Source: Haloterrigena gelatinilytica
Lineage (GTDB): Archaea; Halobacteriota; Halobacteria; Halobacteriales; Natrialbaceae
Length of the DNA stretch: 64,000 nucleotides
Reading direction: 5' to 3'
Assembly: GCF_013342145.1 (NCBI RefSeq)
Contig: NZ_JABUQZ010000001.1
Span: 3,968,001-4,032,000, forward strand
Under the pieces are notes generated by a model. It was given only the letters and a program-made list of their open reading frames with translations. It was not told the origin of the DNA and made no database searches. Position numbers and translations under genes: made by a program. Of this stretch, positions 1-64,000 are shown piece after piece; within the stretch, counting starts at the first letter, position 1; each line of letters begins with the position of its first letter.

Positions 1-715
1 CGAGAGTCGAAGCATAATAGCAGCCGTTACACGTGCTAATATCCAACTCAGCCGGGAAATCGTCTGGAATGCTGGCGGCAGGGGTGATCCCCTGAACCGA
101 TAACGACTGCTGATCAAGTTCCGTAATGAATTGTTCCTTAGCACGGGGATCGGATTCGATTACTTTTCGCTCGATTTCCTGCTCTGCATCATCCGCTGTG
201 TGTCCTCCAAACGCCTGCACTTCTGTCCCCGCTTCAGCGCTGGAATCGACAACCTCGAAACGGATAGTTTCCTCAGGAATACCGTTCCTGTCCAGATGCT
301 CGATATCGAAATTAGCGAAAATTATACTATTATCGTTCAGGTCGCGACCAATATGAATCGCAGCGTGCTCATCACTATCGCTGCCTACCAAGTTATAGGA
401 AGCGACTTCACGTCGGAAGGATCCAGATTCAGTCTGTCCAGCATAAATATTATCGAGGCTCCATTCGAGATAATAGCCTTCCGACTGAGCTTTGTTTAGC
501 AACTCACCGAATTCTGGCGTTCGAGCCAAGTCACTGGCAAGCGAAAGTTTCTGGTCACCTTCGAAAATTTCGACAGGGTCTTCCTCAACGACATCCCCAT
601 CAACTGCCTCAGCGGCTGCAACGTTAAGCGACATTGTCGAAAGGACACCAGTTGCTGTTGCGCCTCCAGCAATCTTTTTCAGAGCATTCCTCCTATTGAT
701 GTCGTCTTCTGACAT
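1..715 (-). CDS. Halocin C8-like bacteriocin precursor (3' end outside window)
   Basis: The frame is open from an ATG at 715 to the window edge: 238 codons with no stop. The N-terminus has a twin-arginine-type signal (NRRNALKK, residues 7-14, then a hydrophobic Gly/Ala/Thr stretch ending near AAAEA at about 36), so Tat export is likely. Residues 40-223 form an acidic pro-region. From residue 224 the sequence reads LDISTCNGCYYAS, which closely matches the start of mature halocin C8 as I know it (DIDITGCSACKYAA), including the C-x2-C spacing. In the characterised system the Cys-rich C-terminal peptide is the secreted antimicrobial, and the N-terminal part is released and confers immunity. The rest of the Cys-rich core should lie just beyond base 1. 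The first 700 bases are AT-richer than the neighbouring genes, which suggests accessory DNA. The assignment rests on short core similarity and overall architecture. Confidence 0.75.
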   Translation of the reverse strand, partial: MSEDDINRRNALKKIAGGATATGVLSTMSLNVAAAEAVDGDVVEEDPVEIFEGDQKLSLASDLARTPEFGELLNKAQSEGYYLEWSLDNIYAGQTESGSFRREVASYNLVGSDSDEHAAIHIGRDLNDNSIIFANFDIEHLDRNGIPEETIRFEVVDSSAEAGTEVQAFGGHTADDAEQEIERKVIESDPRAKEQFITELDQQSLSVQGITPAASIPDDFPAELDISTCNGCYYASTL

Positions 716-1255
716 ACATGAATAAAGCTATTACACTATAACTTAATATTTTCTAATTGAATTTATTTTAGTAGTAGTCTATTATAATAATATATAAATA
801 AGATTCTATGGTTAGAATAACCAGTTTAAATCACTCAGTATTTAATAACTATTTATTAGATGATTCACTCCGCTATCGAATACATATGTATAGTTATTTA
901 ACTCGAGACCACCGTTTTCGACGACAGTTACTTTCACTCGAGTCGGTCATTCTTTCGACGTATTTCCCTTTCGCGTCGAGACCGAACTCAGGACTTCAAC
1001 TCCGGTACCGATTACATTCGCAAAAACCGTTCAGTCGTGCAGTTCTAGAAGGTTGCTACCGTCGGCTTCGACATCTCTCCAAACCAATTCGCTCGGTACA
1101 CTCGAACGGTCCTCGTACGATGTGTCTCGATCAGTACGCTGCCGTTCGAGCGAGCGACAGCACGCGTCGCTGTACGTCGACTTCTCGAGTACAAACTGCC
1201 GATAGATAGTGGGATTCGAGAACGCCGCAATCGCTACCGAGACGAACGCTGATCG
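716..1255. other. Intergenic region, AT-rich upstream of the halocin-like gene
   Basis: This is 540 bases without a convincing gene. Bases 720-800 are strongly AT-rich, unlike anything else nearby, and hold several TATA-like stretches (around 730-750 and 790-800) that could drive the minus-strand halocin-like gene. Base composition returns to GC-rich by about 900. Short frames on both strands lack the acidic, GC3-rich codon use of real genes here. Confidence 0.5.
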
Positions 1256-2785
1256 CTACAGGTAGCCCAAATCCGCGAGTCGCTCCTTGGTCCCCTCGCG
1301 CATCTCGACCTCGCCGCTCGCGCCGGCCTCGGCGAGCGGGTCGAACCGCTCTTCGAGGCGCCGCTGCATCGCTCGGACCCGCTCGCGCTCGCGGCCAGAG
1401 AGATCCTCGCGCTCGAGCGGGTCGGTCTCGACGTCGTGGAGTCGGTCGTACCCGTCGTCGCCGCGGACGTACTTGTACTCGCGCGTGCGGACGGCCCGGA
1501 GGCGTCGGTCGTACTCGTAGACGCGGTCGGGAAGGTCGTCGAAGCGGGCCTCGAGGCGGTCGATCGAGGGCTGTGGGGCGACGTACTCCGCGAAGACGGC
1601 GTCTCGGGGGTCGTCGTCCGACGCGGGGTGGAACGAGCGGCTGGACCACTGCGTACGCAGTTCGGGGTCGTCGATACCGGCGGTCTCGAGCAGCGTGGCG
1701 GGGAGGTCGAGCAACTGGACGAGGTCCTCGCGCCGCCCGCCGTCGGTGAAGGGACCGCCGTGACAGACCAGCGGGACGTTGATCAGGGTGTCGTAGAGGT
1801 TGTACTGGTGGCCGAAGAAGCCGTGTTCGCCGATGTGCTCGCCGTGGTCGCCGCAGACGACGAGCAGGGTGTCCTCCCACTCGCCGGCGTCCTCGAGGGC
1901 TTCTCGGAGCCGTCCGAGCTGCTCGTCGACGTAGGCGAGTTCGGCCCGGTAGAGCCCGCGAAGCAGGTCGAAGTCACGTTCGGAGAGGTGATAGTCCTCG
2001 CAGTCGTAGGCGCGGGGATCCTGTCGGATGGCGAGCGCCTCGTCGACGCTCGCGCCGTCGGGGAGGAACCGCTCGGCGTACTCGCGGGGCGGATCGTACT
2101 CGACGTGGGGCTCGATGAAGTTACAGAACAGGAAGAACGGTCGGTCGTCGTCGCGGTCGTCGAGCCAATCGGCGATCCAGGCCGTCGACCGGTCGGAGCC
2201 GTCGTCGCCCGCGGGCTGGAGGGCCTCGCTGTAGAGGATGTTCGCGGCGTTGACCAGCGGATTGCCGTCGAAGAGCCGGTTGCGGGTCGCCTGCAGTTTC
2301 TCCCGGAGGTCCTCGCCGCGAACGACGGCGCCCATGTCGGCGTCGGACTGGATGTACTGCCAGCCCTTCCGGAGGTCGTCGAAGCCCCGGTCGAAGCCGA
2401 ACTCCTCGGTGATCCAGGTGTTGTTCGAGACGCCGATCGTCTCGTATCCGGAGTCAGCGAAGGACTCCGGGAGGGTCCGCAACTCGTCGTCGAGATAGGT
2501 GTGGCCGCCGTGGGTGCCGTGCTCGGAGGGGTAGGTCCCGGTGAACATCGAGGCGTGAGACGGGAGCGTCCAGGGGGCAGTCGCGAAGGCGGAATCGAAA
2601 ACGGTGCCGTCGTCGGCGAGTCGGTTCAGCGCCGGCGTCGTCTCCGGACCGGTGCTCGTCGAACGCGCCGTATCGAGGACGACGAGCGCGACGTTCCGCA
2701 CGGTGGGATGTGACTTCGGATCACGTCCGTTGGCCGACGCTGCGTCGACATCTGCAGAATCGGATGAATCGACTGACTCAGCCAT
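1256..2785 (-). CDS. Sulfatase-like (alkaline phosphatase superfamily) hydrolase, Thr-type
   Basis: The 509-residue protein has the sulfatase/alkaline-phosphatase fold. A metal-site Asp lies in VVLDTAR (about residue 38), the active-site segment is WTLPSHASMFTG (residues 72-83), a GDHGEHIGEHG metal motif follows near residue 320, and a typical C-terminal sulfatase region contains Y-K-Y-V. The position that is Cys or Ser in true sulfatases (C/S-x-P-S-R) is Thr73 and the following Arg is His77. The enzyme therefore cannot use formylglycine and is more likely a phospho- or sulfo-transferase/hydrolase with a Thr nucleophile. There is no signal peptide. It diverges from a canonical Cys-type sulfatase with 164 nt between starts. 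The substrate is unknown; a sulfated or phosphorylated polysaccharide or glycoconjugate is possible. Confidence 0.85.
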   Translation of the reverse strand: MAESVDSSDSADVDAASANGRDPKSHPTVRNVALVVLDTARSTSTGPETTPALNRLADDGTVFDSAFATAPWTLPSHASMFTGTYPSEHGTHGGHTYLDDELRTLPESFADSGYETIGVSNNTWITEEFGFDRGFDDLRKGWQYIQSDADMGAVVRGEDLREKLQATRNRLFDGNPLVNAANILYSEALQPAGDDGSDRSTAWIADWLDDRDDDRPFFLFCNFIEPHVEYDPPREYAERFLPDGASVDEALAIRQDPRAYDCEDYHLSERDFDLLRGLYRAELAYVDEQLGRLREALEDAGEWEDTLLVVCGDHGEHIGEHGFFGHQYNLYDTLINVPLVCHGGPFTDGGRREDLVQLLDLPATLLETAGIDDPELRTQWSSRSFHPASDDDPRDAVFAEYVAPQPSIDRLEARFDDLPDRVYEYDRRLRAVRTREYKYVRGDDGYDRLHDVETDPLEREDLSGRERERVRAMQRRLEERFDPLAEAGASGEVEMREGTKERLADLGYL

Positions 2786-2949
2786 ACTGCCATTACTCCC
2801 ACCCTCGGAGGGAAGGTCATCAGCCCGGAGTATGCAGGTGGTTCACGATATTGGAACGCGTTCGACCCATCGACACTCTGCATCGAGAGAGGCTCTCCCG
2901 AGCGGGCGCGTCCAAATGGTTACTCCCCTCGTCGCCGTAGACGGCGATC

Positions 2950-4341
2950 ATGCCACCGCATATCGTGCTGGTTCACTGCCACGACCTGGGGCGGTACGTC
3001 GGGTGTTACGGCGCGGCCGTCGACACCCCCAGGATCGACGCGCTCGCGGCCAGCGGCGTTCGGTTCGATCGGCACTTCGTGACCGCCCCGCAGTGTTCGC
3101 CGAGTCGCTCGAGTCTCATGACGGGACGGCACCCGCACCAGAACGGGATGCTCGGGCTCGCCCACGGCAACTGGGAGGTCGGCCCTCACGAACGGTTCCT
3201 GCCCGAACTCCTCGGCGAGGCCGGCTACGAGACCCACCGCTTCGGTCTCCAGCACGTCACCGAACACCCCGACCGACTCGGCTTCGATCGGAGCCACAGC
3301 GACGAGCCCCTGACGGACGAGGTCCCGACGTCGGTTCACGAGACCTCCCGTGCACGCGAAGTCTCCGAGGACGTCGCGACGTTCCTCGAGTCGGGCGACT
3401 ACGAGGACCCGTTCTTCGCGTCGGTCGGCTTCTTCGAACTCCACCGCGTCGAGGAAAACGGCGGCTTCGGGTTCGAGAGCGAGCGCTACGAGGGTCCCGA
3501 TCCGAACGACGTCGCCCCGCTCGAGTTCCTGCCGGACCGGCCCGGAATCCGGTCGGATATCGCCGAAATGAACGGCATGGTCCGAGCGATCGACGACGGC
3601 GTCGGCACGATCGTCGACGCCCTCGAGACCGCGGGACTGGCCGAGGACGCTCTCCTCGTGTTTACGACCGAACACGGGCTGGCCATGCCGCGAGCGAAGG
3701 GCTGTTGTTTCGACGCCGGCCTCGAGGCAGCGCTGCTGATGGCCCAACCGGGAACCCTCGAGGCGGGGCGGGTCGTCGACGACCTCGTGAGCAACGTCGA
3801 CGTCTTCGCGACGCTGCTGGATATCGCGGACGCGCCGATCCCCGGCGTCGACACCGACGGCGACGATATCGCCGGCCGGAGTTTCGGGCCGCTGCTGTTC
3901 GAAGACGAGGACGCGTACGACCCGCGCGATCGGGTCTTCTCGGGGATGACCTGGCACGATCGATACAACCCGATCCGGTCGATCCGCACGGACCGCTGGA
4001 AGTACATCCGGAACTTCTGGCACCTACCCGTCGTCTACATGACGACGGACGTCTTCTGCAGCGCGGCCGGCCGCGAGCTACACGAGGAGTACTACGGCCG
4101 GCAGCGGCCCTACGAGGAACTGTACGACCTCGAGGCCGATCCGCTCGAGCGGGAGAACCTCGCGGCGGGGGACGGGCCCGACGACCCGGCCACCGCGACC
4201 GTCCGCGACGAACTGCGCGAGGAACTGCTCGAGTGGATGGCCGCCACCGACGATCCGCTGCTCGAGGGCCCCGTCCTGCCGAACAACTGGGAGACGGTCC
4301 ACCCGCGGCTGGCGGACGACCGCGACGACATCTGGTCGTAA
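2950..4341 (+). CDS. Sulfatase, Cys-type
   Basis: The 463-residue protein carries the classical sulfatase signature C-S-P-S-R at residues 49-53, in which the Cys is normally converted to formylglycine. Metal-binding residues are in HDLG (residues 11-14) and TTEHGL (about residue 240). The C-terminal part has the usual D-R-W-K-Y-I and L-Y-D-L-E-x-D-P segments of sulfatase family S1. It would hydrolyse sulfate esters in the cytoplasm, since no signal peptide is visible. The ATG at 2950 gives the normal PHIVLVHCHD beta strand. It diverges from the Thr-type homologue, and an IS1341-type element begins immediately after its stop. No formylglycine-generating enzyme was recognised in the window, so the maturase must be elsewhere. 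Confidence 0.9.
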   Translation: MPPHIVLVHCHDLGRYVGCYGAAVDTPRIDALAASGVRFDRHFVTAPQCSPSRSSLMTGRHPHQNGMLGLAHGNWEVGPHERFLPELLGEAGYETHRFGLQHVTEHPDRLGFDRSHSDEPLTDEVPTSVHETSRAREVSEDVATFLESGDYEDPFFASVGFFELHRVEENGGFGFESERYEGPDPNDVAPLEFLPDRPGIRSDIAEMNGMVRAIDDGVGTIVDALETAGLAEDALLVFTTEHGLAMPRAKGCCFDAGLEAALLMAQPGTLEAGRVVDDLVSNVDVFATLLDIADAPIPGVDTDGDDIAGRSFGPLLFEDEDAYDPRDRVFSGMTWHDRYNPIRSIRTDRWKYIRNFWHLPVVYMTTDVFCSAAGRELHEEYYGRQRPYEELYDLEADPLERENLAAGDGPDDPATATVRDELREELLEWMAATDDPLLEGPVLPNNWETVHPRLADDRDDIWS

Positions 4342-4343
4342 AT

Positions 4344-4425
4344 CGCCTCGGGGTCAAGTGGTTCGAGAGAGCAAAGCTCTCTCGTCATCACGGAAGACCT
4401 CCGGTCTTCCGAACGACCCCGAGGC
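4344..4425 (-). ncRNA. Three-way-junction structure at the tnpB 3' side (candidate omega/sot RNA region)
   Basis: A perfect 11-bp inverted repeat (4345-4355 with 4415-4425, GCCTCGGGGTC) encloses two perfect hairpins. One is 4364-4372 with 4376-4384 (loop AAA) and the other is 4391-4399 with 4403-4411 (loop TCC). The result is a compact three-way junction directly downstream of tnpB on its coding strand. In this superfamily the 3' end of tnpB and the adjacent right end produce a guide (omega) RNA, and in haloarchaea sense-overlapping transcripts have been described at this place. The structure is seen directly; the RNA function is inferred. The second hairpin belongs to a palindrome family found elsewhere in the window. 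Confidence 0.45.
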
Positions 4426-4444
4426 TTTCGCGTGGGCTCCCGTT

Positions 4445-5542
4445 CTATGCCTCAACAGAGGCAGGAGGCACGTACTCCCCGCTCACGTTCAACGTCCCGC
4501 GATTCAAGCGCACATCTACGGGTGCGCCTCCGTCACCTGCGTTTTGCCTGCGACGGAGATACTGCAAGCCAATATTCTTGGAAGCGTTGTAGTCGGCGTG
4601 GTTCTCATACCCGCACTGCTGACACTCGAATGATTCGCCCGACCGATTGTCGTCGTTCGCTTCGGGAATCTTCTCCCGAATGTGGGTCAAGTCCTCGAAC
4701 ACGATGTGCGAACAGTCGTTCTCGACGGCCTCCTCGATAAGCTCGTTCGCCACCGTGTGCAGGTGTATCTCAAAGCGTCCGTACTCTTTCCGCCCGACTG
4801 ACTCGATGTTCTCGTGAGCGTGGCGAGACCCGCATTGCTGTAGGGATGCACGACGCTTCTCATACTCTCGACGCCAGTGGTTGAACTCGTCTGCCGACCA
4901 GAATCGTCCCGTTGAAGCAACAGCGAGGTTGTTCACGCCCAAATCCACACCAAGGACTGTTCTGTGCTTGGACTCGGATTCGGGCGATTCCTCGTCTGCC
5001 TCGACGTTCCGCATTGAAGCGTGGAGATACCAGTCACCGTTGCGGTACTGCAAGTGCGCCATCCGAAACTCGAAGTCCTCGGAGACGTACTTGGTGGGTG
5101 GCGTCTCCGAGTCGTCGGGGAGGATGTAGTCGCACTCAACGCGTCCGTCCACAGTCGAAAGGGAAACGTGGTCACGGTGGAACGTCGCACTCCGCTTGTC
5201 GTACACCGCGCTATCGGCAGAAAAGTGCGGTTGCGACGTGTTCTCGCCACATTTGAGCCGTTCGACTCCGCTTTTGATGGCTTCGACCGCCCTGCGAATC
5301 CCTTTCTGGACGAGGTTCGCAGTTAGGTCAGTTTCGTCGCGGAGTCGGTCATAGAGGGCGCGTTCGGCTTTGGCTTTGGAAGTGACGTGGTATCCGTCGT
5401 CGCCGTGCCAGCACCACTCGCTCGCGGTGTTGGCGCAGTGTTTGAACTGCTCGACAGTCTCTCGAAGGGATGCGTCGGCACCTTCGGGAGTGTCGAGTTT
5501 GATGACGGCGGTGCGACGGTATTCCACTATATTTTCACACAT
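4445..5542 (-). CDS. tnpB: TnpB (IS1341-type, RuvC-like RNA-guided nuclease family), internally deleted
   Basis: The frame of 365 residues is intact and shows all three RuvC carboxylates: Asp200 in GVDLGVNN, Glu283 in VFEDLTHIR, and Asp317 in HADYNASKN. Only the second zinc knuckle (C307-x2-C310) is present. Haloarchaeal TnpB proteins normally have about 50 more residues between the IREKIPEA segment and the DNRSGESFEC segment, including the first CxxC. Here the two are joined directly at residues 294-296. This looks like an in-frame deletion that removes half of the zinc ribbon and part of the RuvC-II/III linker, so nuclease activity is doubtful. The start is at 5542, just inside an AT-rich leader. 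Confidence 0.85.
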   Translation of the reverse strand: MCENIVEYRRTAVIKLDTPEGADASLRETVEQFKHCANTASEWCWHGDDGYHVTSKAKAERALYDRLRDETDLTANLVQKGIRRAVEAIKSGVERLKCGENTSQPHFSADSAVYDKRSATFHRDHVSLSTVDGRVECDYILPDDSETPPTKYVSEDFEFRMAHLQYRNGDWYLHASMRNVEADEESPESESKHRTVLGVDLGVNNLAVASTGRFWSADEFNHWRREYEKRRASLQQCGSRHAHENIESVGRKEYGRFEIHLHTVANELIEEAVENDCSHIVFEDLTHIREKIPEANDDNRSGESFECQQCGYENHADYNASKNIGLQYLRRRQNAGDGGAPVDVRLNRGTLNVSGEYVPPASVEA

Positions 5543-5572
5543 ATTTAATGTTACTTATATGTTGGGCCGTCA

Positions 5573-5701
5573 TCGCGCGCGGTTGCGGTCGACGCGACCG
5601 TCGCGGGATCGCTCGCGACCGAGACCGAGACCGAGGGCGTCCAGTACGCGATTCCCGACCGCGAGGCGATCGAGCGTGCGCTCGAGGTTATCGGACGCGG
5701 A
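5573..5701 (+). pseudogene. Gene remnant next to the IS element (3' fragment, family not recognised)
   Basis: Between the IS left end and the convergent lipoprotein gene, one plus-strand frame reads as credible haloarchaeal protein with GC3-rich codons, acidic composition and an amphipathic helix (for example IPDREAIERALEVIG). It has no start codon and runs into the antisense of the next gene without its own stop. The likely origin is the 3' end of a gene whose 5' part was lost when the IS element arrived. I do not recognise the family. Confidence 0.3.
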
Positions 5702-5703
5702 TC

Positions 5704-6264
5704 TCAATCGCGGTGGGCTTCCAGAGCGGCGAACGCGATCTCGTGGGTGCACTCGTGCGGTTCGTCCGCACCATCGAGGTGGAGCGTAACGGTCACCTCG
5801 GCTGGGAGCGCGGCGCGTGCCGCCGCGACGTCGAACGCGGGGTCGGGACAGCGGACCACGGTTCCGTCGCGGTCCCGTTCGGAAACCACCGTCACGCGGG
5901 CGCCGTAGGCGCCGTCGTTCGTCCAGCCGTGCTCGATCCAGCTCCGGTCCGTCAGATCGAGATCGGTCCGCTCGTTCAGTTCGTCGAACGCGGCCTCGGC
6001 GGCCGCTCCCGCGCACGCCTTCTCGACGTCGTCTACCGTTTCGCGTTCGACCGCGGTTTCGATCGGCGCCGCTTCCCCGATCCACTCGCCCGTCTCCATC
6101 TCGCAATCCTCGTCGGTATCGTCGGCGCGGTCGTCTCGAGGCTCGTCTTCGGTTTCATCGTCAGGCGATTCGGGGCTCTCGCTGGACGACCGGCCGAGGC
6201 AGCCGGCGACTGCGGCGACGGTCGCCATCGACAGAAAGCGACGGCGCGAGGAGGGCCAAATCAC
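5704..6264 (-). CDS. Tat-exported lipoprotein, function unknown
   Basis: The N-terminus has a twin-arginine motif (SSRRRFLS) followed by a hydrophobic stretch and a lipobox AVAGC, so the mature protein should be Cys-anchored outside the membrane. A Ser/Pro/Glu/Asp-rich linker follows, then a roughly 115-residue globular part with two conserved-looking Cys (DPAF region and HECTHE). I chose the GTG at 6264. The ATG codons upstream (6297, 6291) lie in an AT-rich segment with rare codons (ATA, TTA, AGA) that looks like a promoter, with a TATA-like ATATTAG about 25 nt before the GTG. Extending to 6297 would add 11 residues. The gene converges on the IS-linked remnant. Confidence 0.7.
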   Translation of the reverse strand: MIWPSSRRRFLSMATVAAVAGCLGRSSSESPESPDDETEDEPRDDRADDTDEDCEMETGEWIGEAAPIETAVERETVDDVEKACAGAAAEAAFDELNERTDLDLTDRSWIEHGWTNDGAYGARVTVVSERDRDGTVVRCPDPAFDVAAARAALPAEVTVTLHLDGADEPHECTHEIAFAALEAHRD

Positions 6265-6372
6265 GCCGAAATAATGTCTAACTAATATCATAATCATTCC
6301 GGTGACTCCACTCGAGACGGTCGGAATTCGACTCGTAATTCGAACGCCTGGAACCGGATTGTTCGTCGCACA

Positions 6373-7332
6373 TCATCCGCTTAGCTCCGCGCCGACCCGC
6401 TCGAGAACGCGCTCGAGCGACGCGCTCATCAGTTCTCGATACCGTTCGTAGTCGGCCTCGACCGCCACCTCGCCGGTGGCCGCGTCCCCGGTCACGCCGT
6501 TCTCGTCGACGACCAGCGCGCCCCGCGCGAGGTCGCCGTCCGTTCCGACCTCCATGGGGTAGCTCGCGGTCTCGAGCACGCCGTCGTCGATCAGTTCGGC
6601 GAGCACGAGCGCGTCGTGGATCGCGGCGGCGTCGATGCCGTAGCGCTCGAGGCGGTCGGCGTCGTAGTAGGTGAGCCACTCGGAGAGCGCCCGTCCCAGC
6701 GGCGCGTCTCGAGTGAGCCCTGCGATTCGTTCGGGCGGGACCGCGGCTCGCGCCGTCACGTCCAGCCCGACGATCGTCGGCTCGCAGTCCCGGACGACCC
6801 GGCGGGCGGCGTGGGGGTCGGAGTGGAAGTTCGCCTCCGCCAGCGGCGTGACGTTTCCCGACGTAAAGGCCGCGCCGCCCATGACGAGCAGGTCGTCGAG
6901 CAACTCGGGTAAGGCTGGTTCCATCGCGTGGGCGAGCGCGACGTTCGTCAGCGGGCCGATCGCCGCGAGCGCGAGGTCGCCGTCGTGGGCGCGGGCCTGC
7001 TCGACGATGCGCCGTGCGGCGTGGACGTCGCCCGGCTCGGTCGCCGGCCCCGGATCTGGAAGGTCGCCGCGGAGCCCGCCCTCGCCGTGGATCTCCTCGG
7101 ACGTGTCGAGGTCGACCAGCAGCGGTCGGTCGGCGCCCCGCGCGACGGGGACGTCCGTCCGGTCGACCGCCTCGAGGATCGCGCGGGCGTTTCGCGTCGT
7201 GTCGTCGACCGACGCGTTCCCGTGGACGGTCGTCAGTTCGACGACCTCGAGGGCGTCGTGCTCGAGGGTGGCCAGGAGCGCCACGGCGTCGTCACAACCC
7301 GGATCCGTATCGATCAGCACGGGGCGGCTCAT
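6373..7332 (-). CDS. Nucleoside hydrolase (inosine-uridine type)
   Basis: The 319-residue protein opens with the family signature VLIDTDPGCDDAVAL (residues 5-19), whose Asp cluster binds the catalytic Ca2+. It continues with AIGPLTNVALA and the LVMGGA segment, and has a late D in IHDALVLAELI. It cleaves the N-glycosidic bond of ribonucleosides to ribose and base in nucleoside salvage, in the cytoplasm. The start at 7332 (MSRPVLIDTD) is preferred over an in-frame ATG 63 nt upstream because it places the conserved strand at the usual distance from the N-terminus. The next gene upstream on the same strand begins 86 nt away. Confidence 0.9.
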   Translation of the reverse strand: MSRPVLIDTDPGCDDAVALLATLEHDALEVVELTTVHGNASVDDTTRNARAILEAVDRTDVPVARGADRPLLVDLDTSEEIHGEGGLRGDLPDPGPATEPGDVHAARRIVEQARAHDGDLALAAIGPLTNVALAHAMEPALPELLDDLLVMGGAAFTSGNVTPLAEANFHSDPHAARRVVRDCEPTIVGLDVTARAAVPPERIAGLTRDAPLGRALSEWLTYYDADRLERYGIDAAAIHDALVLAELIDDGVLETASYPMEVGTDGDLARGALVVDENGVTGDAATGEVAVEADYERYRELMSASLERVLERVGAELSG

Positions 7333-7418
7333 GCGGGAACGGTCGGGGCTTCCGGCGGATAAGCGGCCGGATGGCAGTCGCCGGACGAGTCGCACGCTCC
7401 GCGAGAGCGCCTCGTCGC

Positions 7419-8174
7419 TCAGTCCGTCAGTTCGCCGGCGATGTCGCTCCCGCTCATGATCTCCGGGATGACCACGGTGTCGGCGCCCGCGCGGCGGGCC
7501 GTCGACGCGTACGTCTGCTCGCCGACGCGGACGATGAGCGTCGCGTCGGGCGCGAGCTGGCTCGCGAGGACGCTGATCTGGAGGTTGACGTTCGAGTCGT
7601 CGATCGCCGCGACGACGGTCGCCGCGTCCTCGATCCCGGCGCGCTCGAGGGTCGGCTCCTGGCGCGCGTCGCCGTCGACGACGAGGTGGCCGTCGCGTTC
7701 GACCTGACTCACTTTGTCGTCGTCCTGCTCGATGACGACGACGTCCGTTCCCGCTTCGTTCAACTGGTACGCGACGGTCTCTCCGAACATGCCGTAGCCA
7801 CAGATCACCACGTGGTCGGAGAACGTCGCTATCTTCTTCTCTTGGGTCACGCGTTTGAGTTCCTCCGTGAGCTGTCCCCCGAACAGGGCCGACGCGACGG
7901 TCTGGCCGATCCAGAGCCCGGTAACGATCTGGGCCAGTCGGGAGACCACGGCAAACCCCTTGGTCACCGTCTCCGGCCCTTCGTTGCCCCGGAAGTGGAT
8001 CCCGATGTTCTCCGGCGTGATCAGCCAGTAGGCCGCTTCGACGATATCGACCCCGGCGAGCGCGACGAAGCCGGCGATGGTCACCGCGACCACTCCGACG
8101 AACGCGACCATCGGCAACAGCGCTCGTCGCAACAGCGGCCGCTTCGACAGCACCCCGCCCTCGTCGGCGGACAT
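7419..8174 (-). CDS. Membrane protein with TrkA-N (RCK-like) domain, ion-channel-like with degenerate pore
   Basis: The N-terminal third has two hydrophobic segments (about residues 19-45 and 75-100) flanking a P-loop-like region. The C-terminal part is a TrkA-N Rossmann domain with the nucleotide motif VVICGYGMFGETVA and a following acidic residue (VVVIEQD). The layout is that of two-TM potassium channels with an RCK domain, but the selectivity filter TVGYG is missing: the region reads YWLITPENIGIHF. It may be a regulatory or modified channel. An ATG at 8201 is an alternative start that adds 9 residues. The gene diverges from truA with only about 125 nt between starts. Confidence 0.75.
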   Translation of the reverse strand: MSADEGGVLSKRPLLRRALLPMVAFVGVVAVTIAGFVALAGVDIVEAAYWLITPENIGIHFRGNEGPETVTKGFAVVSRLAQIVTGLWIGQTVASALFGGQLTEELKRVTQEKKIATFSDHVVICGYGMFGETVAYQLNEAGTDVVVIEQDDDKVSQVERDGHLVVDGDARQEPTLERAGIEDAATVVAAIDDSNVNLQISVLASQLAPDATLIVRVGEQTYASTARRAGADTVVIPEIMSGSDIAGELTD

Positions 8175-8298
8175 ACCTGCAATAGCGGAAATGGTGATCA
8201 TGAACGTCACGACCGCGTCAATTATCGGGAGGACTCCGCACCGCGCGGGTCGGCGCGGGTCGACGGCCCTAACACGCTGGCCGACCACCCTCGAGTCG

Positions 8299-9186
8299 AT
8301 GCCGACCCGCGCGTTCCGGATCGCTTACGACGGCACCGGCTACCACGGCTTCCAGCGCCAGCCCGACGTCCCGACCGTCGAGGACGCGATCTTCGACGCC
8401 CTGCGCGATCTCGGGGTCCTCGCCGCGGACGCCGACAGACCCGACGGCTACGCCGCCGCGGGGCGGACCGACGCCGGCGTCTCCGCGCTCGCCCAGACGG
8501 TCGCCCTCGAGGCGCCCGACTGGCTGACGCCGCGGGCCGTGAACGGCGAACTCCCCGCCGATATCCGCGCGTGGGCCGCCGCCGACCCGTCCCCGGAGTT
8601 TCACGCGACTCACCGCGCCGAGCGCCGCGAGTACGTGTATCACCTGCACGCGCCGGCGGCGGACTCGCGTCGACGCGACCGAGCCGCACCAGCGAGCGAT
8701 CGCGCCGGCGGTCGAGGCTCCCTCAGCCAAGATGCCGTCGACGACGACCGCTTTCGGGCCGCCTGCGAGGCTCTCTCCGGCAGCCACGACTTCCACAACC
8801 TCACGCCGGACGACCGGAACACCGAGCGCTCGCCGACCCTCGAGGCGACCCGCGACGGCGACTTCCTCGTCGTAACCGTCACCGCCGGCGGCTTCGCCCG
8901 CGAACTCGTCCGCCGGCTGGTCTCGCTCGCCCGCGCGGTCGGGACCGGCGACGCGCCCCTCGAGAAGATCGACCGCGCGTTCGACCCCGAACCCCTCCCC
9001 GGCCACGAGGGAGTCGCGCCGGCGCCGCCGGAGCCGCTGGTCCTGACCGCCGTCGACTATCCCGATCTCGCCTTCGAGATCGACGAGACGGCGGCCGCGA
9101 GCGCCCGCGAGATCTTCCGCGAGCGCCGGATCGAGCGCCGGACGAGGGCTCGAGTCGCGGGCCAGATCGCGGACGGCGTCCGGTGA
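8299..9186 (+). CDS. truA: tRNA pseudouridine(38-40) synthase TruA
   Basis: The 295-residue protein shows the TruA hallmarks: FRIAYDGTGYHGFQRQ near the start, the catalytic Asp in AAGRTDAGVSA, HATHRAERREYVYHL, and GGFARELVRRLV near the C-terminus. It isomerises U38-U40 in the anticodon arm of tRNAs. The start at 8299 is fixed by the conserved first strand; the frame is open further upstream but that part is not conserved. Compared with the family there is an extra Arg/Ser/Asp-rich loop at about residues 118-145 encoded by palindromic GC-rich DNA (for example CGCGTCGACGCG at 8665-8676). Confidence 0.93.
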   Translation: MPTRAFRIAYDGTGYHGFQRQPDVPTVEDAIFDALRDLGVLAADADRPDGYAAAGRTDAGVSALAQTVALEAPDWLTPRAVNGELPADIRAWAAADPSPEFHATHRAERREYVYHLHAPAADSRRRDRAAPASDRAGGRGSLSQDAVDDDRFRAACEALSGSHDFHNLTPDDRNTERSPTLEATRDGDFLVVTVTAGGFARELVRRLVSLARAVGTGDAPLEKIDRAFDPEPLPGHEGVAPAPPEPLVLTAVDYPDLAFEIDETAAASAREIFRERRIERRTRARVAGQIADGVR

Positions 9187-9208
9187 GCGGACCGGCCGGC
9201 GGACGGAC

Positions 9209-9218
9209 GCTTTTTACG
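9209..9218 (+). promoter_or_regulatory. Candidate TATA box for the small membrane protein gene
   Basis: The sequence GCTTTTTACG is centred about 28 nt before the ATG at 9241. This is the spacing expected for a leaderless haloarchaeal transcript. Confidence 0.45.
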
Positions 9219-9240
9219 GTCGGGACCGACAGTCAGTCGT

Positions 9241-9483
9241 ATGGAACTGTCTCCCGAGGAGTACGGCGCCTACTGGCGGGGCTCGATCCGCGTCGCGGCG
9301 GGCGTCTGTATCGTCGTCTTCGGCATGCAACTCGTCTCGCCGCTGCTGTCGGGGCCGACCGCCGGCGCGATCGGGCTCGCGGTCTTCCTGCTGGCCGCGC
9401 TGATCCTCGCGGGCTCGTTCGTCGCGATGCTCGGCGTCGCCCGCGTCGTCCGGACCGCCGTCGACGCCGAGATGCGCGGGTAA
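9241..9483 (+). CDS. Small two-TM membrane protein, function unknown
   Basis: The 80-residue protein has a short polar N-terminus (MELSPEEYGAYW) and two transmembrane segments at about residues 17-37 and 41-66, followed by an acidic/basic tail. Codon use is typical of the genome and a TATA-like box sits at leaderless distance, so I regard it as a real gene. I do not recognise a family with known function. It lies between truA and the NifU-like gene on the same strand. Confidence 0.65.
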   Translation: MELSPEEYGAYWRGSIRVAAGVCIVVFGMQLVSPLLSGPTAGAIGLAVFLLAALILAGSFVAMLGVARVVRTAVDAEMRG

Positions 9484-9568
9484 CGGTCGGGTCGACTCGG
9501 CTCCCGCTCCCCCGCGACCGAACCGATCGGTGAACAGAGATAAATCCGTTCGGATCCTCGACCTCGGT

Positions 9569-9883
9569 ATGAGCGAGTCCGCCCAATCCCCGGAAGACGA
9601 GGTTCGCGAAGCCGTCTCGCTGTTCCTCCAGCGCAACTTCCCCCAGATTCAGGCCCACGGCGGCGACTCGTCGATCACCGCCGTCGACCTCGAGGACGGT
9701 CACGTCGAAATCAATCTGACCGGCGCCTGTAGCGGCTGCGGCGTCAGTCCGATGACGACCCAGGCGATCCAGCGTCGCCTCCCCGGCGAGATCGACGAGA
9801 TCGACTACGTCTCGGTGACGACCGGCTTCGACGGCCTCTCGGAGGGAACCTCCCGAGATATCTCGGACGACGTGCCGTTCTGA
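9569..9883 (+). CDS. NifU C-terminal domain protein (Fe-S scaffold/carrier)
   Basis: The 104-residue protein is a stand-alone Nfu domain: an N-terminal helix (EDEVREAVSLFL), IQAHGGD, and the cluster-binding motif GACSGCGVSP with Cys54 and Cys57. It probably assembles or transfers [4Fe-4S] clusters. The ATG at 9569 is chosen because the 13 codons upstream are not conserved-looking. A TATA-like AGATAAATC lies about 30 nt upstream. Confidence 0.88.
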   Translation: MSESAQSPEDEVREAVSLFLQRNFPQIQAHGGDSSITAVDLEDGHVEINLTGACSGCGVSPMTTQAIQRRLPGEIDEIDYVSVTTGFDGLSEGTSRDISDDVPF

Positions 9884-9916
9884 TCCTCGCGGTTCCGCCT
9901 CGAGGCTCCGTTTCGG

Positions 9917-11296
9917 TCAGTCCCACGAATCGGGCCAGATATCGGCGGCGCGCATCCCCGGCTCGTACTCCTGTTCTCGCAGTCGCTCGCGAAGGTCGCC
10001 CGCCTCGATCCGCGCCACGTCGGTTCGGGTGAGCTCTCGCACCAGTAGCGCGGTCAACACGGCGTGTTCGCGCAGGTTTCGCCGATCGACTTTGTCGCGC
10101 GTATCGGCCGTCGTGTGCGTCCAGCCGCGGCCGCGCTCGCCGCCCTCGGGGGGTTCGCTGTGGAGTTGCAGCGCCGGCACGCCCGCCCGCAGGAACGGCC
10201 AGTGGTCGCTGAACGGGTGAGGGTCCGGCTCGTGGACGACCGGCTGGCCCGCGGTCGACGTCACGTCCTCGGCCAGTTCCTCGAGGTCCTCTGAGCCGTG
10301 GGAGAGCGCGCGCAGGTTGCGAAACCGGCCCGCGCCGTCGACGTTGACCACCGCGCGAACCGACTCGAGGTCGAGTTTCTCGGCCATCGCTTCGGCGCCC
10401 AGCAGGCCGATCTCCTCGCAGCCGACGCCCGCGATCCGGACCCGGCAGTCGAGGTCTTCCTCGAGGGCCGACAGGATCGCCGTCGCGCCGGCGACGGTCG
10501 CGATCCCGCAGCCGTTGTCGAGCGCGCCCTCGGTGACGTCGTGGGCGTCGTAGTGGGCGACGACGAGCACCTCCTCGTCCGTTTCCGGCCCGAAAACGCC
10601 GTGGACGTTCCGACTCGAGCCGTCCGTCGTCGTCGCGTCGACGCGGATCCGGGCTCGAGCGCCCCGTTCGGCGTAGTCGGTCAACCAGTCGCGGGTTTCG
10701 GCGCTGACGCCGACGCCGGGGGCGGCGGCCTCGGCGTCGAACGTCAGCGCACCCGTCGGCGGCAGCTGTCCGGACACGTGGTTGGCGAAGACGAAGGCCT
10801 CCGCGCCCGCGGCGACCGCGTGGCCGAACTTCTCCATCCGGTGGACGAACCGCTGGTCACGCGGCGTCGTGGTGCTGGCGACGGCGATCGCCCCCTGCAA
10901 CTCGGCGTCCGCGATCTCCTCGGGGGTGCCGTAGCCGACGTCGACCAGCGGCCCCTCGACGTCACCGGCCGGCGAGTACGGGAGCGCGATCGCCTCGAAG
11001 GAGCGATCGGGGATTTCGCGGCGGTCCGGTTCGTCGTCTCCCCCGTGTTCGCCGCCGACCACGGCGAACTCGGTCGAGCCCCGTTCCCAGTACTGCATCG
11101 GGAACTCCTGTACCTGCACGTCCCCGAGGCCCGCGTCTGAGAGCGTCTCGCGGACGATCTCGGCCGCGCGGCGCTCGGCGGGCGAGCCGCCCATCCGGTG
11201 TGGCAGTTCGGTCAGCCGCGTCAGCAGCGTCCAGGCTCGGTCGTCGGTCCAGGCGCGACCGAGCGCGCGCTCGAGCGTCGGCTCGCTCTCGTTCAT
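9917..11296 (-). CDS. M28-family zinc peptidase (aminopeptidase-like)
   Basis: The 459-residue protein contains a protease-associated-like domain in the middle and the M28 metal ligands in order: His/Asp in VVAHYDAHD, Asp in GALDNGCG, Glu-Glu in GVGCEEIGLLG, Asp in VNVDGAG and His in FSDHWPF. It should remove N-terminal residues from peptides. No signal peptide is visible, so it is probably cytoplasmic. The start MNESEP at 11296 is preferred over an ATG 48 nt upstream. It is followed on the opposite strand by the NifU-like gene, and the flavin oxidoreductase lies 72 nt upstream on the same strand. Confidence 0.9.
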   Translation of the reverse strand: MNESEPTLERALGRAWTDDRAWTLLTRLTELPHRMGGSPAERRAAEIVRETLSDAGLGDVQVQEFPMQYWERGSTEFAVVGGEHGGDDEPDRREIPDRSFEAIALPYSPAGDVEGPLVDVGYGTPEEIADAELQGAIAVASTTTPRDQRFVHRMEKFGHAVAAGAEAFVFANHVSGQLPPTGALTFDAEAAAPGVGVSAETRDWLTDYAERGARARIRVDATTTDGSSRNVHGVFGPETDEEVLVVAHYDAHDVTEGALDNGCGIATVAGATAILSALEEDLDCRVRIAGVGCEEIGLLGAEAMAEKLDLESVRAVVNVDGAGRFRNLRALSHGSEDLEELAEDVTSTAGQPVVHEPDPHPFSDHWPFLRAGVPALQLHSEPPEGGERGRGWTHTTADTRDKVDRRNLREHAVLTALLVRELTRTDVARIEAGDLRERLREQEYEPGMRAADIWPDSWD

Positions 11297-11368
11297 ATCC
11301 GCCTTTCGTCGGTAAGCGAGAAAAGCCGCGGGGCTGCACTCCATCGAGCGACCGTCTTCCGCGGGCGC

Positions 11369-12484
11369 CTAGTCGTCCGCGTCCGCCGGTTCGGGCACCT
11401 CGGACTCGTCGATGGTGGCGTCCGGCTGGAGGATGCGCTGGAAGTCGAAGTCCTCGAGCGGACGGTCCTCCGCGACGCGCTGGGGCCAATCGGGGTTGGC
11501 GAGTGCGCCCTTCGCGAGGGTGATCAGGTCGGCGCCCTCGTCGACGGTCGCGCGCGCCGCGTCGGGATCCTCGAGCGCGCCGTTGGCGATCACCGGGACG
11601 TCGCCGTATCGGTCGGCGAGTTCCGTGAGCGTCGGCCCGCTCTCGAAGGCGGGCGTCGTCACGTCCTCCTCGGTGACGTGGAGGTAGTCGGCGCCGGCGT
11701 CGGTGAGTCTCTCGAAGATGACTGCTGCATCGTCCTCGCCGCCGGGCCACCGGTAGTCGGGATCGTTGACCTTGCTCTGGGAGATCCGAACGCCGACGAC
11801 GAACCCGTCGGGCGTCGCGGCCCGGACCGCCTCGAGGACCTCCGCCGTCAGGCGGATTCGGTTCTCGACGTCGCCGCCGTACTCGTCGTCACGTTCATTG
11901 GTGTACGTCGTGAGGAACTGATCGAGCAGGTAGCCGTTCGCGCCGTGGACTTCGACGCCGTCGAAGTTCGCGTCGACCGCGCGCTCCGCCGCAGTAGCGA
12001 AGTTCTCGATCACGTCATCGATGTCCTCCTCAGTCGCGGCGCGGGGCTCCGGAAACTCGCCGCGACCGCCGTACATCTCGAGTTGCTCTCCCTTCGGTCG
12101 GACCGCCGACGGTGCGAGCCGCTCGTCGGCGTAGCGGTTCCCCTGCGAGAGCGCGCCGGCGTGCATCAACTGGGCGAAGATCGGCGCGCCCTCGTCGTGA
12201 ACGGCGTCGGTAACCCGCCGCCACGCCTCGACGTGGTCGTCGTTCGCGATTCCCGGTTGGTCGTCGTACCCCTGCCCGTACGCCTCGTCGGGATAGGTCC
12301 CCTCGGTGATGAGAAACGAGAAGCCGCCGCGGGCGAACTTCGCGTAGTAGCGCGCCATCTCGGTCGTCGCGCGGCCGTCCGCCGTCGCACTGGTTCGGGT
12401 CATCGGTGCGAGACCGACCCGATTCGGTAGCGTTTCGTCGCCGAGGTCGACCGAATCGAACAGGCTGTCGTCGGAAGTGTTCAT
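11369..12484 (-). CDS. NADH:flavin oxidoreductase (Old Yellow Enzyme family)
   Basis: The 371-residue TIM-barrel protein has the family features LPNRVGLAPMTR near the N-terminus, FAQLMHAG, FDGVEVHGANGYLLDQF, the DEYGG...NRIRL segment, and VIANGAL near the C-terminus for FMN phosphate binding. It probably reduces activated C=C bonds with NAD(P)H through FMN; the physiological substrate is unknown. The start at 12484 (MNTSDDSLF) is chosen. Upstream in-frame codons up to 12553 run through the promoter region shared with the divergent pepF. Confidence 0.9.
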   Translation of the reverse strand: MNTSDDSLFDSVDLGDETLPNRVGLAPMTRTSATADGRATTEMARYYAKFARGGFSFLITEGTYPDEAYGQGYDDQPGIANDDHVEAWRRVTDAVHDEGAPIFAQLMHAGALSQGNRYADERLAPSAVRPKGEQLEMYGGRGEFPEPRAATEEDIDDVIENFATAAERAVDANFDGVEVHGANGYLLDQFLTTYTNERDDEYGGDVENRIRLTAEVLEAVRAATPDGFVVGVRISQSKVNDPDYRWPGGEDDAAVIFERLTDAGADYLHVTEEDVTTPAFESGPTLTELADRYGDVPVIANGALEDPDAARATVDEGADLITLAKGALANPDWPQRVAEDRPLEDFDFQRILQPDATIDESEVPEPADADD

Positions 12485-12647
12485 CGAGCACGGTTGACCG
12501 GCGACGCCTAAAAGCGGCGGGCCGTCGTGTATCGGCCGCGAAATAGCGATCATAAACCGGTGCGGACTGACGGCGTCTCACCGGCGCTGCCGCGGTCGGG
12601 TTTCCCTCTCCGATACGCTTTACCACCTACGTTCCGAAACGCGTCCT

Positions 12648-14510
12648 ATGAGTTCCGTTCCCGAACGCTCCGAGGTCGACGAGGAATACACCTGGGACCT
12701 CGAGAGCATCTACGCGACCGACGACGACTGGGAGGCCGCCTACGAGGCGGTCGCCGAGCGCGTCGACGAGCTCGCGGCCTACGAGGGGCAGGTCACCGAC
12801 GACGCCGAAACGCTCCGGGACGTCCTCGAGTTGCGCGACGAGATCATGCGCGAGGTGTCGACCGTCGCCGCCTACGCCCGCATGCGCCGCGACGAGGACA
12901 CGACGAACCAGCAGTACCAGGCGCTGACCGCCCGGGCGCAGTCGCTGGGGGCCGACGCCCAGTCCGCGGCGTCGTTCATCGATCCCGAAATCCAGGAGCT
13001 GACCCGCGAGGAGTTCGACGCGATGGTCGACGAGGTACCCGCCCTCGAGACCTACGACCACTACGTCGACGACGTCCTCCGGATGAAGCCCCACACCCGC
13101 TCGGCGGAGGTCGAGGAACTGCTCGCCGACCTGAGCGAGGTGACCGGCGCCACGGGCGAGGTCTACAACATGCTCGCGAACGCGGACATGGCGTTCCCGA
13201 CCGTCGAATATCCCGATAGCGAGGCGCGAAGCGCCTCGGACGAGTCGAGCGGCGGTGAGCCGCGAGACGGCGAGGCCGTCGAGATCACCCAGAGCAACTT
13301 CGTCAACCTGCTCAAACGGCCCGACCGCGAGTTCCGTCGAACGGTCCACGAGGAGTACTACGACGAGTGGTCGGCCATGCGAAACACCGTCGCGTCGGCC
13401 TACAAGAACAGCGTCAAGGCCGACGTCAAGACCGCGCGAGCCCGCAACTACGACACCGCCCGCGAGGCCGCCCTCGACGGCCCCAACGTGCCCGTCGACG
13501 TCTACGACACCCTCGTCGAGACGGTCCACGACAACATCGACAAACTCCACCGCCACGCCGAGCTGAAGGAGCGGGCGCTGGGCGTCGACGACCTGCAGAT
13601 GTGGGACGTCTACATGCCCCTGACCGGCGACGAGGGGCCCGACGTCGAGTACGATCAGGCCACCGAGTACGTCGTCGAGTCGCTGGCGCCGCTGGGCGAG
13701 GAGTACCAGTCCCGCGTCGCCGAGGGACTGGAGTCGAACTGGGTCGACGTCTACGAGAACGAGGGCAAGCAAGCGGGCGCCTACTCGGGGGGCACCTACG
13801 ACACCCAGCCGTTCATCCTGATGAACTATCAGGACGACATCTCCTCGATGTACACGCTGGCCCACGAACTCGGTCACTCGATGCACTCCGAACTCACCAA
13901 GAAGGAACAGCCCTTCGTCTACTCGAGCTACGAGATCTTCGTCGCCGAGGTCGCGAGCACGGTCAACGAGGCCCTGCTGACCAGCCACCTCCTCGAGACC
14001 GTCGACGACCCCGAGTTCAAGAAGCACGTCCTGAACGAATTCCTGGAGCGCGTGCGCTCGACGCTCTACCGCCAGACGCTGTTCGCGGAGTTCGAACACG
14101 GGACCCACCGCCTGGAGGAGGAGGGCGAACCGCTGACGGCCGACCGACTGGACGAACTCTACCGCGGGCTGAAAGAGGACTACTACGAGCCCGCGGTCGT
14201 CGACGACCGCATCGCCCGCGAGTGGATGCGCATCCCCCACTTCTACCGCGCGTTCTACGTCTACCAGTACGCGACCGGCATCTCCGCGGCGCTGGCCATC
14301 GTCGACAACGTGCTCCCCGACGGCGCCGGCGGCGACCGGAACGCCGACGCCGCCGACGACTACCTCGAGTTCCTCCGGCGGGGCTCCCGGGAGTACCCGC
14401 TCGAACTCCTGCGGATCGCCGGCGTCGACATGAGCAGTTCGGGACCGATCGACCGCGCCCTCGAGACCTACGGGCGGCGACTCGAGGAGATGGAAGCGCT
14501 GATGGAGTAG
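12648..14510 (+). CDS. pepF: Oligoendopeptidase F (M3B metallopeptidase)
   Basis: The protein has 620 residues and carries the zinc motif HELGH at residues 406-410, with the downstream Glu in FVAEVAST. It is the usual length for PepF, which degrades short peptides in the cytosol. The N-terminal region is the typical helical PepF domain (YTWDLESIYATDDDW). Residues 191-208 form a Ser/Glu/Arg-rich insertion just before the conserved GEAVEITQSNFVNLL segment; it is encoded by a palindromic stretch annotated separately. The gene diverges from the flavin oxidoreductase gene. Confidence 0.93.
   Translation: MSSVPERSEVDEEYTWDLESIYATDDDWEAAYEAVAERVDELAAYEGQVTDDAETLRDVLELRDEIMREVSTVAAYARMRRDEDTTNQQYQALTARAQSLGADAQSAASFIDPEIQELTREEFDAMVDEVPALETYDHYVDDVLRMKPHTRSAEVEELLADLSEVTGATGEVYNMLANADMAFPTVEYPDSEARSASDESSGGEPRDGEAVEITQSNFVNLLKRPDREFRRTVHEEYYDEWSAMRNTVASAYKNSVKADVKTARARNYDTAREAALDGPNVPVDVYDTLVETVHDNIDKLHRHAELKERALGVDDLQMWDVYMPLTGDEGPDVEYDQATEYVVESLAPLGEEYQSRVAEGLESNWVDVYENEGKQAGAYSGGTYDTQPFILMNYQDDISSMYTLAHELGHSMHSELTKKEQPFVYSSYEIFVAEVASTVNEALLTSHLLETVDDPEFKKHVLNEFLERVRSTLYRQTLFAEFEHGTHRLEEEGEPLTADRLDELYRGLKEDYYEPAVVDDRIAREWMRIPHFYRAFYVYQYATGISAALAIVDNVLPDGAGGDRNADAADDYLEFLRRGSREYPLELLRIAGVDMSSSGPIDRALETYGRRLEEMEALME
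13220..13263 (+). repeat. In-frame palindromic insert within pepF
   Basis: A perfect 8-bp hairpin (CGAGGCGC, loop GAA, GCGCCTCG; 13220-13238) is followed by a second hairpin (GCGGC, loop GGTGA, GCCGC; 13249-13263). Together they encode a low-complexity loop in the peptidase that looks extra relative to the family. The short-loop hairpin is similar in type to those in the histidine kinase gene at 43.2 kb, but the second half differs. Confidence 0.5.
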
Positions 14511-14702
14511 ATCGAGTCGGCCGACGACTCGAGCGGTTGGTCCCCGCTCTCACGCTCTCGTTTCCGTCCGTCTCGCTTTTCGCGATGCACCTTTCGCGCC
14601 GCTGTGCTCGGTACCGCGACAATTTACTATCTAAACCGACATGAAAATGCTGTAACCAAACCACAAAACCTACTTGTATTGATAAGTATATCGACGTAAC
14701 GA

Positions 14703-15506
14703 ATGGCAGCGATCGAGACGACGGGACTGACGAAACGGTACGGAGCGACGGTCGCCGTCGACGACCTCGAGCTCTCGATTCCCGAGGGATCCGTCTACGG
14801 CTTTCTCGGCCCGAACGGCGCGGGGAAGACGACGACGATGCGGCTGTTGACCAGTCTCACCCGGCCGACCGAGGGGAGCGGCACCGTCGCCGGCGTCCCG
14901 ATCACGGACCGGACCGCGCTCCGCCCGCGCGTCGGTTACCTCCCGGAGACGCCGCCGCTGTACGAACAGGCGACCGGCTTCGAGCAACTCGAGTACGTCG
15001 CCGGGCTGCGCGACCTCTCACCGGCGGCCGCCCGGGAGCGGATCGAGTCGCTGCTCGCGGACCTCGACCTGCTGGCCGACGCCGACGCGCTCATCGACGA
15101 CTACTCGACGGGGATGCGTCAGAAGGTCGCCTTCGTGCAGGCCGTGCTCCACGACCCCGACGTCGTCTTCCTCGACGAACCGACGTCCGGGCTGGACCCG
15201 CGAGCGGCCAAGACGATCCGGGAGCGAATTCGCGGCCTCGCGGACGGGGGCACGACCGTCTTTCTCTCGACGCACATCCTCCCGGTCGTCGAGGCGGTCG
15301 CCGACGCGGTCGGCATCCTCTCGGACGGGCAACTGGTCGCCGAGGGCGCGCCCGATGCGCTCGTCCGACGGGCCGAAGCCGGCGACGAGGGCACGCTCGA
15401 GGACGTCTTCCTCGAACTGACCGACGTCGACCCCTCCGACTCCTCCGACTCCGGCCGTGACAAAGACCGTGGCGATACCGAAAATGCGGAGGCGATTCGT
15501 GACTGA
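14703..15506 (+). CDS. ABC transporter ATP-binding protein (ABC-2 exporter type)
   Basis: The 267-residue ATPase has Walker A GPNGAGKTTT (about residues 39-48), a signature-like YSTGMRQK, Walker B VVFLDEPTSGLDP and the switch His in STHI. It resembles CcmA/NatA-type exporters. It overlaps the downstream permease gene by 23 nt and the two form an operon. The C-terminal tail is Asp/Ser-rich. An AT-rich stretch at 14660-14700 contains TATA-like sequence for the promoter. The exported substrate is not evident. Confidence 0.9.
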   Translation: MAAIETTGLTKRYGATVAVDDLELSIPEGSVYGFLGPNGAGKTTTMRLLTSLTRPTEGSGTVAGVPITDRTALRPRVGYLPETPPLYEQATGFEQLEYVAGLRDLSPAAARERIESLLADLDLLADADALIDDYSTGMRQKVAFVQAVLHDPDVVFLDEPTSGLDPRAAKTIRERIRGLADGGTTVFLSTHILPVVEAVADAVGILSDGQLVAEGAPDALVRRAEAGDEGTLEDVFLELTDVDPSDSSDSGRDKDRGDTENAEAIRD

Positions 15507-17262
15507 CTCGAATTGGCCCTGGACGAGCCTCCGTATCGGCGTCCTCGAGTTTCGGCGATCGGTGCGCGCGCTCCGCCGGAATCCGCTTCAGGCAGCCATG
15601 ATCGGCTTCGGCGCGCTCGTTCCGACGCTGATCGGCGGCCTGGTCGCGGTCGCGTTCGCCGACCAACTCGGGGACCTCGAGGCGCTCCCGGCACCCGATC
15701 ACGTCCGAGGACTGATCGCGCTCTTCTGGCTGTTCGGGGCGTTTCTCGTCGGTCAGCGCGTCGTCTCCGCGCGCACGCGAATCGAGGCCGAACCGTTCGT
15801 CCTGACGAGCGTTCCGGCCCGAACGGCCGCGATCGGGCTGGTCGTCGCGGAGACGTTCCGGCTGCTCGCCTATCTCGGGCCGCCGGCGATACTCGTAACC
15901 GGAATCTGCGTCGTGCTGTTCGGCTCGCCGGCGGCTCTCGTTCTCGTGCCGCTGGCGGCGTTGCTCTTCGCGGCGACCGTGGTCGTCACGGGATCGGCCG
16001 CCGGCTACGCGGTGGCCCTGCTCGTGGCGACGTCGCCGTTCGTCGCCCGCCACCGGACCGTCCTCGGAACGGTCGCGTCGCTGCTCGGAATGGGTTGTTA
16101 CCTCCTTTTCATGGGGATCGGTCCGTTCTCCTTCGACCAGTCGTCGCTCGCGTGGCTGCCGGTCGGGTGGTTCGCCGACCTCGCGCTGGCCGGCACCGGA
16201 CTGATATCGGCACCGCTGCGGTGGGTCGGCGCCCTCTGTAGTAGCGCGGCGGTGCTGTCCGTCGGCGGACTCGCCGTCGATCGGCTGACGGTGACGCTGT
16301 GGTTTATCGACCCGGTGGACGTCGTCGCGGACGAGTCGGACCGCAACGAGGACGGCGTGGCGGAACCGACCGCTCGTCGCGACGCGCTCGCGGCCGCCGC
16401 GGCGCCGCTGCCGGTTCCACGCCTGCTGTCGACGCCGACGCGACGCGTTGCAGAGTGGGCGCTCCTTCGAACGCGACGCGATCCCAACCGGCTGACGTTC
16501 CTCATGATCCCGCTGTTCTCCATCGGCGGCGCAGTCGGCAATGTGGCCGTTCAGTCCGGCTCGATCGAGACGGTGGCCGCGCCGCTGTGTGCCGTTGCGC
16601 TCCCGTGGGCCGTCGGTTCCCTGTTCGCGATGAACCCCTTCGGCGACGAGGGCGCGGTGCTCCCGGTAACGCTGACGGCCGTTCCGGGCCGCCAGTACGT
16701 CCGCGGCCTCCTGGTGCCGGGCCTGCTGATCGGCCTCCCGCTCGTCCCCCTCGCGACCGGGCTCGCGACGCTCGTCTCGCCGTACGCGCTGCTCGAGCGC
16801 GTCGGCCTGATCGCGCTAAGCGGTTTCTTGACCTGCGTCGCGGTCGCGATCGCGCCGGCGATCGGGATGGCGTTTCCCCGGTTCAGCGCCATCTCCGTCG
16901 GGCGGAGCCGCGACGTGATCCCGCCGCGGATGACCGCCGTGACTCTCCACGCCGCGCTGACGGTCGTCCCCGGAACCGTTCTCGCGGGACTCGTCCTCGC
17001 CCCGGAACTGACGCGCGCGGCGCTGGCCGGCCTCTTCGGAAGCCTTCCGGCGGTCCTGTTGGAACTGCTCGCGGCCGCGACCGTCGACGTCGTCGCGGCG
17101 CCCGCCGACTGGTTCGCCGCGCTCGGCGACGGGATCGGAACCCTGGACCTCGCGGCCCTGCGATTCGGCGGTAGCGGTCTCGTTCTCGTCGGCGGCCTCC
17201 TCGTCGCGGTGCTCTCGTACCGCCGCGCGATCGGCCGTTTCGAGCGGTACACGACGGCCTGA
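15484..17262 (+). CDS. ABC-2-type transporter permease
   Basis: The roughly 592-residue membrane protein has many hydrophobic segments (I count about a dozen) and a central hydrophilic region (around residues 265-330). It is co-directional and overlapping with the ABC ATPase gene, which identifies it as the permease partner. I chose the ATG at 15484 (MRRRFVTDSN); a GTG at 15457 would add nine residues. No further operon member is evident: the next gene, pan, has its own promoter. Confidence 0.82.
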   Translation: MRRRFVTDSNWPWTSLRIGVLEFRRSVRALRRNPLQAAMIGFGALVPTLIGGLVAVAFADQLGDLEALPAPDHVRGLIALFWLFGAFLVGQRVVSARTRIEAEPFVLTSVPARTAAIGLVVAETFRLLAYLGPPAILVTGICVVLFGSPAALVLVPLAALLFAATVVVTGSAAGYAVALLVATSPFVARHRTVLGTVASLLGMGCYLLFMGIGPFSFDQSSLAWLPVGWFADLALAGTGLISAPLRWVGALCSSAAVLSVGGLAVDRLTVTLWFIDPVDVVADESDRNEDGVAEPTARRDALAAAAAPLPVPRLLSTPTRRVAEWALLRTRRDPNRLTFLMIPLFSIGGAVGNVAVQSGSIETVAAPLCAVALPWAVGSLFAMNPFGDEGAVLPVTLTAVPGRQYVRGLLVPGLLIGLPLVPLATGLATLVSPYALLERVGLIALSGFLTCVAVAIAPAIGMAFPRFSAISVGRSRDVIPPRMTAVTLHAALTVVPGTVLAGLVLAPELTRAALAGLFGSLPAVLLELLAAATVDVVAAPADWFAALGDGIGTLDLAALRFGGSGLVLVGGLLVAVLSYRRAIGRFERYTTA

Positions 17263-17458
17263 CGGGAGCCGGATACTCCGAGCGGCTGCCGCGTCGCTCG
17301 GTCGCTCGAGCGGATCGAATTCGAACCGGATGGTTCGAGTCGACTCGAGACGCCCGCTCGAGTCGTCCTCGTCGGCCCTGCAGTTCGCTCTGAGTCCCCG
17401 TATATCGCGGGGCTAAGCCATCGTTCGTGGGGTTCGAAAACCATCCGGGACCCAAAGG

Positions 17459-17468
17459 CACATTTATC
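17459..17468 (+). promoter_or_regulatory. Candidate promoter of pan
   Basis: CACATTTATC lies about 31 nt before the chosen start of pan and is preceded by a purine-rich stretch resembling a BRE. It predicts a leader of only a few nucleotides. It also argues against starting pan at an upstream in-frame codon at 17427, which would place this box inside the gene. Confidence 0.45.
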
Positions 17469-17495
17469 GTCGGGGACTTACGAGCGTACGTCAGG

Positions 17496-18728
17496 ATGTC
17501 TCGAAGCCCGTCTATCCCCGACCGACCTCACCGCGATATCGATCCGGATCTCCCCGACGACGAGCGGCTTGAGGCGCTCCGCGATCACTACCAGGACCTC
17601 GTGGACGTCAACGACCAGCTTTCCGAACAACTGGACGACGCCGACGAGCGCCGGGAGCAACTCCGCGAACGAGTCGACCGCATCGAGCGCGAAAACGAGA
17701 CGCTCAAGAGCTCCTCGCTGTACATCGCCACCGTCGAGGACGTCCTCGAGAACGAGGAGGTCATCGTCAAACAGCACGGCAACAACCAGGAGGTGCTGAC
17801 CGACGTCTCGCCGCGGATCGTCGAGCAGATCGAGCCCGGCGACCGCGTCGCCGTCAACGACTCCTTCGCGATTCAGACGGTGTTAAACGCCGAGACCGAC
17901 GCGCGGGCTCAGTCGATGGAGATCACCGAGCGGCCCGAAGTCACCTACGCCGATATCGGCGGCATCGACGAGCAGGTCCGGGAGGTCCGCGAGGCCGTCG
18001 AGCAGCCGCTGGCCGAACCCGAACTGTTCGACGAGGTCGGGATCGAACCGCCCAGCGGCGTCCTGCTGTACGGCCCGCCGGGGACGGGCAAGACGATGCT
18101 CGCCAAAGCGGTCGCCAACGAGACCGACGCCACCTTCATCAAGATGGCCGGCTCCGAACTCGTTCGCAAGTTCATCGGCGAAGGCTCGCGGCTCGTCCGC
18201 GATCTCTTCGAGATGGCCCGCGAGCGCGAACCCGCCATTATCTTCATCGACGAGATCGACGCCATCGCGACCCGCCGCTCCGAGTCCAAGACCTCCGGGG
18301 ACGCCGAGGTCCAGCGGACGATGATGCAACTCCTCTCCGAGATGGACGGCTTCGAGGCCCGCGGCGAGATCCGCATCATCGCCGCCACCAACCGCTTCGA
18401 CATGCTCGACCGCGCAATCTTGCGCCCCGGCCGGTTCGACCGCCTCATCGAGGTGCCCGAACCCGACCGCGACGGTCGCGAGCAGATCCTCGAGATCCAC
18501 ACCCGCGGCATGAACGTCGCCGACGACGTCGACTTCGCCGCCCTCGCGGACGACACCGAGGGCTACTCCGGCGCCGAAATCGAGAGCCTCTCCACCGAGG
18601 CCGGCATGTTCGCCATCCGCAACGACCGCAACGAGGTCACCCATCAGGACTTCGTCGAGGCCTTAGAGAAGATCGAGGAGGACGACTCGAGCGACGTGAT
18701 TTCGTCGCCCGGGTACTTCTACCAGTAA
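17496..18728 (+). CDS. pan: Proteasome-activating nucleotidase (PAN)
   Basis: The 410-residue AAA+ ATPase unfolds substrates for the 20S proteasome. In order it has an N-terminal coiled coil (about residues 22-72), an OB-fold domain (about 75-135), Walker A GPPGTGKT (193-200), Walker B IIFIDEID, the SRH region with ATNRFDMLD and RPGRFDR, and a C-terminal helical domain. It ends in FYQ, a hydrophobic-Tyr-X (HbYX) motif that docks into the proteasome alpha ring and opens the gate. Haloarchaea usually carry two PAN paralogues and the sequence alone does not say which this is. Confidence 0.97.
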   Translation: MSRSPSIPDRPHRDIDPDLPDDERLEALRDHYQDLVDVNDQLSEQLDDADERREQLRERVDRIERENETLKSSSLYIATVEDVLENEEVIVKQHGNNQEVLTDVSPRIVEQIEPGDRVAVNDSFAIQTVLNAETDARAQSMEITERPEVTYADIGGIDEQVREVREAVEQPLAEPELFDEVGIEPPSGVLLYGPPGTGKTMLAKAVANETDATFIKMAGSELVRKFIGEGSRLVRDLFEMAREREPAIIFIDEIDAIATRRSESKTSGDAEVQRTMMQLLSEMDGFEARGEIRIIAATNRFDMLDRAILRPGRFDRLIEVPEPDRDGREQILEIHTRGMNVADDVDFAALADDTEGYSGAEIESLSTEAGMFAIRNDRNEVTHQDFVEALEKIEEDDSSDVISSPGYFYQ

Positions 18729-18734
18729 CGAACT

Positions 18735-18775
18735 TTTGCTCTGCGGGCGCGGCGAAGCCGCGCCCTCGGCAAAAC
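18735..18775 (+). repeat. Nested hairpin downstream of pan
   Basis: A perfect 9-bp stem (GGGCGCGGC, loop GAA, GCCGCGCCC; 18746-18766) sits within an outer TTTTGC/GCAAAA pairing (18735-18740 with 18770-18775). A further small hairpin with loop TTC follows at 18849-18859. It could act as a 3'-end structure for pan. The short-loop palindrome is similar in type to others in the window. Confidence 0.5.
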
Positions 18776-19018
18776 TTCGATGAAAAGCACTCCTCCTTCT
18801 TCTCCGTTCGCGTTGCTCACTTCGAATCAGTCGTCGGCCCGCTCGCTCGGCCTTCGGCCTCACTCGCGGTGACTGTTATGCGATCGCCTGCCCTCCCCCG
18901 ACTCGCGACGCCCTCACTTCTTCAGGCGTCGCTCGTGGCCACGGGTTCATTCTCGGTTCGTCGATTCGAGTCGCGCTCGGATCGCAAGCCCTTACGCCGC
19001 TCGTCCCCGAGACCGGAT

Positions 19019-19495
19019 ATGAGCACGATTCGAGTCGTTTGGGGGTCCGCCTCGGCGCCTACCGAGATGGCCTCCTACGACGCCGCGCTCGCCGAGGCCG
19101 GTGTCGAGAACTACAATCTGGTTTCCGTCTCCTCGGTGATCCCGGCCGACGTCGACGTCGAGGCCGTCGGGACGGCACCCGACCTCGGCCCCGTCGGTGA
19201 CCGACTGACCGTCGTCGAGGCGCGGGCCACGACCGCGGGGCCGGGACAGGTCAGCGCGGCGCTGGCGTGGGCCCAATCGGCCGAGGGACCGGGGCTGTTC
19301 TACGAGACGGCCGGCGAGACGGATCAGGCCGACGTCGAACGACGGGTTCGCGAGGGACTGGCTGCCGGGCAGGAACTCCGCGACTGGGCGTTCGCCGACC
19401 CGAACGTCGTTCTCGAGTCCGAGCAGGCCGAACCGGGCGAGCACACGACCGCCGTCGTCCTCGCGGTGTACGGCGAGAGCGAGCCGATCTGTTGA
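19019..19495 (+). CDS. Pyruvoyl-dependent arginine decarboxylase
   Basis: The 158-residue proenzyme resembles archaeal PvlArgDC. The internal cleavage site is the Ser-Ser pair at residues 38-39 in NLVSVSSVIP; self-cleavage there generates the pyruvoyl group. The product agmatine feeds agmatidine modification of tRNA-Ile and possibly polyamine synthesis. The start at 19019 (MSTIRVVWGS) is set by the conserved first strand; the upstream open frame is not conserved-looking. The gene is followed by a small conserved gene 71 nt downstream. Confidence 0.88.
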   Translation: MSTIRVVWGSASAPTEMASYDAALAEAGVENYNLVSVSSVIPADVDVEAVGTAPDLGPVGDRLTVVEARATTAGPGQVSAALAWAQSAEGPGLFYETAGETDQADVERRVREGLAAGQELRDWAFADPNVVLESEQAEPGEHTTAVVLAVYGESEPIC

Positions 19496-19566
19496 CGTAC
19501 TGTCGGAATTTCCCGAAAGCGAATCCTTTTGACGCGTCGGTGCGTTGCTACCAGTACACACTTCTC

Positions 19567-19965
19567 ATGAACGGAAATACGCCGTACGCCGGGCTGCCGG
19601 GAGAAACGGGTGCTGGTCAGCGTGCCGCGGCGGACGTTCCGGACCTCTCGCGGACCCAGAAACGCTCCCTCCACCGCGACGTCTCCCGAATCGCCGCTCG
19701 AACCCGTGACTTCCTCCCCGACGAATACGTCGTCGACTCCGAGGTTTCCCAGAGCATGACCGGCCCGCAGGTCACCGTCGCCGTCCGGCCGCCGATCGGC
19801 CACGCCGTCAGCGCCGGCTTCACGCCCGACTTAGAGGAGGTCGCGGCCGGCGACGCGGTGATCACCGCCGACGAACGCGACGAAGTGGCCCGCGGACTGG
19901 CAGCCAGCGCCGCCCTACAGGTCAAACAGGCGATCAGCGACAACGTGACGCCGACCGCGAAGTAA
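19567..19965 (+). CDS. Conserved haloarchaeal protein (DUF5811-like)
   Basis: The 132-residue protein has no signal peptide or membrane segment. It begins MNGNTPYAGLPGETG, has a basic helix (LSRTQKRSLHRDVSRIAARTR) and a C-terminal alpha/beta part ending in a helix (AASAALQVKQAISDNV). I believe it corresponds to the haloarchaeal DUF5811 family, whose function is unknown. It is co-directional with the arginine decarboxylase gene. Confidence 0.7.
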   Translation: MNGNTPYAGLPGETGAGQRAAADVPDLSRTQKRSLHRDVSRIAARTRDFLPDEYVVDSEVSQSMTGPQVTVAVRPPIGHAVSAGFTPDLEEVAAGDAVITADERDEVARGLAASAALQVKQAISDNVTPTAK

Positions 19966-20114
19966 CGCCGAGCCTCGTCGCCGTTTTCGACCGAACGAAG
20001 ACCGAGAGTCGCTCCCCTCACGATCGACGGCGCTGATCGAGTCGAACTGACGTTCCTTCCCCCAGTGCGGACTATCCAGCGTTCCTAGAATCACCGCCGC
20101 CACGGTCGCGGCGA

Positions 20115-20510
20115 TCAGTACAACAGTTGCTCGAGTTGGTGTCGTCGTCGCTCGAGATCGATCGTCGGCTCGACGTCGGGATCGTCGATCAGCCGGTCGA
20201 GTACGAGCAGCGGGTCGGTCCCCGCGCGCTCGACGGCGTCGAAGAGGGCCTCGATCGCGGTCCGGTTCGTCGCCAGCGACGAACACAGGTCCACGGCGAG
20301 CGCCAGCGGAATCGCCGCGTCGGGGTCGGACGGATACGCGTCGCTGACTCGGGTGAAGTCCGGCTCCTCGAGCGGGCTGCCGCCTTCGGGATCGACGTTC
20401 AAACAGCGGGTACAGAGCGTCCCGGCCGGCGACTCCCCCGGCGCGTGCTCGCGGTACTCCTCGGGGATCGAAAAGACGACCGTCGATGCGCTACATGCCG
20501 TACAGGCCAT
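20115..20510 (-). CDS. Small zinc-binding-type protein, function unknown (DUF6276-like)
   Basis: The 131-residue protein has an N-terminal CTAC (C-x2-C) and a CTRC about 30 residues later. Together they look like a zinc knuckle. A Pro/Asp-rich linker and a helical C-terminus (IDLERRRHQLEQLLY) follow. I think it matches DUF6276. It lies 30 nt downstream of atpD on the same strand and is probably cotranscribed with it, as a conserved satellite of the ATP synthase locus. Confidence 0.65.
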   Translation of the reverse strand: MACTACSASTVVFSIPEEYREHAPGESPAGTLCTRCLNVDPEGGSPLEEPDFTRVSDAYPSDPDAAIPLALAVDLCSSLATNRTAIEALFDAVERAGTDPLLVLDRLIDDPDVEPTIDLERRRHQLEQLLY

Positions 20511-20540
20511 GGTCGTATCGGATGTGCGGACCGGATGCGA

Positions 20541-21293
20541 TCAGTCGCCGCCCGGAACGCCGCCCGCGGTCGACTGTTCCATGTCGGGTTCGGCCGTGTC
20601 TCCGCCCTCGTCCTCGGGAGCAACCTCGTCTTCTGCTTCTTCTTCGGCCTCCCGCTCTTCCTTCTCGGCCTGCTCTTTCTTCTCCTTGATCTTCTTCAGT
20701 CGGAACGTCTCCTCGCGTTCCTGCTCCTCGAGTTTCTGCTCGATGTACTCCTGGCTCTCGTAGAGGTCGGGCAGGAGTTTGAACTCCAAGGCGTTGACGC
20801 GGCGCTTGGTGGTCTCGATCTCCCGAAGCATCTTCTTCATCGCCGTCTCGACCTCGGCGGCGAGGATGATGCTCTCGAGCAGATCCTCGTAGGCCTCGGC
20901 GGCCTCGTCGATGCGTGCGGAGGTCCCCATGATCCCGTAGCCGCGCTGATCGAGGCTCTTCGAGACGCGCGAGGACTCGATCTGGGGCACGACCACGCCC
21001 ATGATGTTCTTCGATTCGGTGGTGATCTCGGGATGTTCCTGGAGTGCGGCGGCGGCCCCGCGGACCGCGACGTCGCCCTCCATGGCTCGGGCCATGTTGA
21101 TCTTCTTCTGGGCGTCCTCGTAGTCCTGTGCGAGGTCCCCGCGGACGTCCTGGGCCTTGTCCAGGATGTCCATGAACTCCATGATCAGCCCGTCCCGTTT
21201 CTTCTCGAGCGTCCCGTGTCCCCGCTCGGAGAGTTCGATCCGATCCTCGATCTCCATCAGGTTCTTGCGGGTGGGCTTGACGTCCTTGGCCAT
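20541..21293 (-). CDS. atpD: A-type ATP synthase subunit D (central stalk)
   Basis: The 250-residue protein begins [25 protein letters not shown], typical of V/A-ATPase subunit D. It has long N- and C-terminal coiled coils (about residues 8-75 and 150-215) that form the rotor shaft inside the A3B3 head, and an acidic C-terminal extension rich in Glu/Ala/Gly. It is separated from atpB by about 2.7 kb carrying three unrelated genes, whereas in haloarchaea D usually follows B directly. Confidence 0.93.
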
Positions 21294-21426
21294 CTTGTGG
21301 AGGGTTTGCGCCCCCAGTCGGATAACTGTTTACAGTTTTGGCGGGTATCGGCCGACGGGAGGACCCTGCAGTGTGCGTGGGCCGTTCACGACCGAACGAC
21401 GAACCGACTCGGCTCGGCACCTGACG

Positions 21427-21630
21427 CTACCCGAGGAAGAGATCGACCATGTTCCCCGACGACTGGCCGCGATAGAGCTCCGAGTAGCCGCAGTTCGTAC
21501 AGCTTACGACCATGAACTGTCGGTTCTGTATGTCGAAGAGCTTCGACAGCCCCGTCCCGCTGGTCGCGATCTCGTCGATCTCCGTCTCGGTGTGGTCGCA
21601 CTTGGGACAGCCGCGGTCGTCGTCTTTCAT
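21427..21630 (-). CDS. Small zinc-ribbon protein
   Basis: The 67-residue protein has two CxxC knuckles, GCPKC near residue 10 and CTNC near residue 46, and a hydrophobic C-terminus (NMVDLFLG). This is the architecture of the small zinc-ribbon nucleic-acid-binding-like proteins of COG3478. The target is unknown. It lies 133 nt upstream of atpD on the same strand. Confidence 0.78.
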   Translation of the reverse strand: MKDDDRGCPKCDHTETEIDEIATSGTGLSKLFDIQNRQFMVVSCTNCGYSELYRGQSSGNMVDLFLG

Positions 21631-21692
21631 ACGGCCGAATTCGTGTTAGGTGACAGATATTTTGTGCTCACGACCCGTCGGATCGACCAGTG

Positions 21693-22016
21693 ATGTTCGG
21701 CGCCGTCGTCACCGTCTTCCTCCTGTTCGCGATCGCCGTTCCACTGGCGCTCTGGATCGCGATCGAGAGCGAAACGTCGAACCCGACCGTCGTCGACCGC
21801 GCGGAAGCCGAACGGATCGCGAAGGACCGCGGCGGCCGGGGTCGGTCCCGAACGGACTCGAGCGACGATCCTCCTGCGAGCGCAGACACGGCTACCGACG
21901 ACCGCGAGGCGGAGTCCGACCGGCGGTCACGGACCGACGATCGATCTTCGACGGAGCGAGACGGACGGTGGGGGACCCACTCGGACGAGTCGGACCGCGA
22001 CGATCGCTGGCGGTAG
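21693..22016 (+). CDS. Single-pass membrane protein with charged tail, function unknown
   Basis: The 107-residue protein has one N-terminal transmembrane segment (about residues 2-25, GAVVTVFLLFAIAVPLALW) and a highly charged, low-complexity Asp/Arg/Ser tail that is probably cytoplasmic or disordered. The ATG at 21693 is preferred over the adjacent GTG. It is convergent with the acyl-CoA synthetase gene and divergent from the zinc-ribbon gene. Confidence 0.55.
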   Translation: MFGAVVTVFLLFAIAVPLALWIAIESETSNPTVVDRAEAERIAKDRGGRGRSRTDSSDDPPASADTATDDREAESDRRSRTDDRSSTERDGRWGTHSDESDRDDRWR

Positions 22017-22074
22017 GTAGTTCTGCGCGACTAGTCGGGATGGTCCCGAACGAATAGGGTGTGACCGAACCGGA

Positions 22075-23733
22075 TTAGCCCTGCCCGACCATCCGATCCT
22101 CGTCCTCCCACTCCTCCTGACGGAGTTCGTACTTCTGGATCTTGCCGGTCGCGGTGGTCGGGAGTTCCTCGACGAACTCGACCTCCCGGACGGCCTTGTA
22201 GCCCGCGAGGTTGTCGCGGGTGAACTCGACGAGTTCGTCGCGGGTGACGCTCGGGTCGTCCGGGTCGCCGTTGCCCGGCACGATGAAGGCCTTCGGCGTC
22301 TCGCCCCACTCCTCGCTGGGAGCCGGAATGACGGCCACGTCCGAGACCTCGGGATGGTCGAACAGCGTGTCCTCGAGTTCGATGCTCGAGATGTTCTCGC
22401 CGCCGGAGATGATGATGTCCTTCTTGCGGTCCTGGATGGAGATCATCCCGTGCTCGTCGACGACTGCGAGGTCGCCGGTGTGGTAGTAGCCCTCGACGCG
22501 GTCGTTGAAGGCTTCCTCCGTTTCCTCGGGCTTGTTCCAGTACTTCTCCATGACCTGATTGCCGCGGACGACGATCTCGCCGATCGAGGCGTCGTCGCGG
22601 GGGACGTCGTTACCGTCCTCGTCGACGACGCGGATCTCGGTGCCGAGATAGCCCAGTCCCTGGCGTTTCTTGATCGCGAAGCGGTCCGAATCGTCGTCGT
22701 CGAACGTGCGACGCGCGTCGGAGGTGGTGATCAGCGGCCCCGTTTCGGTCGCGCCGTAGACGTGTTTCAGGTACCAGCCGAACTCGTCCTCGACGGTGCG
22801 GATGGTGGCCTCCGGCGGCGCCGAGCCGGCAGTCGCGATGCGGACGTCGTTGGCCCCGGTCGTCTCGGGCGCTCCGGCGGCTTCGCCGCCTTCGCCTCGC
22901 TGCCCCGAAGGGGCACCGCGCTCTTCGTAGTAGTCGATCAGCATGTTCAGCACCGTCGGCGCGCCGCACATGTAGGAGACGTCCTCGGTCCGAACGGCCT
23001 CGAAGATGTCCCCGGCGTCGACGCCGCGCGTGCAGACGTGTTTCGCACCGATCCCCGTCACGGCGTAGATGTGGCCCCAGCCGTTGACGTGGAACATCGG
23101 CAGCGTCCAGAGGTAGACGTCGTCGTCGCGCAGTTCCTGGTGGGCCGTGACCAGGTAGGCGTGAAGCGTCTCCGAGCGGTGGGTCCGGCAGACCCCCTTC
23201 GGATCGCCCGTCGTCCCCGAGGTGTAGTTCATCGTGATGATCTCGTCCTCGCTCATCTCGGGGCGGTCGTACTCGGTGCTCGCGTCCTCGAGCACCGCGT
23301 CGAATTCCTCCCAGTCGCCCTCGACCGCGTCGGCGTCGTTCGTGATGAACGTCTCCGTCGGCACCTCGTCGCGGATCGGCTCGATCTCGTCGGCGAAGTC
23401 GTAGTCGGCGTAGATGGCGTCGACCTCCGCGTCCTCGAGCATGTAGGAGAAGTCCTCGGGCGTCAGCCGGTAGTTCAGCGGCGTGTGCACCGCGCCGAGT
23501 TGCATGCTCCCGTAGGCCGCCTCGAGGTGGTAGTGCGTGTTCGGGTCGAGCACCGCGACGCGGTCGCCCTTCTCGATACCGCGTTGCTGCAGCGCCGCCG
23601 AAAACCGATCGGCCCGCTCGCCGAGTTCGTCGTAGGTGTACCGTTCCCCCGTGGTCGCGACGACGGCTTCCTCGTCCCCGTAGTGCTTGCGCGCCCGATC
23701 GAGGAAGTCCGTCACGAGCAGTGGTTTGTGCAT
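22075..23733 (-). CDS. Acyl-CoA synthetase (AMP-forming, fatty-acid-CoA ligase family)
   Basis: The 552-residue ANL-superfamily enzyme has the AMP-binding P-loop YTSGTTGDPKGV (about residue 170), VYGATETGP (about 315), the YHTGDLAVVDEHG motif and the C-terminal KDIIISGGENISSIE with a final ATGKIQK lysine segment. It activates a carboxylic acid, probably a medium- or long-chain fatty acid, to its CoA thioester. Residues 273-286 are a Gly/Glu/Ala-rich insertion encoded by a palindromic stretch. The gene interrupts the ATP synthase locus between atpB and atpD. Confidence 0.92.
   Translation of the reverse strand: MHKPLLVTDFLDRARKHYGDEEAVVATTGERYTYDELGERADRFSAALQQRGIEKGDRVAVLDPNTHYHLEAAYGSMQLGAVHTPLNYRLTPEDFSYMLEDAEVDAIYADYDFADEIEPIRDEVPTETFITNDADAVEGDWEEFDAVLEDASTEYDRPEMSEDEIITMNYTSGTTGDPKGVCRTHRSETLHAYLVTAHQELRDDDVYLWTLPMFHVNGWGHIYAVTGIGAKHVCTRGVDAGDIFEAVRTEDVSYMCGAPTVLNMLIDYYEERGAPSGQRGEGGEAAGAPETTGANDVRIATAGSAPPEATIRTVEDEFGWYLKHVYGATETGPLITTSDARRTFDDDDSDRFAIKKRQGLGYLGTEIRVVDEDGNDVPRDDASIGEIVVRGNQVMEKYWNKPEETEEAFNDRVEGYYHTGDLAVVDEHGMISIQDRKKDIIISGGENISSIELEDTLFDHPEVSDVAVIPAPSEEWGETPKAFIVPGNGDPDDPSVTRDELVEFTRDNLAGYKAVREVEFVEELPTTATGKIQKYELRQEEWEDEDRMVGQG
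22876..22915 (-). repeat. In-frame palindromic insert within the acyl-CoA synthetase gene
   Basis: Two perfect 6-bp hairpins with three-base loops lie back to back: GGCGGC-TTC-GCCGCC (22876-22890) and TGCCCC-GAA-GGGGCA (22901-22915). They encode a Gly/Glu/Ala-rich surface loop that appears extra relative to the enzyme family. They are similar in type to the pepF insert and the hairpin after pan. Confidence 0.45.
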
Positions 23734-23987
23734 ACGCGATGTACGACATTAACGATAATTAAGTTCATTGCGGTTCGTTCCGAACTGTGGCTTCGATCGA
23801 TACGTTCGGCTACGGCTTCGCTTCGGCTCGAGCGTCGCCCGGCTTCGTTACTGAGTACGTGGCCGACGCAGTGTCACACGTCGAGTGAAGCGGCGAGCGC
23901 GACGTGCGACCGCTCGTCCGGATCGACGAACCGACGGCTCGCGTCTCGAGCGACCGAAAAATCGAAACTGCAACCGCGATCGCGAGT

Positions 23988-25403
23988 TCAGTCGGCCTGA
24001 ACGGCTTCCGGCTCTTCTTCGCGGTAGTGCTCCTCGATGAGGTCCTCGCCGATCCGGTTGAGTTCCTCCTTGGGGAGCATCGAGAGCAGGTCCCAGCCGA
24101 GCTCGAGCGTCTCGTCGATCGAGCGGTTGGTGTCGTACCCCTGCTGGACGAACTCCTCCTCGAAGCGGTCGGCGAAGTCGAGGTACTTGTTGTCGCGCTC
24201 GGAGAGCGCTTCGCGACCGACGATGTTGACGAGGTCGCGCAGGTCCTCACCCTCGGCGTAGGCGGCGTACATCTGGTCGGAGACGTCGCCGTGATCCTCG
24301 CGGGTCAGGCCCTCGCCGATCCCGTCGTCCATCAGCCGCGACAGGCTGGGCAGGACGTTGACCGGCGGCTCGATCCCCTGGCTGTTTAAGTCCCGATCCA
24401 TCATGATCTGGCCCTCGGTAATGTAGCCCGTCAGGTCCGGAATCGGGTGGGTCTCGTCGTCGCCGGGCATGGTCAGGATCGGAATCTGCGTGACCGAGCC
24501 CTCCTTGCCCTCGATACGACCGGCACGCTCGTAGAGCTGCGCCAGGTCGGTGTACATGTATCCGGGGTAGCCACGGCGGCCCGGGACCTCCTCGCGTGCG
24601 GCGCCGATCTCGCGCAGCGCCTCGCAGTAGTTGGTCATGTCCGTCAGGATGACCAGCACGTGGTAGTCCTTCTCGAAGGCTAAGTACTCGGCCGTGGTCA
24701 GGGCGAGTCGCGGCGTGACCTGTCGCTCGACTGCGGGGTCGTCCGCGAGGTTCATGAAGACGACCGAGCGCTCGAGGGCGCCCGTGCGCTCGAAGTCGTC
24801 CATGAACTCGTTCGCCTCTTCGGCGGTGATCCCCATCGCGCCGAAGATGACGGCGAACTCGGAGCCCTCGTCGTCGTCGCCGCCCTCGTCTTCCTCCGGC
24901 ACGGTCGCCTGGCGGGCGATCTGCAGTGCGAGGTCGTTGTGGGGCAGCCCCGACGCGGAGAAGATCGGCAGCTTCTGGCCGCGGACCAGCGTGTTCATGC
25001 CGTCGATGGCGGAGACGCCGGTCTGGATGAACTCCTCGGGGTACTCCCGGGAGTAGGGATTGATCGCTTCGCCGACGATGTCGTGGCGGTCCTCGGGGAC
25101 GATCTCCGGACCGCCGTCGATCGGGTTCCCGGAGCCGTCCAGCACCCGTCCGAGCAGATCCTCGGTGACGGGCATCTTCATCGTCTCGCCCAGGAAGCGA
25201 ACGGAGGCGTTGCGGTCGATACCGCCAGTGCCTTCGAACACCTGGATCGAGACGAGTCCCTCGCTCGATTCCAGCACCTGTCCGCGCAGGGTCTCGCCCT
25301 GTGGCGTCTCGATCTCGACGATCTCGTCGTAACCGACCGGTTCGTCGACCTCGGCGAACACCAGCGGACCGCTGATTTCCGTGATTGTCTGGTACTCTTT
25401 CAT
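23988..25403 (-). CDS. atpB: A-type ATP synthase subunit B (regulatory nucleotide-binding)
   Basis: The 471-residue protein begins [22 protein letters not shown] and contains the subunit B features [14 protein letters not shown] (degenerate P-loop region), [30 protein letters not shown] and the [13 protein letters not shown] segment. It alternates with subunit A in the A3B3 head. The start at 25403 is set by the conserved N-terminal beta barrel. It begins 2 nt after the stop of atpA, so translation is likely coupled. Confidence 0.97.
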
Positions 25404-25405
25404 TG

Positions 25406-27169
<1,764 letters not shown>

Positions 27170-27172
27170 AGT

Positions 27173-27505
27173 TTACTCTTGTTCGTCCTCGTCCATCAGG
27201 TCGATACCGATCGCGCGTTTGATCTGCTCGCGCAGTCCGCCGCCACCGGTTCCGCTCCCGATCGTGACGACGACCGGTTCGACGCTCGTCTCGACTTCCT
27301 GGCGCACGTTGCGCGACAGGTGTTCGAGGTCGTCGTCGTGCATGACGACGATGCCGACGCCCTCGTCCTCGAGGGCCGCCGTCGCCGCCTCGTCCAGTCG
27401 ATCGTCCTTCTCGTCGTCCGGGACGTTCTCGAAGCGACGGACCCCCGCGAGGCGGAAGCCGGTCGTGAACTCCGGACTGCCGACGACTGCGATTTCCTGG
27501 CTCAT
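27173..27505 (-). CDS. atpF: A-type ATP synthase subunit F
   Basis: The 110-residue protein begins MSQEIAVVGSPEFTTGFRLAGV, the classic subunit F start with a Rossmann-like fold. It continues GIVVMHDDDLEHL and ends with an acidic tail. It sits on the central stalk with D. Its ATG overlaps the stop of atpC by 4 nt (ATGA). Confidence 0.95.
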   Translation of the reverse strand: MSQEIAVVGSPEFTTGFRLAGVRRFENVPDDEKDDRLDEAATAALEDEGVGIVVMHDDDLEHLSRNVRQEVETSVEPVVVTIGSGTGGGGLREQIKRAIGIDLMDEDEQE

Positions 27506-28569
27506 AGGATCACCAGCTCCTCTTCGATCTCGGTTTCGTCGAGGCCGACCTCTCGACCGCGCGCGATCGCACGGATGTTCTCGACCTCGCGCTCCTTCGC
27601 GAGGATGTACGAGAGCACGGCCGAAACGGAGGTCGGGTAGATGCTCGAGAGCGTATCGGCGTACTCGAGCAACGCAGCGTCTAGTGCGTGCTCGAACTGG
27701 ATAAGGCTGTCAGCGTCGCGGAGCCGTTCCAGCGCCCCCGAGAGGCGGTCGCCGTAGCGTTTGTTCTCGGCGATGTGATCGACGAGTGCGTCGTAATCGC
27801 CGACGAGCCGACCCAGATCCGCCCGATCGAACAGGACGCCGCCCTCGATGTAGTAGGCGGCGGGGTCGAGGTCCGCTCCGCTGCGGGCCAGCCGCAGGGC
27901 GTTCCGGACGTTCCGGAAGTCGATTTCCGCCTGCAGGAACTCGACGTACTTCGCCTCCGGCCCCTCCTGGGGTTCGGCGCCCGGGCCCCGCGAGACGTCC
28001 GCGAGCAGGTTCTCGTAGAACTCCCGGTCGAGGGCGTTTTCGAGCGGAACGAGCGCACCGTGGTCCTCGAACTCCTCGTAGGCCACGGTCAGCGGCTCGT
28101 AGTAACTCGTGGCGCGCAGGAACTCGATCGCGTCCTCGATGGAGTCGGTCTCGAGGAGGCGCTCGATCGTCGCGTCCTCGAGTTCGCCGGCCCGGATCAG
28201 GTCGGTCCGGATCTCCTCGGGATCGGTGTCGGTGTAGATCCCGCGGAAGATCGTCTTCAGGTTCCAGACGTCGAACTTCCGGAGATACCGTGCGATGTGG
28301 TCGTAGAGGCGCCCCTCAGACCAGTCCAGCAGGTCCTGGAAGTGTTTCGCGAGGTTGCGGTTCAGGGCGTACTCGATCAGGTCGACGCCCGAGAACCGCG
28401 CACCGAGCGCGTTGATCTCGCGCTCGTACTCGGTCTCTTCCATGAACCGCGCGATCTCGCTCGGCCCCATCCGGACCAGCTTCCGATAGTCTTCGTCCGC
28501 GAACAGCGACGCTCGTCGGGACCGCACGCGAGCGTTCACGTATTCCGGATTCGAGGCACCTGCGCTCAT
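27502..28569 (-). CDS. atpC: A-type ATP synthase subunit C
   Basis: The 355-residue helical protein corresponds to the V/A-ATPase d/C subunit that links the central stalk to the membrane ring. Its N-terminus (NPEYVNARVRSRRASLF) and the repeated three-helix bundles match the family. It overlaps atpE upstream and atpF downstream by ATGA junctions, which indicates tight translational coupling. Confidence 0.93.
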   Translation of the reverse strand: MSAGASNPEYVNARVRSRRASLFADEDYRKLVRMGPSEIARFMEETEYEREINALGARFSGVDLIEYALNRNLAKHFQDLLDWSEGRLYDHIARYLRKFDVWNLKTIFRGIYTDTDPEEIRTDLIRAGELEDATIERLLETDSIEDAIEFLRATSYYEPLTVAYEEFEDHGALVPLENALDREFYENLLADVSRGPGAEPQEGPEAKYVEFLQAEIDFRNVRNALRLARSGADLDPAAYYIEGGVLFDRADLGRLVGDYDALVDHIAENKRYGDRLSGALERLRDADSLIQFEHALDAALLEYADTLSSIYPTSVSAVLSYILAKEREVENIRAIARGREVGLDETEIEEELVIL

Positions 28570-29147
28570 TGCTCGAAGAGTCGGTTACTGATCTCCCGGA
28601 GGTTGTCTTCCCAGACGTCCTCGAGCACCGAGTCGAACGTGTTGTTGACCCGAACTCGAGACTGGTCGCTCTCGACGACGACGCCGCCGAGGCAATCGTA
28701 CTCGCCGGCGTACTCGTAGCCGTCGTAGTCGGCGAGGATCGACTCGATCAGCTCCTCGTCGTCGGCGCGGCCGTAGACGTTGACGTCGTCGCCCTCGTCG
28801 AACTCGTCGCTGGCGCCCTCGAGGAGCGCACGCGTCAGCTCCTCGCGGGTGTCCCCGTCGAGGGCGGCGAGCTCGTCTTCGACCTCCTCGCGGACGTCGC
28901 CGAGCACGTCGCGGCGAGCCTCCAGGCGCTTTTGCTTCGCCTCCAGTTTCGCGCTGGAGAGACGCTGTTCGCGCAACTGCTCGACCTCGCGGTCGGCCTC
29001 CCGCTCGGCCTCGGTGCGAATCTCCTCGGCGTCCTCCTCGGCGGCCGATTCGATCTCGTCAGCGCGCGCTTCGCCCTCAGCGCGGATGTCCTCCGCACGC
29101 GCGTGGGCCTCTTCTCGAATGTCTTCTACGACTGTGTCCAAACTCAT
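28566..29147 (-). CDS. atpE: A-type ATP synthase subunit E (peripheral stalk)
   Basis: The 193-residue protein has a long, charged N-terminal coiled coil (about residues 8-90, Ala/Glu/Arg-rich) and a globular C-terminus with CLGGVVVES and VNNTFDSVLED, the conserved subunit E core. With subunit H it forms the peripheral stalk. It overlaps atpC by 4 nt. Confidence 0.94.
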   Translation of the reverse strand: MSLDTVVEDIREEAHARAEDIRAEGEARADEIESAAEEDAEEIRTEAEREADREVEQLREQRLSSAKLEAKQKRLEARRDVLGDVREEVEDELAALDGDTREELTRALLEGASDEFDEGDDVNVYGRADDEELIESILADYDGYEYAGEYDCLGGVVVESDQSRVRVNNTFDSVLEDVWEDNLREISNRLFEQ

Positions 29148-29169
29148 TGTGAAAGAAGGGTGAATGCGG

Positions 29170-29439
29170 TTACGCGCCGACGATGAAGACGACGACCAGC
29201 GCCAGGATCACGAGCGTCTCCGGGAGAACGGTCATGATCAGGCCCTGAACGAACAGGCTGTCGTCCTCGGCGAGCGCGCCGACGGCAGCCGCACCGATAC
29301 CACGCTCTGCATAGCCGGACGCCAGTGCGGCGAGGCCGACGGCGAGTGCGGCCGCGCCCGCGTCGGTCAGGAACGGACTTTCTTCGACGGTCTGCTGAAG
29401 TGCGATACCAGCGTCAACTGCTGCGTTCTCAATTGCCAT
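29170..29439 (-). CDS. atpK: A-type ATP synthase subunit K (membrane rotor ring)
   Basis: The 89-residue proteolipid has two transmembrane helices (about residues 25-52 and 62-88). The conserved ion-carrying Glu74 in VLPETLVIL lies in the second helix. It is a single-hairpin c subunit, not a duplicated one, and forms the membrane rotor driven by the ion gradient. It follows atpI with 2 nt between stop and start, and atpE begins 22 nt downstream. Confidence 0.94.
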   Translation of the reverse strand: MAIENAAVDAGIALQQTVEESPFLTDAGAAALAVGLAALASGYAERGIGAAAVGALAEDDSLFVQGLIMTVLPETLVILALVVVFIVGA

Positions 29440-29441
29440 TG

Positions 29442-31691
29442 TTAGTAGTCCTCCGTGTGAGTTCGATCGTGTCCGAACGGTTCGTAGTTCTTCCCACCGC
29501 CTTCATAAAACTTGTTAAAGAATTCGACGTACTCGAGGCGCACAGCCTGTAAGCCGGCGCTCGTCACGCCAAGCGCTAGCACGACGATGTGGCCGACGAC
29601 GAGAATCACGAGGCCGCCGATGAGCGCCGCGGTCCCCGAGTGCATGAGGCCGCTGAAGATGACTTCAGCGCCCTCGCCGTAGTGTTCGGCGACGTAGCTC
29701 GGCTCGTGGTTCCGAAGGAAGTGGAACGCGCCGTCGGGGTCCCGGTACCCGCCGAAGAACAGCAGGTTGACCACGAACGCCATGCCGGCCTTCGCGAGCA
29801 ACACTGCGCCCATTCGGGTGTACGAGAAGACGTTGACGACGACGTCGAGCGCCTCGATCGCCTCGACGGGTTCGCTGACGATCAGCAGGACGAACCCGAT
29901 CAGGAAGACGAGCAGCGGCGCCGTAAGCAGGAAGTCGGTGATTCCCAGCGGAATCGTTACGAGTCCCCACTCCGGGAACCCGGTAAATCCGATCGGGAAC
30001 GGCCCGTCGCTGGCGAACGTCGTGAACAGGAACTCCGGCTTCGAGGACTCAGCCTGTGCAGAGAAGATCCAGACCCAGACGCCGTTGAGCATCAGGATCC
30101 ACGTACCGCTGTGCAGGACGGCGTCCTTGACGCCGTGGCTGAGGTTCTCGTAGAAGTCCAGGATGTACCCGATGTTCAGGTGGACGATCCCGGCGAGCAC
30201 GCTCACGACCATCCAGCCGAGCGCGAAGTCGGCGGCTGCCGGCTCGAGCCCCTTGTTCAGCGGGAAGAGCTCCGAGTGGAGCATGTCGTGCCAGAGCACT
30301 TCTCCGAGCACGTGCAGTCCGAAGATCTCCCCGTAGATGATCCCGAACAGGACGGTGAACGCACCGGCCCAGATGGCGACGCCGCCCAGGCTGGTGATTC
30401 CGTCGCTGTCGAACTGCGTGACCAGGTACGCGCCGATGGCCATGTACATGATCCCGTACCCGACGTCGCCGATCATGAAGCCGAAGAAGGCCGGGAACGT
30501 CAGGAACAGGAAGATCGTCGGATCGAGCTCGCTGTACTTCGGACGGTTGACCGCCTGGACCAGCACTTCGAACGGTTTCGCCGGCCCCGCGTTGTCCTGG
30601 ACCGTCGGGGGCTCGTCGCCCATCGTGACCGCCGATCCGCCGTCGGTGACGGCCTTTTGCTGTTGCTCGTCTTCGTCGGTCGCGGCGGCGGACGACTCGT
30701 CCTCCGCGGCGCTTTCGGCACCCTTCTGGATTTCTTCCGTGTGGGTGTGGGCGCCGTGGCGGTCGTAGTCCGCCCGCTCGAGTTCTTCGACCTCGACGCT
30801 GTCGCCGACCGCGTCGTTCAGGCCGGCGACGAGGCGGTCGTACTCCTCGGTCGGGAGCCACCCCTCCGCGACGAACGCGCGGTCGGTCGTCGCGAACTGC
30901 AGGGGCGCTTCCGCCTGCTGAACCTCGATGGTCAGTTGCTCCTCGACGCGCTGGAGGAACTCGCCGTGGTTCGCCTCGATCTCCTCGAGTTCCGCGTCGA
31001 TCTCCTCGAGTTCGTACTCGAGTTCTTGTTGTCGCTCCTCGAGCTCGTTGACGTACGCGCTCGGGCTCTGTTCGGTCTCGGGCACCTCGTGGCGCGAGAA
31101 CTCGATCCCGACCAGCGCGTCCTCGAGGGCGCCCTCGTCGGCGTCCGCGGTCGGCGCGGCCACGATGGCCACGACGTCACCGCCGGTGAACGTCTCGAAG
31201 GCGCGGATGTCGTCCGACGCCGCGACGGCGTCTTCGATCGCGCCGACGTTCCCCTCGCCGACCACGACATCGACCGTCTCGTACCCGGACAGCAGGTCGA
31301 GGTCGATACCGAGTTCGGCGAACGGCTCGACGCGGTCGATCTTCTCCGTGACCGATCGCAGGTCGTCGTTGACCGCTCCGCGGCGGTCGTCGAGTTCGGT
31401 GACTCGCTCGCGGACCTCCTCGAGTCGCTGCTCCCAGTCGTCCTCGAGGGCTCTCGGGTCGACGTCCTCGTCGGACAGCTCCAGGGAGCTCTCGAGGGAG
31501 CGGACGGTCACCAGCTTCTCGGACGCCTCGTCGGCGCCCTCGATCGGGTTCCCGTTATCGAACCCCGCCCAGGAGCCGTCGTAGTCCGAGAGGTGGACCA
31601 GGTTCAGTCCGTGGATCGTCTCGATGACCGTGGGCATGACGCCCTTGGAGCCGGTCACCGAGACCTTGCTCATCTGTTTAGGTCTGAGCAT
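29442..31691 (-). CDS. atpI: A-type ATP synthase subunit I (a/stator membrane subunit)
   Basis: The 749-residue protein has a long cytosolic N-terminal half with coiled coils (about residues 60-115 and 205-260) and an acidic linker (about 325-350). The membrane domain has seven to eight helices from about residue 385, including the conserved FFGFMIGDVGYG and FSYTRMGAVLLAKAGMA segments. It provides the ion half-channels. I keep the ATG at 31691 (MLRPKQMSKV) because family members begin with this pattern. The frame overlaps atpH by 14 nt. Confidence 0.93.
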   Translation of the reverse strand: MLRPKQMSKVSVTGSKGVMPTVIETIHGLNLVHLSDYDGSWAGFDNGNPIEGADEASEKLVTVRSLESSLELSDEDVDPRALEDDWEQRLEEVRERVTELDDRRGAVNDDLRSVTEKIDRVEPFAELGIDLDLLSGYETVDVVVGEGNVGAIEDAVAASDDIRAFETFTGGDVVAIVAAPTADADEGALEDALVGIEFSRHEVPETEQSPSAYVNELEERQQELEYELEEIDAELEEIEANHGEFLQRVEEQLTIEVQQAEAPLQFATTDRAFVAEGWLPTEEYDRLVAGLNDAVGDSVEVEELERADYDRHGAHTHTEEIQKGAESAAEDESSAAATDEDEQQQKAVTDGGSAVTMGDEPPTVQDNAGPAKPFEVLVQAVNRPKYSELDPTIFLFLTFPAFFGFMIGDVGYGIMYMAIGAYLVTQFDSDGITSLGGVAIWAGAFTVLFGIIYGEIFGLHVLGEVLWHDMLHSELFPLNKGLEPAAADFALGWMVVSVLAGIVHLNIGYILDFYENLSHGVKDAVLHSGTWILMLNGVWVWIFSAQAESSKPEFLFTTFASDGPFPIGFTGFPEWGLVTIPLGITDFLLTAPLLVFLIGFVLLIVSEPVEAIEALDVVVNVFSYTRMGAVLLAKAGMAFVVNLLFFGGYRDPDGAFHFLRNHEPSYVAEHYGEGAEVIFSGLMHSGTAALIGGLVILVVGHIVVLALGVTSAGLQAVRLEYVEFFNKFYEGGGKNYEPFGHDRTHTEDY

Positions 31692-32010
31692 GAATGTCCT
31701 CCTGGAACAGTTCGACGACGTGATCGGTCACTTCGTCGACCCGATCCCGGGCGAGCTCCGCGAGCGCCTCTCGCTCCTGCTCGCCCTCTTCGAGGATGCG
31801 TTCACACTCGGCGTCGATCTCCTCGCGCGCCTCTTCGAGGCGCTGCTCTTTGAGCTCGCGCGCCTCCTGTTCCGCTTCCGAGCGAATTTCCTCGGCTCGT
31901 TCCCGGGCCTCGGCGATTCGCTCGTCGCGGTCGTTCTCTGCCAATGCGACGATCTCGTCGGCCTCTTCCTCCGCCGACTGTATTCGTTCGAGAACCTCTG
32001 GCCTCGGCAT
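31678..32010 (-). CDS. atpH: A-type ATP synthase subunit H (peripheral stalk)
   Basis: The 110-residue, almost entirely coiled-coil protein is rich in Glu, Arg and Ala. It matches AhaH/AtpH, which pairs with subunit E in the peripheral stalk. It is the first gene of the operon H-I-K-E-C-F-A-B. Confidence 0.9.
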   Translation of the reverse strand: MPRPEVLERIQSAEEEADEIVALAENDRDERIAEARERAEEIRSEAEQEARELKEQRLEEAREEIDAECERILEEGEQEREALAELARDRVDEVTDHVVELFQEDIHAQT

Positions 32011-32040
32011 ACTCTAAGCGCTTGAAAGTTTGCGAGAGCG

Positions 32041-32050
32041 CGTATATGGT
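32041..32050 (-). promoter_or_regulatory. Candidate promoter of the ATP synthase operon
   Basis: On the minus strand ACCATATACG lies about 35 nt upstream of the atpH start and predicts a leader of roughly ten nucleotides. It is the best TATA-like sequence between atpH and the divergent methyltransferase gene. Confidence 0.35.
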
Positions 32051-32167
32051 AGTTGCGAAAGTGCGCCAGCCCTCGTTCGGGCTCGATCGCCCGAAGTTAT
32101 CGGTTACTCGACGGCGGCGACCGGGCGAACAGTAGACATATCCCGATCGGTGCGAAAGCAGCCGTTA

Positions 32168-32791
32168 ATGGGAATCCTCGAGAACAAGGCTCGGGCGCGA
32201 CTGTTCTACAAGTACCTCTCGAAGGTCTACGACCAGGTCAACCCCTTCATCTGGAACGAGGAGATGCGGACCGAGGCGCTCGACCTGCTGGACATCGAAT
32301 CCGAGATGACGGTGTTGGACGTCGGCTGTGGCACCGGCTTCGCGACCGAGGGACTGCTCGAGCGCGTCGACGAAGTGTACGCGCTCGACCAGAGCGAACA
32401 CCAACTCGAACAGGCCTACGCGAAGTTCGGGAAACGCGCTCCGCCGGTCCACTTCCACCGCGGGGACGCCGAACGCCTCCCCTTCGCGACCGACACGTTC
32501 GACGTCGTCTGGTCGTCGGGCTCGATCGAGTACTGGCCGAACCCCATCCTCGCGCTGCGGGAGTTCCGCCGCGTGCTGAAACCCGGCGGGCAGGTGCTCG
32601 TCGTCGGCCCGAACTACCCCGATACGTTCCTCGCCCAGAAGCTCGCCGACTCGATCATGCTCTTCTACGACGAGTACGAGGCCGACCGCATGTTCAAGCG
32701 GGCCGGCTTCGAGGACGTCAAGCACGCCTTCATGGGGCCGTCCTACGACCCCGAGGTCGCGATTACGACGATCGGTCGCGCGCCCGAATAG
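32168..32791 (+). CDS. SAM-dependent methyltransferase related to plant VTE3 (quinone biosynthesis type)
   Basis: The 207-residue methyltransferase has motif I VLDVGCGTGFATEG (about residues 50-63), then LDQSEHQLEQA, GDAERLPFATDTFDVV, GSIEYWPNP and RRVLKPGGQ. The N-terminus (FYKYLSKVYDQVNPFIWNEEMR) and the GSIEYWP and GPxYP segments match plant MPBQ/MSBQ methyltransferase VTE3, which is known to be of archaeal type. A role in methylating a menaquinone- or plastoquinol-like ring is likely. The start at 32168 gives the family N-terminus. It diverges from the ATP synthase operon with about 158 nt between starts. Confidence 0.82.
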   Translation: MGILENKARARLFYKYLSKVYDQVNPFIWNEEMRTEALDLLDIESEMTVLDVGCGTGFATEGLLERVDEVYALDQSEHQLEQAYAKFGKRAPPVHFHRGDAERLPFATDTFDVVWSSGSIEYWPNPILALREFRRVLKPGGQVLVVGPNYPDTFLAQKLADSIMLFYDEYEADRMFKRAGFEDVKHAFMGPSYDPEVAITTIGRAPE

Positions 32792-32851
32792 GTACACGGT
32801 ACTGCGATCCTGTCGTACCGACACCGATACGCTGCTGCTTTTCGACCGCCG

Positions 32852-33370
32852 TTAATTTACTGTCGTCTCGAGCGTTGCTATCCGTCTCTCGTCGACCGCC
32901 AGAATGACGGTCACGGATTCACCCCGCTCGAGTTCGGGATCGTTCGTCTCCGCAACCGCTATTGATCCCCGCTCGCCGACTCGCCACTCGGAATCGGCCG
33001 CCGCGTTAAACGGTCCGGTCGGCGTCCCGTTGAATCCCTTCGCACCGACGAACGGAACGGGCGGCTGGTGTGTCAACTCTTTGCCACCTATCGCGACAGT
33101 CATCGAAAGCTCCGCCACGTCGATCGGATCGCCGCCAACGTGGTCGATCGTGATCTCCGACTCGTTACTGTCGGCCGTCAGTTCGAACGTCGCGATCGGC
33201 CCTCCGGACTCGAGCGTCCACATCCCGGCGCCGAGAGTCACAGCCGTCGCCAACAGAACGGTAACCGCGACTAGCAGCAGGCTACCGACGAGAGGATTGA
33301 CGGCTCGATCGTCGATCCGGCGAGTGCTACTGTGATGGAGGTAATCGCGTATTTTCGGGCGTTTAGACAC
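32852..33370 (-). CDS. Type IV pilin-like protein (archaeal PilA N-terminal domain)
   Basis: The 172-residue protein has a basic leader followed by the class III signal DDRAVNPLVGSLLLVAVTVLLATAV (residues 20-44). A prepilin peptidase would cut before this hydrophobic helix. The rest is a beta-rich domain with Thr/Ser/Gly and no further membrane segment. It is likely a pilus or surface-structure subunit involved in adhesion. It lies 39 nt downstream of a secreted protein gene on the same strand. Confidence 0.82.
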   Translation of the reverse strand: MSKRPKIRDYLHHSSTRRIDDRAVNPLVGSLLLVAVTVLLATAVTLGAGMWTLESGGPIATFELTADSNESEITIDHVGGDPIDVAELSMTVAIGGKELTHQPPVPFVGAKGFNGTPTGPFNAAADSEWRVGERGSIAVAETNDPELERGESVTVILAVDERRIATLETTVN

Positions 33371-33409
33371 GCTCGTTCTGAGCCGCCCGTTCTCGGATAA
33401 AGGTTCGTC

Positions 33410-34696
33410 TCAGTCGTCGCTAACCGTCACGTCGACACTGCCGGCGTTCGATTGGACCTCCAGGTCGTATCCATCGACAGGGGGGAGTATCCATAGCGTA
33501 CCGTCGTCGTCGGTCCGACCGATCTCTGTATCATCGACTGTCACCGTTGCGGTGACCGGTTCCTTCGTCTCCGCGTCCGTAACTGCCACTTTCGTCGGTC
33601 CGTTCACCGGCGTCTCCGTAAGCGACACGTTGAGACTGTCATTGGCGTACGTTTCGTTATCGACTTTCGGCAACGACTCGAGTGTGAGTTCCTGTCTCTC
33701 GCGGTAAACTTGACCGGTTCCGCCGTCGAGGTACACTTCGAGCTGTGTCTGATCGACTTCCAGATTGACGAAGTAGAGGTTTTCTTCCCCGTAGTCGTTG
33801 AACTCCGACCACCGCTTTTCCTCGCCTGCCCAGGGGTAGAACTCCGTTGCGGCCTGAATCGTCTCGTAGTTCGAATAGTCTTCGAACTGATTTACGGCAT
33901 CAGCGCGACGGTTATCGAACCTGGTCGTCTCGAGGACATACGTGTCTCCATCGATCACCGAGAAGCTGTAGCCACCGTGCCAATCCTTCGAATCAGTTGG
34001 GGTCTCAGTGTCGGCAAACGTTCGGATCCGGACGACGGTTCCCGCGTCTTGCTGAGAGGATTGGCTCGCCTGTTCGAGTTCCGATCGGAGCGAGGTTTGA
34101 TAGAGCTCCAGCGACGCTTCGTCAGCGCGAACCTGTTGAGGAGAGAGCGAATAGCCCGGGATTTCCTCCGTACGGCTGTCTCGGAGCTCTCTTAATGCCT
34201 CCAACAACCTTTCCGCTTCGTTCTGGTTGCGAAGGAGCGTTCGGATCAGTTCGGTGTCGGTCATATAGCCGGTTTCATGTTTCCTGATCGCTTCGCGTTC
34301 CCGTTCTTCGATCGCTTCCGTTCGGTTATTGATACAATCGTAGGCCGCGCGGACCATATTCTTCCGTTCCTCGAGTGTTGCATCATCGAACTCGCTGTCG
34401 ATGACTGTGTACTGTTCGTGATCGACACGAAGCTGGTCGTCCACGCTTGCGAATGCCAACCCGATGTCGGATCCGTACGTAGTATATTCGTTCGTGACGT
34501 CACCGGTAAGCGGAAGACGGTTCGTCGTATTCTCGGCGTCGACCGTTCCCGACTGGTGGGACAGTAACTGAGGAGATGCGGAGGAAATCGTCTCCTGCGT
34601 TGGCTCGGTAGTTTCCGGTCCCGCTGCGATAACCGGCATCGCGACGAGCGAGACTCCGAGCAACACTGCGAGGAGGACGGGTGGCGCGCTCTTCAT
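33410..34696 (-). CDS. Secreted/surface protein of unknown function
   Basis: The 428-residue protein has a Sec-type signal peptide (residues 1-25, cleavage after IAA). An alpha-helical region (about 95-200) is followed by a beta-rich part with a PepSY-like look (LYFVNLEVDQTQLEVYLDGGTGQVYRE). At the C-terminus is a small beta-sandwich domain resembling carboxypeptidase-regulatory repeats (VAVTDAETKEPVTATVTV). I do not recognise a characterised family; it probably belongs to the DUF7094/DUF7096 group. It is divergent from the membrane-anchored regulator gene. Confidence 0.7.
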   Translation of the reverse strand: MKSAPPVLLAVLLGVSLVAMPVIAAGPETTEPTQETISSASPQLLSHQSGTVDAENTTNRLPLTGDVTNEYTTYGSDIGLAFASVDDQLRVDHEQYTVIDSEFDDATLEERKNMVRAAYDCINNRTEAIEEREREAIRKHETGYMTDTELIRTLLRNQNEAERLLEALRELRDSRTEEIPGYSLSPQQVRADEASLELYQTSLRSELEQASQSSQQDAGTVVRIRTFADTETPTDSKDWHGGYSFSVIDGDTYVLETTRFDNRRADAVNQFEDYSNYETIQAATEFYPWAGEEKRWSEFNDYGEENLYFVNLEVDQTQLEVYLDGGTGQVYRERQELTLESLPKVDNETYANDSLNVSLTETPVNGPTKVAVTDAETKEPVTATVTVDDTEIGRTDDDGTLWILPPVDGYDLEVQSNAGSVDVTVSDD

Positions 34697-34855
34697 CGGA
34701 GTACTGTATGGACTCCTTATACAAAAGACGGTCGGACCGTCGGATGCCGTTCTAAGAGAGGTTTAACCGTCTCCCTCTACATTCCACAACGGTATTAACG
34801 CCCCATTATTCGATGGAAAGTGTTTTTTCCCCGGGGAAACCACCGGTTGGTACGC

Positions 34856-36205
34856 ATGCGGTTATTCACCGCCACTACATTCGCCCTCATGGCCCTCCTC
34901 ATAACGTCTTCCGTGGGGGCGGCTGCTACTACGTCGTCCCCCGCTGTACTCGAGTCCGAGTCCACGCAGGCGGACGCCGTTCAGCTCTCACTCGATTCAG
35001 CCGAGTCAACCGCAGCTACTGCGACGACAGGCAGGGCTTCCGACGGATCGCCATACCTCGCGTCTAGTATCCAATCCACAGAGAACAATCCAAAGCAGGT
35101 CTTTCGAATAACTATCGACGAAGATGGAACCGGCCATTGGGTTATCGAGAGTCGATTTCTTCTGTCTAACGACGAGGAGGTCGAAGAGTTTCGCGATTAC
35201 GCCGCTGCCGTCGCAGCCGGGGAGCGAGACGTCGCGTACGATCCGGAACTCTTCCGATATTACGCCAACGAAGCGACAGACCGAACCGGCCGCGAGATGT
35301 CGATCGAGAACGCTGGGTGGGACGATTCCCAGGTACACTCCGTCGAAAACGATTCAGTCGTCAGCTCAGTGAACGTCGAGAACGACGACGTCCGTGTCGG
35401 TGTCATCAGATACTCGTTCACGTGGACTAACTTCGCGACCGTCGACGACGATCGGTTACGCGTCGGTGACGCCTTCAAGACGGATACTGGGGTCTGGTTC
35501 CGGCTCACTGAAACCCAACGACTCGTTCTCTCGCCGCCGGAGAACTATGCACTCGAGACGCCGACCCAACTCGAATGGGACGGTCCGGAGGAGTTCGACG
35601 AGGAGGAACTCGATATCGTCTTCGTTCAAAGCGGTAGCGGCGAGAGTCCCTCTCCTGATCCCGAGTCCTCAAATTGGCTAGTCGATCGACTCTTCCTTTT
35701 CGTGATCGGGGTAGGTGTCGGCATAGGCAGCTATCTCCTCGCGCGTCGCAACTCCGACAGAGATCTCTCCGCCTGGCGAGGACGCGTTCGCGATATCGCA
35801 GCGGCGATCGGTTTTGCCGGTCTCTTCGATCGGACTCGCTCGCAAACGACGGATACCGACGAACGGCGGTCCGCGGCGCGGGCGAGCGTCGACGGCGGCA
35901 CGAATCGGTCACCTGCCATGGACGAGGACGAATCGGTGGACGACATGATCCTCGAGTTCGAGGAAGAAGTCGATGAGGGGATCGATCCCGAACTGCTGAG
36001 CGACGAAGAGCGCGTTCTCCGGATGATCAATCGAAACGGCGGCCGGATGAAACAGGCCTCGATCGTCAAAGAAACCGGCTGGTCGAACGCCAAGGTTTCG
36101 CAGTTGCTCTCACAGATGGACGAGGATGGCGAGATTGAGAAGCTCCGTATCGGTCGCGAGAACCTAATCACACTGCCTGAAGTCGATCCAACCGAACTCG
36201 ACTGA
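34856..36205 (+). CDS. Membrane-anchored winged-helix regulator with extracellular domain
   Basis: The 449-residue protein has a signal-like N-terminal helix (residues 4-23), a roughly 245-residue extracellular beta-rich domain, one transmembrane helix (about 274-296), a charged cytoplasmic linker, and a C-terminal winged helix (about 380-440, LSDEERVLRMINRNGGRMKQASIVKETGWSNAKVSQLL). This is a one-component sensor whose DNA-binding domain faces the cytoplasm. It resembles haloarchaeal DUF7345/DUF7343 proteins. The ATG at 34856 is chosen for the signal peptide. The divergent secreted protein and the protease downstream are possible targets. Confidence 0.78.
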   Translation: MRLFTATTFALMALLITSSVGAAATTSSPAVLESESTQADAVQLSLDSAESTAATATTGRASDGSPYLASSIQSTENNPKQVFRITIDEDGTGHWVIESRFLLSNDEEVEEFRDYAAAVAAGERDVAYDPELFRYYANEATDRTGREMSIENAGWDDSQVHSVENDSVVSSVNVENDDVRVGVIRYSFTWTNFATVDDDRLRVGDAFKTDTGVWFRLTETQRLVLSPPENYALETPTQLEWDGPEEFDEEELDIVFVQSGSGESPSPDPESSNWLVDRLFLFVIGVGVGIGSYLLARRNSDRDLSAWRGRVRDIAAAIGFAGLFDRTRSQTTDTDERRSAARASVDGGTNRSPAMDEDESVDDMILEFEEEVDEGIDPELLSDEERVLRMINRNGGRMKQASIVKETGWSNAKVSQLLSQMDEDGEIEKLRIGRENLITLPEVDPTELD

Positions 36206-36314
36206 CGCCCCGGTTTTCGAGATTCACCGATCACCTGCCCGTTTCTCGCTCCGTTCGAGGCTCCCGATCTGAGACGATCCGCTAACAGCGGCTGATCGAA
36301 CGGGCTGCCAGATT

Positions 36315-36321
36315 GCTTATG
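36315..36321 (+). promoter_or_regulatory. Candidate TATA box of the subtilisin-like protease gene
   Basis: GCTTATG is centred about 29 nt before the ATG at 36347, consistent with a leaderless or nearly leaderless transcript. Confidence 0.35.
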
Positions 36322-36346
36322 CCCCGTGACTTTCTGGTAATAGGTA

Positions 36347-39199
36347 ATGTCTAAATTTCCGATAGGCAGGCGCCGCCTCTTCGCCCTTTCTCTAGTGGCG
36401 CTTCTGTGTACCTCGTTACTACTCCCGGTCGCCGTCGCGGCCGCAGGCGACTCCGTTGCGGACACGGTTGCACCAGGGAATACGGATCGATACGTCTCGA
36501 CTGCTACCGAAACCGATGTAATCTCTCCCGAGCGATCGGGATCAGCGCAGATCGATTCGACACTCGAGGGGACAGACGGTGTCGTTGAAGCCATCGTCCG
36601 CTTCGAAGCCGGCGAGACCGCACCGACTCCGATCTCGACCGACCAGACAGAACCAACGGCGTTGCGGATGACGGCGAACCGCTCGCAGTCGCCCCTCGAG
36701 CGCGCTGCCGAGACGACCGCCGGACTTGAGATCGAGCAGCAATTTTGGCTGACGAACGCCGCGCAGGTGCGGATCGATACGGATCGGGTCGACCTCGAAT
36801 CGGTCGCTGCGATCGACGGGGTCGTCGAGATCCACGCCGATGCGGCCGTCGAACTTACGACGACTACGAATGCGACTGCGTCGACGGCCGGGCCAGCCGA
36901 AGCCGCGAGGCGGCTCGGCGGCTCGTACACCAACGGTCTCGAGCAGCTGTCGATCCCCGAAGTCCACGAGAAGTACGGCGCTCGCGGCGCGGGAGCGACG
37001 GTCGCCGTCCTCGACACGGGCGCCGATGACACCCATCCGGACGTACAGGTCGACGGGTGGCGGGACTTCTCCGGTGGTTCGTCGACGCCGATTGACTACA
37101 ACACGCACGGTACCCACGTCGCCGGCACGGTCGCCGGCGGGTCGGCGAGCGGCACCCAAATCGGCGTCGCACCCGAGGCGACGCTACTCGTCGGCGCCGT
37201 CCTGACGGACTGCAGCGACGGCAGCTGCGTCGGCCGGACATCCGACGTGATCGCCGGCATGGAGTGGGCCGTCGCCAACGGCGCCGACGTCATCAGTCTG
37301 AGCCTCGGATCGGAGGGATACACGGCGAGCTACATCAGTGCCGTCCGGAACGCGGAGGCCAGCGGGACCGTCGTCGTCGCCGGCGCCGGGAACAGCGGCG
37401 ACGGGATCTCCACGTCGCCGGGGAACGTCTACGACGTGATCAGCGTCGGTGCTGTCGACGAGTACGGCCGCGTCACGGCGTTCTCGAGCGGCGAGACGAT
37501 CGACACCTCCGATGCATGGGGCCGGGACGCTCCCTCGGAGTGGCCGAACAGCTATCTCGTTCCGACGATTGTCGCGCCCGGCGATCGCGTCCTCAGTGCC
37601 GCCGCCGACGGCGGCTACGTGCGAAAGCGGGGAACCAGTATGGCGACACCCCACGTCGCAGGGGTGATCGCACTGCTTCAGGGGGCGACCGACAGATCGC
37701 TCGAATCCGAAGAGATCAAAACGGTATTGAGAGAGACGGCCGCGGGGTCGACCGGCGAACCGGATACCCGCTACGGTCACGGGATCGTCGACGCGACCGC
37801 CGCTCTCGAAGAGGGCGGTTCGTTCGCGACGGTAGAGGGTACGGTGTCCGATACAGTAACGGACGATCCGATCGAATCCGCGACCGTCTCCCTCGAGGCT
37901 CCCGACGGAACCAGTTACGAGACGACGGCCGACTTCGGGGGCGGGTACGATCTCAAAGGCGTTCCGGGGGATCGGAAGTATACGTTGACCGTGACTGCGC
38001 CCGGCTACGAGTCGACGAGCGAAACGGTGTTCCTCCCAGCTGACGAGAGGACGAGACGAGACGTCTCGCTCGCGGGGAACGGCGAACTCGAGGCGGTCCT
38101 CGAGGACGCCCAGTTCGGCAACGGTCTCGCCAACGGGACCGTCAACGCGACTGCGTACGGAACGTATCCGCTAGTCTATCAGGGCGATGGCGTCTACACC
38201 GCAGACCACGTCCCCAGTCGCGGACGCGCGAACGAGTACACGCTGACCGCCACTGCACCGGGTTACGAGAGCGAACGGCGGGCGGTCGCGGTGACGGACG
38301 GACAACGAGCGACAGAGCGGTTCGAACTCACCGGCGACGCGACGCTCGAGGTAGTCGCCGAGGATGCGATGACGGGAACCGCCGTCTCGAACGCGAGCGT
38401 TACCATCGAACGGCCCGATGGAACCGCGTTCGACGTCGACGAGTCGACCGCTGACGACGGCGTGCTCACGACACCGGTTCCGGGAACCGACACCGAGTAC
38501 ACCGTCCGCGTCGCTGCCGACGGGTACGAGACGGCCACGGCGACCGTCACCGTCGCCAGCGGGGAGACCGTAACGGCCAACGTCTCGCTCGAGGGCGACG
38601 CCGTCATTGCGGTGGCCCTCGAAGACGCGCAGTTCGGCGACGGGATTACAGAAGCGAGCGTCGAAGCAACCGGCGACCGGGGGACGTATTCGGGGACACA
38701 CGAGGGGAACGGCGAGTACGTCCTCGAACCCGTTCCCGGGGGCGACGAGTACGCGATTAACGTAACCGCAGCAGGGTACGTCAACGATGCTCGGACGGTC
38801 TCGGTCGGGACGAACGGAGCGGCGAGCGACCGGATCGTCCTCGAAGGCGACGCGACGCTCTTGGTGACCGTCGTCGACGAAGCCGATGAACCGGTCGGTG
38901 ACGCAACCGTTACGATCGAACGTCCGGACGGCGCGTCGTTCACCGCTACCGAGGAATCGAACGCGAACGGGACGCTCGAAGCGACCGTTCCTGGGTCCGG
39001 GACGGCCTACGCGCTCACGGTCGACGCGCAGGGGTACGCGAGCGAGACCGTCTCGACGGATTCGGTCCCGAGCGGGGCGACTGAATCCGTTACCGTGACC
39101 GTGGCGACCGTCGACGGCGTCCCCGGGTTCGGCGTCCCGGTCGCGGCCGTCGCACTGCTGGCGACGCTCGCGGTCAGCGTTTCGCGGGGGCGGGCATAG
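36347..39199 (+). CDS. Subtilisin-like serine protease with repeated beta domains and PGF-CTERM anchor
   Basis: The 950-residue protein starts with a signal peptide (residues 1-33; an RRRLF motif makes Tat export possible) and an inhibitor-like propeptide (about 65-170). The S8 catalytic domain follows, with Asp223 (VLDTGAD), His254 (NTHGTHVAG), Asn349 (GAGNSG) and Ser431 (GTSMATPHVAG). From about 485 there are roughly five carboxypeptidase-regulatory-like beta repeats, each containing a GYE/GYV-type turn. The C-terminus VPGFGVPVAAVALLATLAV followed by Arg is a PGF-CTERM signal, processed by archaeosortase A and lipid-anchored. It is a cell-surface protease for protein turnover or processing. 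Confidence 0.92.
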   Translation: MSKFPIGRRRLFALSLVALLCTSLLLPVAVAAAGDSVADTVAPGNTDRYVSTATETDVISPERSGSAQIDSTLEGTDGVVEAIVRFEAGETAPTPISTDQTEPTALRMTANRSQSPLERAAETTAGLEIEQQFWLTNAAQVRIDTDRVDLESVAAIDGVVEIHADAAVELTTTTNATASTAGPAEAARRLGGSYTNGLEQLSIPEVHEKYGARGAGATVAVLDTGADDTHPDVQVDGWRDFSGGSSTPIDYNTHGTHVAGTVAGGSASGTQIGVAPEATLLVGAVLTDCSDGSCVGRTSDVIAGMEWAVANGADVISLSLGSEGYTASYISAVRNAEASGTVVVAGAGNSGDGISTSPGNVYDVISVGAVDEYGRVTAFSSGETIDTSDAWGRDAPSEWPNSYLVPTIVAPGDRVLSAAADGGYVRKRGTSMATPHVAGVIALLQGATDRSLESEEIKTVLRETAAGSTGEPDTRYGHGIVDATAALEEGGSFATVEGTVSDTVTDDPIESATVSLEAPDGTSYETTADFGGGYDLKGVPGDRKYTLTVTAPGYESTSETVFLPADERTRRDVSLAGNGELEAVLEDAQFGNGLANGTVNATAYGTYPLVYQGDGVYTADHVPSRGRANEYTLTATAPGYESERRAVAVTDGQRATERFELTGDATLEVVAEDAMTGTAVSNASVTIERPDGTAFDVDESTADDGVLTTPVPGTDTEYTVRVAADGYETATATVTVASGETVTANVSLEGDAVIAVALEDAQFGDGITEASVEATGDRGTYSGTHEGNGEYVLEPVPGGDEYAINVTAAGYVNDARTVSVGTNGAASDRIVLEGDATLLVTVVDEADEPVGDATVTIERPDGASFTATEESNANGTLEATVPGSGTAYALTVDAQGYASETVSTDSVPSGATESVTVTVATVDGVPGFGVPVAAVALLATLAVSVSRGRA

Positions 39200-39316
39200 A
39201 CAGCTCTGAACGTCGCTCGAGGAGGAACCGCACGTAGTGCGTTGTGAAGGGAAAACAGCAAACCACGGACCAATCCATGCGAGCGCGGTCAGTTACGCGC
39301 TAGTTTCGACCTCGTC

Positions 39317-40069
39317 TCAGTCTTCCGCTTCGTCGGTATCGTCGTTCGTCTCCGATTCGTTCTCGCTTCCATCGTCCGTTTCCGACTCGGCATCACTGTC
39401 ACTGTCCGTCCCCGGGTCGAACTCGACCTCCGTCGCCGTGGCGTCGTAGATGTCGTCCCAGTCCTTGTCCTCGTCCATCAGGAAGACTTCGACGGTCAGC
39501 GACCCTTCGCCGAACTCTTCGAGTCCGGCCGGTCGAACGTCGATATGGAACGTGCCGTTCTCCTCCATCCGGACCTCACCCGTCCGCTCGACGATCTTTC
39601 GGTTGTCCGGTCCCTCGTTGATCTTGACGAAGAAGTACGGCTCGCCGATCACGTCGCCGTGCTCGGGCGGGTCGACGTTCTCCATGCTCGTGTTGGCGAC
39701 GACCTCGAGGTTGAAGTTCGAGTAGCCGTCGCCGTCCTCGGCGGGCTCCGTATCGACGACCGAGACGTCTTCGATCCGGTCCTCGCGCTTGTTCTCCAGC
39801 GGCCGGTTCGGTTCTTCCGGCGGCCGCCACTCCGCGGTCGCCGTATCGTCTTCGTCGGCGGGATCCGTTACGTCCGTCCCGGTTTGGTCGTTATCTTGGG
39901 TGTTTTGGTCGTTATCTTGAGCGTTACCGTTCTCGGACGCGATGTCCGTCCCGTTATCGGCGTCCGTCTCGTTCGGCGATTCGTCGGTCGTCACCCCGTC
40001 GAGGGCGGCACACCCCGACAGGGCCACGAGCAGTGCAATCGCGACGACAGCGAGCGTTCGGAATTGCAT
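39317..40069 (-). CDS. Sec-type lipoprotein, function unknown
   Basis: The 250-residue protein has a short signal peptide and lipobox LSGC (Cys20). A low-complexity Asp/Asn/Gln/Thr linker with a repeated QDNDQ-type motif (about 50-68) follows. The globular domain (about 90-215) ends with EVFLMDEDKDWDDIYD, and the tail is Glu/Asp/Ser-rich. Its acidity is extreme even for a haloarchaeon. The family is not recognised. Confidence 0.72.
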   Translation of the reverse strand: MQFRTLAVVAIALLVALSGCAALDGVTTDESPNETDADNGTDIASENGNAQDNDQNTQDNDQTGTDVTDPADEDDTATAEWRPPEEPNRPLENKREDRIEDVSVVDTEPAEDGDGYSNFNLEVVANTSMENVDPPEHGDVIGEPYFFVKINEGPDNRKIVERTGEVRMEENGTFHIDVRPAGLEEFGEGSLTVEVFLMDEDKDWDDIYDATATEVEFDPGTDSDSDAESETDDGSENESETNDDTDEAED

Positions 40070-40455
40070 CAGTGACCGGTCGTACCGAGGGACGACCCAT
40101 TATTACAGCCCTGATAAGCGGCGCTTCCCGAATCGGTGGTAATACGGGTCCTACGCGGCCGTATCGGATACTTTCGAAAGTTTGAGCGCAGCGGAACGGT
40201 CTTTATGCACTTCCCAACCGACACGAGCGCGGTGTTCGACGGAACTTCTGGCTGTTCGTACCCAAGGCGGACCGACCACTCACGCCAACGGGGTCCGCTC
40301 GAGATCTACGCGGACCTTTTTCTCGTCGGGTTCACTCCGTTCACCCTCCTCCAAAAAATCTCGACCAAAAACACCGGAAGAACTCCGTTCTTCCGAGCCC
40401 TCGTTCACTTCGTTCACGAGGAAGACCGCTCGTTCGCTCCGCTCACTCGCGGTAC
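40070..40455. other. Intergenic region with promoter-like box and stacked palindromes
   Basis: This is 386 bases between a lipoprotein gene and the radical SAM gene. It contains a TATA-like TCTTTATG at about 40199-40206 and a C/T-rich and A-rich tract (CCAAAAAATC) around 40355. It then holds a run of palindromes from 40375 to 40452. A frame across it has no family character. It may encode a small RNA or simply hold a dispersed repeat. Confidence 0.5.
40375..40452 (+). repeat. Bipartite palindromic module, intergenic copy
   Basis: Hairpin A is CGGAAGAAC-TCC-GTTCTTCCG (40375-40395, nine perfect pairs), followed by spacer AGC. Hairpin B is CCTCGT, an 11-base loop, and ACGAGG (40399-40421). A third weaker palindrome with CCGC/GCGG ends follows (40426-40452). 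The A-AGC-B arrangement is the same as that repeated inside the histidine kinase gene at 43.2-43.4 kb, including the CGGAAG start of hairpin A. Confidence 0.6.
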
Positions 40456-41451
40456 TTACGCCAGCGGCGTCCGCTCGACCACTTGCCCGTCGTAGGTCGG
40501 ATACTGCTCGACGATTTCACCGTCCTCGAGGTCGCCCTCTTCGATCATCTCCTCTAAGAGCCACCAGGCGACCTCGACGTGGTTCGTCTTGACGGTGTAG
40601 AACTCTTCGGGGACGCCGAGGGCCTCGAACTCCTCGGGATCCGCACGGGTCTTGCCGTAGACGAGCGTGCCGTCGTCGGTGATGTCGTCGAACTCGCGGC
40701 GGATGTTCCGCGCCATGCGCTTGAGACGGCGGCGGTGCTGGGCCGCGTCCTTGAACACGGACGTACAGAAGTAGACCTTCTCGTGGTCGCCCATCACCTC
40801 GAGGATCTCCTCGCGGGAGCCCTCGACGGCGCTCATGTGGTCTTCTTTGAGTTCGAAGCCCTGCTCCTGCATCCGGCGGTAGTTCCCGTCGCTCATCTCG
40901 AACTCGTTGACGTTGCAGAACTCCGCTGCGCCCTCGTCCAAGAACTCGAGGAACTCCTCTTCGGCGCGGATGCCGGGAATCTCGAACGCGGGGGTCAGCC
41001 CCTCCTCGCGAGCGATGTGAAGGATTTCCTCCCACTCGGTGCCGTGGAGGTCGCCCCACTGTTCGTAGGGCGGATGGAAGCGAATCTCGTCGAGGCCGGC
41101 CTCGGAGAGCCGTCGCATGTTCTCGCGACCGCCCGTGATACCCGTATAGAGGTGGGTGTGGTGGTCCTCGCCGAACTCGTCTTTCAGGAGTTCGAGGTAG
41201 TGGCAGGTCCGATCGAGGGCCTCTTGGGGTTCGCCGCCGGTGATCGACGTTCCCAGCGCGTCCATCCGCTTTGCCTCCGTGATGACGTCCTCGTCGGACT
41301 CGACGAGTCGCTCGTTGGCGTAGACGTCGGTGACGTTCTTGCGGTTCTCGCCGAGCGGGCAGTAGAAGCAGTCGCGCTGGTCGCAGTAACCGTAGACGAA
41401 CAGCACCATCTTGCCGCCTTTCGCGCACTGCTCACAGCCCTTCGAGATCAT
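40456..41451 (-). CDS. Radical SAM protein (COG2108 type), function unknown
   Basis: The protein of about 331 residues has a Cys cluster GYCDQRDCFYC (Cys23, Cys28, Cys31) for the [4Fe-4S] centre, spaced CX4CX2C instead of the usual CX3CX2C. Another pair (Cys6, Cys9) lies in GCEQCAKGGK. A SAM-binding SITGGEPQEAL follows, and a TIM-barrel pattern continues to about residue 235. It is related to pyruvate-formate-lyase-activating-type proteins conserved in archaea. The ATG at 41451 is chosen; a GTG at 41478 would add nine residues. It lacks the SPASM Cys region expected of an anaerobic sulfatase maturase. Confidence 0.82.
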   Translation of the reverse strand: MISKGCEQCAKGGKMVLFVYGYCDQRDCFYCPLGENRKNVTDVYANERLVESDEDVITEAKRMDALGTSITGGEPQEALDRTCHYLELLKDEFGEDHHTHLYTGITGGRENMRRLSEAGLDEIRFHPPYEQWGDLHGTEWEEILHIAREEGLTPAFEIPGIRAEEEFLEFLDEGAAEFCNVNEFEMSDGNYRRMQEQGFELKEDHMSAVEGSREEILEVMGDHEKVYFCTSVFKDAAQHRRRLKRMARNIRREFDDITDDGTLVYGKTRADPEEFEALGVPEEFYTVKTNHVEVAWWLLEEMIEEGDLEDGEIVEQYPTYDGQVVERTPLA

Positions 41452-41669
41452 TCGAGGGAACGTACTGGCCCGACTCACAAAAGCCGTGCGAAACGCGGTT
41501 CTCGGGTGGGCCCCGTCACCGTGGGCCGCTGTCGCGCGGCGACGTCACGCGAACACCGCGGTCGCGACCGCCGGATGGCGGCCCGTCGGTGCGGACCCGA
41601 ACTGCGTCTCGCGTCGCCTCTCGGTGCCCAGTATGCTATTATACGATTAGCCCGAACGATGGGCCATCA

Positions 41670-43727
41670 ATGGCAGCCGGGATCCACGTCCTGTGTGTCG
41701 ACGACGACCCGGACGTCCGTTCGGTAACTGCCGCCACACTCGAGCGAGCCCGATCGGAGTTCGTCGTCTCGACGGCGACCTCCGGACGGGACGGACTGTC
41801 GCGATTGGACGGGACCGAGAGCGAGCCGGAGCGCCCCGCCATCGACTGTATCGTCAGCGACTACGAGATGCCCGGAATGGACGGCCTCGAGTTCCTCGCG
41901 GCGGTTCGCGAGCGCGACCCGGAGATGCCGTTTCTCCTGTTCACCGGAACGGGATCCGAAGCGATCGCCAGCGAGGCGATTTCGGCCGGCGTCACCGACT
42001 ACCTCCGGAAGGGGACGGGGACCGATCGGTACGCCGTCCTCGCGAACCGCATCGAGAACGCCGTCGAGAAACGCCGCGCGGAGCGGGCCAAACGCGAGAG
42101 CGAACGCGAACTCGAGCGGTATCGGACGCTCGTCGAAACGGTCGACGACCCCATGTACGTCCTGGACGCGGAGGGGAACTGCACGATCGTCAACGAGGCC
42201 TTCTGCGAACTGCTCGGCGTCGATCGGGACCGCATCGTCGGTGAATCGATTTCTGAGTTCATCTCCAGGGAGGCGCTCGAGCGCGGCGCCAAGACGGTGT
42301 ATCACCTCCACGGGAGCGACCGGACGTCCGATCGCTTCGAATTCACCATCGGAACCGAGGACGGCACGGAGCGCGTCGGCGAGGCGAACGTGACCGCCCT
42401 CACGGACGGCGACGGTCGGTTCACCGGCTCTACGGCCGTCGTTCGAGACATCACCGCGCGGAAGCGTCGGGAACGCGAACTCGCCCGGTACGAGCGGATC
42501 GTCGATCTCGCGCCGATCGCGCTGTTCGTCCTCGACGCGAACGCGACGATCACCTGGTGTAACGACGAGTTCGCCGACGCGTTCACCGAGGAGATCGACG
42601 CCCTGATCGGAACGCCGTTTCCGGAGCTCATCGAGCGGGGCTACTACGACGAGCGGGTGATCGGTAAGTACACCGACGAGGTCAGAGCGCTCCTCTCTTC
42701 GTCGGTCGACCGCACTCGAGCCAAGTACCAGGTCCGATTCCGGTCGAACGACGACGAGAAGCGGATCCACGACGTCCACACCGAGCTCCTCCCGCTCGAG
42801 GACGGAGAGTTCGTCGGCACGATACACGCGATCCGCGACATCACCCGACGACGGCGCTCCCAGCGGGAACTCGAGCGTCAGAACGATCGCTTGGAGGAGT
42901 TCGCGAGCGTCGTCAGCCACGACCTGCGCAATCCGTTGAACGTGGCGCGGGGCACGCTCGACCTCCACGCCGAGGACTGTCCGCAGTCGGGGGAGTCGAT
43001 CGATCGAATCCGCTGGTCGCTCCAGCGGATGGACGACCTGATCGACCGGCTCCTGTCGCTGGCCCGCCACGGACGAACGATCGGCGAGCAGACCCCGGTC
43101 TCGCTCTCGAGCAGCGTCCACAGAGCCTGGAACGCCGTCGATACCGCGAACGCCACCCTCGAGTGCGCCGTCGAGACTACGATCGTCGCCGACGAGGGCC
43201 GTCTGCAAGCGCTGCTCGAGAACTTGTTTCGGAACGCTGTCGAACACGGTTCGACAGGCTCTCCTTCGCACGCTCAGGAGGACGCCGTGGAGCACGGCTC
43301 CACGAGCCCTGACTCGCACGCTCGTCAGGACACCGGAAGACGCGGAGCGTCTTCCGAGCCCTCGGTCGCTGACGCTCCCGCGGACAGCGTGGAACACGGA
43401 TCTTCGGACGCCGACTCGAGGGCCCAACAGGAGCGATCCGGCGTCACCGTTACCGTCGGTCCCCTCGAGACCGACGCCGGCGACGATCGACCGGTACGGG
43501 GGTTCTACGTCGCCGACGACGGACCGGGGTTCGACTCGGAGCCCGACGACCTGTTCGAGTTCGGTTACACGACCGCCGAGGACGGCACCGGGTTCGGGCT
43601 GGCGATCGTCGAGGGAATCGCCGAGGCCCACGGTTGGACCGTGACCGCGCGAAACGGCGACGACGGCGGCGCGCGCGTCGAGATCAGCGGCGTCGACGTT
43701 CGCGACGATCGGTCGGGGCCGACGTAA
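41670..43727 (+). CDS. Hybrid sensor: receiver - PAS - PAS - histidine kinase
   Basis: The 685-residue cytoplasmic protein has an N-terminal receiver domain (phosphoacceptor Asp64, DDD at 11-13, Lys114) and two PAS domains (about 148-265 and 272-395). A HisKA domain follows with His417 in VVSHDLRNPL, then a HATPase_c domain with the N-box at Asn522 (LENLFRNAVEH), G1 DGPG (617-620) and G2 GTGFGLAI (639-646). Between N-box and G1 there is a roughly 60-residue insertion (about 528-589) in which VEHGS recurs at 524, 540 and 574; it is encoded by three tandem palindromic modules. The start at 41670 is set by the receiver strand. Its signal and partner are unknown. Confidence 0.92.
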   Translation: MAAGIHVLCVDDDPDVRSVTAATLERARSEFVVSTATSGRDGLSRLDGTESEPERPAIDCIVSDYEMPGMDGLEFLAAVRERDPEMPFLLFTGTGSEAIASEAISAGVTDYLRKGTGTDRYAVLANRIENAVEKRRAERAKRESERELERYRTLVETVDDPMYVLDAEGNCTIVNEAFCELLGVDRDRIVGESISEFISREALERGAKTVYHLHGSDRTSDRFEFTIGTEDGTERVGEANVTALTDGDGRFTGSTAVVRDITARKRRERELARYERIVDLAPIALFVLDANATITWCNDEFADAFTEEIDALIGTPFPELIERGYYDERVIGKYTDEVRALLSSSVDRTRAKYQVRFRSNDDEKRIHDVHTELLPLEDGEFVGTIHAIRDITRRRRSQRELERQNDRLEEFASVVSHDLRNPLNVARGTLDLHAEDCPQSGESIDRIRWSLQRMDDLIDRLLSLARHGRTIGEQTPVSLSSSVHRAWNAVDTANATLECAVETTIVADEGRLQALLENLFRNAVEHGSTGSPSHAQEDAVEHGSTSPDSHARQDTGRRGASSEPSVADAPADSVEHGSSDADSRAQQERSGVTVTVGPLETDAGDDRPVRGFYVADDGPGFDSEPDDLFEFGYTTAEDGTGFGLAIVEGIAEAHGWTVTARNGDDGGARVEISGVDVRDDRSGPT
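43237..43383 (+). repeat. Three tandem bipartite palindromic modules inside the kinase gene
   Basis: Module 1 has hairpin A 43237-43257 (9 bp, loop ACG) and hairpin B 43261-43280 (5 bp, loop TCGCACGCTC). Module 2 has A 43286-43304 (8 bp, loop ACG) and B 43308-43329 (6 bp, the same ten-base loop). Module 3 has A 43334-43356 (10 bp, loop GGA) and B 43360-43383 (5 of 6 pairs, loop TCGCTGACGCTC). The spacer between A and B is GCT, AGC and AGC. Stems differ between modules with pairing kept, while the B loops stay nearly constant. Confidence 0.7.
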
Positions 43728-43853
43728 CGCCGCGCTCGCAGAGGCCGATTCGCGCTCGGCGCCGTCGATCGGCGAGCGGCCCGTCTCGCGGACGTCCGGG
43801 GAATTCTGTCGTCCCCAGAAGATGGAAATACCTCCCGGTCGAACGGTCGATAG

Positions 43854-44975
43854 ATGCTGCTCGTCCTCTGTGTCGACCTCGACGACGATCTGGGTCGCAA
43901 GACCGGCTTTTCGACGCCGGTGATCGGCCGCGACCCCGTCGAGGAAGCGGCCGTTGCGCTGGCGACCGAAGACCCGGAGGACTCCGACGTCAACGTGATC
44001 TTCCAGGGGTTGCACGTCTACGACGACCTCGCCGATCGCGACGAGAGCGTCGAAGTCGCCGTCGTCACCGGCAACGACGAGGGCGACGTGAAGGCGAACC
44101 GCGAGGTCGGCGACGAGGTCGACACCGTCCTCGCGAGCCTCTCGACCGCGGAGGACGTCACCGCGCTCGTGGTCACCGACGGCGCGCAGGACGAGTCCGT
44201 CATTCCGATCATCCGGTCGCGGGTGCCCATCGACGGCGTCCGTCGCGTCGTCGTTCGGCAGGCCCAGAACTTAGAGTCGATGTACTACACGATCAAGCAG
44301 GTGCTGAACGATCCGGAGACGCGAGGGACGGTGTTGATCCCGCTGGGGATCCTCCTGTTGATCTACCCGCTCGCCCTGGTCGGGACCGTCCTCGACATGC
44401 CCGGGTTCGTGCTGGGAACGACCTCGGCGCTGCTGGGACTGTATCTCATCTCCAGAGGACTCGGGCTGGGCGACCGCCTCGACGCCGCCGTCGAGCGCGC
44501 CCGCCGGTCGCTGTACGCCGGCCGGACGACCCTGCTCGCCTACGTCGTCGCCGCCGCCCTGTTCGCCCTCGGCGGCGTCAGCGGCCGGAACGAACTCGAG
44601 GCCGTCCGTGAGGCGACGCCCGGCGAGGTCGGCGTGCCCGTGATGCTCTCCGCGCTCGTCTACGGGTCGATCCAGTGGATCGCCGCCGCGGGGGTCACCA
44701 CCAGCCTCGGCCAGATCACCGACGAGTACATCGCCGGCTCCCTCGAGTGGCGCTACCTCAACGCGCCGTTTTACGTGCTCTCGATCGCCGTCGTCCTCTA
44801 CGCGGTGAGCGCGTTCTTCCTCGACGAGGTCGGGATCAGCTTCCTCGCGACGGCGCTGACCGTCGGCACGCTGCTCGGCATCGCGAGCACCCTCGCCTTC
44901 GCCGTCATCGAGTCGCGGTACGCGGATGACGATGCCGACGAGGCGAGCGGCACGCGTTCGGCAGAGCGCGCCTGA
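43854..44975 (+). CDS. DUF373-family membrane protein
   Basis: The 373-residue protein begins MLLVLCVDLDDDLGRKTG, the DUF373 signature with an Asp-rich strand. It has a cytosolic N-terminal domain (about 1-155, with VVTDGAQDESVIPII) and then about six to seven transmembrane helices (160-360). DUF373 is widespread in Euryarchaeota and has no established function. The C-terminus is charged. It follows the kinase gene but has its own upstream region of 126 nt. Confidence 0.85.
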   Translation: MLLVLCVDLDDDLGRKTGFSTPVIGRDPVEEAAVALATEDPEDSDVNVIFQGLHVYDDLADRDESVEVAVVTGNDEGDVKANREVGDEVDTVLASLSTAEDVTALVVTDGAQDESVIPIIRSRVPIDGVRRVVVRQAQNLESMYYTIKQVLNDPETRGTVLIPLGILLLIYPLALVGTVLDMPGFVLGTTSALLGLYLISRGLGLGDRLDAAVERARRSLYAGRTTLLAYVVAAALFALGGVSGRNELEAVREATPGEVGVPVMLSALVYGSIQWIAAAGVTTSLGQITDEYIAGSLEWRYLNAPFYVLSIAVVLYAVSAFFLDEVGISFLATALTVGTLLGIASTLAFAVIESRYADDDADEASGTRSAERA

Positions 44976-45024
44976 CGCCCGATATCGGCCGATTCAGATC
45001 CAGCGAGTCGACGATCCGCCCCAA

Positions 45025-45032
45025 GCTTTACT
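45025..45032 (+). promoter_or_regulatory. Candidate TATA box of the alcohol dehydrogenase gene
   Basis: GCTTTACT is centred about 28 nt before the ATG at 45056, consistent with a leaderless transcript. Confidence 0.45.
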
Positions 45033-45055
45033 TTGCCGTTCGGTTTCTCTGCAGT

Positions 45056-46174
45056 ATGGAGATCGACGCAGCGGTCGTCGAGGAGGAGAGCGGTTCGTTC
45101 GACATCGAAACCGTCGAACTCGAGTCGCCACAGGCGGGAGAGGTGCTGGTCCGGGTCGTCGGGGCCGGCGTCTGTCATACCGATATGATCGTCCGCGACC
45201 AGCTGTATCCAACGCCCTTACCCGCGGTCTTAGGCCACGAGGGGTCGGGCGTGGTCGAAGCGGTCGGTGACGGCGTGAGCCGCGTCGAACCCGGCGATCA
45301 CGTGGTGTTGAGCTTCGACTACGACGACGACTGTCACAGCTGTCGGGACGGCCACCCGGCCTACTGCGAGTCGTTCTTCGAACACAACTTCGGTGGGCAG
45401 CGCCCCGAGGACGGCACCTCCCCGCTCTCACGGGACGGCGAACGACTCAGCGGACGGTTCTTCGGCCAATCGTCGTTCGCGACCCACGCCATCGCGACCG
45501 AGCGGAACGTGGTTCCCGTCGACACCGGCGGTGACGTCCCGCTGGAACTGCTCGGGCCGCTCGGCTGTGGGATCCAGACCGGCGCGGGCGCCGTCATCAA
45601 TTCGTTGGACCCCCAGGCCGGATCGTCGATCGCGATCTTCGGTGCCGGATCCGTCGGCCTCTCGGCGGTTATGGCCGCCGATCTCAAGGGGTGTACGGAG
45701 GTCATCACGATCGACCTGAAGGAGAACCGACTCGAGACCGCCGCCGAATTCGGGGCGACCGAGACGGTCAACCCTGAAGCGGTCGACGACGTGATTGCGG
45801 CCGTCGACGAGTACACCGGTGGCGGTGTCGACTACGCGCTGGAGACGACCGGCGTCGCGGACGTGGCCGAACAGGCCGTCCAGACGCTCACCCAGCGAGG
45901 AACGCTGGGAATCGTCGGCGCGCCGCCGCTGGGAACCGAAGCGAGCTACGACGTCAACGACCTCCTCCTCAACGGGCGTTCGATCACGGGCATCGTCGAG
46001 GGCGACTCGAATCCCCAGGAGTTCATTCCGGACCTCGTCGATCTCTACCGGCGCGGGAAGTTCCCGTTCGACGAACTCGTCACCTACTACGACTTCGACG
46101 AGATCGAACAGGCCGTCGAGGACTCCGAGAACGGGGAGACGATCAAGCCCGTGTTGCAGATCAGCGAGCCCTGA
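45056..46174 (+). CDS. Zinc-type alcohol dehydrogenase (MDR superfamily, aryl-alcohol type)
   Basis: The 372-residue protein has the catalytic zinc residues Cys in GAGVCHTDM (about residue 40) and GHEGSGVVE (about 61-69). The NAD-binding motif is GAGSVGLSAV (about 198-207), with the following acidic residue in TIDLKEN indicating NAD preference. The structural-zinc loop reads DDDCHSCRDGHPAYC: three of the four Cys are present and the first is replaced by Asp. The benzyl-alcohol-dehydrogenase-like core suggests an aromatic or branched primary alcohol substrate, but this is inference. Confidence 0.88.
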   Translation: MEIDAAVVEEESGSFDIETVELESPQAGEVLVRVVGAGVCHTDMIVRDQLYPTPLPAVLGHEGSGVVEAVGDGVSRVEPGDHVVLSFDYDDDCHSCRDGHPAYCESFFEHNFGGQRPEDGTSPLSRDGERLSGRFFGQSSFATHAIATERNVVPVDTGGDVPLELLGPLGCGIQTGAGAVINSLDPQAGSSIAIFGAGSVGLSAVMAADLKGCTEVITIDLKENRLETAAEFGATETVNPEAVDDVIAAVDEYTGGGVDYALETTGVADVAEQAVQTLTQRGTLGIVGAPPLGTEASYDVNDLLLNGRSITGIVEGDSNPQEFIPDLVDLYRRGKFPFDELVTYYDFDEIEQAVEDSENGETIKPVLQISEP

Positions 46175-46226
46175 ACGCTCCCACCCCATCGTTTCGTCTC
46201 GAGTCCGGTCTCGACTCGCCGCCCCG

Positions 46227-47069
46227 TTAGCGCTCGCGTTCGACGACGAACTCCGCCAGTTCGACGAGGTAGTCTCGCGCCGTCGGGTCGGCGATCTCGA
46301 TCCGGTCGAGGGCCTCGATCGCGCGATCCGATTCGGTTCGAGCGCGGGCGTTGGCCTCGTCGGGCGTGAGGTCGGTCACTTGCACCACCGACGGCCGTTC
46401 CAGGGCGGCGTCGTGGCCGGTCGGCTTGCCGAGTTCGTCGGCGTCGGCGATCGCGTCGAGGACGTCGTCGCGGATCTGGAAGGCGATCCCGACCCGTTCG
46501 GCGTACTCGCCGAGCGCCTCGACGGTGACCGCGTCCGAGCCGGCGGCGATCGCCCCGAGCTCCGCGGCGGCGCGAAAGAGTGCGCCGGTTTTCCGGCGCG
46601 CGAGGGTCATGTACTCGGCCTCGGTTTCGGGTTCGGCCGACAGCTCCGTCGCCTCGCCGATGCCGAGTTCGACCATGGCCTCGGCGACGACGCGCGTGGC
46701 GTCGGGATCCGACGAAAAGAGGGCGAACGCTTCGCCGAGCAAGCCGTCGCTCGAGACGATCGCCGGGCCGTAGCCGAATTCGGCCCAGGCGCTGGTCGTG
46801 CCCCGGCGCAGCTCCGACCGATCGATGATGTCGTCGACGACCAGCGAGGCCGCGTGGACGAGTTCGATTCCGACGCCGAAGTCGACGGCGTCCTCGGCCG
46901 TTCCGCCCACCGTCTCGCAGGCCAGCACCGTCACCATCGGCCGGACGCGCTTGCCTCCGGCGAGGGCCGTGTGTTCGACTTCCGCTCTGAGCGCGTCCGG
47001 CTCGAGGCCGTCGACTACCTCGACGAGCCGATCCTCGATCAGCGCCCGACGGCGCTCCAGCAATTCCAT
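46227..47069 (-). CDS. Polyprenyl (geranylgeranyl-type) diphosphate synthase
   Basis: The 280-residue trans-prenyltransferase has the first Asp-rich motif DDIID (79-83) in LVHAASLVVDD, the second DDVLD (201-205) in FQIRDDVLD, and the GGKRVRP substrate site (38-44). It condenses isopentenyl diphosphate with allylic diphosphates for lipid or quinone side chains. At 280 residues it is somewhat shorter than typical haloarchaeal GGPP synthases, so chain length is uncertain. The ATG at 47069 is preferred over the adjacent GTG. Confidence 0.88.
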   Translation of the reverse strand: MELLERRRALIEDRLVEVVDGLEPDALRAEVEHTALAGGKRVRPMVTVLACETVGGTAEDAVDFGVGIELVHAASLVVDDIIDRSELRRGTTSAWAEFGYGPAIVSSDGLLGEAFALFSSDPDATRVVAEAMVELGIGEATELSAEPETEAEYMTLARRKTGALFRAAAELGAIAAGSDAVTVEALGEYAERVGIAFQIRDDVLDAIADADELGKPTGHDAALERPSVVQVTDLTPDEANARARTESDRAIEALDRIEIADPTARDYLVELAEFVVERER

Positions 47070-47180
47070 CACACGCGCTTAGGACGGGGGTGAAAAGTAC
47101 GTGACGGTTCAGCGGTGTAGTAGTTAGACCGTTTACACGGGAAACGGGAGCGAATTCGCGACGTCAGTCCTGGAGCGGCC

Positions 47181-49709
47181 TCACTCGCCGTCGAACTGGC
47201 TGAACGTGAACCCGTTCTCGCCGTCCGACGGGACGGTACCGTCCTCGTCGGCGTCGGTGTCCGGCGTCGGTTCGGCGTCTCCATCGGTGCCGCTCGCGTC
47301 CGTGATCCCGCCGTTCGCTTCGGGCTCGAACCCGCCGGTACTCCCGGCGGGATCCTCGCTCGTGTCGGTCTCGACACCGCCGACATCATCGTCGTCGCCG
47401 TCGCCGTCGCCGCCGTCGACATCTACCTCGTCGAACGAGAGCGTCTCGCCGTCGGTGTCGTAGTCGTCGACGGAGACGGCCGCCACCTCGTCGGTCTCGA
47501 AGTGATCGAGCGTCTCGCTCAGGTACGCCGCCTGATCGGTGAGCGAACTCGCGCTCTCGGTGACTTCCGAGAGGGCGGAGGTCTGTTCCTCCGCGGCCGC
47601 GGCGACGCGCTGGGCCTCGGCGGCGGTCGTTTCGGAGATCTCGGTCGCCGACGAGACCATGGCGACGACCTCTTGGGTCGAGGCCGCCTGCTCTTCGGTC
47701 GCCGCGGAAATCTCCTGGACGCCCTCGTTGGTCCGGTCGGCGTAGTCGGCGATTTCGTCGAGCGCTTCGGCGGCGTTCTCGACGGAGTCGACGTGTTCGG
47801 CGATCCGATCGGCGGTCTGTTGGACCTCCGTCGCGGTCTCGGCCGTCTGTTCGTCGATCCGCTCGAGTCGCTGCTCGATGTCCTCGGCGGTCGATTTCGT
47901 GTCCGCGGCGAGCTCTTTGACCTGCGTCGCGACGGCGCCGAAACCGGAGCCCTCGCCGTCGCCGCCCCGCGAGGCCTCGATGTTCGCGTTCAACGCGAGC
48001 ATGTTCGTCTCGCGGGCGACCTCGGTGATGAACTCGACCAGTTCGTCGACCTGCGCCATCTCCGCTTCGAGCTCTCGGATGGCCTCGACGGCCTCGGTCG
48101 ACTCCGCTTCGATCTCGTGCATCCCGTCGATCGCCTCCTGGGCCGCCTCGCGGCCGAGGCGACCGGTTTCGGCCGTCTGCTCGGCGAAGTCGGCGACGTT
48201 GTTCGATGAGGCGGCGATCTCTTCGGTCGTCGTGGAGAGACCGCTCATCTCCCGGTTGACCGAGTGGAGGTTCTCGTTCTGTCGGTCGGTGCCGTCGGAA
48301 ATCTCCTGTACCGACTCGGAGACCTGCTGGGAGGCCGAGCGGACCTCTTCGCTGGATGCGGTTACCTGTTCGCTGGCCGCCGCCACCTCGTTGGCGAAGG
48401 CTTTGACGTCGGCGGTCGTCTTTTCGAGGTCCGCGATCATCTCGTTGAACGCCTCGGCGATGTCCGTCATCGCCTGGCTCTCGCTTTCGGGATCGAGCCG
48501 GCGGGTCAGATCGCCGTCCGCACAGTCGTCCATCACGTCGCTGAACTCCTCGGCTTTCGCCTCGAGATGGCGGTTTATCGACTCGGTCTCGTCCCGGGCC
48601 GCTTCGGCCTCCTCGCGTGCGCTCTCGGCGGCTTCGATCTGGTCGCGCAGCGAGTTTCGCATGCTGTCGAAGCCGTCGTACAGCCGTCCGATCTCGTCGA
48701 CGCGGTCCGTCTCGAGATCGACGTCGAGGTTGCCCCGTTCCATCTCGGTCGTGCGATCGCGCAATCTGGCCAGCGGGACGACGGTCTGCCGGCCGAGAAC
48801 GACGCCGACGACGCCGAGCGCGACCAGGCTCGTCAACACCATCGCGATGACGTTCGTTTCGACGTCGGAGACGACGCCGTACGCCTGCTCGTTCGGAACG
48901 GTCGTGACGGCGACCCACTGCGTGTTCCCGACGGGAACGTACGCCCGCACCACGTCGTCGTCCTGAATGCGGGTGAGTCGGCCGCCCAGGGCGGCAGCCA
49001 TCGCCTCGTCGTCGATCGATCCCTCGTCGATCGACGCGGAGTCGGCCTGGAAGACCGCCGAGCCGTCGCTATCGAGAATGGCCGTCGACGCCGACGTGTT
49101 CTCCTGGTGGAGTTGCTCGACCTGATACTCGAGCGTGCCGATGATGACGACGGCTCGATCTTCGCGTTCCGTCACCGGGCTGGCGAAGGCCATGACCTGG
49201 TCGTCGAGGGTCGGCGATTGGTACGCTTCCTGGGAATGCCAGACGGACTCCTCGAGCCCGAGCTCCTCCTCGAAGCCGTCGGCAGCCCACGGCTCCGTCA
49301 GGTTTTCGAACGACTCGCCGCGGTAGGCGGCGTTCGTACTCGTCACGATTTCATCGTTCTCGGTGTCGACGTAGTGAATCGCGCGCACGTCGACGTCCAT
49401 CCGGGCTTGCTCTTCGACGAGCTGGCCCTGGACTTCCTGCGGATCGCCCGCCTGGAGGATCTGCGAATCGGAGGCGGTCCGCGTCTGGACCCGCATCGTT
49501 TCGACCCAGTTGCTGATCGCGTCGGCCTGCATCTCGGCGGTCGATTCGAGTTGCTCGTTCGAGTCCGCCCGAACGGTCTCGTCGATATCGACGTAGCTGA
49601 CCGCCCCGACGGCCCCGATAACGAGCACGACCGCCAGAATCGACACCACGAACTTCACGAGGTACCGCCGCCTGACGAACGACGGCACCAGGGAGGAAAG
49701 CGACGCCAT
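47181..49709 (-). CDS. Methyl-accepting chemotaxis transducer (Htr) with extracellular domain
   Basis: The 842-residue transducer has TM1 (about residues 17-40), a roughly 240-residue extracellular sensor that looks like a dCache domain, TM2 (about 283-305) and HAMP segments (about 305-360 and again near 405-455). A long coiled-coil signalling domain follows, with the hairpin tip ARETNMLALNANIEASRGG. The C-terminal tail (about 755-842) is very acidic and low complexity. Its start overlaps the stop of the upstream binding-lipoprotein gene by one base (TAATG), so the two are cotranslated, as in the Halobacterium BasB/BasT pair. Confidence 0.92.
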   Translation of the reverse strand: MASLSSLVPSFVRRRYLVKFVVSILAVVLVIGAVGAVSYVDIDETVRADSNEQLESTAEMQADAISNWVETMRVQTRTASDSQILQAGDPQEVQGQLVEEQARMDVDVRAIHYVDTENDEIVTSTNAAYRGESFENLTEPWAADGFEEELGLEESVWHSQEAYQSPTLDDQVMAFASPVTEREDRAVVIIGTLEYQVEQLHQENTSASTAILDSDGSAVFQADSASIDEGSIDDEAMAAALGGRLTRIQDDDVVRAYVPVGNTQWVAVTTVPNEQAYGVVSDVETNVIAMVLTSLVALGVVGVVLGRQTVVPLARLRDRTTEMERGNLDVDLETDRVDEIGRLYDGFDSMRNSLRDQIEAAESAREEAEAARDETESINRHLEAKAEEFSDVMDDCADGDLTRRLDPESESQAMTDIAEAFNEMIADLEKTTADVKAFANEVAAASEQVTASSEEVRSASQQVSESVQEISDGTDRQNENLHSVNREMSGLSTTTEEIAASSNNVADFAEQTAETGRLGREAAQEAIDGMHEIEAESTEAVEAIRELEAEMAQVDELVEFITEVARETNMLALNANIEASRGGDGEGSGFGAVATQVKELAADTKSTAEDIEQRLERIDEQTAETATEVQQTADRIAEHVDSVENAAEALDEIADYADRTNEGVQEISAATEEQAASTQEVVAMVSSATEISETTAAEAQRVAAAAEEQTSALSEVTESASSLTDQAAYLSETLDHFETDEVAAVSVDDYDTDGETLSFDEVDVDGGDGDGDDDDVGGVETDTSEDPAGSTGGFEPEANGGITDASGTDGDAEPTPDTDADEDGTVPSDGENGFTFSQFDGE

Positions 49710-50977
49710 TACGAACTCACCCTGTCCAGTTCGGCGATGCCGCCATCCGCGCTTTCGTCGAACTCCCAGTACTGGAAGACGGCGTCGGTCACGTCGCCGT
49801 TCTCGTCGAAGCCGACCGAACTCGAGGCGCCCTGGTAGGTGACGGGATCACCTCGGGCCGCGAGTTCGATCCCGTCGGCGAGGGACTCCGGCGTGATTTC
49901 CTCGCCGTCGCCGGTGGCAACCGCCTGCATAGCGTTTCTAATGGCGGTCCCGTCGTTTTGTCCGGCGTAGGCGTTCGCGAGCAACAGGACGGCGCTCGCG
50001 TCGTAGGAGTGAGGCGTGAAGACGCCCGGTTCGGCGTCGTAGGCGTCCTCGAACAGTTCCGTGAACGTCTCGGTCCCCGGTCCGTCGACCAGCGGCGCGG
50101 TGCCGCGGATGCCGTCGAGCGAGTAGTCGACCTGGTCGTGGAGATCGCTGTCCTGCAGGCCGTCGGTGACGAGGATGTCTTCCGGAGCGTCGGCTCCGAG
50201 ATCTCTGAGAACCTGTCCGCCCGTTTCCGGGTAGCCGATCACGACGAGCAGTTCGGGGTCGTTCTTCCTGACCCGCTCGATAGCCGCTTCGTAGGTGTCC
50301 TGCTCTTCCGTTAGCGGGACCTGCTCCGAGACCGTCCCGCCGTGATCGCTTCGGAACGAGCGCGCGAACGCCTGGCTCAACTGCCAGCCGTAGTCGTTGT
50401 TCGCGTAGAGTGTCGCGGCGCTGTCGTGGCCGAGATCGTTCGCCGCCCGGTCGGCGAGCACGACCGCCTGCAGCGAGTCGGAGACCGCGGTCCGGAAGAC
50501 CAGCCCGGCGTCGTTGAGCGAGGTGATCGTCGGCGTGGTCGCGCCGGGCGAACAGCAGACGGTCCGGTACGGAATGAGGACCTGCTGTGTCGCCTGCAGC
50601 GTCACGTCCGAGGCTGCCGGGCCGTTGACCATCGGGTATCCTTCGTCGACCAGGGCGGCCGCACCCTGGACGCCCGCCGACGGCGACGTCTCGGTGTCGA
50701 CGACTTCGTACTCGATGTCGAGCGAAATCTCGTCTTCGACTTGCCGAATCGGGAGCTCCGCGGCGTTTCGCATCGGCTTCCCGACGGTCTCGAGATCGCC
50801 GCTCACCGGTTGCATGATTCCGAGTCTGAGCGTTCGGTCGGTTCCGCCGACGTCGCTCCCGTCCTCGATGTCGTTCGAGTCGAGCCCGGGTACCGAACTG
50901 AGACAGCCGGCGAAGCCACCGAGACCGGCTCCACCGAGACCGGTCAGTAGTTTTCGACGATTCAAGTGAACGGACAT
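49709..50977 (-). CDS. Branched-chain amino-acid-type substrate-binding lipoprotein (LivK/BasB-like)
   Basis: The 422-residue protein has a Tat signal (NRRKLLTGLGG) and lipobox GFAGC, then a periplasmic-binding-protein type I fold. LRLGIMQPVSGDLETVG opens the fold, and ALVDEGYPMVNGPAASDVT, TLYANNDYGWQ and THE PHSYDASAVLLL-type C-lobe segments follow. Known relatives bind Leu/Ile/Val-type amino acids. No permease or ATPase genes are adjacent. Instead it is coupled to a chemotaxis transducer, so it probably serves chemoreception. The start MSVHLNRRK at 50977 is favoured by the TATA box 26 nt upstream. Confidence 0.88.
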   Translation of the reverse strand: MSVHLNRRKLLTGLGGAGLGGFAGCLSSVPGLDSNDIEDGSDVGGTDRTLRLGIMQPVSGDLETVGKPMRNAAELPIRQVEDEISLDIEYEVVDTETSPSAGVQGAAALVDEGYPMVNGPAASDVTLQATQQVLIPYRTVCCSPGATTPTITSLNDAGLVFRTAVSDSLQAVVLADRAANDLGHDSAATLYANNDYGWQLSQAFARSFRSDHGGTVSEQVPLTEEQDTYEAAIERVRKNDPELLVVIGYPETGGQVLRDLGADAPEDILVTDGLQDSDLHDQVDYSLDGIRGTAPLVDGPGTETFTELFEDAYDAEPGVFTPHSYDASAVLLLANAYAGQNDGTAIRNAMQAVATGDGEEITPESLADGIELAARGDPVTYQGASSSVGFDENGDVTDAVFQYWEFDESADGGIAELDRVSS

Positions 50978-51439
50978 ACCTGCGTATTTCACTCATCACA
51001 TATAACGATACTGTCTGTATTTCCATACTTACCAGAATGAACCACAATTCGGTTCGGTATAACGATGAATGGTTACTATTCTATCATACGAAGTCGCATT
51101 TGTTAGGGACTAACAACCAGTATTTGTGGGACTCAATTCTCGAGATCGATACGCTATCGCTAGAAAACTCACACGTCATGGTCGTAGCGAATTATTATCG
51201 CGGCCCAAATATAATCCATCTGAAATACGGACCCATTCGTTCGATGCGGGAACGTACCATCTCATCGATACGAAACACGGACCGCTGAACCGCGAGTAGC
51301 CACGCTTGCCCGTGAGGAACCGAAGCGAATTGAATTCGAACGAATTAGTCGTTCGGAACCGGCGGAAACGGATCTCCTCTCGAGCGTTCGCCTCCGACGT
51401 CCCGAGAAGAGCCGCACGCTCGCGTCGCGCGAGTCTCGC
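50978..51439. other. Intergenic region upstream of the binding-lipoprotein gene
   Basis: This is 462 bases, AT-rich between about 50990 and 51260. A frame at 51037-51288 exists but its codon use and composition (Asn, Tyr, Ile-rich, not acidic) do not resemble genes here. Nothing else was recognised apart from the promoter of the minus-strand lipoprotein gene. Confidence 0.5.
50997..51006 (-). promoter_or_regulatory. Candidate promoter of the lipoprotein-transducer operon
   Basis: On the minus strand GTTATATGTG is centred about 26 nt before the start at 50977, the distance expected for a leaderless transcript. It supports this start over an ATG at 50992. Confidence 0.45.
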
Positions 51440-52392
51440 TTACTGGAACGCTTCGGTGAGCGCGGGCACGACGTCGAAGAGGTCGTCGACGATCGCGTAG
51501 TCGGCGATGTCCATGATCGGGGCGTTGGGGTCGGTGTTGATCGCGACGATGGTATCCGAGCCCTTCATCCCGGCGACGTGCTGGACGGCCCCGGAGATCC
51601 CGATCGCGATGTAGACGTCCGGCGTGACGACCTTCCCGGACTGGCCGACCTGCCGGTTCTTGGGCAGCCAGCCGTTGTCGACGATCGGCCGCGAGGACGA
51701 GACCGTCGCGCCGAGGGCGTCCGCGAGCTCCTCGATCAGGGGAGGTTGTCTTCCTCTTCGATCCCGCGGCCGACGCTCACGAGGACGTCCGCCTCGGTGA
51801 TGTCGACGTCGCCGCCGGCGACCTCCTCGAAGCCGTTGACCGTCGAGCCGATGGCGTCCTCGTCGATGTCGGCGTCGAAGGCCTCGATCGCCGCGTCGCC
51901 GGTGCCCTCAGCTTGGGGCCACTCGGCGCTGCGGATCGTCGCGACCGCGTTCCCCTCGAGTTCGTTAGTCGTCTCGACCTTGCCACCGTACATTTCGCGG
52001 GTGGCGATCAGCGTCTCGCCGTCGGTCTCGAGGTCGATCGTATCGGTGACGATCGGCAGGTCGAGTTGGGTGGCGACGGCCGGCGCGTAGTCGAGGCCGT
52101 TGACGCTGTTGGGCGCGAGGACGTACTGCGGGGCGAGTTCGTCGTACAGTTGCGTAATCGCCTGCGCGTAGACGTCGTGGTTGAACTCCTCGCCGTAGTC
52201 GACGGTGTGGATGGCGTCGACGCCCTCGCGGTTGAGCTTCTCCGCGAACTCGTCGACGGTACCGCTGATGACCGCCAGATGGAGGTCGCCGCCGGTCTCG
52301 TCGGCCAGCTGGCGACCCGCGGTGATGATCTCGTAGCTGACGTCGCGCAGTTCGCCGCGGCGGTGGTCCGTCACTGCGAGGATATCCGTCAT
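51440..52392 (-). pseudogene. etfA: Electron transfer flavoprotein alpha subunit, frameshifted
   Basis: The N-terminal part (MTDILAVTDHRRGELRDVSYE to [13 protein letters not shown], 218 residues) is a normal ETF alpha domain and ends at an early stop at 51736-51738. The missing FAD-binding domain is present directly downstream in another frame ([29 protein letters not shown] through [26 protein letters not shown]), ending at a TAA at 51440. One base is missing in the run CTCCCC just before TGATC at about 51737-51745; restoring it makes one continuous gene of about 317 codons. It overlaps etfB by ATGA. This is either a real disruption or a sequencing error. Confidence 0.85.
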
Positions 52393-53178
52393 TGTGCCAC
52401 CCCCTTGTCGCGAAGCAGTTCAGCGAGCTCTCCGGCCGTCTCCTCGGGGCTGCCCTCCCAGGTCGTCACGTCGCTCTCGCTTTCGGGCTCGTACATCTCC
52501 GTCAGCTCGAGGTCGGAGTCGACGGCGCTCTCGTCGACGCCGAGATCGGCCAGCGCCTTGACGTCGAGTTCCTTGCGCTGGGCCTGCCGGATCCCGCGCA
52601 GGCTGGCGTAGCGGGGCTCGTTGATCCCGGTCTGAATCGTCAGGACGGCGGGGAGCTCGATCTCGGTCAGCTCCTCGACCCCGCCCTCGAGTTCGCGTCG
52701 CACGGAGGCCGCGTCGTCGTCGAAGCCGTGCTCGAGGTGGTTGACGACGGCGCCCCACTGGTAGCCGAGACTCGGCGACGGAGACGCCCGTCGCGCCGAA
52801 GCTGTCGTCGCCGGCCTGGACGCCCGTCAGGACGAGATCGGGGTCTTCCTCCTCGACGACGGCGCTCAAGATCTCCGTCTTGGCGCCGACGTCCAGCAGG
52901 TCGACGTCCTCGAGCGAGTCGTCCCAGATGCGGACGGCGCGGTCGGCGCCTTTCGCCAGCGCCTGCCGGATGGTCTGTTCGCACTCCTCCGGACCGATCG
53001 TGACCGTCACGACTTCGTCGGCGACGCCCGCCTCCTGGAGCTGGACGGCCTCCTCGATGGCGTAGTCGTCCCACTCGTTCAAGTCGGCGCCCAGATACTG
53101 GTCGGCGATCCCAGTACCCTCGATTTCGAACTCGTCTTCGACGGTCGCGACTTCTTTGACCGTAACGAGGATTTTCAT
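52389..53178 (-). pseudogene. etfB: Electron transfer flavoprotein beta subunit, frameshifted
   Basis: The gene starts normally (MKILVTVKEVATVEDEFEIEG) and is ETF beta up to GDDSFGATGVSVAES at about 52775. It then shifts frame. The continuation LGYQWGAVVNHLEHGFDDDAASVRRELEGG and the ETF signature region NEPRYASLRGIRQAQRK follow in another frame to the stop at 52389. The junction reads GAGTCTCGGC, where GAGTCTCTCGGC would restore the frame, suggesting loss of a TC dinucleotide. The neighbouring etfA carries an independent frameshift. Confidence 0.85.
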
Positions 53179-53354
53179 CATTTATCACTGCCACGCCCGT
53201 ACCGTAAACCTTTTCGAAACGCGCTTTCTTATGGGACCAGTTCATTTAACAATCCATAATTGAATCTCTAAAATCGATTACAGACCATTTGGTAGCGAGG
53301 GGAAAAACTACCAACGTTGCTCATCGTGCCGCTATCGATCCGCAAGACGGAAAC

Positions 53355-53363
53355 GGTTTAACG
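53355..53363 (+). promoter_or_regulatory. Candidate TATA box of the TRAM protein gene
   Basis: GGTTTAACG is centred about 27 nt before the ATG at 53385, the leaderless distance. It excludes the upstream in-frame start at 53289. Confidence 0.5.
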
Positions 53364-53384
53364 ACGCCACTGGTAGTACGCGAT

Positions 53385-53894
53385 ATGGCAGACTGTCCAC
53401 TTGCCGACGACTGCCCGAGCTTTTCCGAGCGGATCTCGGGAATGGGGTGTCAACACTACGGCGACCGCGGGGGCAAGGAATGGTGTAAGCACTACAGCCA
53501 GCCCATCGAGGATCTGAAGACCCAGCCCGTCAAGGCGGGCGAGGAAATCGTTATCGACGTCGTCGACATGCACGAGAGCGGCGCCGGCGTCGGGCGGACG
53601 GAAGACGGGTTTATCGTGCTAGTCGACGGCATTCTGCCGGAGGCCCGAGCCCGCGTTCAGGTGACCCAGGTCCACAGCAACCACGCCCGCGCCGAGGAGC
53701 TCGAACTCCTCCCGATGGATCCCGACGAGGACCCGGAGTCCGACGCCGACACGACGTCGGCCGACGACGAGGACGAGGGCGAAGGCAAGGGCGAGGATGA
53801 GGAGGCGGAGTCTGACGCCGACACGGACGGCGAGGACAAAGGCAAGCCGGCCCGCGAGCGGCTCGGCAGCCGAGAGAACTTCTGGGGCTCGTAG
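53385..53894 (+). CDS. TRAM-domain protein with N-terminal Cys cluster
   Basis: The 169-residue protein has an N-terminal Cys/His cluster (CPLADDC, GCQHYG, WCKHY; four Cys in the first 36 residues) that may bind zinc. A TRAM domain follows (about 47-108, GEEIVIDVVDMHESGAGVGRTEDGFIVLVDG), predicted to bind RNA. The tail is long, Asp/Glu/Ser-rich and disordered (about 112-155). Archaeal TRAM proteins of this kind have been proposed as RNA chaperones. The start is supported by a TATA box at leaderless spacing. Confidence 0.85.
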   Translation: MADCPLADDCPSFSERISGMGCQHYGDRGGKEWCKHYSQPIEDLKTQPVKAGEEIVIDVVDMHESGAGVGRTEDGFIVLVDGILPEARARVQVTQVHSNHARAEELELLPMDPDEDPESDADTTSADDEDEGEGKGEDEEAESDADTDGEDKGKPARERLGSRENFWGS

Positions 53895-54105
53895 TCGACC
53901 CGTCGAGTGGACAGTCGTCGATCGGTCCGTTTTCGCGCAGTTTAGCACCCGTACCGCAATAAGACCGAAGTACCAGTTGCAACAACTGTTCGGTAATCGA
54001 CGGGAGCCGGTTCGGGGAGCGGACGGCGGATACGGTGCTTCGCGGATAGAGCGCCGCGACCGTCGCGACGCAAGGGTTTTCCCGTCGCTTGTGCGACACA
54101 ACGGC

Positions 54106-55098
54106 ATGGAGCGGATTCCCCTGTCGAACTCGGCGTTCGAAGGCGACAACAACGCGTACCTCTTCGCGGACGGGTCGGAGGCGGCGCTGGTCGACACCGG
54201 CGACTGGACGGCGACGACGCGGGAGCAACTCGAGGCCGCCCTCGCCGAACGGGACCTCGCCTTCGCCGACGTCGATCGGGTCTTCCTCACCCACTGGCAC
54301 GGCGACCACACCGGACTGGCGGGCGCGATTCAGGCCGAAGGCGGAGCCGAGGTCTACGTCCACGAGGCCGACGCGCCGCTCGTCGAGGGCGACGAGGACG
54401 CCTGGAACGCGATGTACGAACTCCAGGAGGAGTACTTCGAGCAGTGGGGGATGCCCGAGGAGAAGCGAGCCGTCCTCCGGGAGCGGATGGCCGACGCCGA
54501 GACGGGCGCCGCGTCGCCGACCGTCACGACGTTCGCCGACGGCGAGACGTTCCCCGTCCCCGGCGGCGAACTCGAGGTCGTCCACGCCTCCGGCCACGCC
54601 GCGGGGCTGTGCATGTTCGAGACGACCCTCGAGGGCCGGCGGGAGGTCGTCTCCGGCGACGCGCTGTTGCCCGTCTACACGCCCAACGTCGGCGGCGCGG
54701 ACGTCCGCGTCGATCGGCCGCTCGAGCGCTACCTGCGGGCGCTGCGGGGGATCGTCGAGGCCGACTACGATCGCGCGTGGCCGGGCCACCGCGATCCGAT
54801 CGACGAGCCCGCCGACCGGGCCCAGCACATCATCGACCACCACGCGGAACGCGCCTGGCGGGTCCTCGACGCGCTGGATCGCGAGGGACCCTGCGACACC
54901 TGGTCCGTGAGCGCGGCCCTGTTCGGCGACCTCGAGGACATCCACATCCTCCACGGTCCGGGCGAATCGTACGCGCACTTGGAGCACTTAGAGCGAGCCG
55001 GGACCGTCGTCCGGGAGGAGACCGAGTATCGCCTGGCCGACGGCGTCGCGGAAGTACTCGCCGCGAAGGACGAACGGCGCTGGCACCTCGAGTACTGA
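54106..55098 (+). CDS. Metallo-beta-lactamase-fold hydrolase with C-terminal winged helix
   Basis: The 330-residue protein has the MBL metal motif THWHGDH (His63, His65, Asp67, His68), the third His in HASGHAAG, Asp in VVSGDALLP and the final His in AWPGHRDPI. The last 80 residues form a winged-helix-like domain as in LACTB2-type proteins. Hydrolysis of a thioester, phosphodiester or RNA substrate is possible. The start is at 54106; the open frame upstream overlaps the TRAM gene and is not conserved-looking. Confidence 0.88.
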   Translation: MERIPLSNSAFEGDNNAYLFADGSEAALVDTGDWTATTREQLEAALAERDLAFADVDRVFLTHWHGDHTGLAGAIQAEGGAEVYVHEADAPLVEGDEDAWNAMYELQEEYFEQWGMPEEKRAVLRERMADAETGAASPTVTTFADGETFPVPGGELEVVHASGHAAGLCMFETTLEGRREVVSGDALLPVYTPNVGGADVRVDRPLERYLRALRGIVEADYDRAWPGHRDPIDEPADRAQHIIDHHAERAWRVLDALDREGPCDTWSVSAALFGDLEDIHILHGPGESYAHLEHLERAGTVVREETEYRLADGVAEVLAAKDERRWHLEY

Positions 55099-55323
55099 CG
55101 GCGGCGCGACCCATCGGTCGCTATTTCCCGCGAGAACCAGTCGCTCACGCTCGAAGCGGGACGCGAAAGACGCGGCGAAAGAGTTCCCCCCTAGGGTGAC
55201 CTCTCACTCCCCTCGCGGGAGCCGCGTGAGACACGGCGAGAGGCGATGTCAGAGGCACGGACTCGCCGTGGCGCAGCCGGTGCGCAGTATACACTCCGTC
55301 ATACCGACTGTTATCTCTATTGG

Positions 55324-55560
55324 TTAGTTCCGATCGATCGACGTGTCGATTTCAATGGCGTTCTGATCGAACGGCGCCGTTCGCTCGAGCCCTCGGCGGT
55401 CCATCGAGGGCACTGGGACGCTGTTGACCGCGCCCTCGACGACCGTCCGCGGATCGACGCCGCGGACGTCCGCCTCGGTGGTCAGGACGATCCGATGAGC
55501 CAGCGCGGGGTGGACGACCGCGTGGACGTCCTCGGGCATATAACGTTCGGCCGAGTTCCC
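55324..55560 (-). pseudogene. C-terminal remnant of a MoxR-family AAA+ ATPase
   Basis: A minus-strand frame reads RYMPEDVHAVVHPALAHRIVL followed by ADVRGVDPRTVVEGAVNSVPVP. This is the typical C-terminal lid end of haloarchaeal MoxR ATPases. The first ~250 residues with Walker motifs are absent; the DNA upstream (from about 55560) leads into the promoter of the Tfx-like gene. The extension after VPVP is not MoxR-like. It is therefore a truncated leftover, probably not expressed. Confidence 0.5.
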
Positions 55561-55657
55561 GCCGTCCGGTCGGCGACCGACGGGGACGGGACCGGGGAAG
55601 CTTTGACCCTGCCGTCGTCTTAGACAGGGATATGAGCGGACTCGAGCGGGAACGGGA

Positions 55658-56140
55658 GTGGAGGCGATCGCCGTGATCGACGAGATCGAGGAACTGCTCG
55701 AGGAGATCGGGTTCGACGCCGAGACGAGCGTGCTGACACACCGTCAGGCGCAGGTGCTCGCGCTCCGCGAACGCGGCGTCTCGCAGGCCGACATCGCCGA
55801 CGCGCTGGGCACCTCGCGGGCGAACGTCTCCTCGATCGAGTCGAGCGCGCGCGAGAACTTGGCGAAGGCTCGCGAGACGGTGGCCTTCGCGGAGGCGCTG
55901 CGGGCGCCGGTTCGCGTCCGGGTGCCGGCGGGGACCGACCTCTACGACGTTCCGCAGTTGGTCTACGACGCCTGCGACGAGCAGGGCGTCAAGGTCGATC
56001 ACACCGCGCCGGACCTGATGAAGGTCGTCAGCGATGCCGCGGGGTCGGCGGTGACCGGACGCGAGGTGTCGACGCCGCTGATCGTCGGCGTCACCTCCGA
56101 GGGGATGGTGCGGGTCCGCCACCAGGACCGCCGAGAGTGA
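55658..56140 (+). CDS. Tfx-family DNA-binding protein
   Basis: The 160-residue protein has an N-terminal sigma-70 region 4-like HTH (TSVLTHRQAQVLALRERGVSQADIADALGTSRANVSSIESSARENL), characteristic of Tfx, and a C-terminal conserved archaeal domain (VRVPAGTDLYDVPQLVYDACD). Tfx was first described as an activator of a methanogen molybdenum formylmethanofuran dehydrogenase operon; its role in haloarchaea is unknown. No ATG is available in frame. GTG at 55658 or 55673 are the candidate starts, and the ATG at 55632 is in another frame. Confidence 0.85.
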   Translation: MEAIAVIDEIEELLEEIGFDAETSVLTHRQAQVLALRERGVSQADIADALGTSRANVSSIESSARENLAKARETVAFAEALRAPVRVRVPAGTDLYDVPQLVYDACDEQGVKVDHTAPDLMKVVSDAAGSAVTGREVSTPLIVGVTSEGMVRVRHQDRRE

Positions 56141-56231
56141 TCGCCGTTCGACGCCGCGTCGCGCGACTCCGAATTGCAGGCAGCGTCAGCAGTCCGAAGA
56201 CCGAAAGGCGACGGCGGCATACGCGAGGGTG

Positions 56232-56870
56232 ATGACGTTCGATCTGCCGGAGGCAGTAGCCGACTCGTGGCGACCGCTGGGAACGCGAACCGGCGAGACG
56301 AGCGCCATGCTCGCCTCGATCACCGCCGAGACGACGGTCTACGAGCGCGTCACGCCCGCGGCCGGCGTAGCTGCGCTCGAGGCGAGCGACATTCCGGCCC
56401 GCTCGGTGTTCGTCGTCGACGTGACCGTCTCCCCCTCGCCCGACGATCTCGGGCTGTCGACGACGTCCGTCTTCTCGAAGGCCGCTCCGAAGGCGAAAGA
56501 CCAGTTCGTCGATACCCTCGAGTCCGAGGGACTGACCGTCGAGGGCACCCGGAACAGCCTCGAATTCGAGGCGTCAAACGGCAACGGGGGCTCGTGGTAC
56601 GTCCTCGACGTGGGGTACCCCGTCGACGGGGAGACGGACGAGGAACCGGACCGGATCGACGCCGAGGCCCACGTCGCCGTCTGGCCGCTCGAATCGACGT
56701 TCGGGATGGCCGGCGGGGTGCTCCCGCTCGAGAACGGCGTTCGCACCGAGACCGCCGACTCGCCGTCGCCGAACGGCGGGTTGGATATCGATCCCGAGCG
56801 CGACCGGGAGACGATCGCACAACTGATCCGAACGGTCGACTTCGACGGCGACGCGTCGGACGCCTCCTAA
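56232..56870 (+). CDS. Conserved haloarchaeal protein, function unknown
   Basis: The 212-residue acidic protein has no signal peptide or membrane segment. Its N-terminal part repeats a VFVVDVTVSPSP-type beta strand pattern, and residues 75-115 contain KAKDQFVDTLESEGLTVEGTR, which suggests an alpha/beta fold. It is 92 nt downstream of the Tfx-like gene on the same strand. I do not recognise the family. The ATG at 56232 is preferred over the adjacent GTG. Confidence 0.65.
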   Translation: MTFDLPEAVADSWRPLGTRTGETSAMLASITAETTVYERVTPAAGVAALEASDIPARSVFVVDVTVSPSPDDLGLSTTSVFSKAAPKAKDQFVDTLESEGLTVEGTRNSLEFEASNGNGGSWYVLDVGYPVDGETDEEPDRIDAEAHVAVWPLESTFGMAGGVLPLENGVRTETADSPSPNGGLDIDPERDRETIAQLIRTVDFDGDASDAS

Positions 56871-56994
56871 CGCTCGGAGACTCGCTGCACTGTCTGGATC
56901 GCCCGCTCGACCGAGTTCGATACCTTCCTGATATAGTGAATTTCAGCCTATCGGATGCTAAAATTGATTGATCGTCCAGTTGCACCTCGAGACG

Positions 56995-57999
56995 ATGGAC
57001 CTCTCCCCGGAGAAGTACACCCTCTCCAATTTTATCGAGGCGTGTAAGAATCCCGAATCGTTCAAACACGAACTCAAAAAGCGGTACGGCGACGTGCAGA
57101 AACACGTCTTCTATCGGGAGCACGGGCGTCCGACGAACGTCATGGACGCGGACTGGGACAATCTCATGTTGCTGGACGCCTGTCGGTTCGACTACCTCTC
57201 CGCCCACAATACGATCGACGGGGAGCTAGACGCCGCCGTCTCCGTCGCGTCGACGAGCAACGAATTCATGGAGAAGACGTTCGCCGGGGAGACGTTCCAC
57301 GACACGGTCTACGTCTCCGCGAACGGGTTCTCCCACCACCTCGAGGAGGGCACCTTCCACGAGTTCGTCTCGACGTATCCCGAGTCCCAGCGGGACGTGC
57401 TCGACAGCGAACTCTATCGGAACTACCGCCCGGAGATCGTTCGCGAGCGGGCCCTCGAGACCTACGAACGCCATCCGGACAAACGGCTGCTCGTCCACTT
57501 CATGCAGCCCCACGGCCCGTACTTCGGGCCGAAAGCCGAGGCGTTGCGCGAGCGGCTCCGGACGAACCACGGGCTCGAGTTCTCCGCCTGGCAGTCCGAC
57601 GCCGACGTCACCAGTCGCTCGGAGGGGATGGTGTATCTGATGGACGCCGCGGAGGCGGGCTACGTTTCTCCGGCCGAACTCCGGGAGGTGTACGTCGAAA
57701 ACCTGAAGCTGGTCCTCGAGCACGTCGAACGCCTCGTCGACCAACTCGACGGAAAGACCGTCATCAGCTCCGATCACGGCGAACTGCTCGGCGAGACGTC
57801 GAACCTCTACTCTCGACTCACCGGCGACCGGTACGAACATCCGGGCTACGTCTGGACGCCGGAGCTCCGACTCGTTCCCTGGCTCGTCGTCCCCTGGGAG
57901 GACCGACGCGATATCGTCGCCGAAGAGCCGGTCGGACGAGGCGACGTCGACGACGAGGTCGTCGAGGACCACCTCCGGGCGCTCGGCTACCAGTCCTGA
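56995..57999 (+). CDS. Alkaline-phosphatase-superfamily (sulfatase-like) protein of haloarchaeal type
   Basis: The 334-residue protein has the superfamily metal motifs LMLLDACRFDYL (about residues 52-63) and VISSDHGELLGE (about 255-266). The usual C/S-x-P-S-R active-site signature is absent; VASTSNEFMEKTF (about 83-95) occupies the equivalent place, so Ser or Thr would be the nucleophile. It ends with a C-terminal LGYQS resembling other sulfatase tails. It belongs to a divergent family often found near surface-glycan genes, but no glycosyltransferases are nearby. The start at 56995 is preferred over a TTG at 56968. Confidence 0.78.
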   Translation: MDLSPEKYTLSNFIEACKNPESFKHELKKRYGDVQKHVFYREHGRPTNVMDADWDNLMLLDACRFDYLSAHNTIDGELDAAVSVASTSNEFMEKTFAGETFHDTVYVSANGFSHHLEEGTFHEFVSTYPESQRDVLDSELYRNYRPEIVRERALETYERHPDKRLLVHFMQPHGPYFGPKAEALRERLRTNHGLEFSAWQSDADVTSRSEGMVYLMDAAEAGYVSPAELREVYVENLKLVLEHVERLVDQLDGKTVISSDHGELLGETSNLYSRLTGDRYEHPGYVWTPELRLVPWLVVPWEDRRDIVAEEPVGRGDVDDEVVEDHLRALGYQS

Positions 58000-58070
58000 C
58001 TGGCGCTGATGGGACGGGGAACGCATCACCGCACCGCTGGCCGCGCGAACCGGCGGACCGGAGACTGGTG

Positions 58071-58080
58071 CTTTTTATTA
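58071..58080 (+). promoter_or_regulatory. Candidate TATA box of the CARF-like regulator gene
   Basis: CTTTTTATTA is centred about 27 nt before the ATG at 58103, the leaderless distance. It is one of the clearest promoters in the window. Confidence 0.5.
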
Positions 58081-58102
58081 GCGCCGCCCCCACGTACCGC
58101 GT

Positions 58103-59026
58103 ATGCAAACCCACATCGTCCCGGTCGGCTTCGACTACGACCGGCTGATCGCGCCGCTGGTGCGCGATCAGATCGACGTCGACAGCGTCATCCTCCTCGA
58201 GGGCGCCGTCGGGAGCGAGGCCAACGTCGAGTACTCCCGGCACCTCTCGGACAAACTCGAGACCGACTTCAAGAACCTGCTGGGGGCGACCACCGAGCGG
58301 TTCGTCCTCGAAGACGTCTACGACTACGACGCGGCCTTCGAGCAGGCCTACGACCTCATCACCGCCGAACTCGACGACGGCAACGAGGTCTGGGTCAACG
58401 TCGCCGCGATGCCCCGCACGGTGAGTTTCGCCTTCGCCAACGCCGCCCACTCGCTGATGGTCGAGCGCCAGGAGGACCGCGAGGGGATCCACACCTACTA
58501 CACGGCCCCCGAGAAGTACCTCGAGACGGAACTGGCCGAGGAACTCCGCGAGCAGATCGAGCTGCTCGAGGATCTGGACGCCGGGGCGGGCGTGCAGGGA
58601 GAGGCTGACGACCCCCTCGACGGCGACCGGATCGACGACCGCCTCGAGAGCGCCCGCGACCTCCTCTCGGAGTTCGACGAGCGCGGGACGACGATCGGCG
58701 CCAAGGAGATCGACGGCCGCCACATCGTCGAACTGCCCGTCGCCTCCTTCTCGAACGTCAAACCCTTCGAGGAACTCATCCTGTTCAAACTCGGCGAGGA
58801 CGGCGAGTTCGATTCGGTCTCCGAACTCGCGGAGTCGCTGGCCCGCGAACTGAACGAGGAGTACACCGACAGCTTCCGGTCGAAGGTCATCTACAACGTC
58901 GATCGGCTCGGCCCCGGCGGTAAGGGATACATCGAACGCGAGGAGCACGGGAAATCCTACCGGACGCGGCTCTCCCGGATCGGCGAGCTCTGGGTGCGAG
59001 CCCACTCCGACGACGAGTCGCGGTAA
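58103..59026 (+). CDS. DUF6293/HFX_2341-type regulator: Rossmann (CARF-like) domain plus winged helix
   Basis: The 307-residue protein begins MQTHIVPVGFDYDRLIAPLV, the start of the haloarchaeal DUF6293 (HFX_2341) family. Residues 1-135 form an alpha/beta domain with VWVNVAAMPRTVSFAFANAA, reminiscent of CARF ligand-binding domains of Csa3-like regulators. The C-terminal part (about 210-305) is a winged helix. A ligand-responsive transcription factor is likely. No CRISPR array or cas gene is present nearby. It is convergent with the RND transporter gene, with only 6 nt between the stops. Confidence 0.78.
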   Translation: MQTHIVPVGFDYDRLIAPLVRDQIDVDSVILLEGAVGSEANVEYSRHLSDKLETDFKNLLGATTERFVLEDVYDYDAAFEQAYDLITAELDDGNEVWVNVAAMPRTVSFAFANAAHSLMVERQEDREGIHTYYTAPEKYLETELAEELREQIELLEDLDAGAGVQGEADDPLDGDRIDDRLESARDLLSEFDERGTTIGAKEIDGRHIVELPVASFSNVKPFEELILFKLGEDGEFDSVSELAESLARELNEEYTDSFRSKVIYNVDRLGPGGKGYIEREEHGKSYRTRLSRIGELWVRAHSDDESR

Positions 59027-59032
59027 CGGTAC

Positions 59033-61651
59033 CTACCCTACTCGAGCCAGCAGCCGCTCGCGAACCACGAGCAGACACGGCAGGACGGTCAGACAGGCGA
59101 CGAACGCGAAGGCGATGCTCAGGCCCGTTACCAGTCCGAACCGCCGGAGCGGCGGGGCGAGCGCCAGCGCGAGGACGCCGAACCCCGCCGCCGTCGTCGC
59201 CGCGCTCCCCAGGAGCGCCCCGCCGGTGCCGGTGATCGTCGCCGCGAGCGCCGCCTCGAGCGTCGGCCGGCGGTCGCGCTCGTCGACGAACCGCTCGCCG
59301 ACGTGGATGCTGTAGTCGACGCCCAGCCCGATCGCGAGGCTCGTGATGACGGCCGTCTCGCTGTTGAACGGCAGGTCGAGCAGCGCCATCGTCCCGAGCA
59401 GCCACGCGAGGGCGATCACGACCGGAGCGAGCGTGACCGCACCCAGCGAGAGCGCTCGGTGGCGCACCCAGTAGAGGGCCGTCAGGAAGACCAGGATGAC
59501 TACCAGCGTGATCGCGAAAGCCTGCACGAGCGTCTCGAGGAGCGCGTCCTGAACGACCGCCGTCGTCACCGGTCCGCCGGTGGCGATCGCCGCGACGGGC
59601 CCCGCGCGCTCGACGGCGGCCGCGACGTCGCGACTGTCGTCGGCGACGGTCTGGGCGGGGGCGTCCCCCCGAACGGTCACGAGGAGGCGCGCCGATTCGT
59701 ACGCTCCCTCGTCCGTCCGGTAGAGGACGTCTCCCGCGCGGTCCGCGTCGGCGTCGAACAGGGCGTCGTAGACGCCGGCGACGTCCTCGTCGGGGAGCCC
59801 GTCGCCGTCCGTATCGCGCTCCGCGACGGCGGCCGCGACGGACGCGTTCTCGGCGGCGATCTCGCGGACGACCGACGGCGGCCCCTCGACCGCGGTCTCG
59901 CCGTCCGGGCCGACGACGACCGTGTCGCCCTCGCCGACCGCGCTGCCGGCCTCGTCCATCGCCGCGAGCGCGTCGGGATCGGTGACGGGCCCGCGTATCA
60001 GAATCTGCGTCCGACTTCCCTCGCCCCGCTCGGCGAAGTGCTCGCCGAGGTACGCGGCGTCGCCGCGGATCGTGTACGTATCGGGTGCCAGCGGTCCCGG
60101 CAGGGACTTGGCCCACCCGGGCGCGTCCTCGGGGAGGAAATCCGCCTGGTTGAACTCCGTATCGATCCCCGTCGCGCCGTAGGCGCCGCCGGCGGCGAGG
60201 AGCAGCGCCGCGAGGATCACCGCGAGCGGGAGCCGCTGGGGAATCGCGACCAGTCGCGAGAGCGCCCGGCCGGTGGCACCCGGTCCCGAGCCGAACGGGC
60301 GCTTCGCGCGGTCCCGGTCGAACCGGGACCCGAGGACGTCGTCGATCTCCACCTTCAGCGCCGGCACGAAGACGGCGAAGGCGACGAACGTCGCGAGGAT
60401 GCCGCCGGCGCTCAGGACGGCGAAGTCCCGCACCGCCCCGAGCGGGCTGACGACGTTCGAGAGGAAGCCGACGCCCGTCGAGACCGTCGCCGCGCCGAGC
60501 GCGAGGACGACGCCCGCGAGTCCGAGGGTCATGCCCGCCCGCGGACCGACCGGACCGCCGTTCGCGGTCGCGCTCGCCGTCGGCTCCGGCGCCGCGGCCC
60601 CCTCGAGTTCCCCGGCTCTGGCCTCCCGGTAGCGCATGACCACGTGGAGGGCGTAGTCGATACTGAGCCCGATCAGGAGAAACGGCACCGCGATCAGCAG
60701 TTGGCTCGAGGGGATCTCGAGCCAGCCCTGCACGCCGGCGAGCCAGGCCATCACGACCCCGATCCCGACGAGTCCGATCAGCACGTCGACGACGTCCCGG
60801 TAGGTGACCGCCAGCACGCCCAACACGAGGACGAGCGCGACGGGCGTGATGATCGCGAAGCTGTCGCCGACGGCGTTCGACGACGCCTCGTCGGTGATCC
60901 CCTGCCCGAAGACGAACGCGTCGTCGAAGCGCTCGTCGACCCGGTCGGCGAGTTCGACCTGCGCGTCGTAGGCGTTCCGCGGCTCTTCCTCCGGGCCGCT
61001 ACCGTCGACCTGAAAGACGAACGTGATGCGCGCGTCGGCCGTCGTCTCGCCGGGCTCGTAGTCGGTCGGGAGGAACTCGTACGGGTCCGTTTCCGCACCC
61101 GCTCCCCCCGACTGGCCCTGTTGCCCCGCGTCGCTATCGGGGTCGAGCACGTCGGCCAGTAGCGCTTCGACCTCCTCGTCGGAGCGCGACTCGAGCGCCG
61201 CGATCTGTTCCTCGAGCGCGGGCGCGCCCGTCTCCGGTGGCTCCGCCCCCGCTTCCGTTCGGTCCTCGTAGACGGCGGCCGTCCCGGCGACGTTCTCGAG
61301 GCCGGCGAACCCCTGCTCGTCGAGCGTAGCGTTCAGCTCCTCGTCGTCGCGAACCGCCCGCTGGAGTCGCAGCCCCTCGAGCAGCGACTCGCGGGTGAGC
61401 ACGTCGCCGCCCTCGTCGCGGACGACCAGCTGGGCGACGATCGCGTCGTCGGTGCCGTAAGTCGCCTCGATCTCCTCGAGCGCGTCGGTTTCCTCGGAGT
61501 CGGTCTCGAACTGGCCGATCCCGCCGTCCTCGGGGTCGCCGACCGCAGCGCCGGCGGCGACGACGGCGGTGAGCAAGAGGACCAGGACGACGACGAGCCG
61601 ACTATGAGAAACGATCCACTCTGCGTACTTCGTCGCGACGGAGCCGCTCAT
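59033..61651 (-). CDS. RND-superfamily (MMPL-like) transporter
   Basis: The 872-residue membrane protein has the two-fold RND layout: TM1 (about 18-38), a large extracellular loop (about 40-270) and a bundle of five helices containing LIGLSIDYALHVVMRYREAR. TM7 (about 470) precedes a second loop (about 495-705), and a second helix bundle contains GLGVDYSIHVGERFVDERDR. The intramembrane Asp-Tyr pairs in both halves are typical of proton-driven transport. The family resembles MMPL/hydrophobe exporters; the substrate may be a lipid or terpenoid but is unknown. Confidence 0.9.
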   Translation of the reverse strand: MSGSVATKYAEWIVSHSRLVVVLVLLLTAVVAAGAAVGDPEDGGIGQFETDSEETDALEEIEATYGTDDAIVAQLVVRDEGGDVLTRESLLEGLRLQRAVRDDEELNATLDEQGFAGLENVAGTAAVYEDRTEAGAEPPETGAPALEEQIAALESRSDEEVEALLADVLDPDSDAGQQGQSGGAGAETDPYEFLPTDYEPGETTADARITFVFQVDGSGPEEEPRNAYDAQVELADRVDERFDDAFVFGQGITDEASSNAVGDSFAIITPVALVLVLGVLAVTYRDVVDVLIGLVGIGVVMAWLAGVQGWLEIPSSQLLIAVPFLLIGLSIDYALHVVMRYREARAGELEGAAAPEPTASATANGGPVGPRAGMTLGLAGVVLALGAATVSTGVGFLSNVVSPLGAVRDFAVLSAGGILATFVAFAVFVPALKVEIDDVLGSRFDRDRAKRPFGSGPGATGRALSRLVAIPQRLPLAVILAALLLAAGGAYGATGIDTEFNQADFLPEDAPGWAKSLPGPLAPDTYTIRGDAAYLGEHFAERGEGSRTQILIRGPVTDPDALAAMDEAGSAVGEGDTVVVGPDGETAVEGPPSVVREIAAENASVAAAVAERDTDGDGLPDEDVAGVYDALFDADADRAGDVLYRTDEGAYESARLLVTVRGDAPAQTVADDSRDVAAAVERAGPVAAIATGGPVTTAVVQDALLETLVQAFAITLVVILVFLTALYWVRHRALSLGAVTLAPVVIALAWLLGTMALLDLPFNSETAVITSLAIGLGVDYSIHVGERFVDERDRRPTLEAALAATITGTGGALLGSAATTAAGFGVLALALAPPLRRFGLVTGLSIAFAFVACLTVLPCLLVVRERLLARVG

Positions 61652-61744
61652 TCGTCACTCACGCTCGATCATCGTCTCCGGCTCCGACCGGACCGCTCAT
61701 AACGGTTCGGATAGAAATCGGTGTCGTATAATCCGTATCCGATT

Positions 61745-62383
61745 ATGAACACCGATATCGACCGCGAACGGGGGGTTCTCAGCCCCGCGGATCGCGCCTA
61801 CCTGCTCGGCGACCGCGAGATGAGTCACGACCAGTCGAAGCGGAACGCGGAGGCCCGCATTCGACGGCGCATCCGCGCCGCGATCCTCGACTTCGATCTG
61901 TTCTTGCACACGCTGGCCGAGAAGGACCGCCGTCAGGTGTTCGAGGGGGCGGCGACCGACGAGGAGTTCCGCGCCGGGCTCCGGGCGATGCTCGCGTTCG
62001 CCTATCTGGGGCTCGAGGAGTCGGGCGCCGACTTCGAAACCGTCCTCGAGCCGGCGGTCAGAAGCTGCGAGGAGTTCCTCGCGGCGAGCGGCGACGAGCG
62101 CGTCTCGGTCGACGTGACCTTCGACGTCGAGACGACCGTCGAGTCCTCCCTGTCTGGCGTCGTTTCGCGGCTCGAGGCCGGCGAGCCGGTCACGCCGCGC
62201 GAACTCTTCACCGTCGTCATGCAGGGCGATCGCGATCCGGCGGTTCACGACCGGGTTGTAATCGCCGACGCGGACGCGGACGATCTCAGGGACGGGTTTC
62301 TCGAGCGGTTGGCGACGTATCTCGGCGGCGAACTACGGTACGTGACCGACTCGAGGGCGGTCATCGACCTCGAGGGCGAGTGA
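61745..62383 (+). CDS. Conserved haloarchaeal protein, function unknown
   Basis: The 212-residue protein has a conserved-looking N-terminal part (RGVLSPADRAYLLGDREMSHDQSKRNAEARIRRRIRAA), a short motif found at the start of several haloarchaeal proteins. A helical middle and an acidic beta-containing C-terminus follow. There is no membrane segment. The ATG at 61745 is preferred over an upstream alternative at 61721. It diverges from the RND transporter gene with 93 nt between starts, so both may share a regulatory region. Confidence 0.7.
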   Translation: MNTDIDRERGVLSPADRAYLLGDREMSHDQSKRNAEARIRRRIRAAILDFDLFLHTLAEKDRRQVFEGAATDEEFRAGLRAMLAFAYLGLEESGADFETVLEPAVRSCEEFLAASGDERVSVDVTFDVETTVESSLSGVVSRLEAGEPVTPRELFTVVMQGDRDPAVHDRVVIADADADDLRDGFLERLATYLGGELRYVTDSRAVIDLEGE

Positions 62384-62501
62384 GTCCGGTACCGCTTCGA
62401 TACGCGTACCCGGCCGAGACGTGAGACCGGCTGCGACCGCCGGCGACCACCAGTCATCGCCGGGACCTATCAGCGACCGCCGACGAGCAGGGCGATTCGG
62501 A

Positions 62502-63335
62502 TTATTCGAGCGGTTCAACCGTGATCCGTCCGATGTCCGTTTCGACTCGAAGCTGCGGCCCGCCGTCACCGAGTCGCCCGGTTACTTGCTCCTCGCTTCG
62601 GGTCACGTCCTCGAGCGGGAGGTCGTCGACGTCGATCCGCCCCGTGTTCGTCTCCACGCGCAGGTCGGCGTCGACGGCCTCGCTCACGGCGGCGGTTACC
62701 CGACCAGTCGACGCCGAGATCGTCGTCTCGCCGTCGATCGCCGGCACTTCGACGTTGATCCGGCCGGTCGAGGTGGACACGTCGCCGAGTCGCTCCGCGT
62801 CCCGGATTTCGACCCGGCCCGTGCTCGCCTCGGCGGAGACCGTCCCGTCGACGCCCGCGATATCGACTCGGCCCGTGTCCGCGTCCGCGTGCAGATCGCC
62901 CGCGACGTCGCGGACGGTGATCCGTCCCGTACTCGTTTCGATCCGCTCGAGGGCGACCTCGCGGGGGATCTCCGCGTCGACCTCCATCGAGGGGCGACTG
63001 GCGAGCCACCCCTCGCTGCCGTCCCACTCCGATCGGAGTTCGAGTCGGCCGTCGGCGAGCTCGGTCTCGAGGGTCAGCTCCTCGAGATCGGTCCGAACCG
63101 AGTCGGATTCCTTGACGATTTCGAGGCCCACGTCGTCCCGATCGGCGCCGGCGACCGAAATCCGTCCGATCTCGCTGACGATCGCGATCGACGCGGCGTC
63201 CTCGAGGGGGATCGTCTCGCGCTCCTCGCTGCGGTTGTTGACCACCGGAGTCGCTCCGAGACAGCCGGAGAGTCCGAGGAGACCCGCCGTTCCGACGCTC
63301 CCGAGCAGTTTCCGCCTAGTCGTGTCGGCGCTCAT
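62502..63335 (-). CDS. Tat lipoprotein with beta-helix of STGR-type repeats (DUF4097-like)
   Basis: The 277-residue protein has a twin-arginine signal (TTRRKLLGSVG) and lipobox GLSGC, and is Cys-anchored outside. The mature part is a beta-helix-like array in which a short motif recurs about every 21-24 residues: EIGRISV, STGRITV, DTGRVDI, STGRVEI, STGRINV, STGRVTA, NTGRIDV, DIGRITV. This is the pattern of DUF4097 proteins. The function is unknown; a surface adhesin or scaffold is possible. The start MSADTTRRK at 63335 is chosen. Confidence 0.82.
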   Translation of the reverse strand: MSADTTRRKLLGSVGTAGLLGLSGCLGATPVVNNRSEERETIPLEDAASIAIVSEIGRISVAGADRDDVGLEIVKESDSVRTDLEELTLETELADGRLELRSEWDGSEGWLASRPSMEVDAEIPREVALERIETSTGRITVRDVAGDLHADADTGRVDIAGVDGTVSAEASTGRVEIRDAERLGDVSTSTGRINVEVPAIDGETTISASTGRVTAAVSEAVDADLRVETNTGRIDVDDLPLEDVTRSEEQVTGRLGDGGPQLRVETDIGRITVEPLE

Positions 63336-63643
63336 ACGTAATTGCACGGACCGGTCCGACGTTAAGGGGTCGGTCGGTTGGCGATCGGCCAGTCGACCCC
63401 CGTGATTTTTGTGTACCGATCGATCCGTCGCCGGTCGATCTCAGCGTGACGAAAAACCTAACACCGTCCCGGGCGGTAACTCCGAAATACGTATGTTCCG
63501 TCCGGTCGCGGGTATGGTCGACGCGTTCGACGGCCCGCGAGAGGCGGTTTTCGTAGGGGCGTCCTAGCCCCGCATTCCCCACCCCGATTCGACGGATGTA
63601 TTGTCGGCGACCAGCATTCACCGAGCAACGACCGGTATCAGCA
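63336..63643. other. Intergenic region between the beta-helix lipoprotein gene and valS
   Basis: About 308 bases separate the divergent genes. A small palindrome GGGGC-GTCCTA-GCCCC lies at about 63556-63571 and a TATA-like stretch near 63453-63460 (AAAAACCTAA). No tRNA or other gene was recognised. Confidence 0.4.
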
Positions 63644-63712
63644 ATGAGTACGCACACCTTCGACGCGACGACGACGCACGGCCGACGCCCCCCGCGGGCG
63701 GTGAGAGCATGA
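63644..63712 (+). CDS. Short upstream frame coupled to valS (possible leader peptide)
   Basis: ATG at 63644 opens a 22-codon frame (MSTHTFDATTTHGRRPPRAV and two more residues) whose TGA overlaps the valS ATG as ATGA (63709-63712). The junction is the same kind as real translational coupling elsewhere in this window. Whether the peptide is made is unknown. It contains only one Val, so classical attenuation by valine codons is unlikely. Confidence 0.3.
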   Translation: MSTHTFDATTTHGRRPPRAVRA

Positions 63713-64000
63713 GTACGGACGCGCCCGAAACGGACGCCGAGAGCGATCCCGCAGCTCGAGAGCCGACCCTCGAGGGCGGCTACGACCCCGAAGCGGTCGA
63801 GGAACGCTGGCAGCAGCGCTGGATCGACGCGGACGTCTACGCCTACGAGAGCGACGCCGAGCGCGACCCCAACACGGTCTACGCGATCGACACGCCGCCG
63901 CCGACGGTCTCGGGCAGCCTGCACATGGGCCACCTCTACGGCTCGACCCTGCAGGACTTCGCCGCACGATACCAGCGGATGCACGACGGCGACGTGCTCT
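63709..64000 (+). CDS. valS: Valyl-tRNA synthetase, N-terminal part (runs off the window)
   Basis: The first 97 codons are present: an acidic N-terminal extension, then YDPEAVEERWQQRWIDADVYAY and the class I HIGH motif as HMGH within PPTVSGSLHMGHLYGSTLQDF. This is the ValRS pattern. The enzyme charges tRNA-Val. The rest of the gene lies beyond base 64000. Confidence 0.93.
   Translation, partial: MSTDAPETDAESDPAAREPTLEGGYDPEAVEERWQQRWIDADVYAYESDAERDPNTVYAIDTPPPTVSGSLHMGHLYGSTLQDFAARYQRMHDGDVL

Follow-up and report, generated by a model that had tools for sequence, protein, structure and literature searches.

Palindromic DNA elements that lie in frame within protein-coding genes have been documented mainly in the Rickettsiales. 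These elements (RPEs) are small palindromic repeats that are dispersed in genomes and occur within the reading frames of numerous unrelated proteins as well as outside of genes. The palindromic elements of Rickettsia and Wolbachia have been treated by Ogata et al. (2002, 2005) and by Claverie and Ogata (2003) (cited in PMC3733652). REP elements, associated with RAYT transposases, are short hairpin repeats that are thought to be selfish, and some are found within genes (PMC3733652). The enterobacterial RU elements are MITE-like bacterial sequences of 103-168 bp that carry open frames and occur within genes (PMC2759123). Perfect inverted repeats have also been described within the coding genes of Nematomorpha mitochondria, where protein function is kept (PMC6649704).

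The repeat described here was recognized in 64,000 nucleotides of the genome of Haloterrigena gelatinilytica (this whole stretch is hereafter the window). Like RPEs, it is a dispersed palindromic repeat that is present in frame in unrelated proteins and has non-coding copies too, a likeness drawn from descriptions of kind rather than at the level of family sequences. It differs from RPEs in being archaeal, in its length of 45-48 bp, and in its AGC-joined hairpin pair, variable stems, GAC flank, and tandem arrays in kinases. In contrast to REP elements, it is often in frame in coding DNA and has no association with Y1 transposases. It comprises two adjacent hairpins instead of the terminal repeats of a MITE, and its GAC flank could be a 3-bp target duplication. 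Paired short hairpins and tandem arrays are not described for RU elements in PMC2759123. The Nematomorpha palindromes are long (up to 284 bp) and fall in conserved protein regions, whereas haloarchaeal copies are short, dispersed, and located in loops. A search of the open-access literature yielded no haloarchaeal description of the repeat, and an Rfam search of the array and of copies in right-end-like hairpins (see below) returned nothing above the gathering score. Overall, we consider it likely (roughly 80%) that the modules in the window belong to a short palindromic DNA element of the Halobacteria that is dispersed, protein-coding, and RPE-like, and that has been amplified and exchanged in a predicted disordered loop following the N-box of sensor kinases.

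Structure of the kinase array

The host of the array is a forward-strand gene (41589-43727) encoding a hybrid sensor histidine kinase of 712 amino acids (Pfam Response_reg, PAS, HisKA, and HATPase_c). A reading of the sequence alone (the sequence-only reading) had placed three tandem bipartite modules at 43237-43383 of this gene. These modules are real and are part of something larger, each being a unit of a haloarchaeal repeat that comprises a first hairpin (8-10 bp with a 3-nt loop), AGC(A), a second hairpin, and GAC, with unit lengths of 45 or 48 bp. The array begins immediately after the N-box Asn, and its frame is open, encoding the peptide NAVEHGSTGSPSHAQED-AVEHGSTSPDSHARQD-TGRRGASSEPSVADAPAD-SVEHGSS.

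All units are on the forward strand. Module 1 comprises a 9-bp first hairpin (CTGTCGAAC-ACG-GTTCGACAG; 43237-43257) that encodes (A)VEHGST and overlaps the N-box, followed by a GCT spacer and a second hairpin, CTCCT-TCGCACGCTC-AGGAG (43258-43280, the hairpin proper being 43261-43280). The first hairpin of module 2 (CGTGGAGC-ACG-GCTCCACG; 43286-43304) encodes VEHGST by other synonymous codons with its pairing intact, and is joined by an AGC spacer to CCTGAC-TCGCACGCTC-GTCAGG (43305-43329; hairpin proper, 43308-43329). The VEHGST codons are GTC GAA .. GGT TCG in module 1 and GTG GAG .. GGC TCC in module 2, such that every third-position change is mirrored by its pairing partner. Module 3 follows the same plan with a different, 10-bp first hairpin (CGGAAGACGC-GGA-GCGTCTTCCG; 43334-43356), then AGC and CCTCGG-TCGCTGACGCTC-CCGCGG (43357-43383; hairpin proper, 43360-43383), whose stem has a single mismatch and whose loop is 12 bases long. 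The corresponding arm of the paralogue L109 reads CCGAGG, as opposed to CCGCGG in the window, and pairs fully. A last, decayed unit (SVEHGSSDADSRAQQERSG; 43384-43436) returns the protein to its native fold.

A covariance model (CM) was built from 38 training sequences that were copies in fetched loci. It matched module 1 at 43238-43283 (64.9 bits, E = 7.6e-17) and module 2 at 43286-43331 (73.5 bits, E = 2.7e-19), but these two scores are no independent test because near-identical paralogous copies were included in the training set. Module 3 was matched at 43348-43385 (E = 0.0076) and the decayed unit at 43388-43433 (E = 0.47). Perfect stems of at least 8 bp with loops of 3-6 numbered 25 in the window versus 4-13 in codon-block shuffles.

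In a structure model of the kinase (16-sequence alignment, mean pLDDT of 70), the insert (residues 125-184) is predicted to form a disordered loop, with pLDDT < 50, that joins the N-box helix and the next strand. Orthologous kinases with and without the insert, a comparison put forward in the sequence-only reading, both exist; relatives with a plain NAIEHGG or NAVEHGG motif are common (e.g., L129, with 69% identity over the upstream query). In one further kinase (L061, genome G219), SRPQADD and VEHGST units are located between PAS-type domains, distant from the N-box.

Dispersal among genes and genomes

Module 3 matches a dispersed intergenic repeat. One copy of this repeat, CGGAAGAAC-TCC-GTTCTTCCG followed by AGC and CCTCGT-loop-ACGAGG, is located on the forward strand of the window at 40375-40421, 35 bp past the 3' end of a minus-strand ORF (40456-41478). 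It is the third-ranked CM match in the window (40376-40423; E = 0.0061), next after modules 1 and 2. AGC-linked hairpin pairs, not all of which are family-like, were detected at 10 places in 400 kb of the same genome versus 0-2 in shuffles; own-genome counts derive from pattern and model searches and from this 400 kb sample.

Non-kinase copies were also found when relatives were searched with a hairpin-2 pattern, and across ~85,000 species genomes the same pattern identified 83 stretches, almost only in Haloarchaea. By our own reading, 80 loci were classified as 54 kinase copies, 22 copies elsewhere, and 4 without a first hairpin; the last, which include both bacterial loci, look like chance matches. 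The 22 non-kinase loci, in which the first hairpin is full or partial, comprise 14 coding genes, 4 right ends, and 4 that are probably non-coding. In-frame units were identified in at least a dozen unrelated proteins, with Pfam hosts that include aldehyde dehydrogenase (ALDH), PPDK/PEP synthase, pol-beta thumb, PCC domain, DUF302, Rieske, AI-2E transporter, glutamate synthase, tetrapyrrole methylase, acyl-CoA dehydrogenase, enoyl-CoA hydratase, carboxyl transferase, PGA_cap, beta-CASP, and periplasmic-binding protein families. Non-coding copies comprise that at 40375-40421 plus about seven or eight loci (L391, L392, L396, L398, L399, L403, L406).

A covariance search of haloarchaeal genomes, as the sequence-only reading had advocated, bore out a lineage-wide distribution: with the model trained on kinase-type units, the element was matched in 35 of 43 Halobacteria genomes versus 1 of 204 others in a phylum-wide search. 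No single census is unbiased, since each began from the peptide, from hairpin 2, or from the kinase-trained model. The repeat peptide had no match in phages, and a search of plasmids with it matched one kinase.

Several related arrangements were observed. At 4364-4411 of the window, a stop codon is closely followed on its 3' side by a pair of perfect hairpins, CGAGAGAGC-AAA-GCTCTCTCG and CGGAAGACC-TCC-GGTCTTCCG, with 6 bases between them; the second is similar to the first hairpin of module 3. Intergenic copies at L391, L406, L124, and 40360-40375 of the window have in common a longer upstream consensus resembling GACCAAAAGCAC, which suggests that a larger intergenic form may exist. In ten loci (L178, L180, L187, L197, L198, L199, L232, L251, L300, and L302), the bipartite element is in antisense orientation within a larger hairpin, CCCC GTCGT ... 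ACGAC GGGG AGGATGTCA, that resembles the right end of an IS200/IS605 element. In L180 and L197, a TnpB-like zinc-ribbon ORF terminates just upstream of this hairpin. The right-end-like loci that were searched against Rfam had no match. In another family of the phylum, outside of the Halobacteria, L407 (genome G542) has 17 model matches to a two-hairpin repeat (e.g., GACAGCGTGGAGCAAAGCTCCACGAGTCTCGCGAAATCGGAGATTTCGCAAGAC).

Empty sites were examined in two non-kinase hosts. The ALDH gene has 45 extra bases in two genomes of the genus and lacks them in four others of the genus, and a CBS-domain gene of the window's own genome (C1:2299427) has 45 extra bases that are absent in its paralogue (C1:1400439) and in four relatives. 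Both inserts begin after GAC and end in GAC, with the left edge having drifted in one of the two ALDH copies (L320). Because each insert is exactly 45 bp and follows a GAC codon, the reading frame is kept. The GAC edges fit a 3-bp target duplication and a 45-bp element that ends in GAC equally well. When the flanks of 116 copies were inspected by eye, most had GACAG or AACAG/GC on the upstream side and GAC on the downstream side, and no GTAG or CGTC tag was noticed beside the hairpins.

All six frames of the consensus read as open. GC3 scoring nevertheless placed nearly all scorable hairpin-2-type coding copies in one frame, the exceptions being short or ambiguous, while some hairpin-1-type copies may differ, and some coding copies with longer loops (L389, L390, L393) may use a different frame. 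An element in frame adds a peptide rich in Ser and Asp, such as DSEERSSSSSRTQSDD.

Base pairing and array turnover

In the stem that encodes VEHGST, the Val and Ser codons have their third bases opposed, as do the Glu and Gly codons, and changes at all of these positions are synonymous. Among 260 distinct VEHGST copies, the Val-Ser pair was Watson-Crick in 237 (shuffled mean of 118, maximum of 150 in 1000 shuffles) and the Glu-Gly pair in 241 (shuffled mean of 128, maximum of 153), although these counts are not independent and the shuffles overstate significance because kinase copies are related. All four Val codons occur, each with the matching Ser codon. Pairing is slight or absent in control VEH copies that lack the second arm (Val-Ser, 54 of 155, shuffled 45, maximum 64; Glu-Gly, 65 of 155, shuffled 45, maximum 65), and there may be a slight excess in the Glu-Gly value, which equals the shuffle maximum. 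Across the 38 aligned units, 96.8% of cells were paired, with 105 double-change cells versus 40 when shuffled, and sliding the register lowered pairing to 28-42% (41.7% in the best slid register).

Pairing extends to bases that alter the protein. All 12 matches to the degenerate amino-acid pattern R[TP]Q[SA] were paired at the free sites, and all were RTQS or RPQA. Since the paired bases of hairpin 2 are non-synonymous, pairing there dictates residues; in the SPxSQAyzD type, the three variable stem positions were paired in 67, 59, and 61 of 75 copies versus 34, 24, and 28 when shuffled. Covariation at the level of nucleic acid inside coding DNA, as claimed in the sequence-only reading, is strong at synonymous sites, and pairing is a nucleic-acid property that is kept while bases and protein letters change. 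We argue this from the unrelated host genes, and the alternation of neighboring stems (see below) points the same way.

One alternative is that kinase genes keep the hairpins because their mRNA structure is under selection, e.g., for ribosome pausing or for the tuning of kinase levels. Pairing that survives synonymous change would be expected of such structures, as would the tendency of neighboring hairpins to differ in stem, which is typical of hairpins that fold independently. However, transposon-like ends, intergenic DNA, and genes for unrelated enzymes also carry the element, its copy number is variable, and it is missing from relatives. Preference for wobble pairs, in what are small tests, is also slight if present: kinase copies had 11 G-U and 6 A-C pairs (9 and 1 among internal copies alone, 2 and 5 among N-box copies), the 45-bp type had 15 and 14 in its first hairpin, and A-C was commoner than G-U in hairpin 2. 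With unrelated and non-coding hosts and no clear wobble-pair bias, we regard this alternative as improbable. The suggestion that the insert is a selfish or structural nucleic-acid element in a surface loop is supported as to a dispersed element in a predicted disordered loop, but not as to a functional mRNA structure.

Kinase arrays turn over faster than the genes that carry them and are common to paralogues of one genome. The array in the window is 96% identical to that of a same-genome paralogue, for which the upstream flank is 62% identical, and 65% identical to that of an orthologue, for which the flank is 94% identical. The loop of the first hairpin of module 3 is GGA in the window and its reverse complement, TCC, in both the paralogue L109 and the orthologue L128, this inversion being the sole difference within that hairpin. 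Adjacent VEHGST copies had the same stem type in 25 of 120 pairs versus 46 expected. Collectively, these observations suggest that kinase arrays recombine with one another and that hairpins undergo events of their own in the DNA. We rejected VEPCST as a common inverted form, as most apparent cases were the opposite strand of VEHGST; a single genuine inverted copy, in L077, was recognized among the matches listed.

Such data could also be read as tandem duplication of N-box coding DNA that is private to kinases, with hairpin-templated (quasi-palindrome) correction and no mobile element. Arrays do repeat the N-box peptide and recombine between paralogues, and flipped loops, including VEPCST in L077, were found; duplication and templated correction probably contribute to array growth. 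Yet this process accounts neither for the presence of the AGC-joined hairpins in right ends, intergenic DNA, and genes unrelated to the kinases nor for inserts of exactly 45 bp at GAC, and it is largely refuted by the non-kinase copies, leaving it quite unlikely as a full account. Least probable is a protein-level repeat, a useful acidic, Ser-rich linker whose codons merely look palindromic: one reading frame is dominant, the peptide is in keeping with the acidic loops of haloarchaea, and disorder is predicted for the insert, but protein constraint cannot couple Val/Ser or Glu/Gly third bases or limit residues to T-S or P-A, intergenic copies code for nothing, and the synonymous covariation refutes it as the sole explanation.

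Origin and significance of the element

If the modules are copies of a dispersed palindromic DNA element, as we favor, the element would spread by a copy-and-insert process that acts on DNA hairpins, and its arrays would grow and be transferred through recombination between paralogous kinases. Complementarity of the arms would be maintained at the DNA level, by recent copying, hairpin-templated correction, and flipping of loops, and not because folding of the mRNA is selected. Use of a single frame may reflect selection for an acidic, disordered linker that proteins can tolerate. The kinase branch may have succeeded because its first hairpin re-encodes the N-box; since that hairpin encodes VEHGST directly after the Asn, the residues that follow the N-box Asn are supplied anew. 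A more specific version of this account, which we judge an even bet, is that an undescribed mobile hairpin element of the Halobacteria enters genes in frame, immediately following Asp or Asn codons, and that re-encoding of the N-box by hairpin 1 in one kinase lineage allowed harmless insertion at a catalytic motif and subsequent amplification.

As a candidate mobilizing gene, the presence of Y1 transposase was uncoupled from the repeats among 100 genomes (Fisher p = 0.68), and PF01797 was absent from the window's own genome by Pfam. Y1 transposase was rejected as the mover on this lack of association, and the element does not depend on a resident copy of that enzyme.

An archaeal, lineage-wide family with a measurable DNA signature, in which the third positions of fixed codons covary, would indicate an independent origin of such protein-shaping elements. 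Because all six consensus frames are open yet one is mainly used, the element is well suited to a clean test of how protein arises from selfish DNA. The sensor kinases, in turn, vary naturally and rapidly in the length of this loop, so that effects on signaling can be tested across them.
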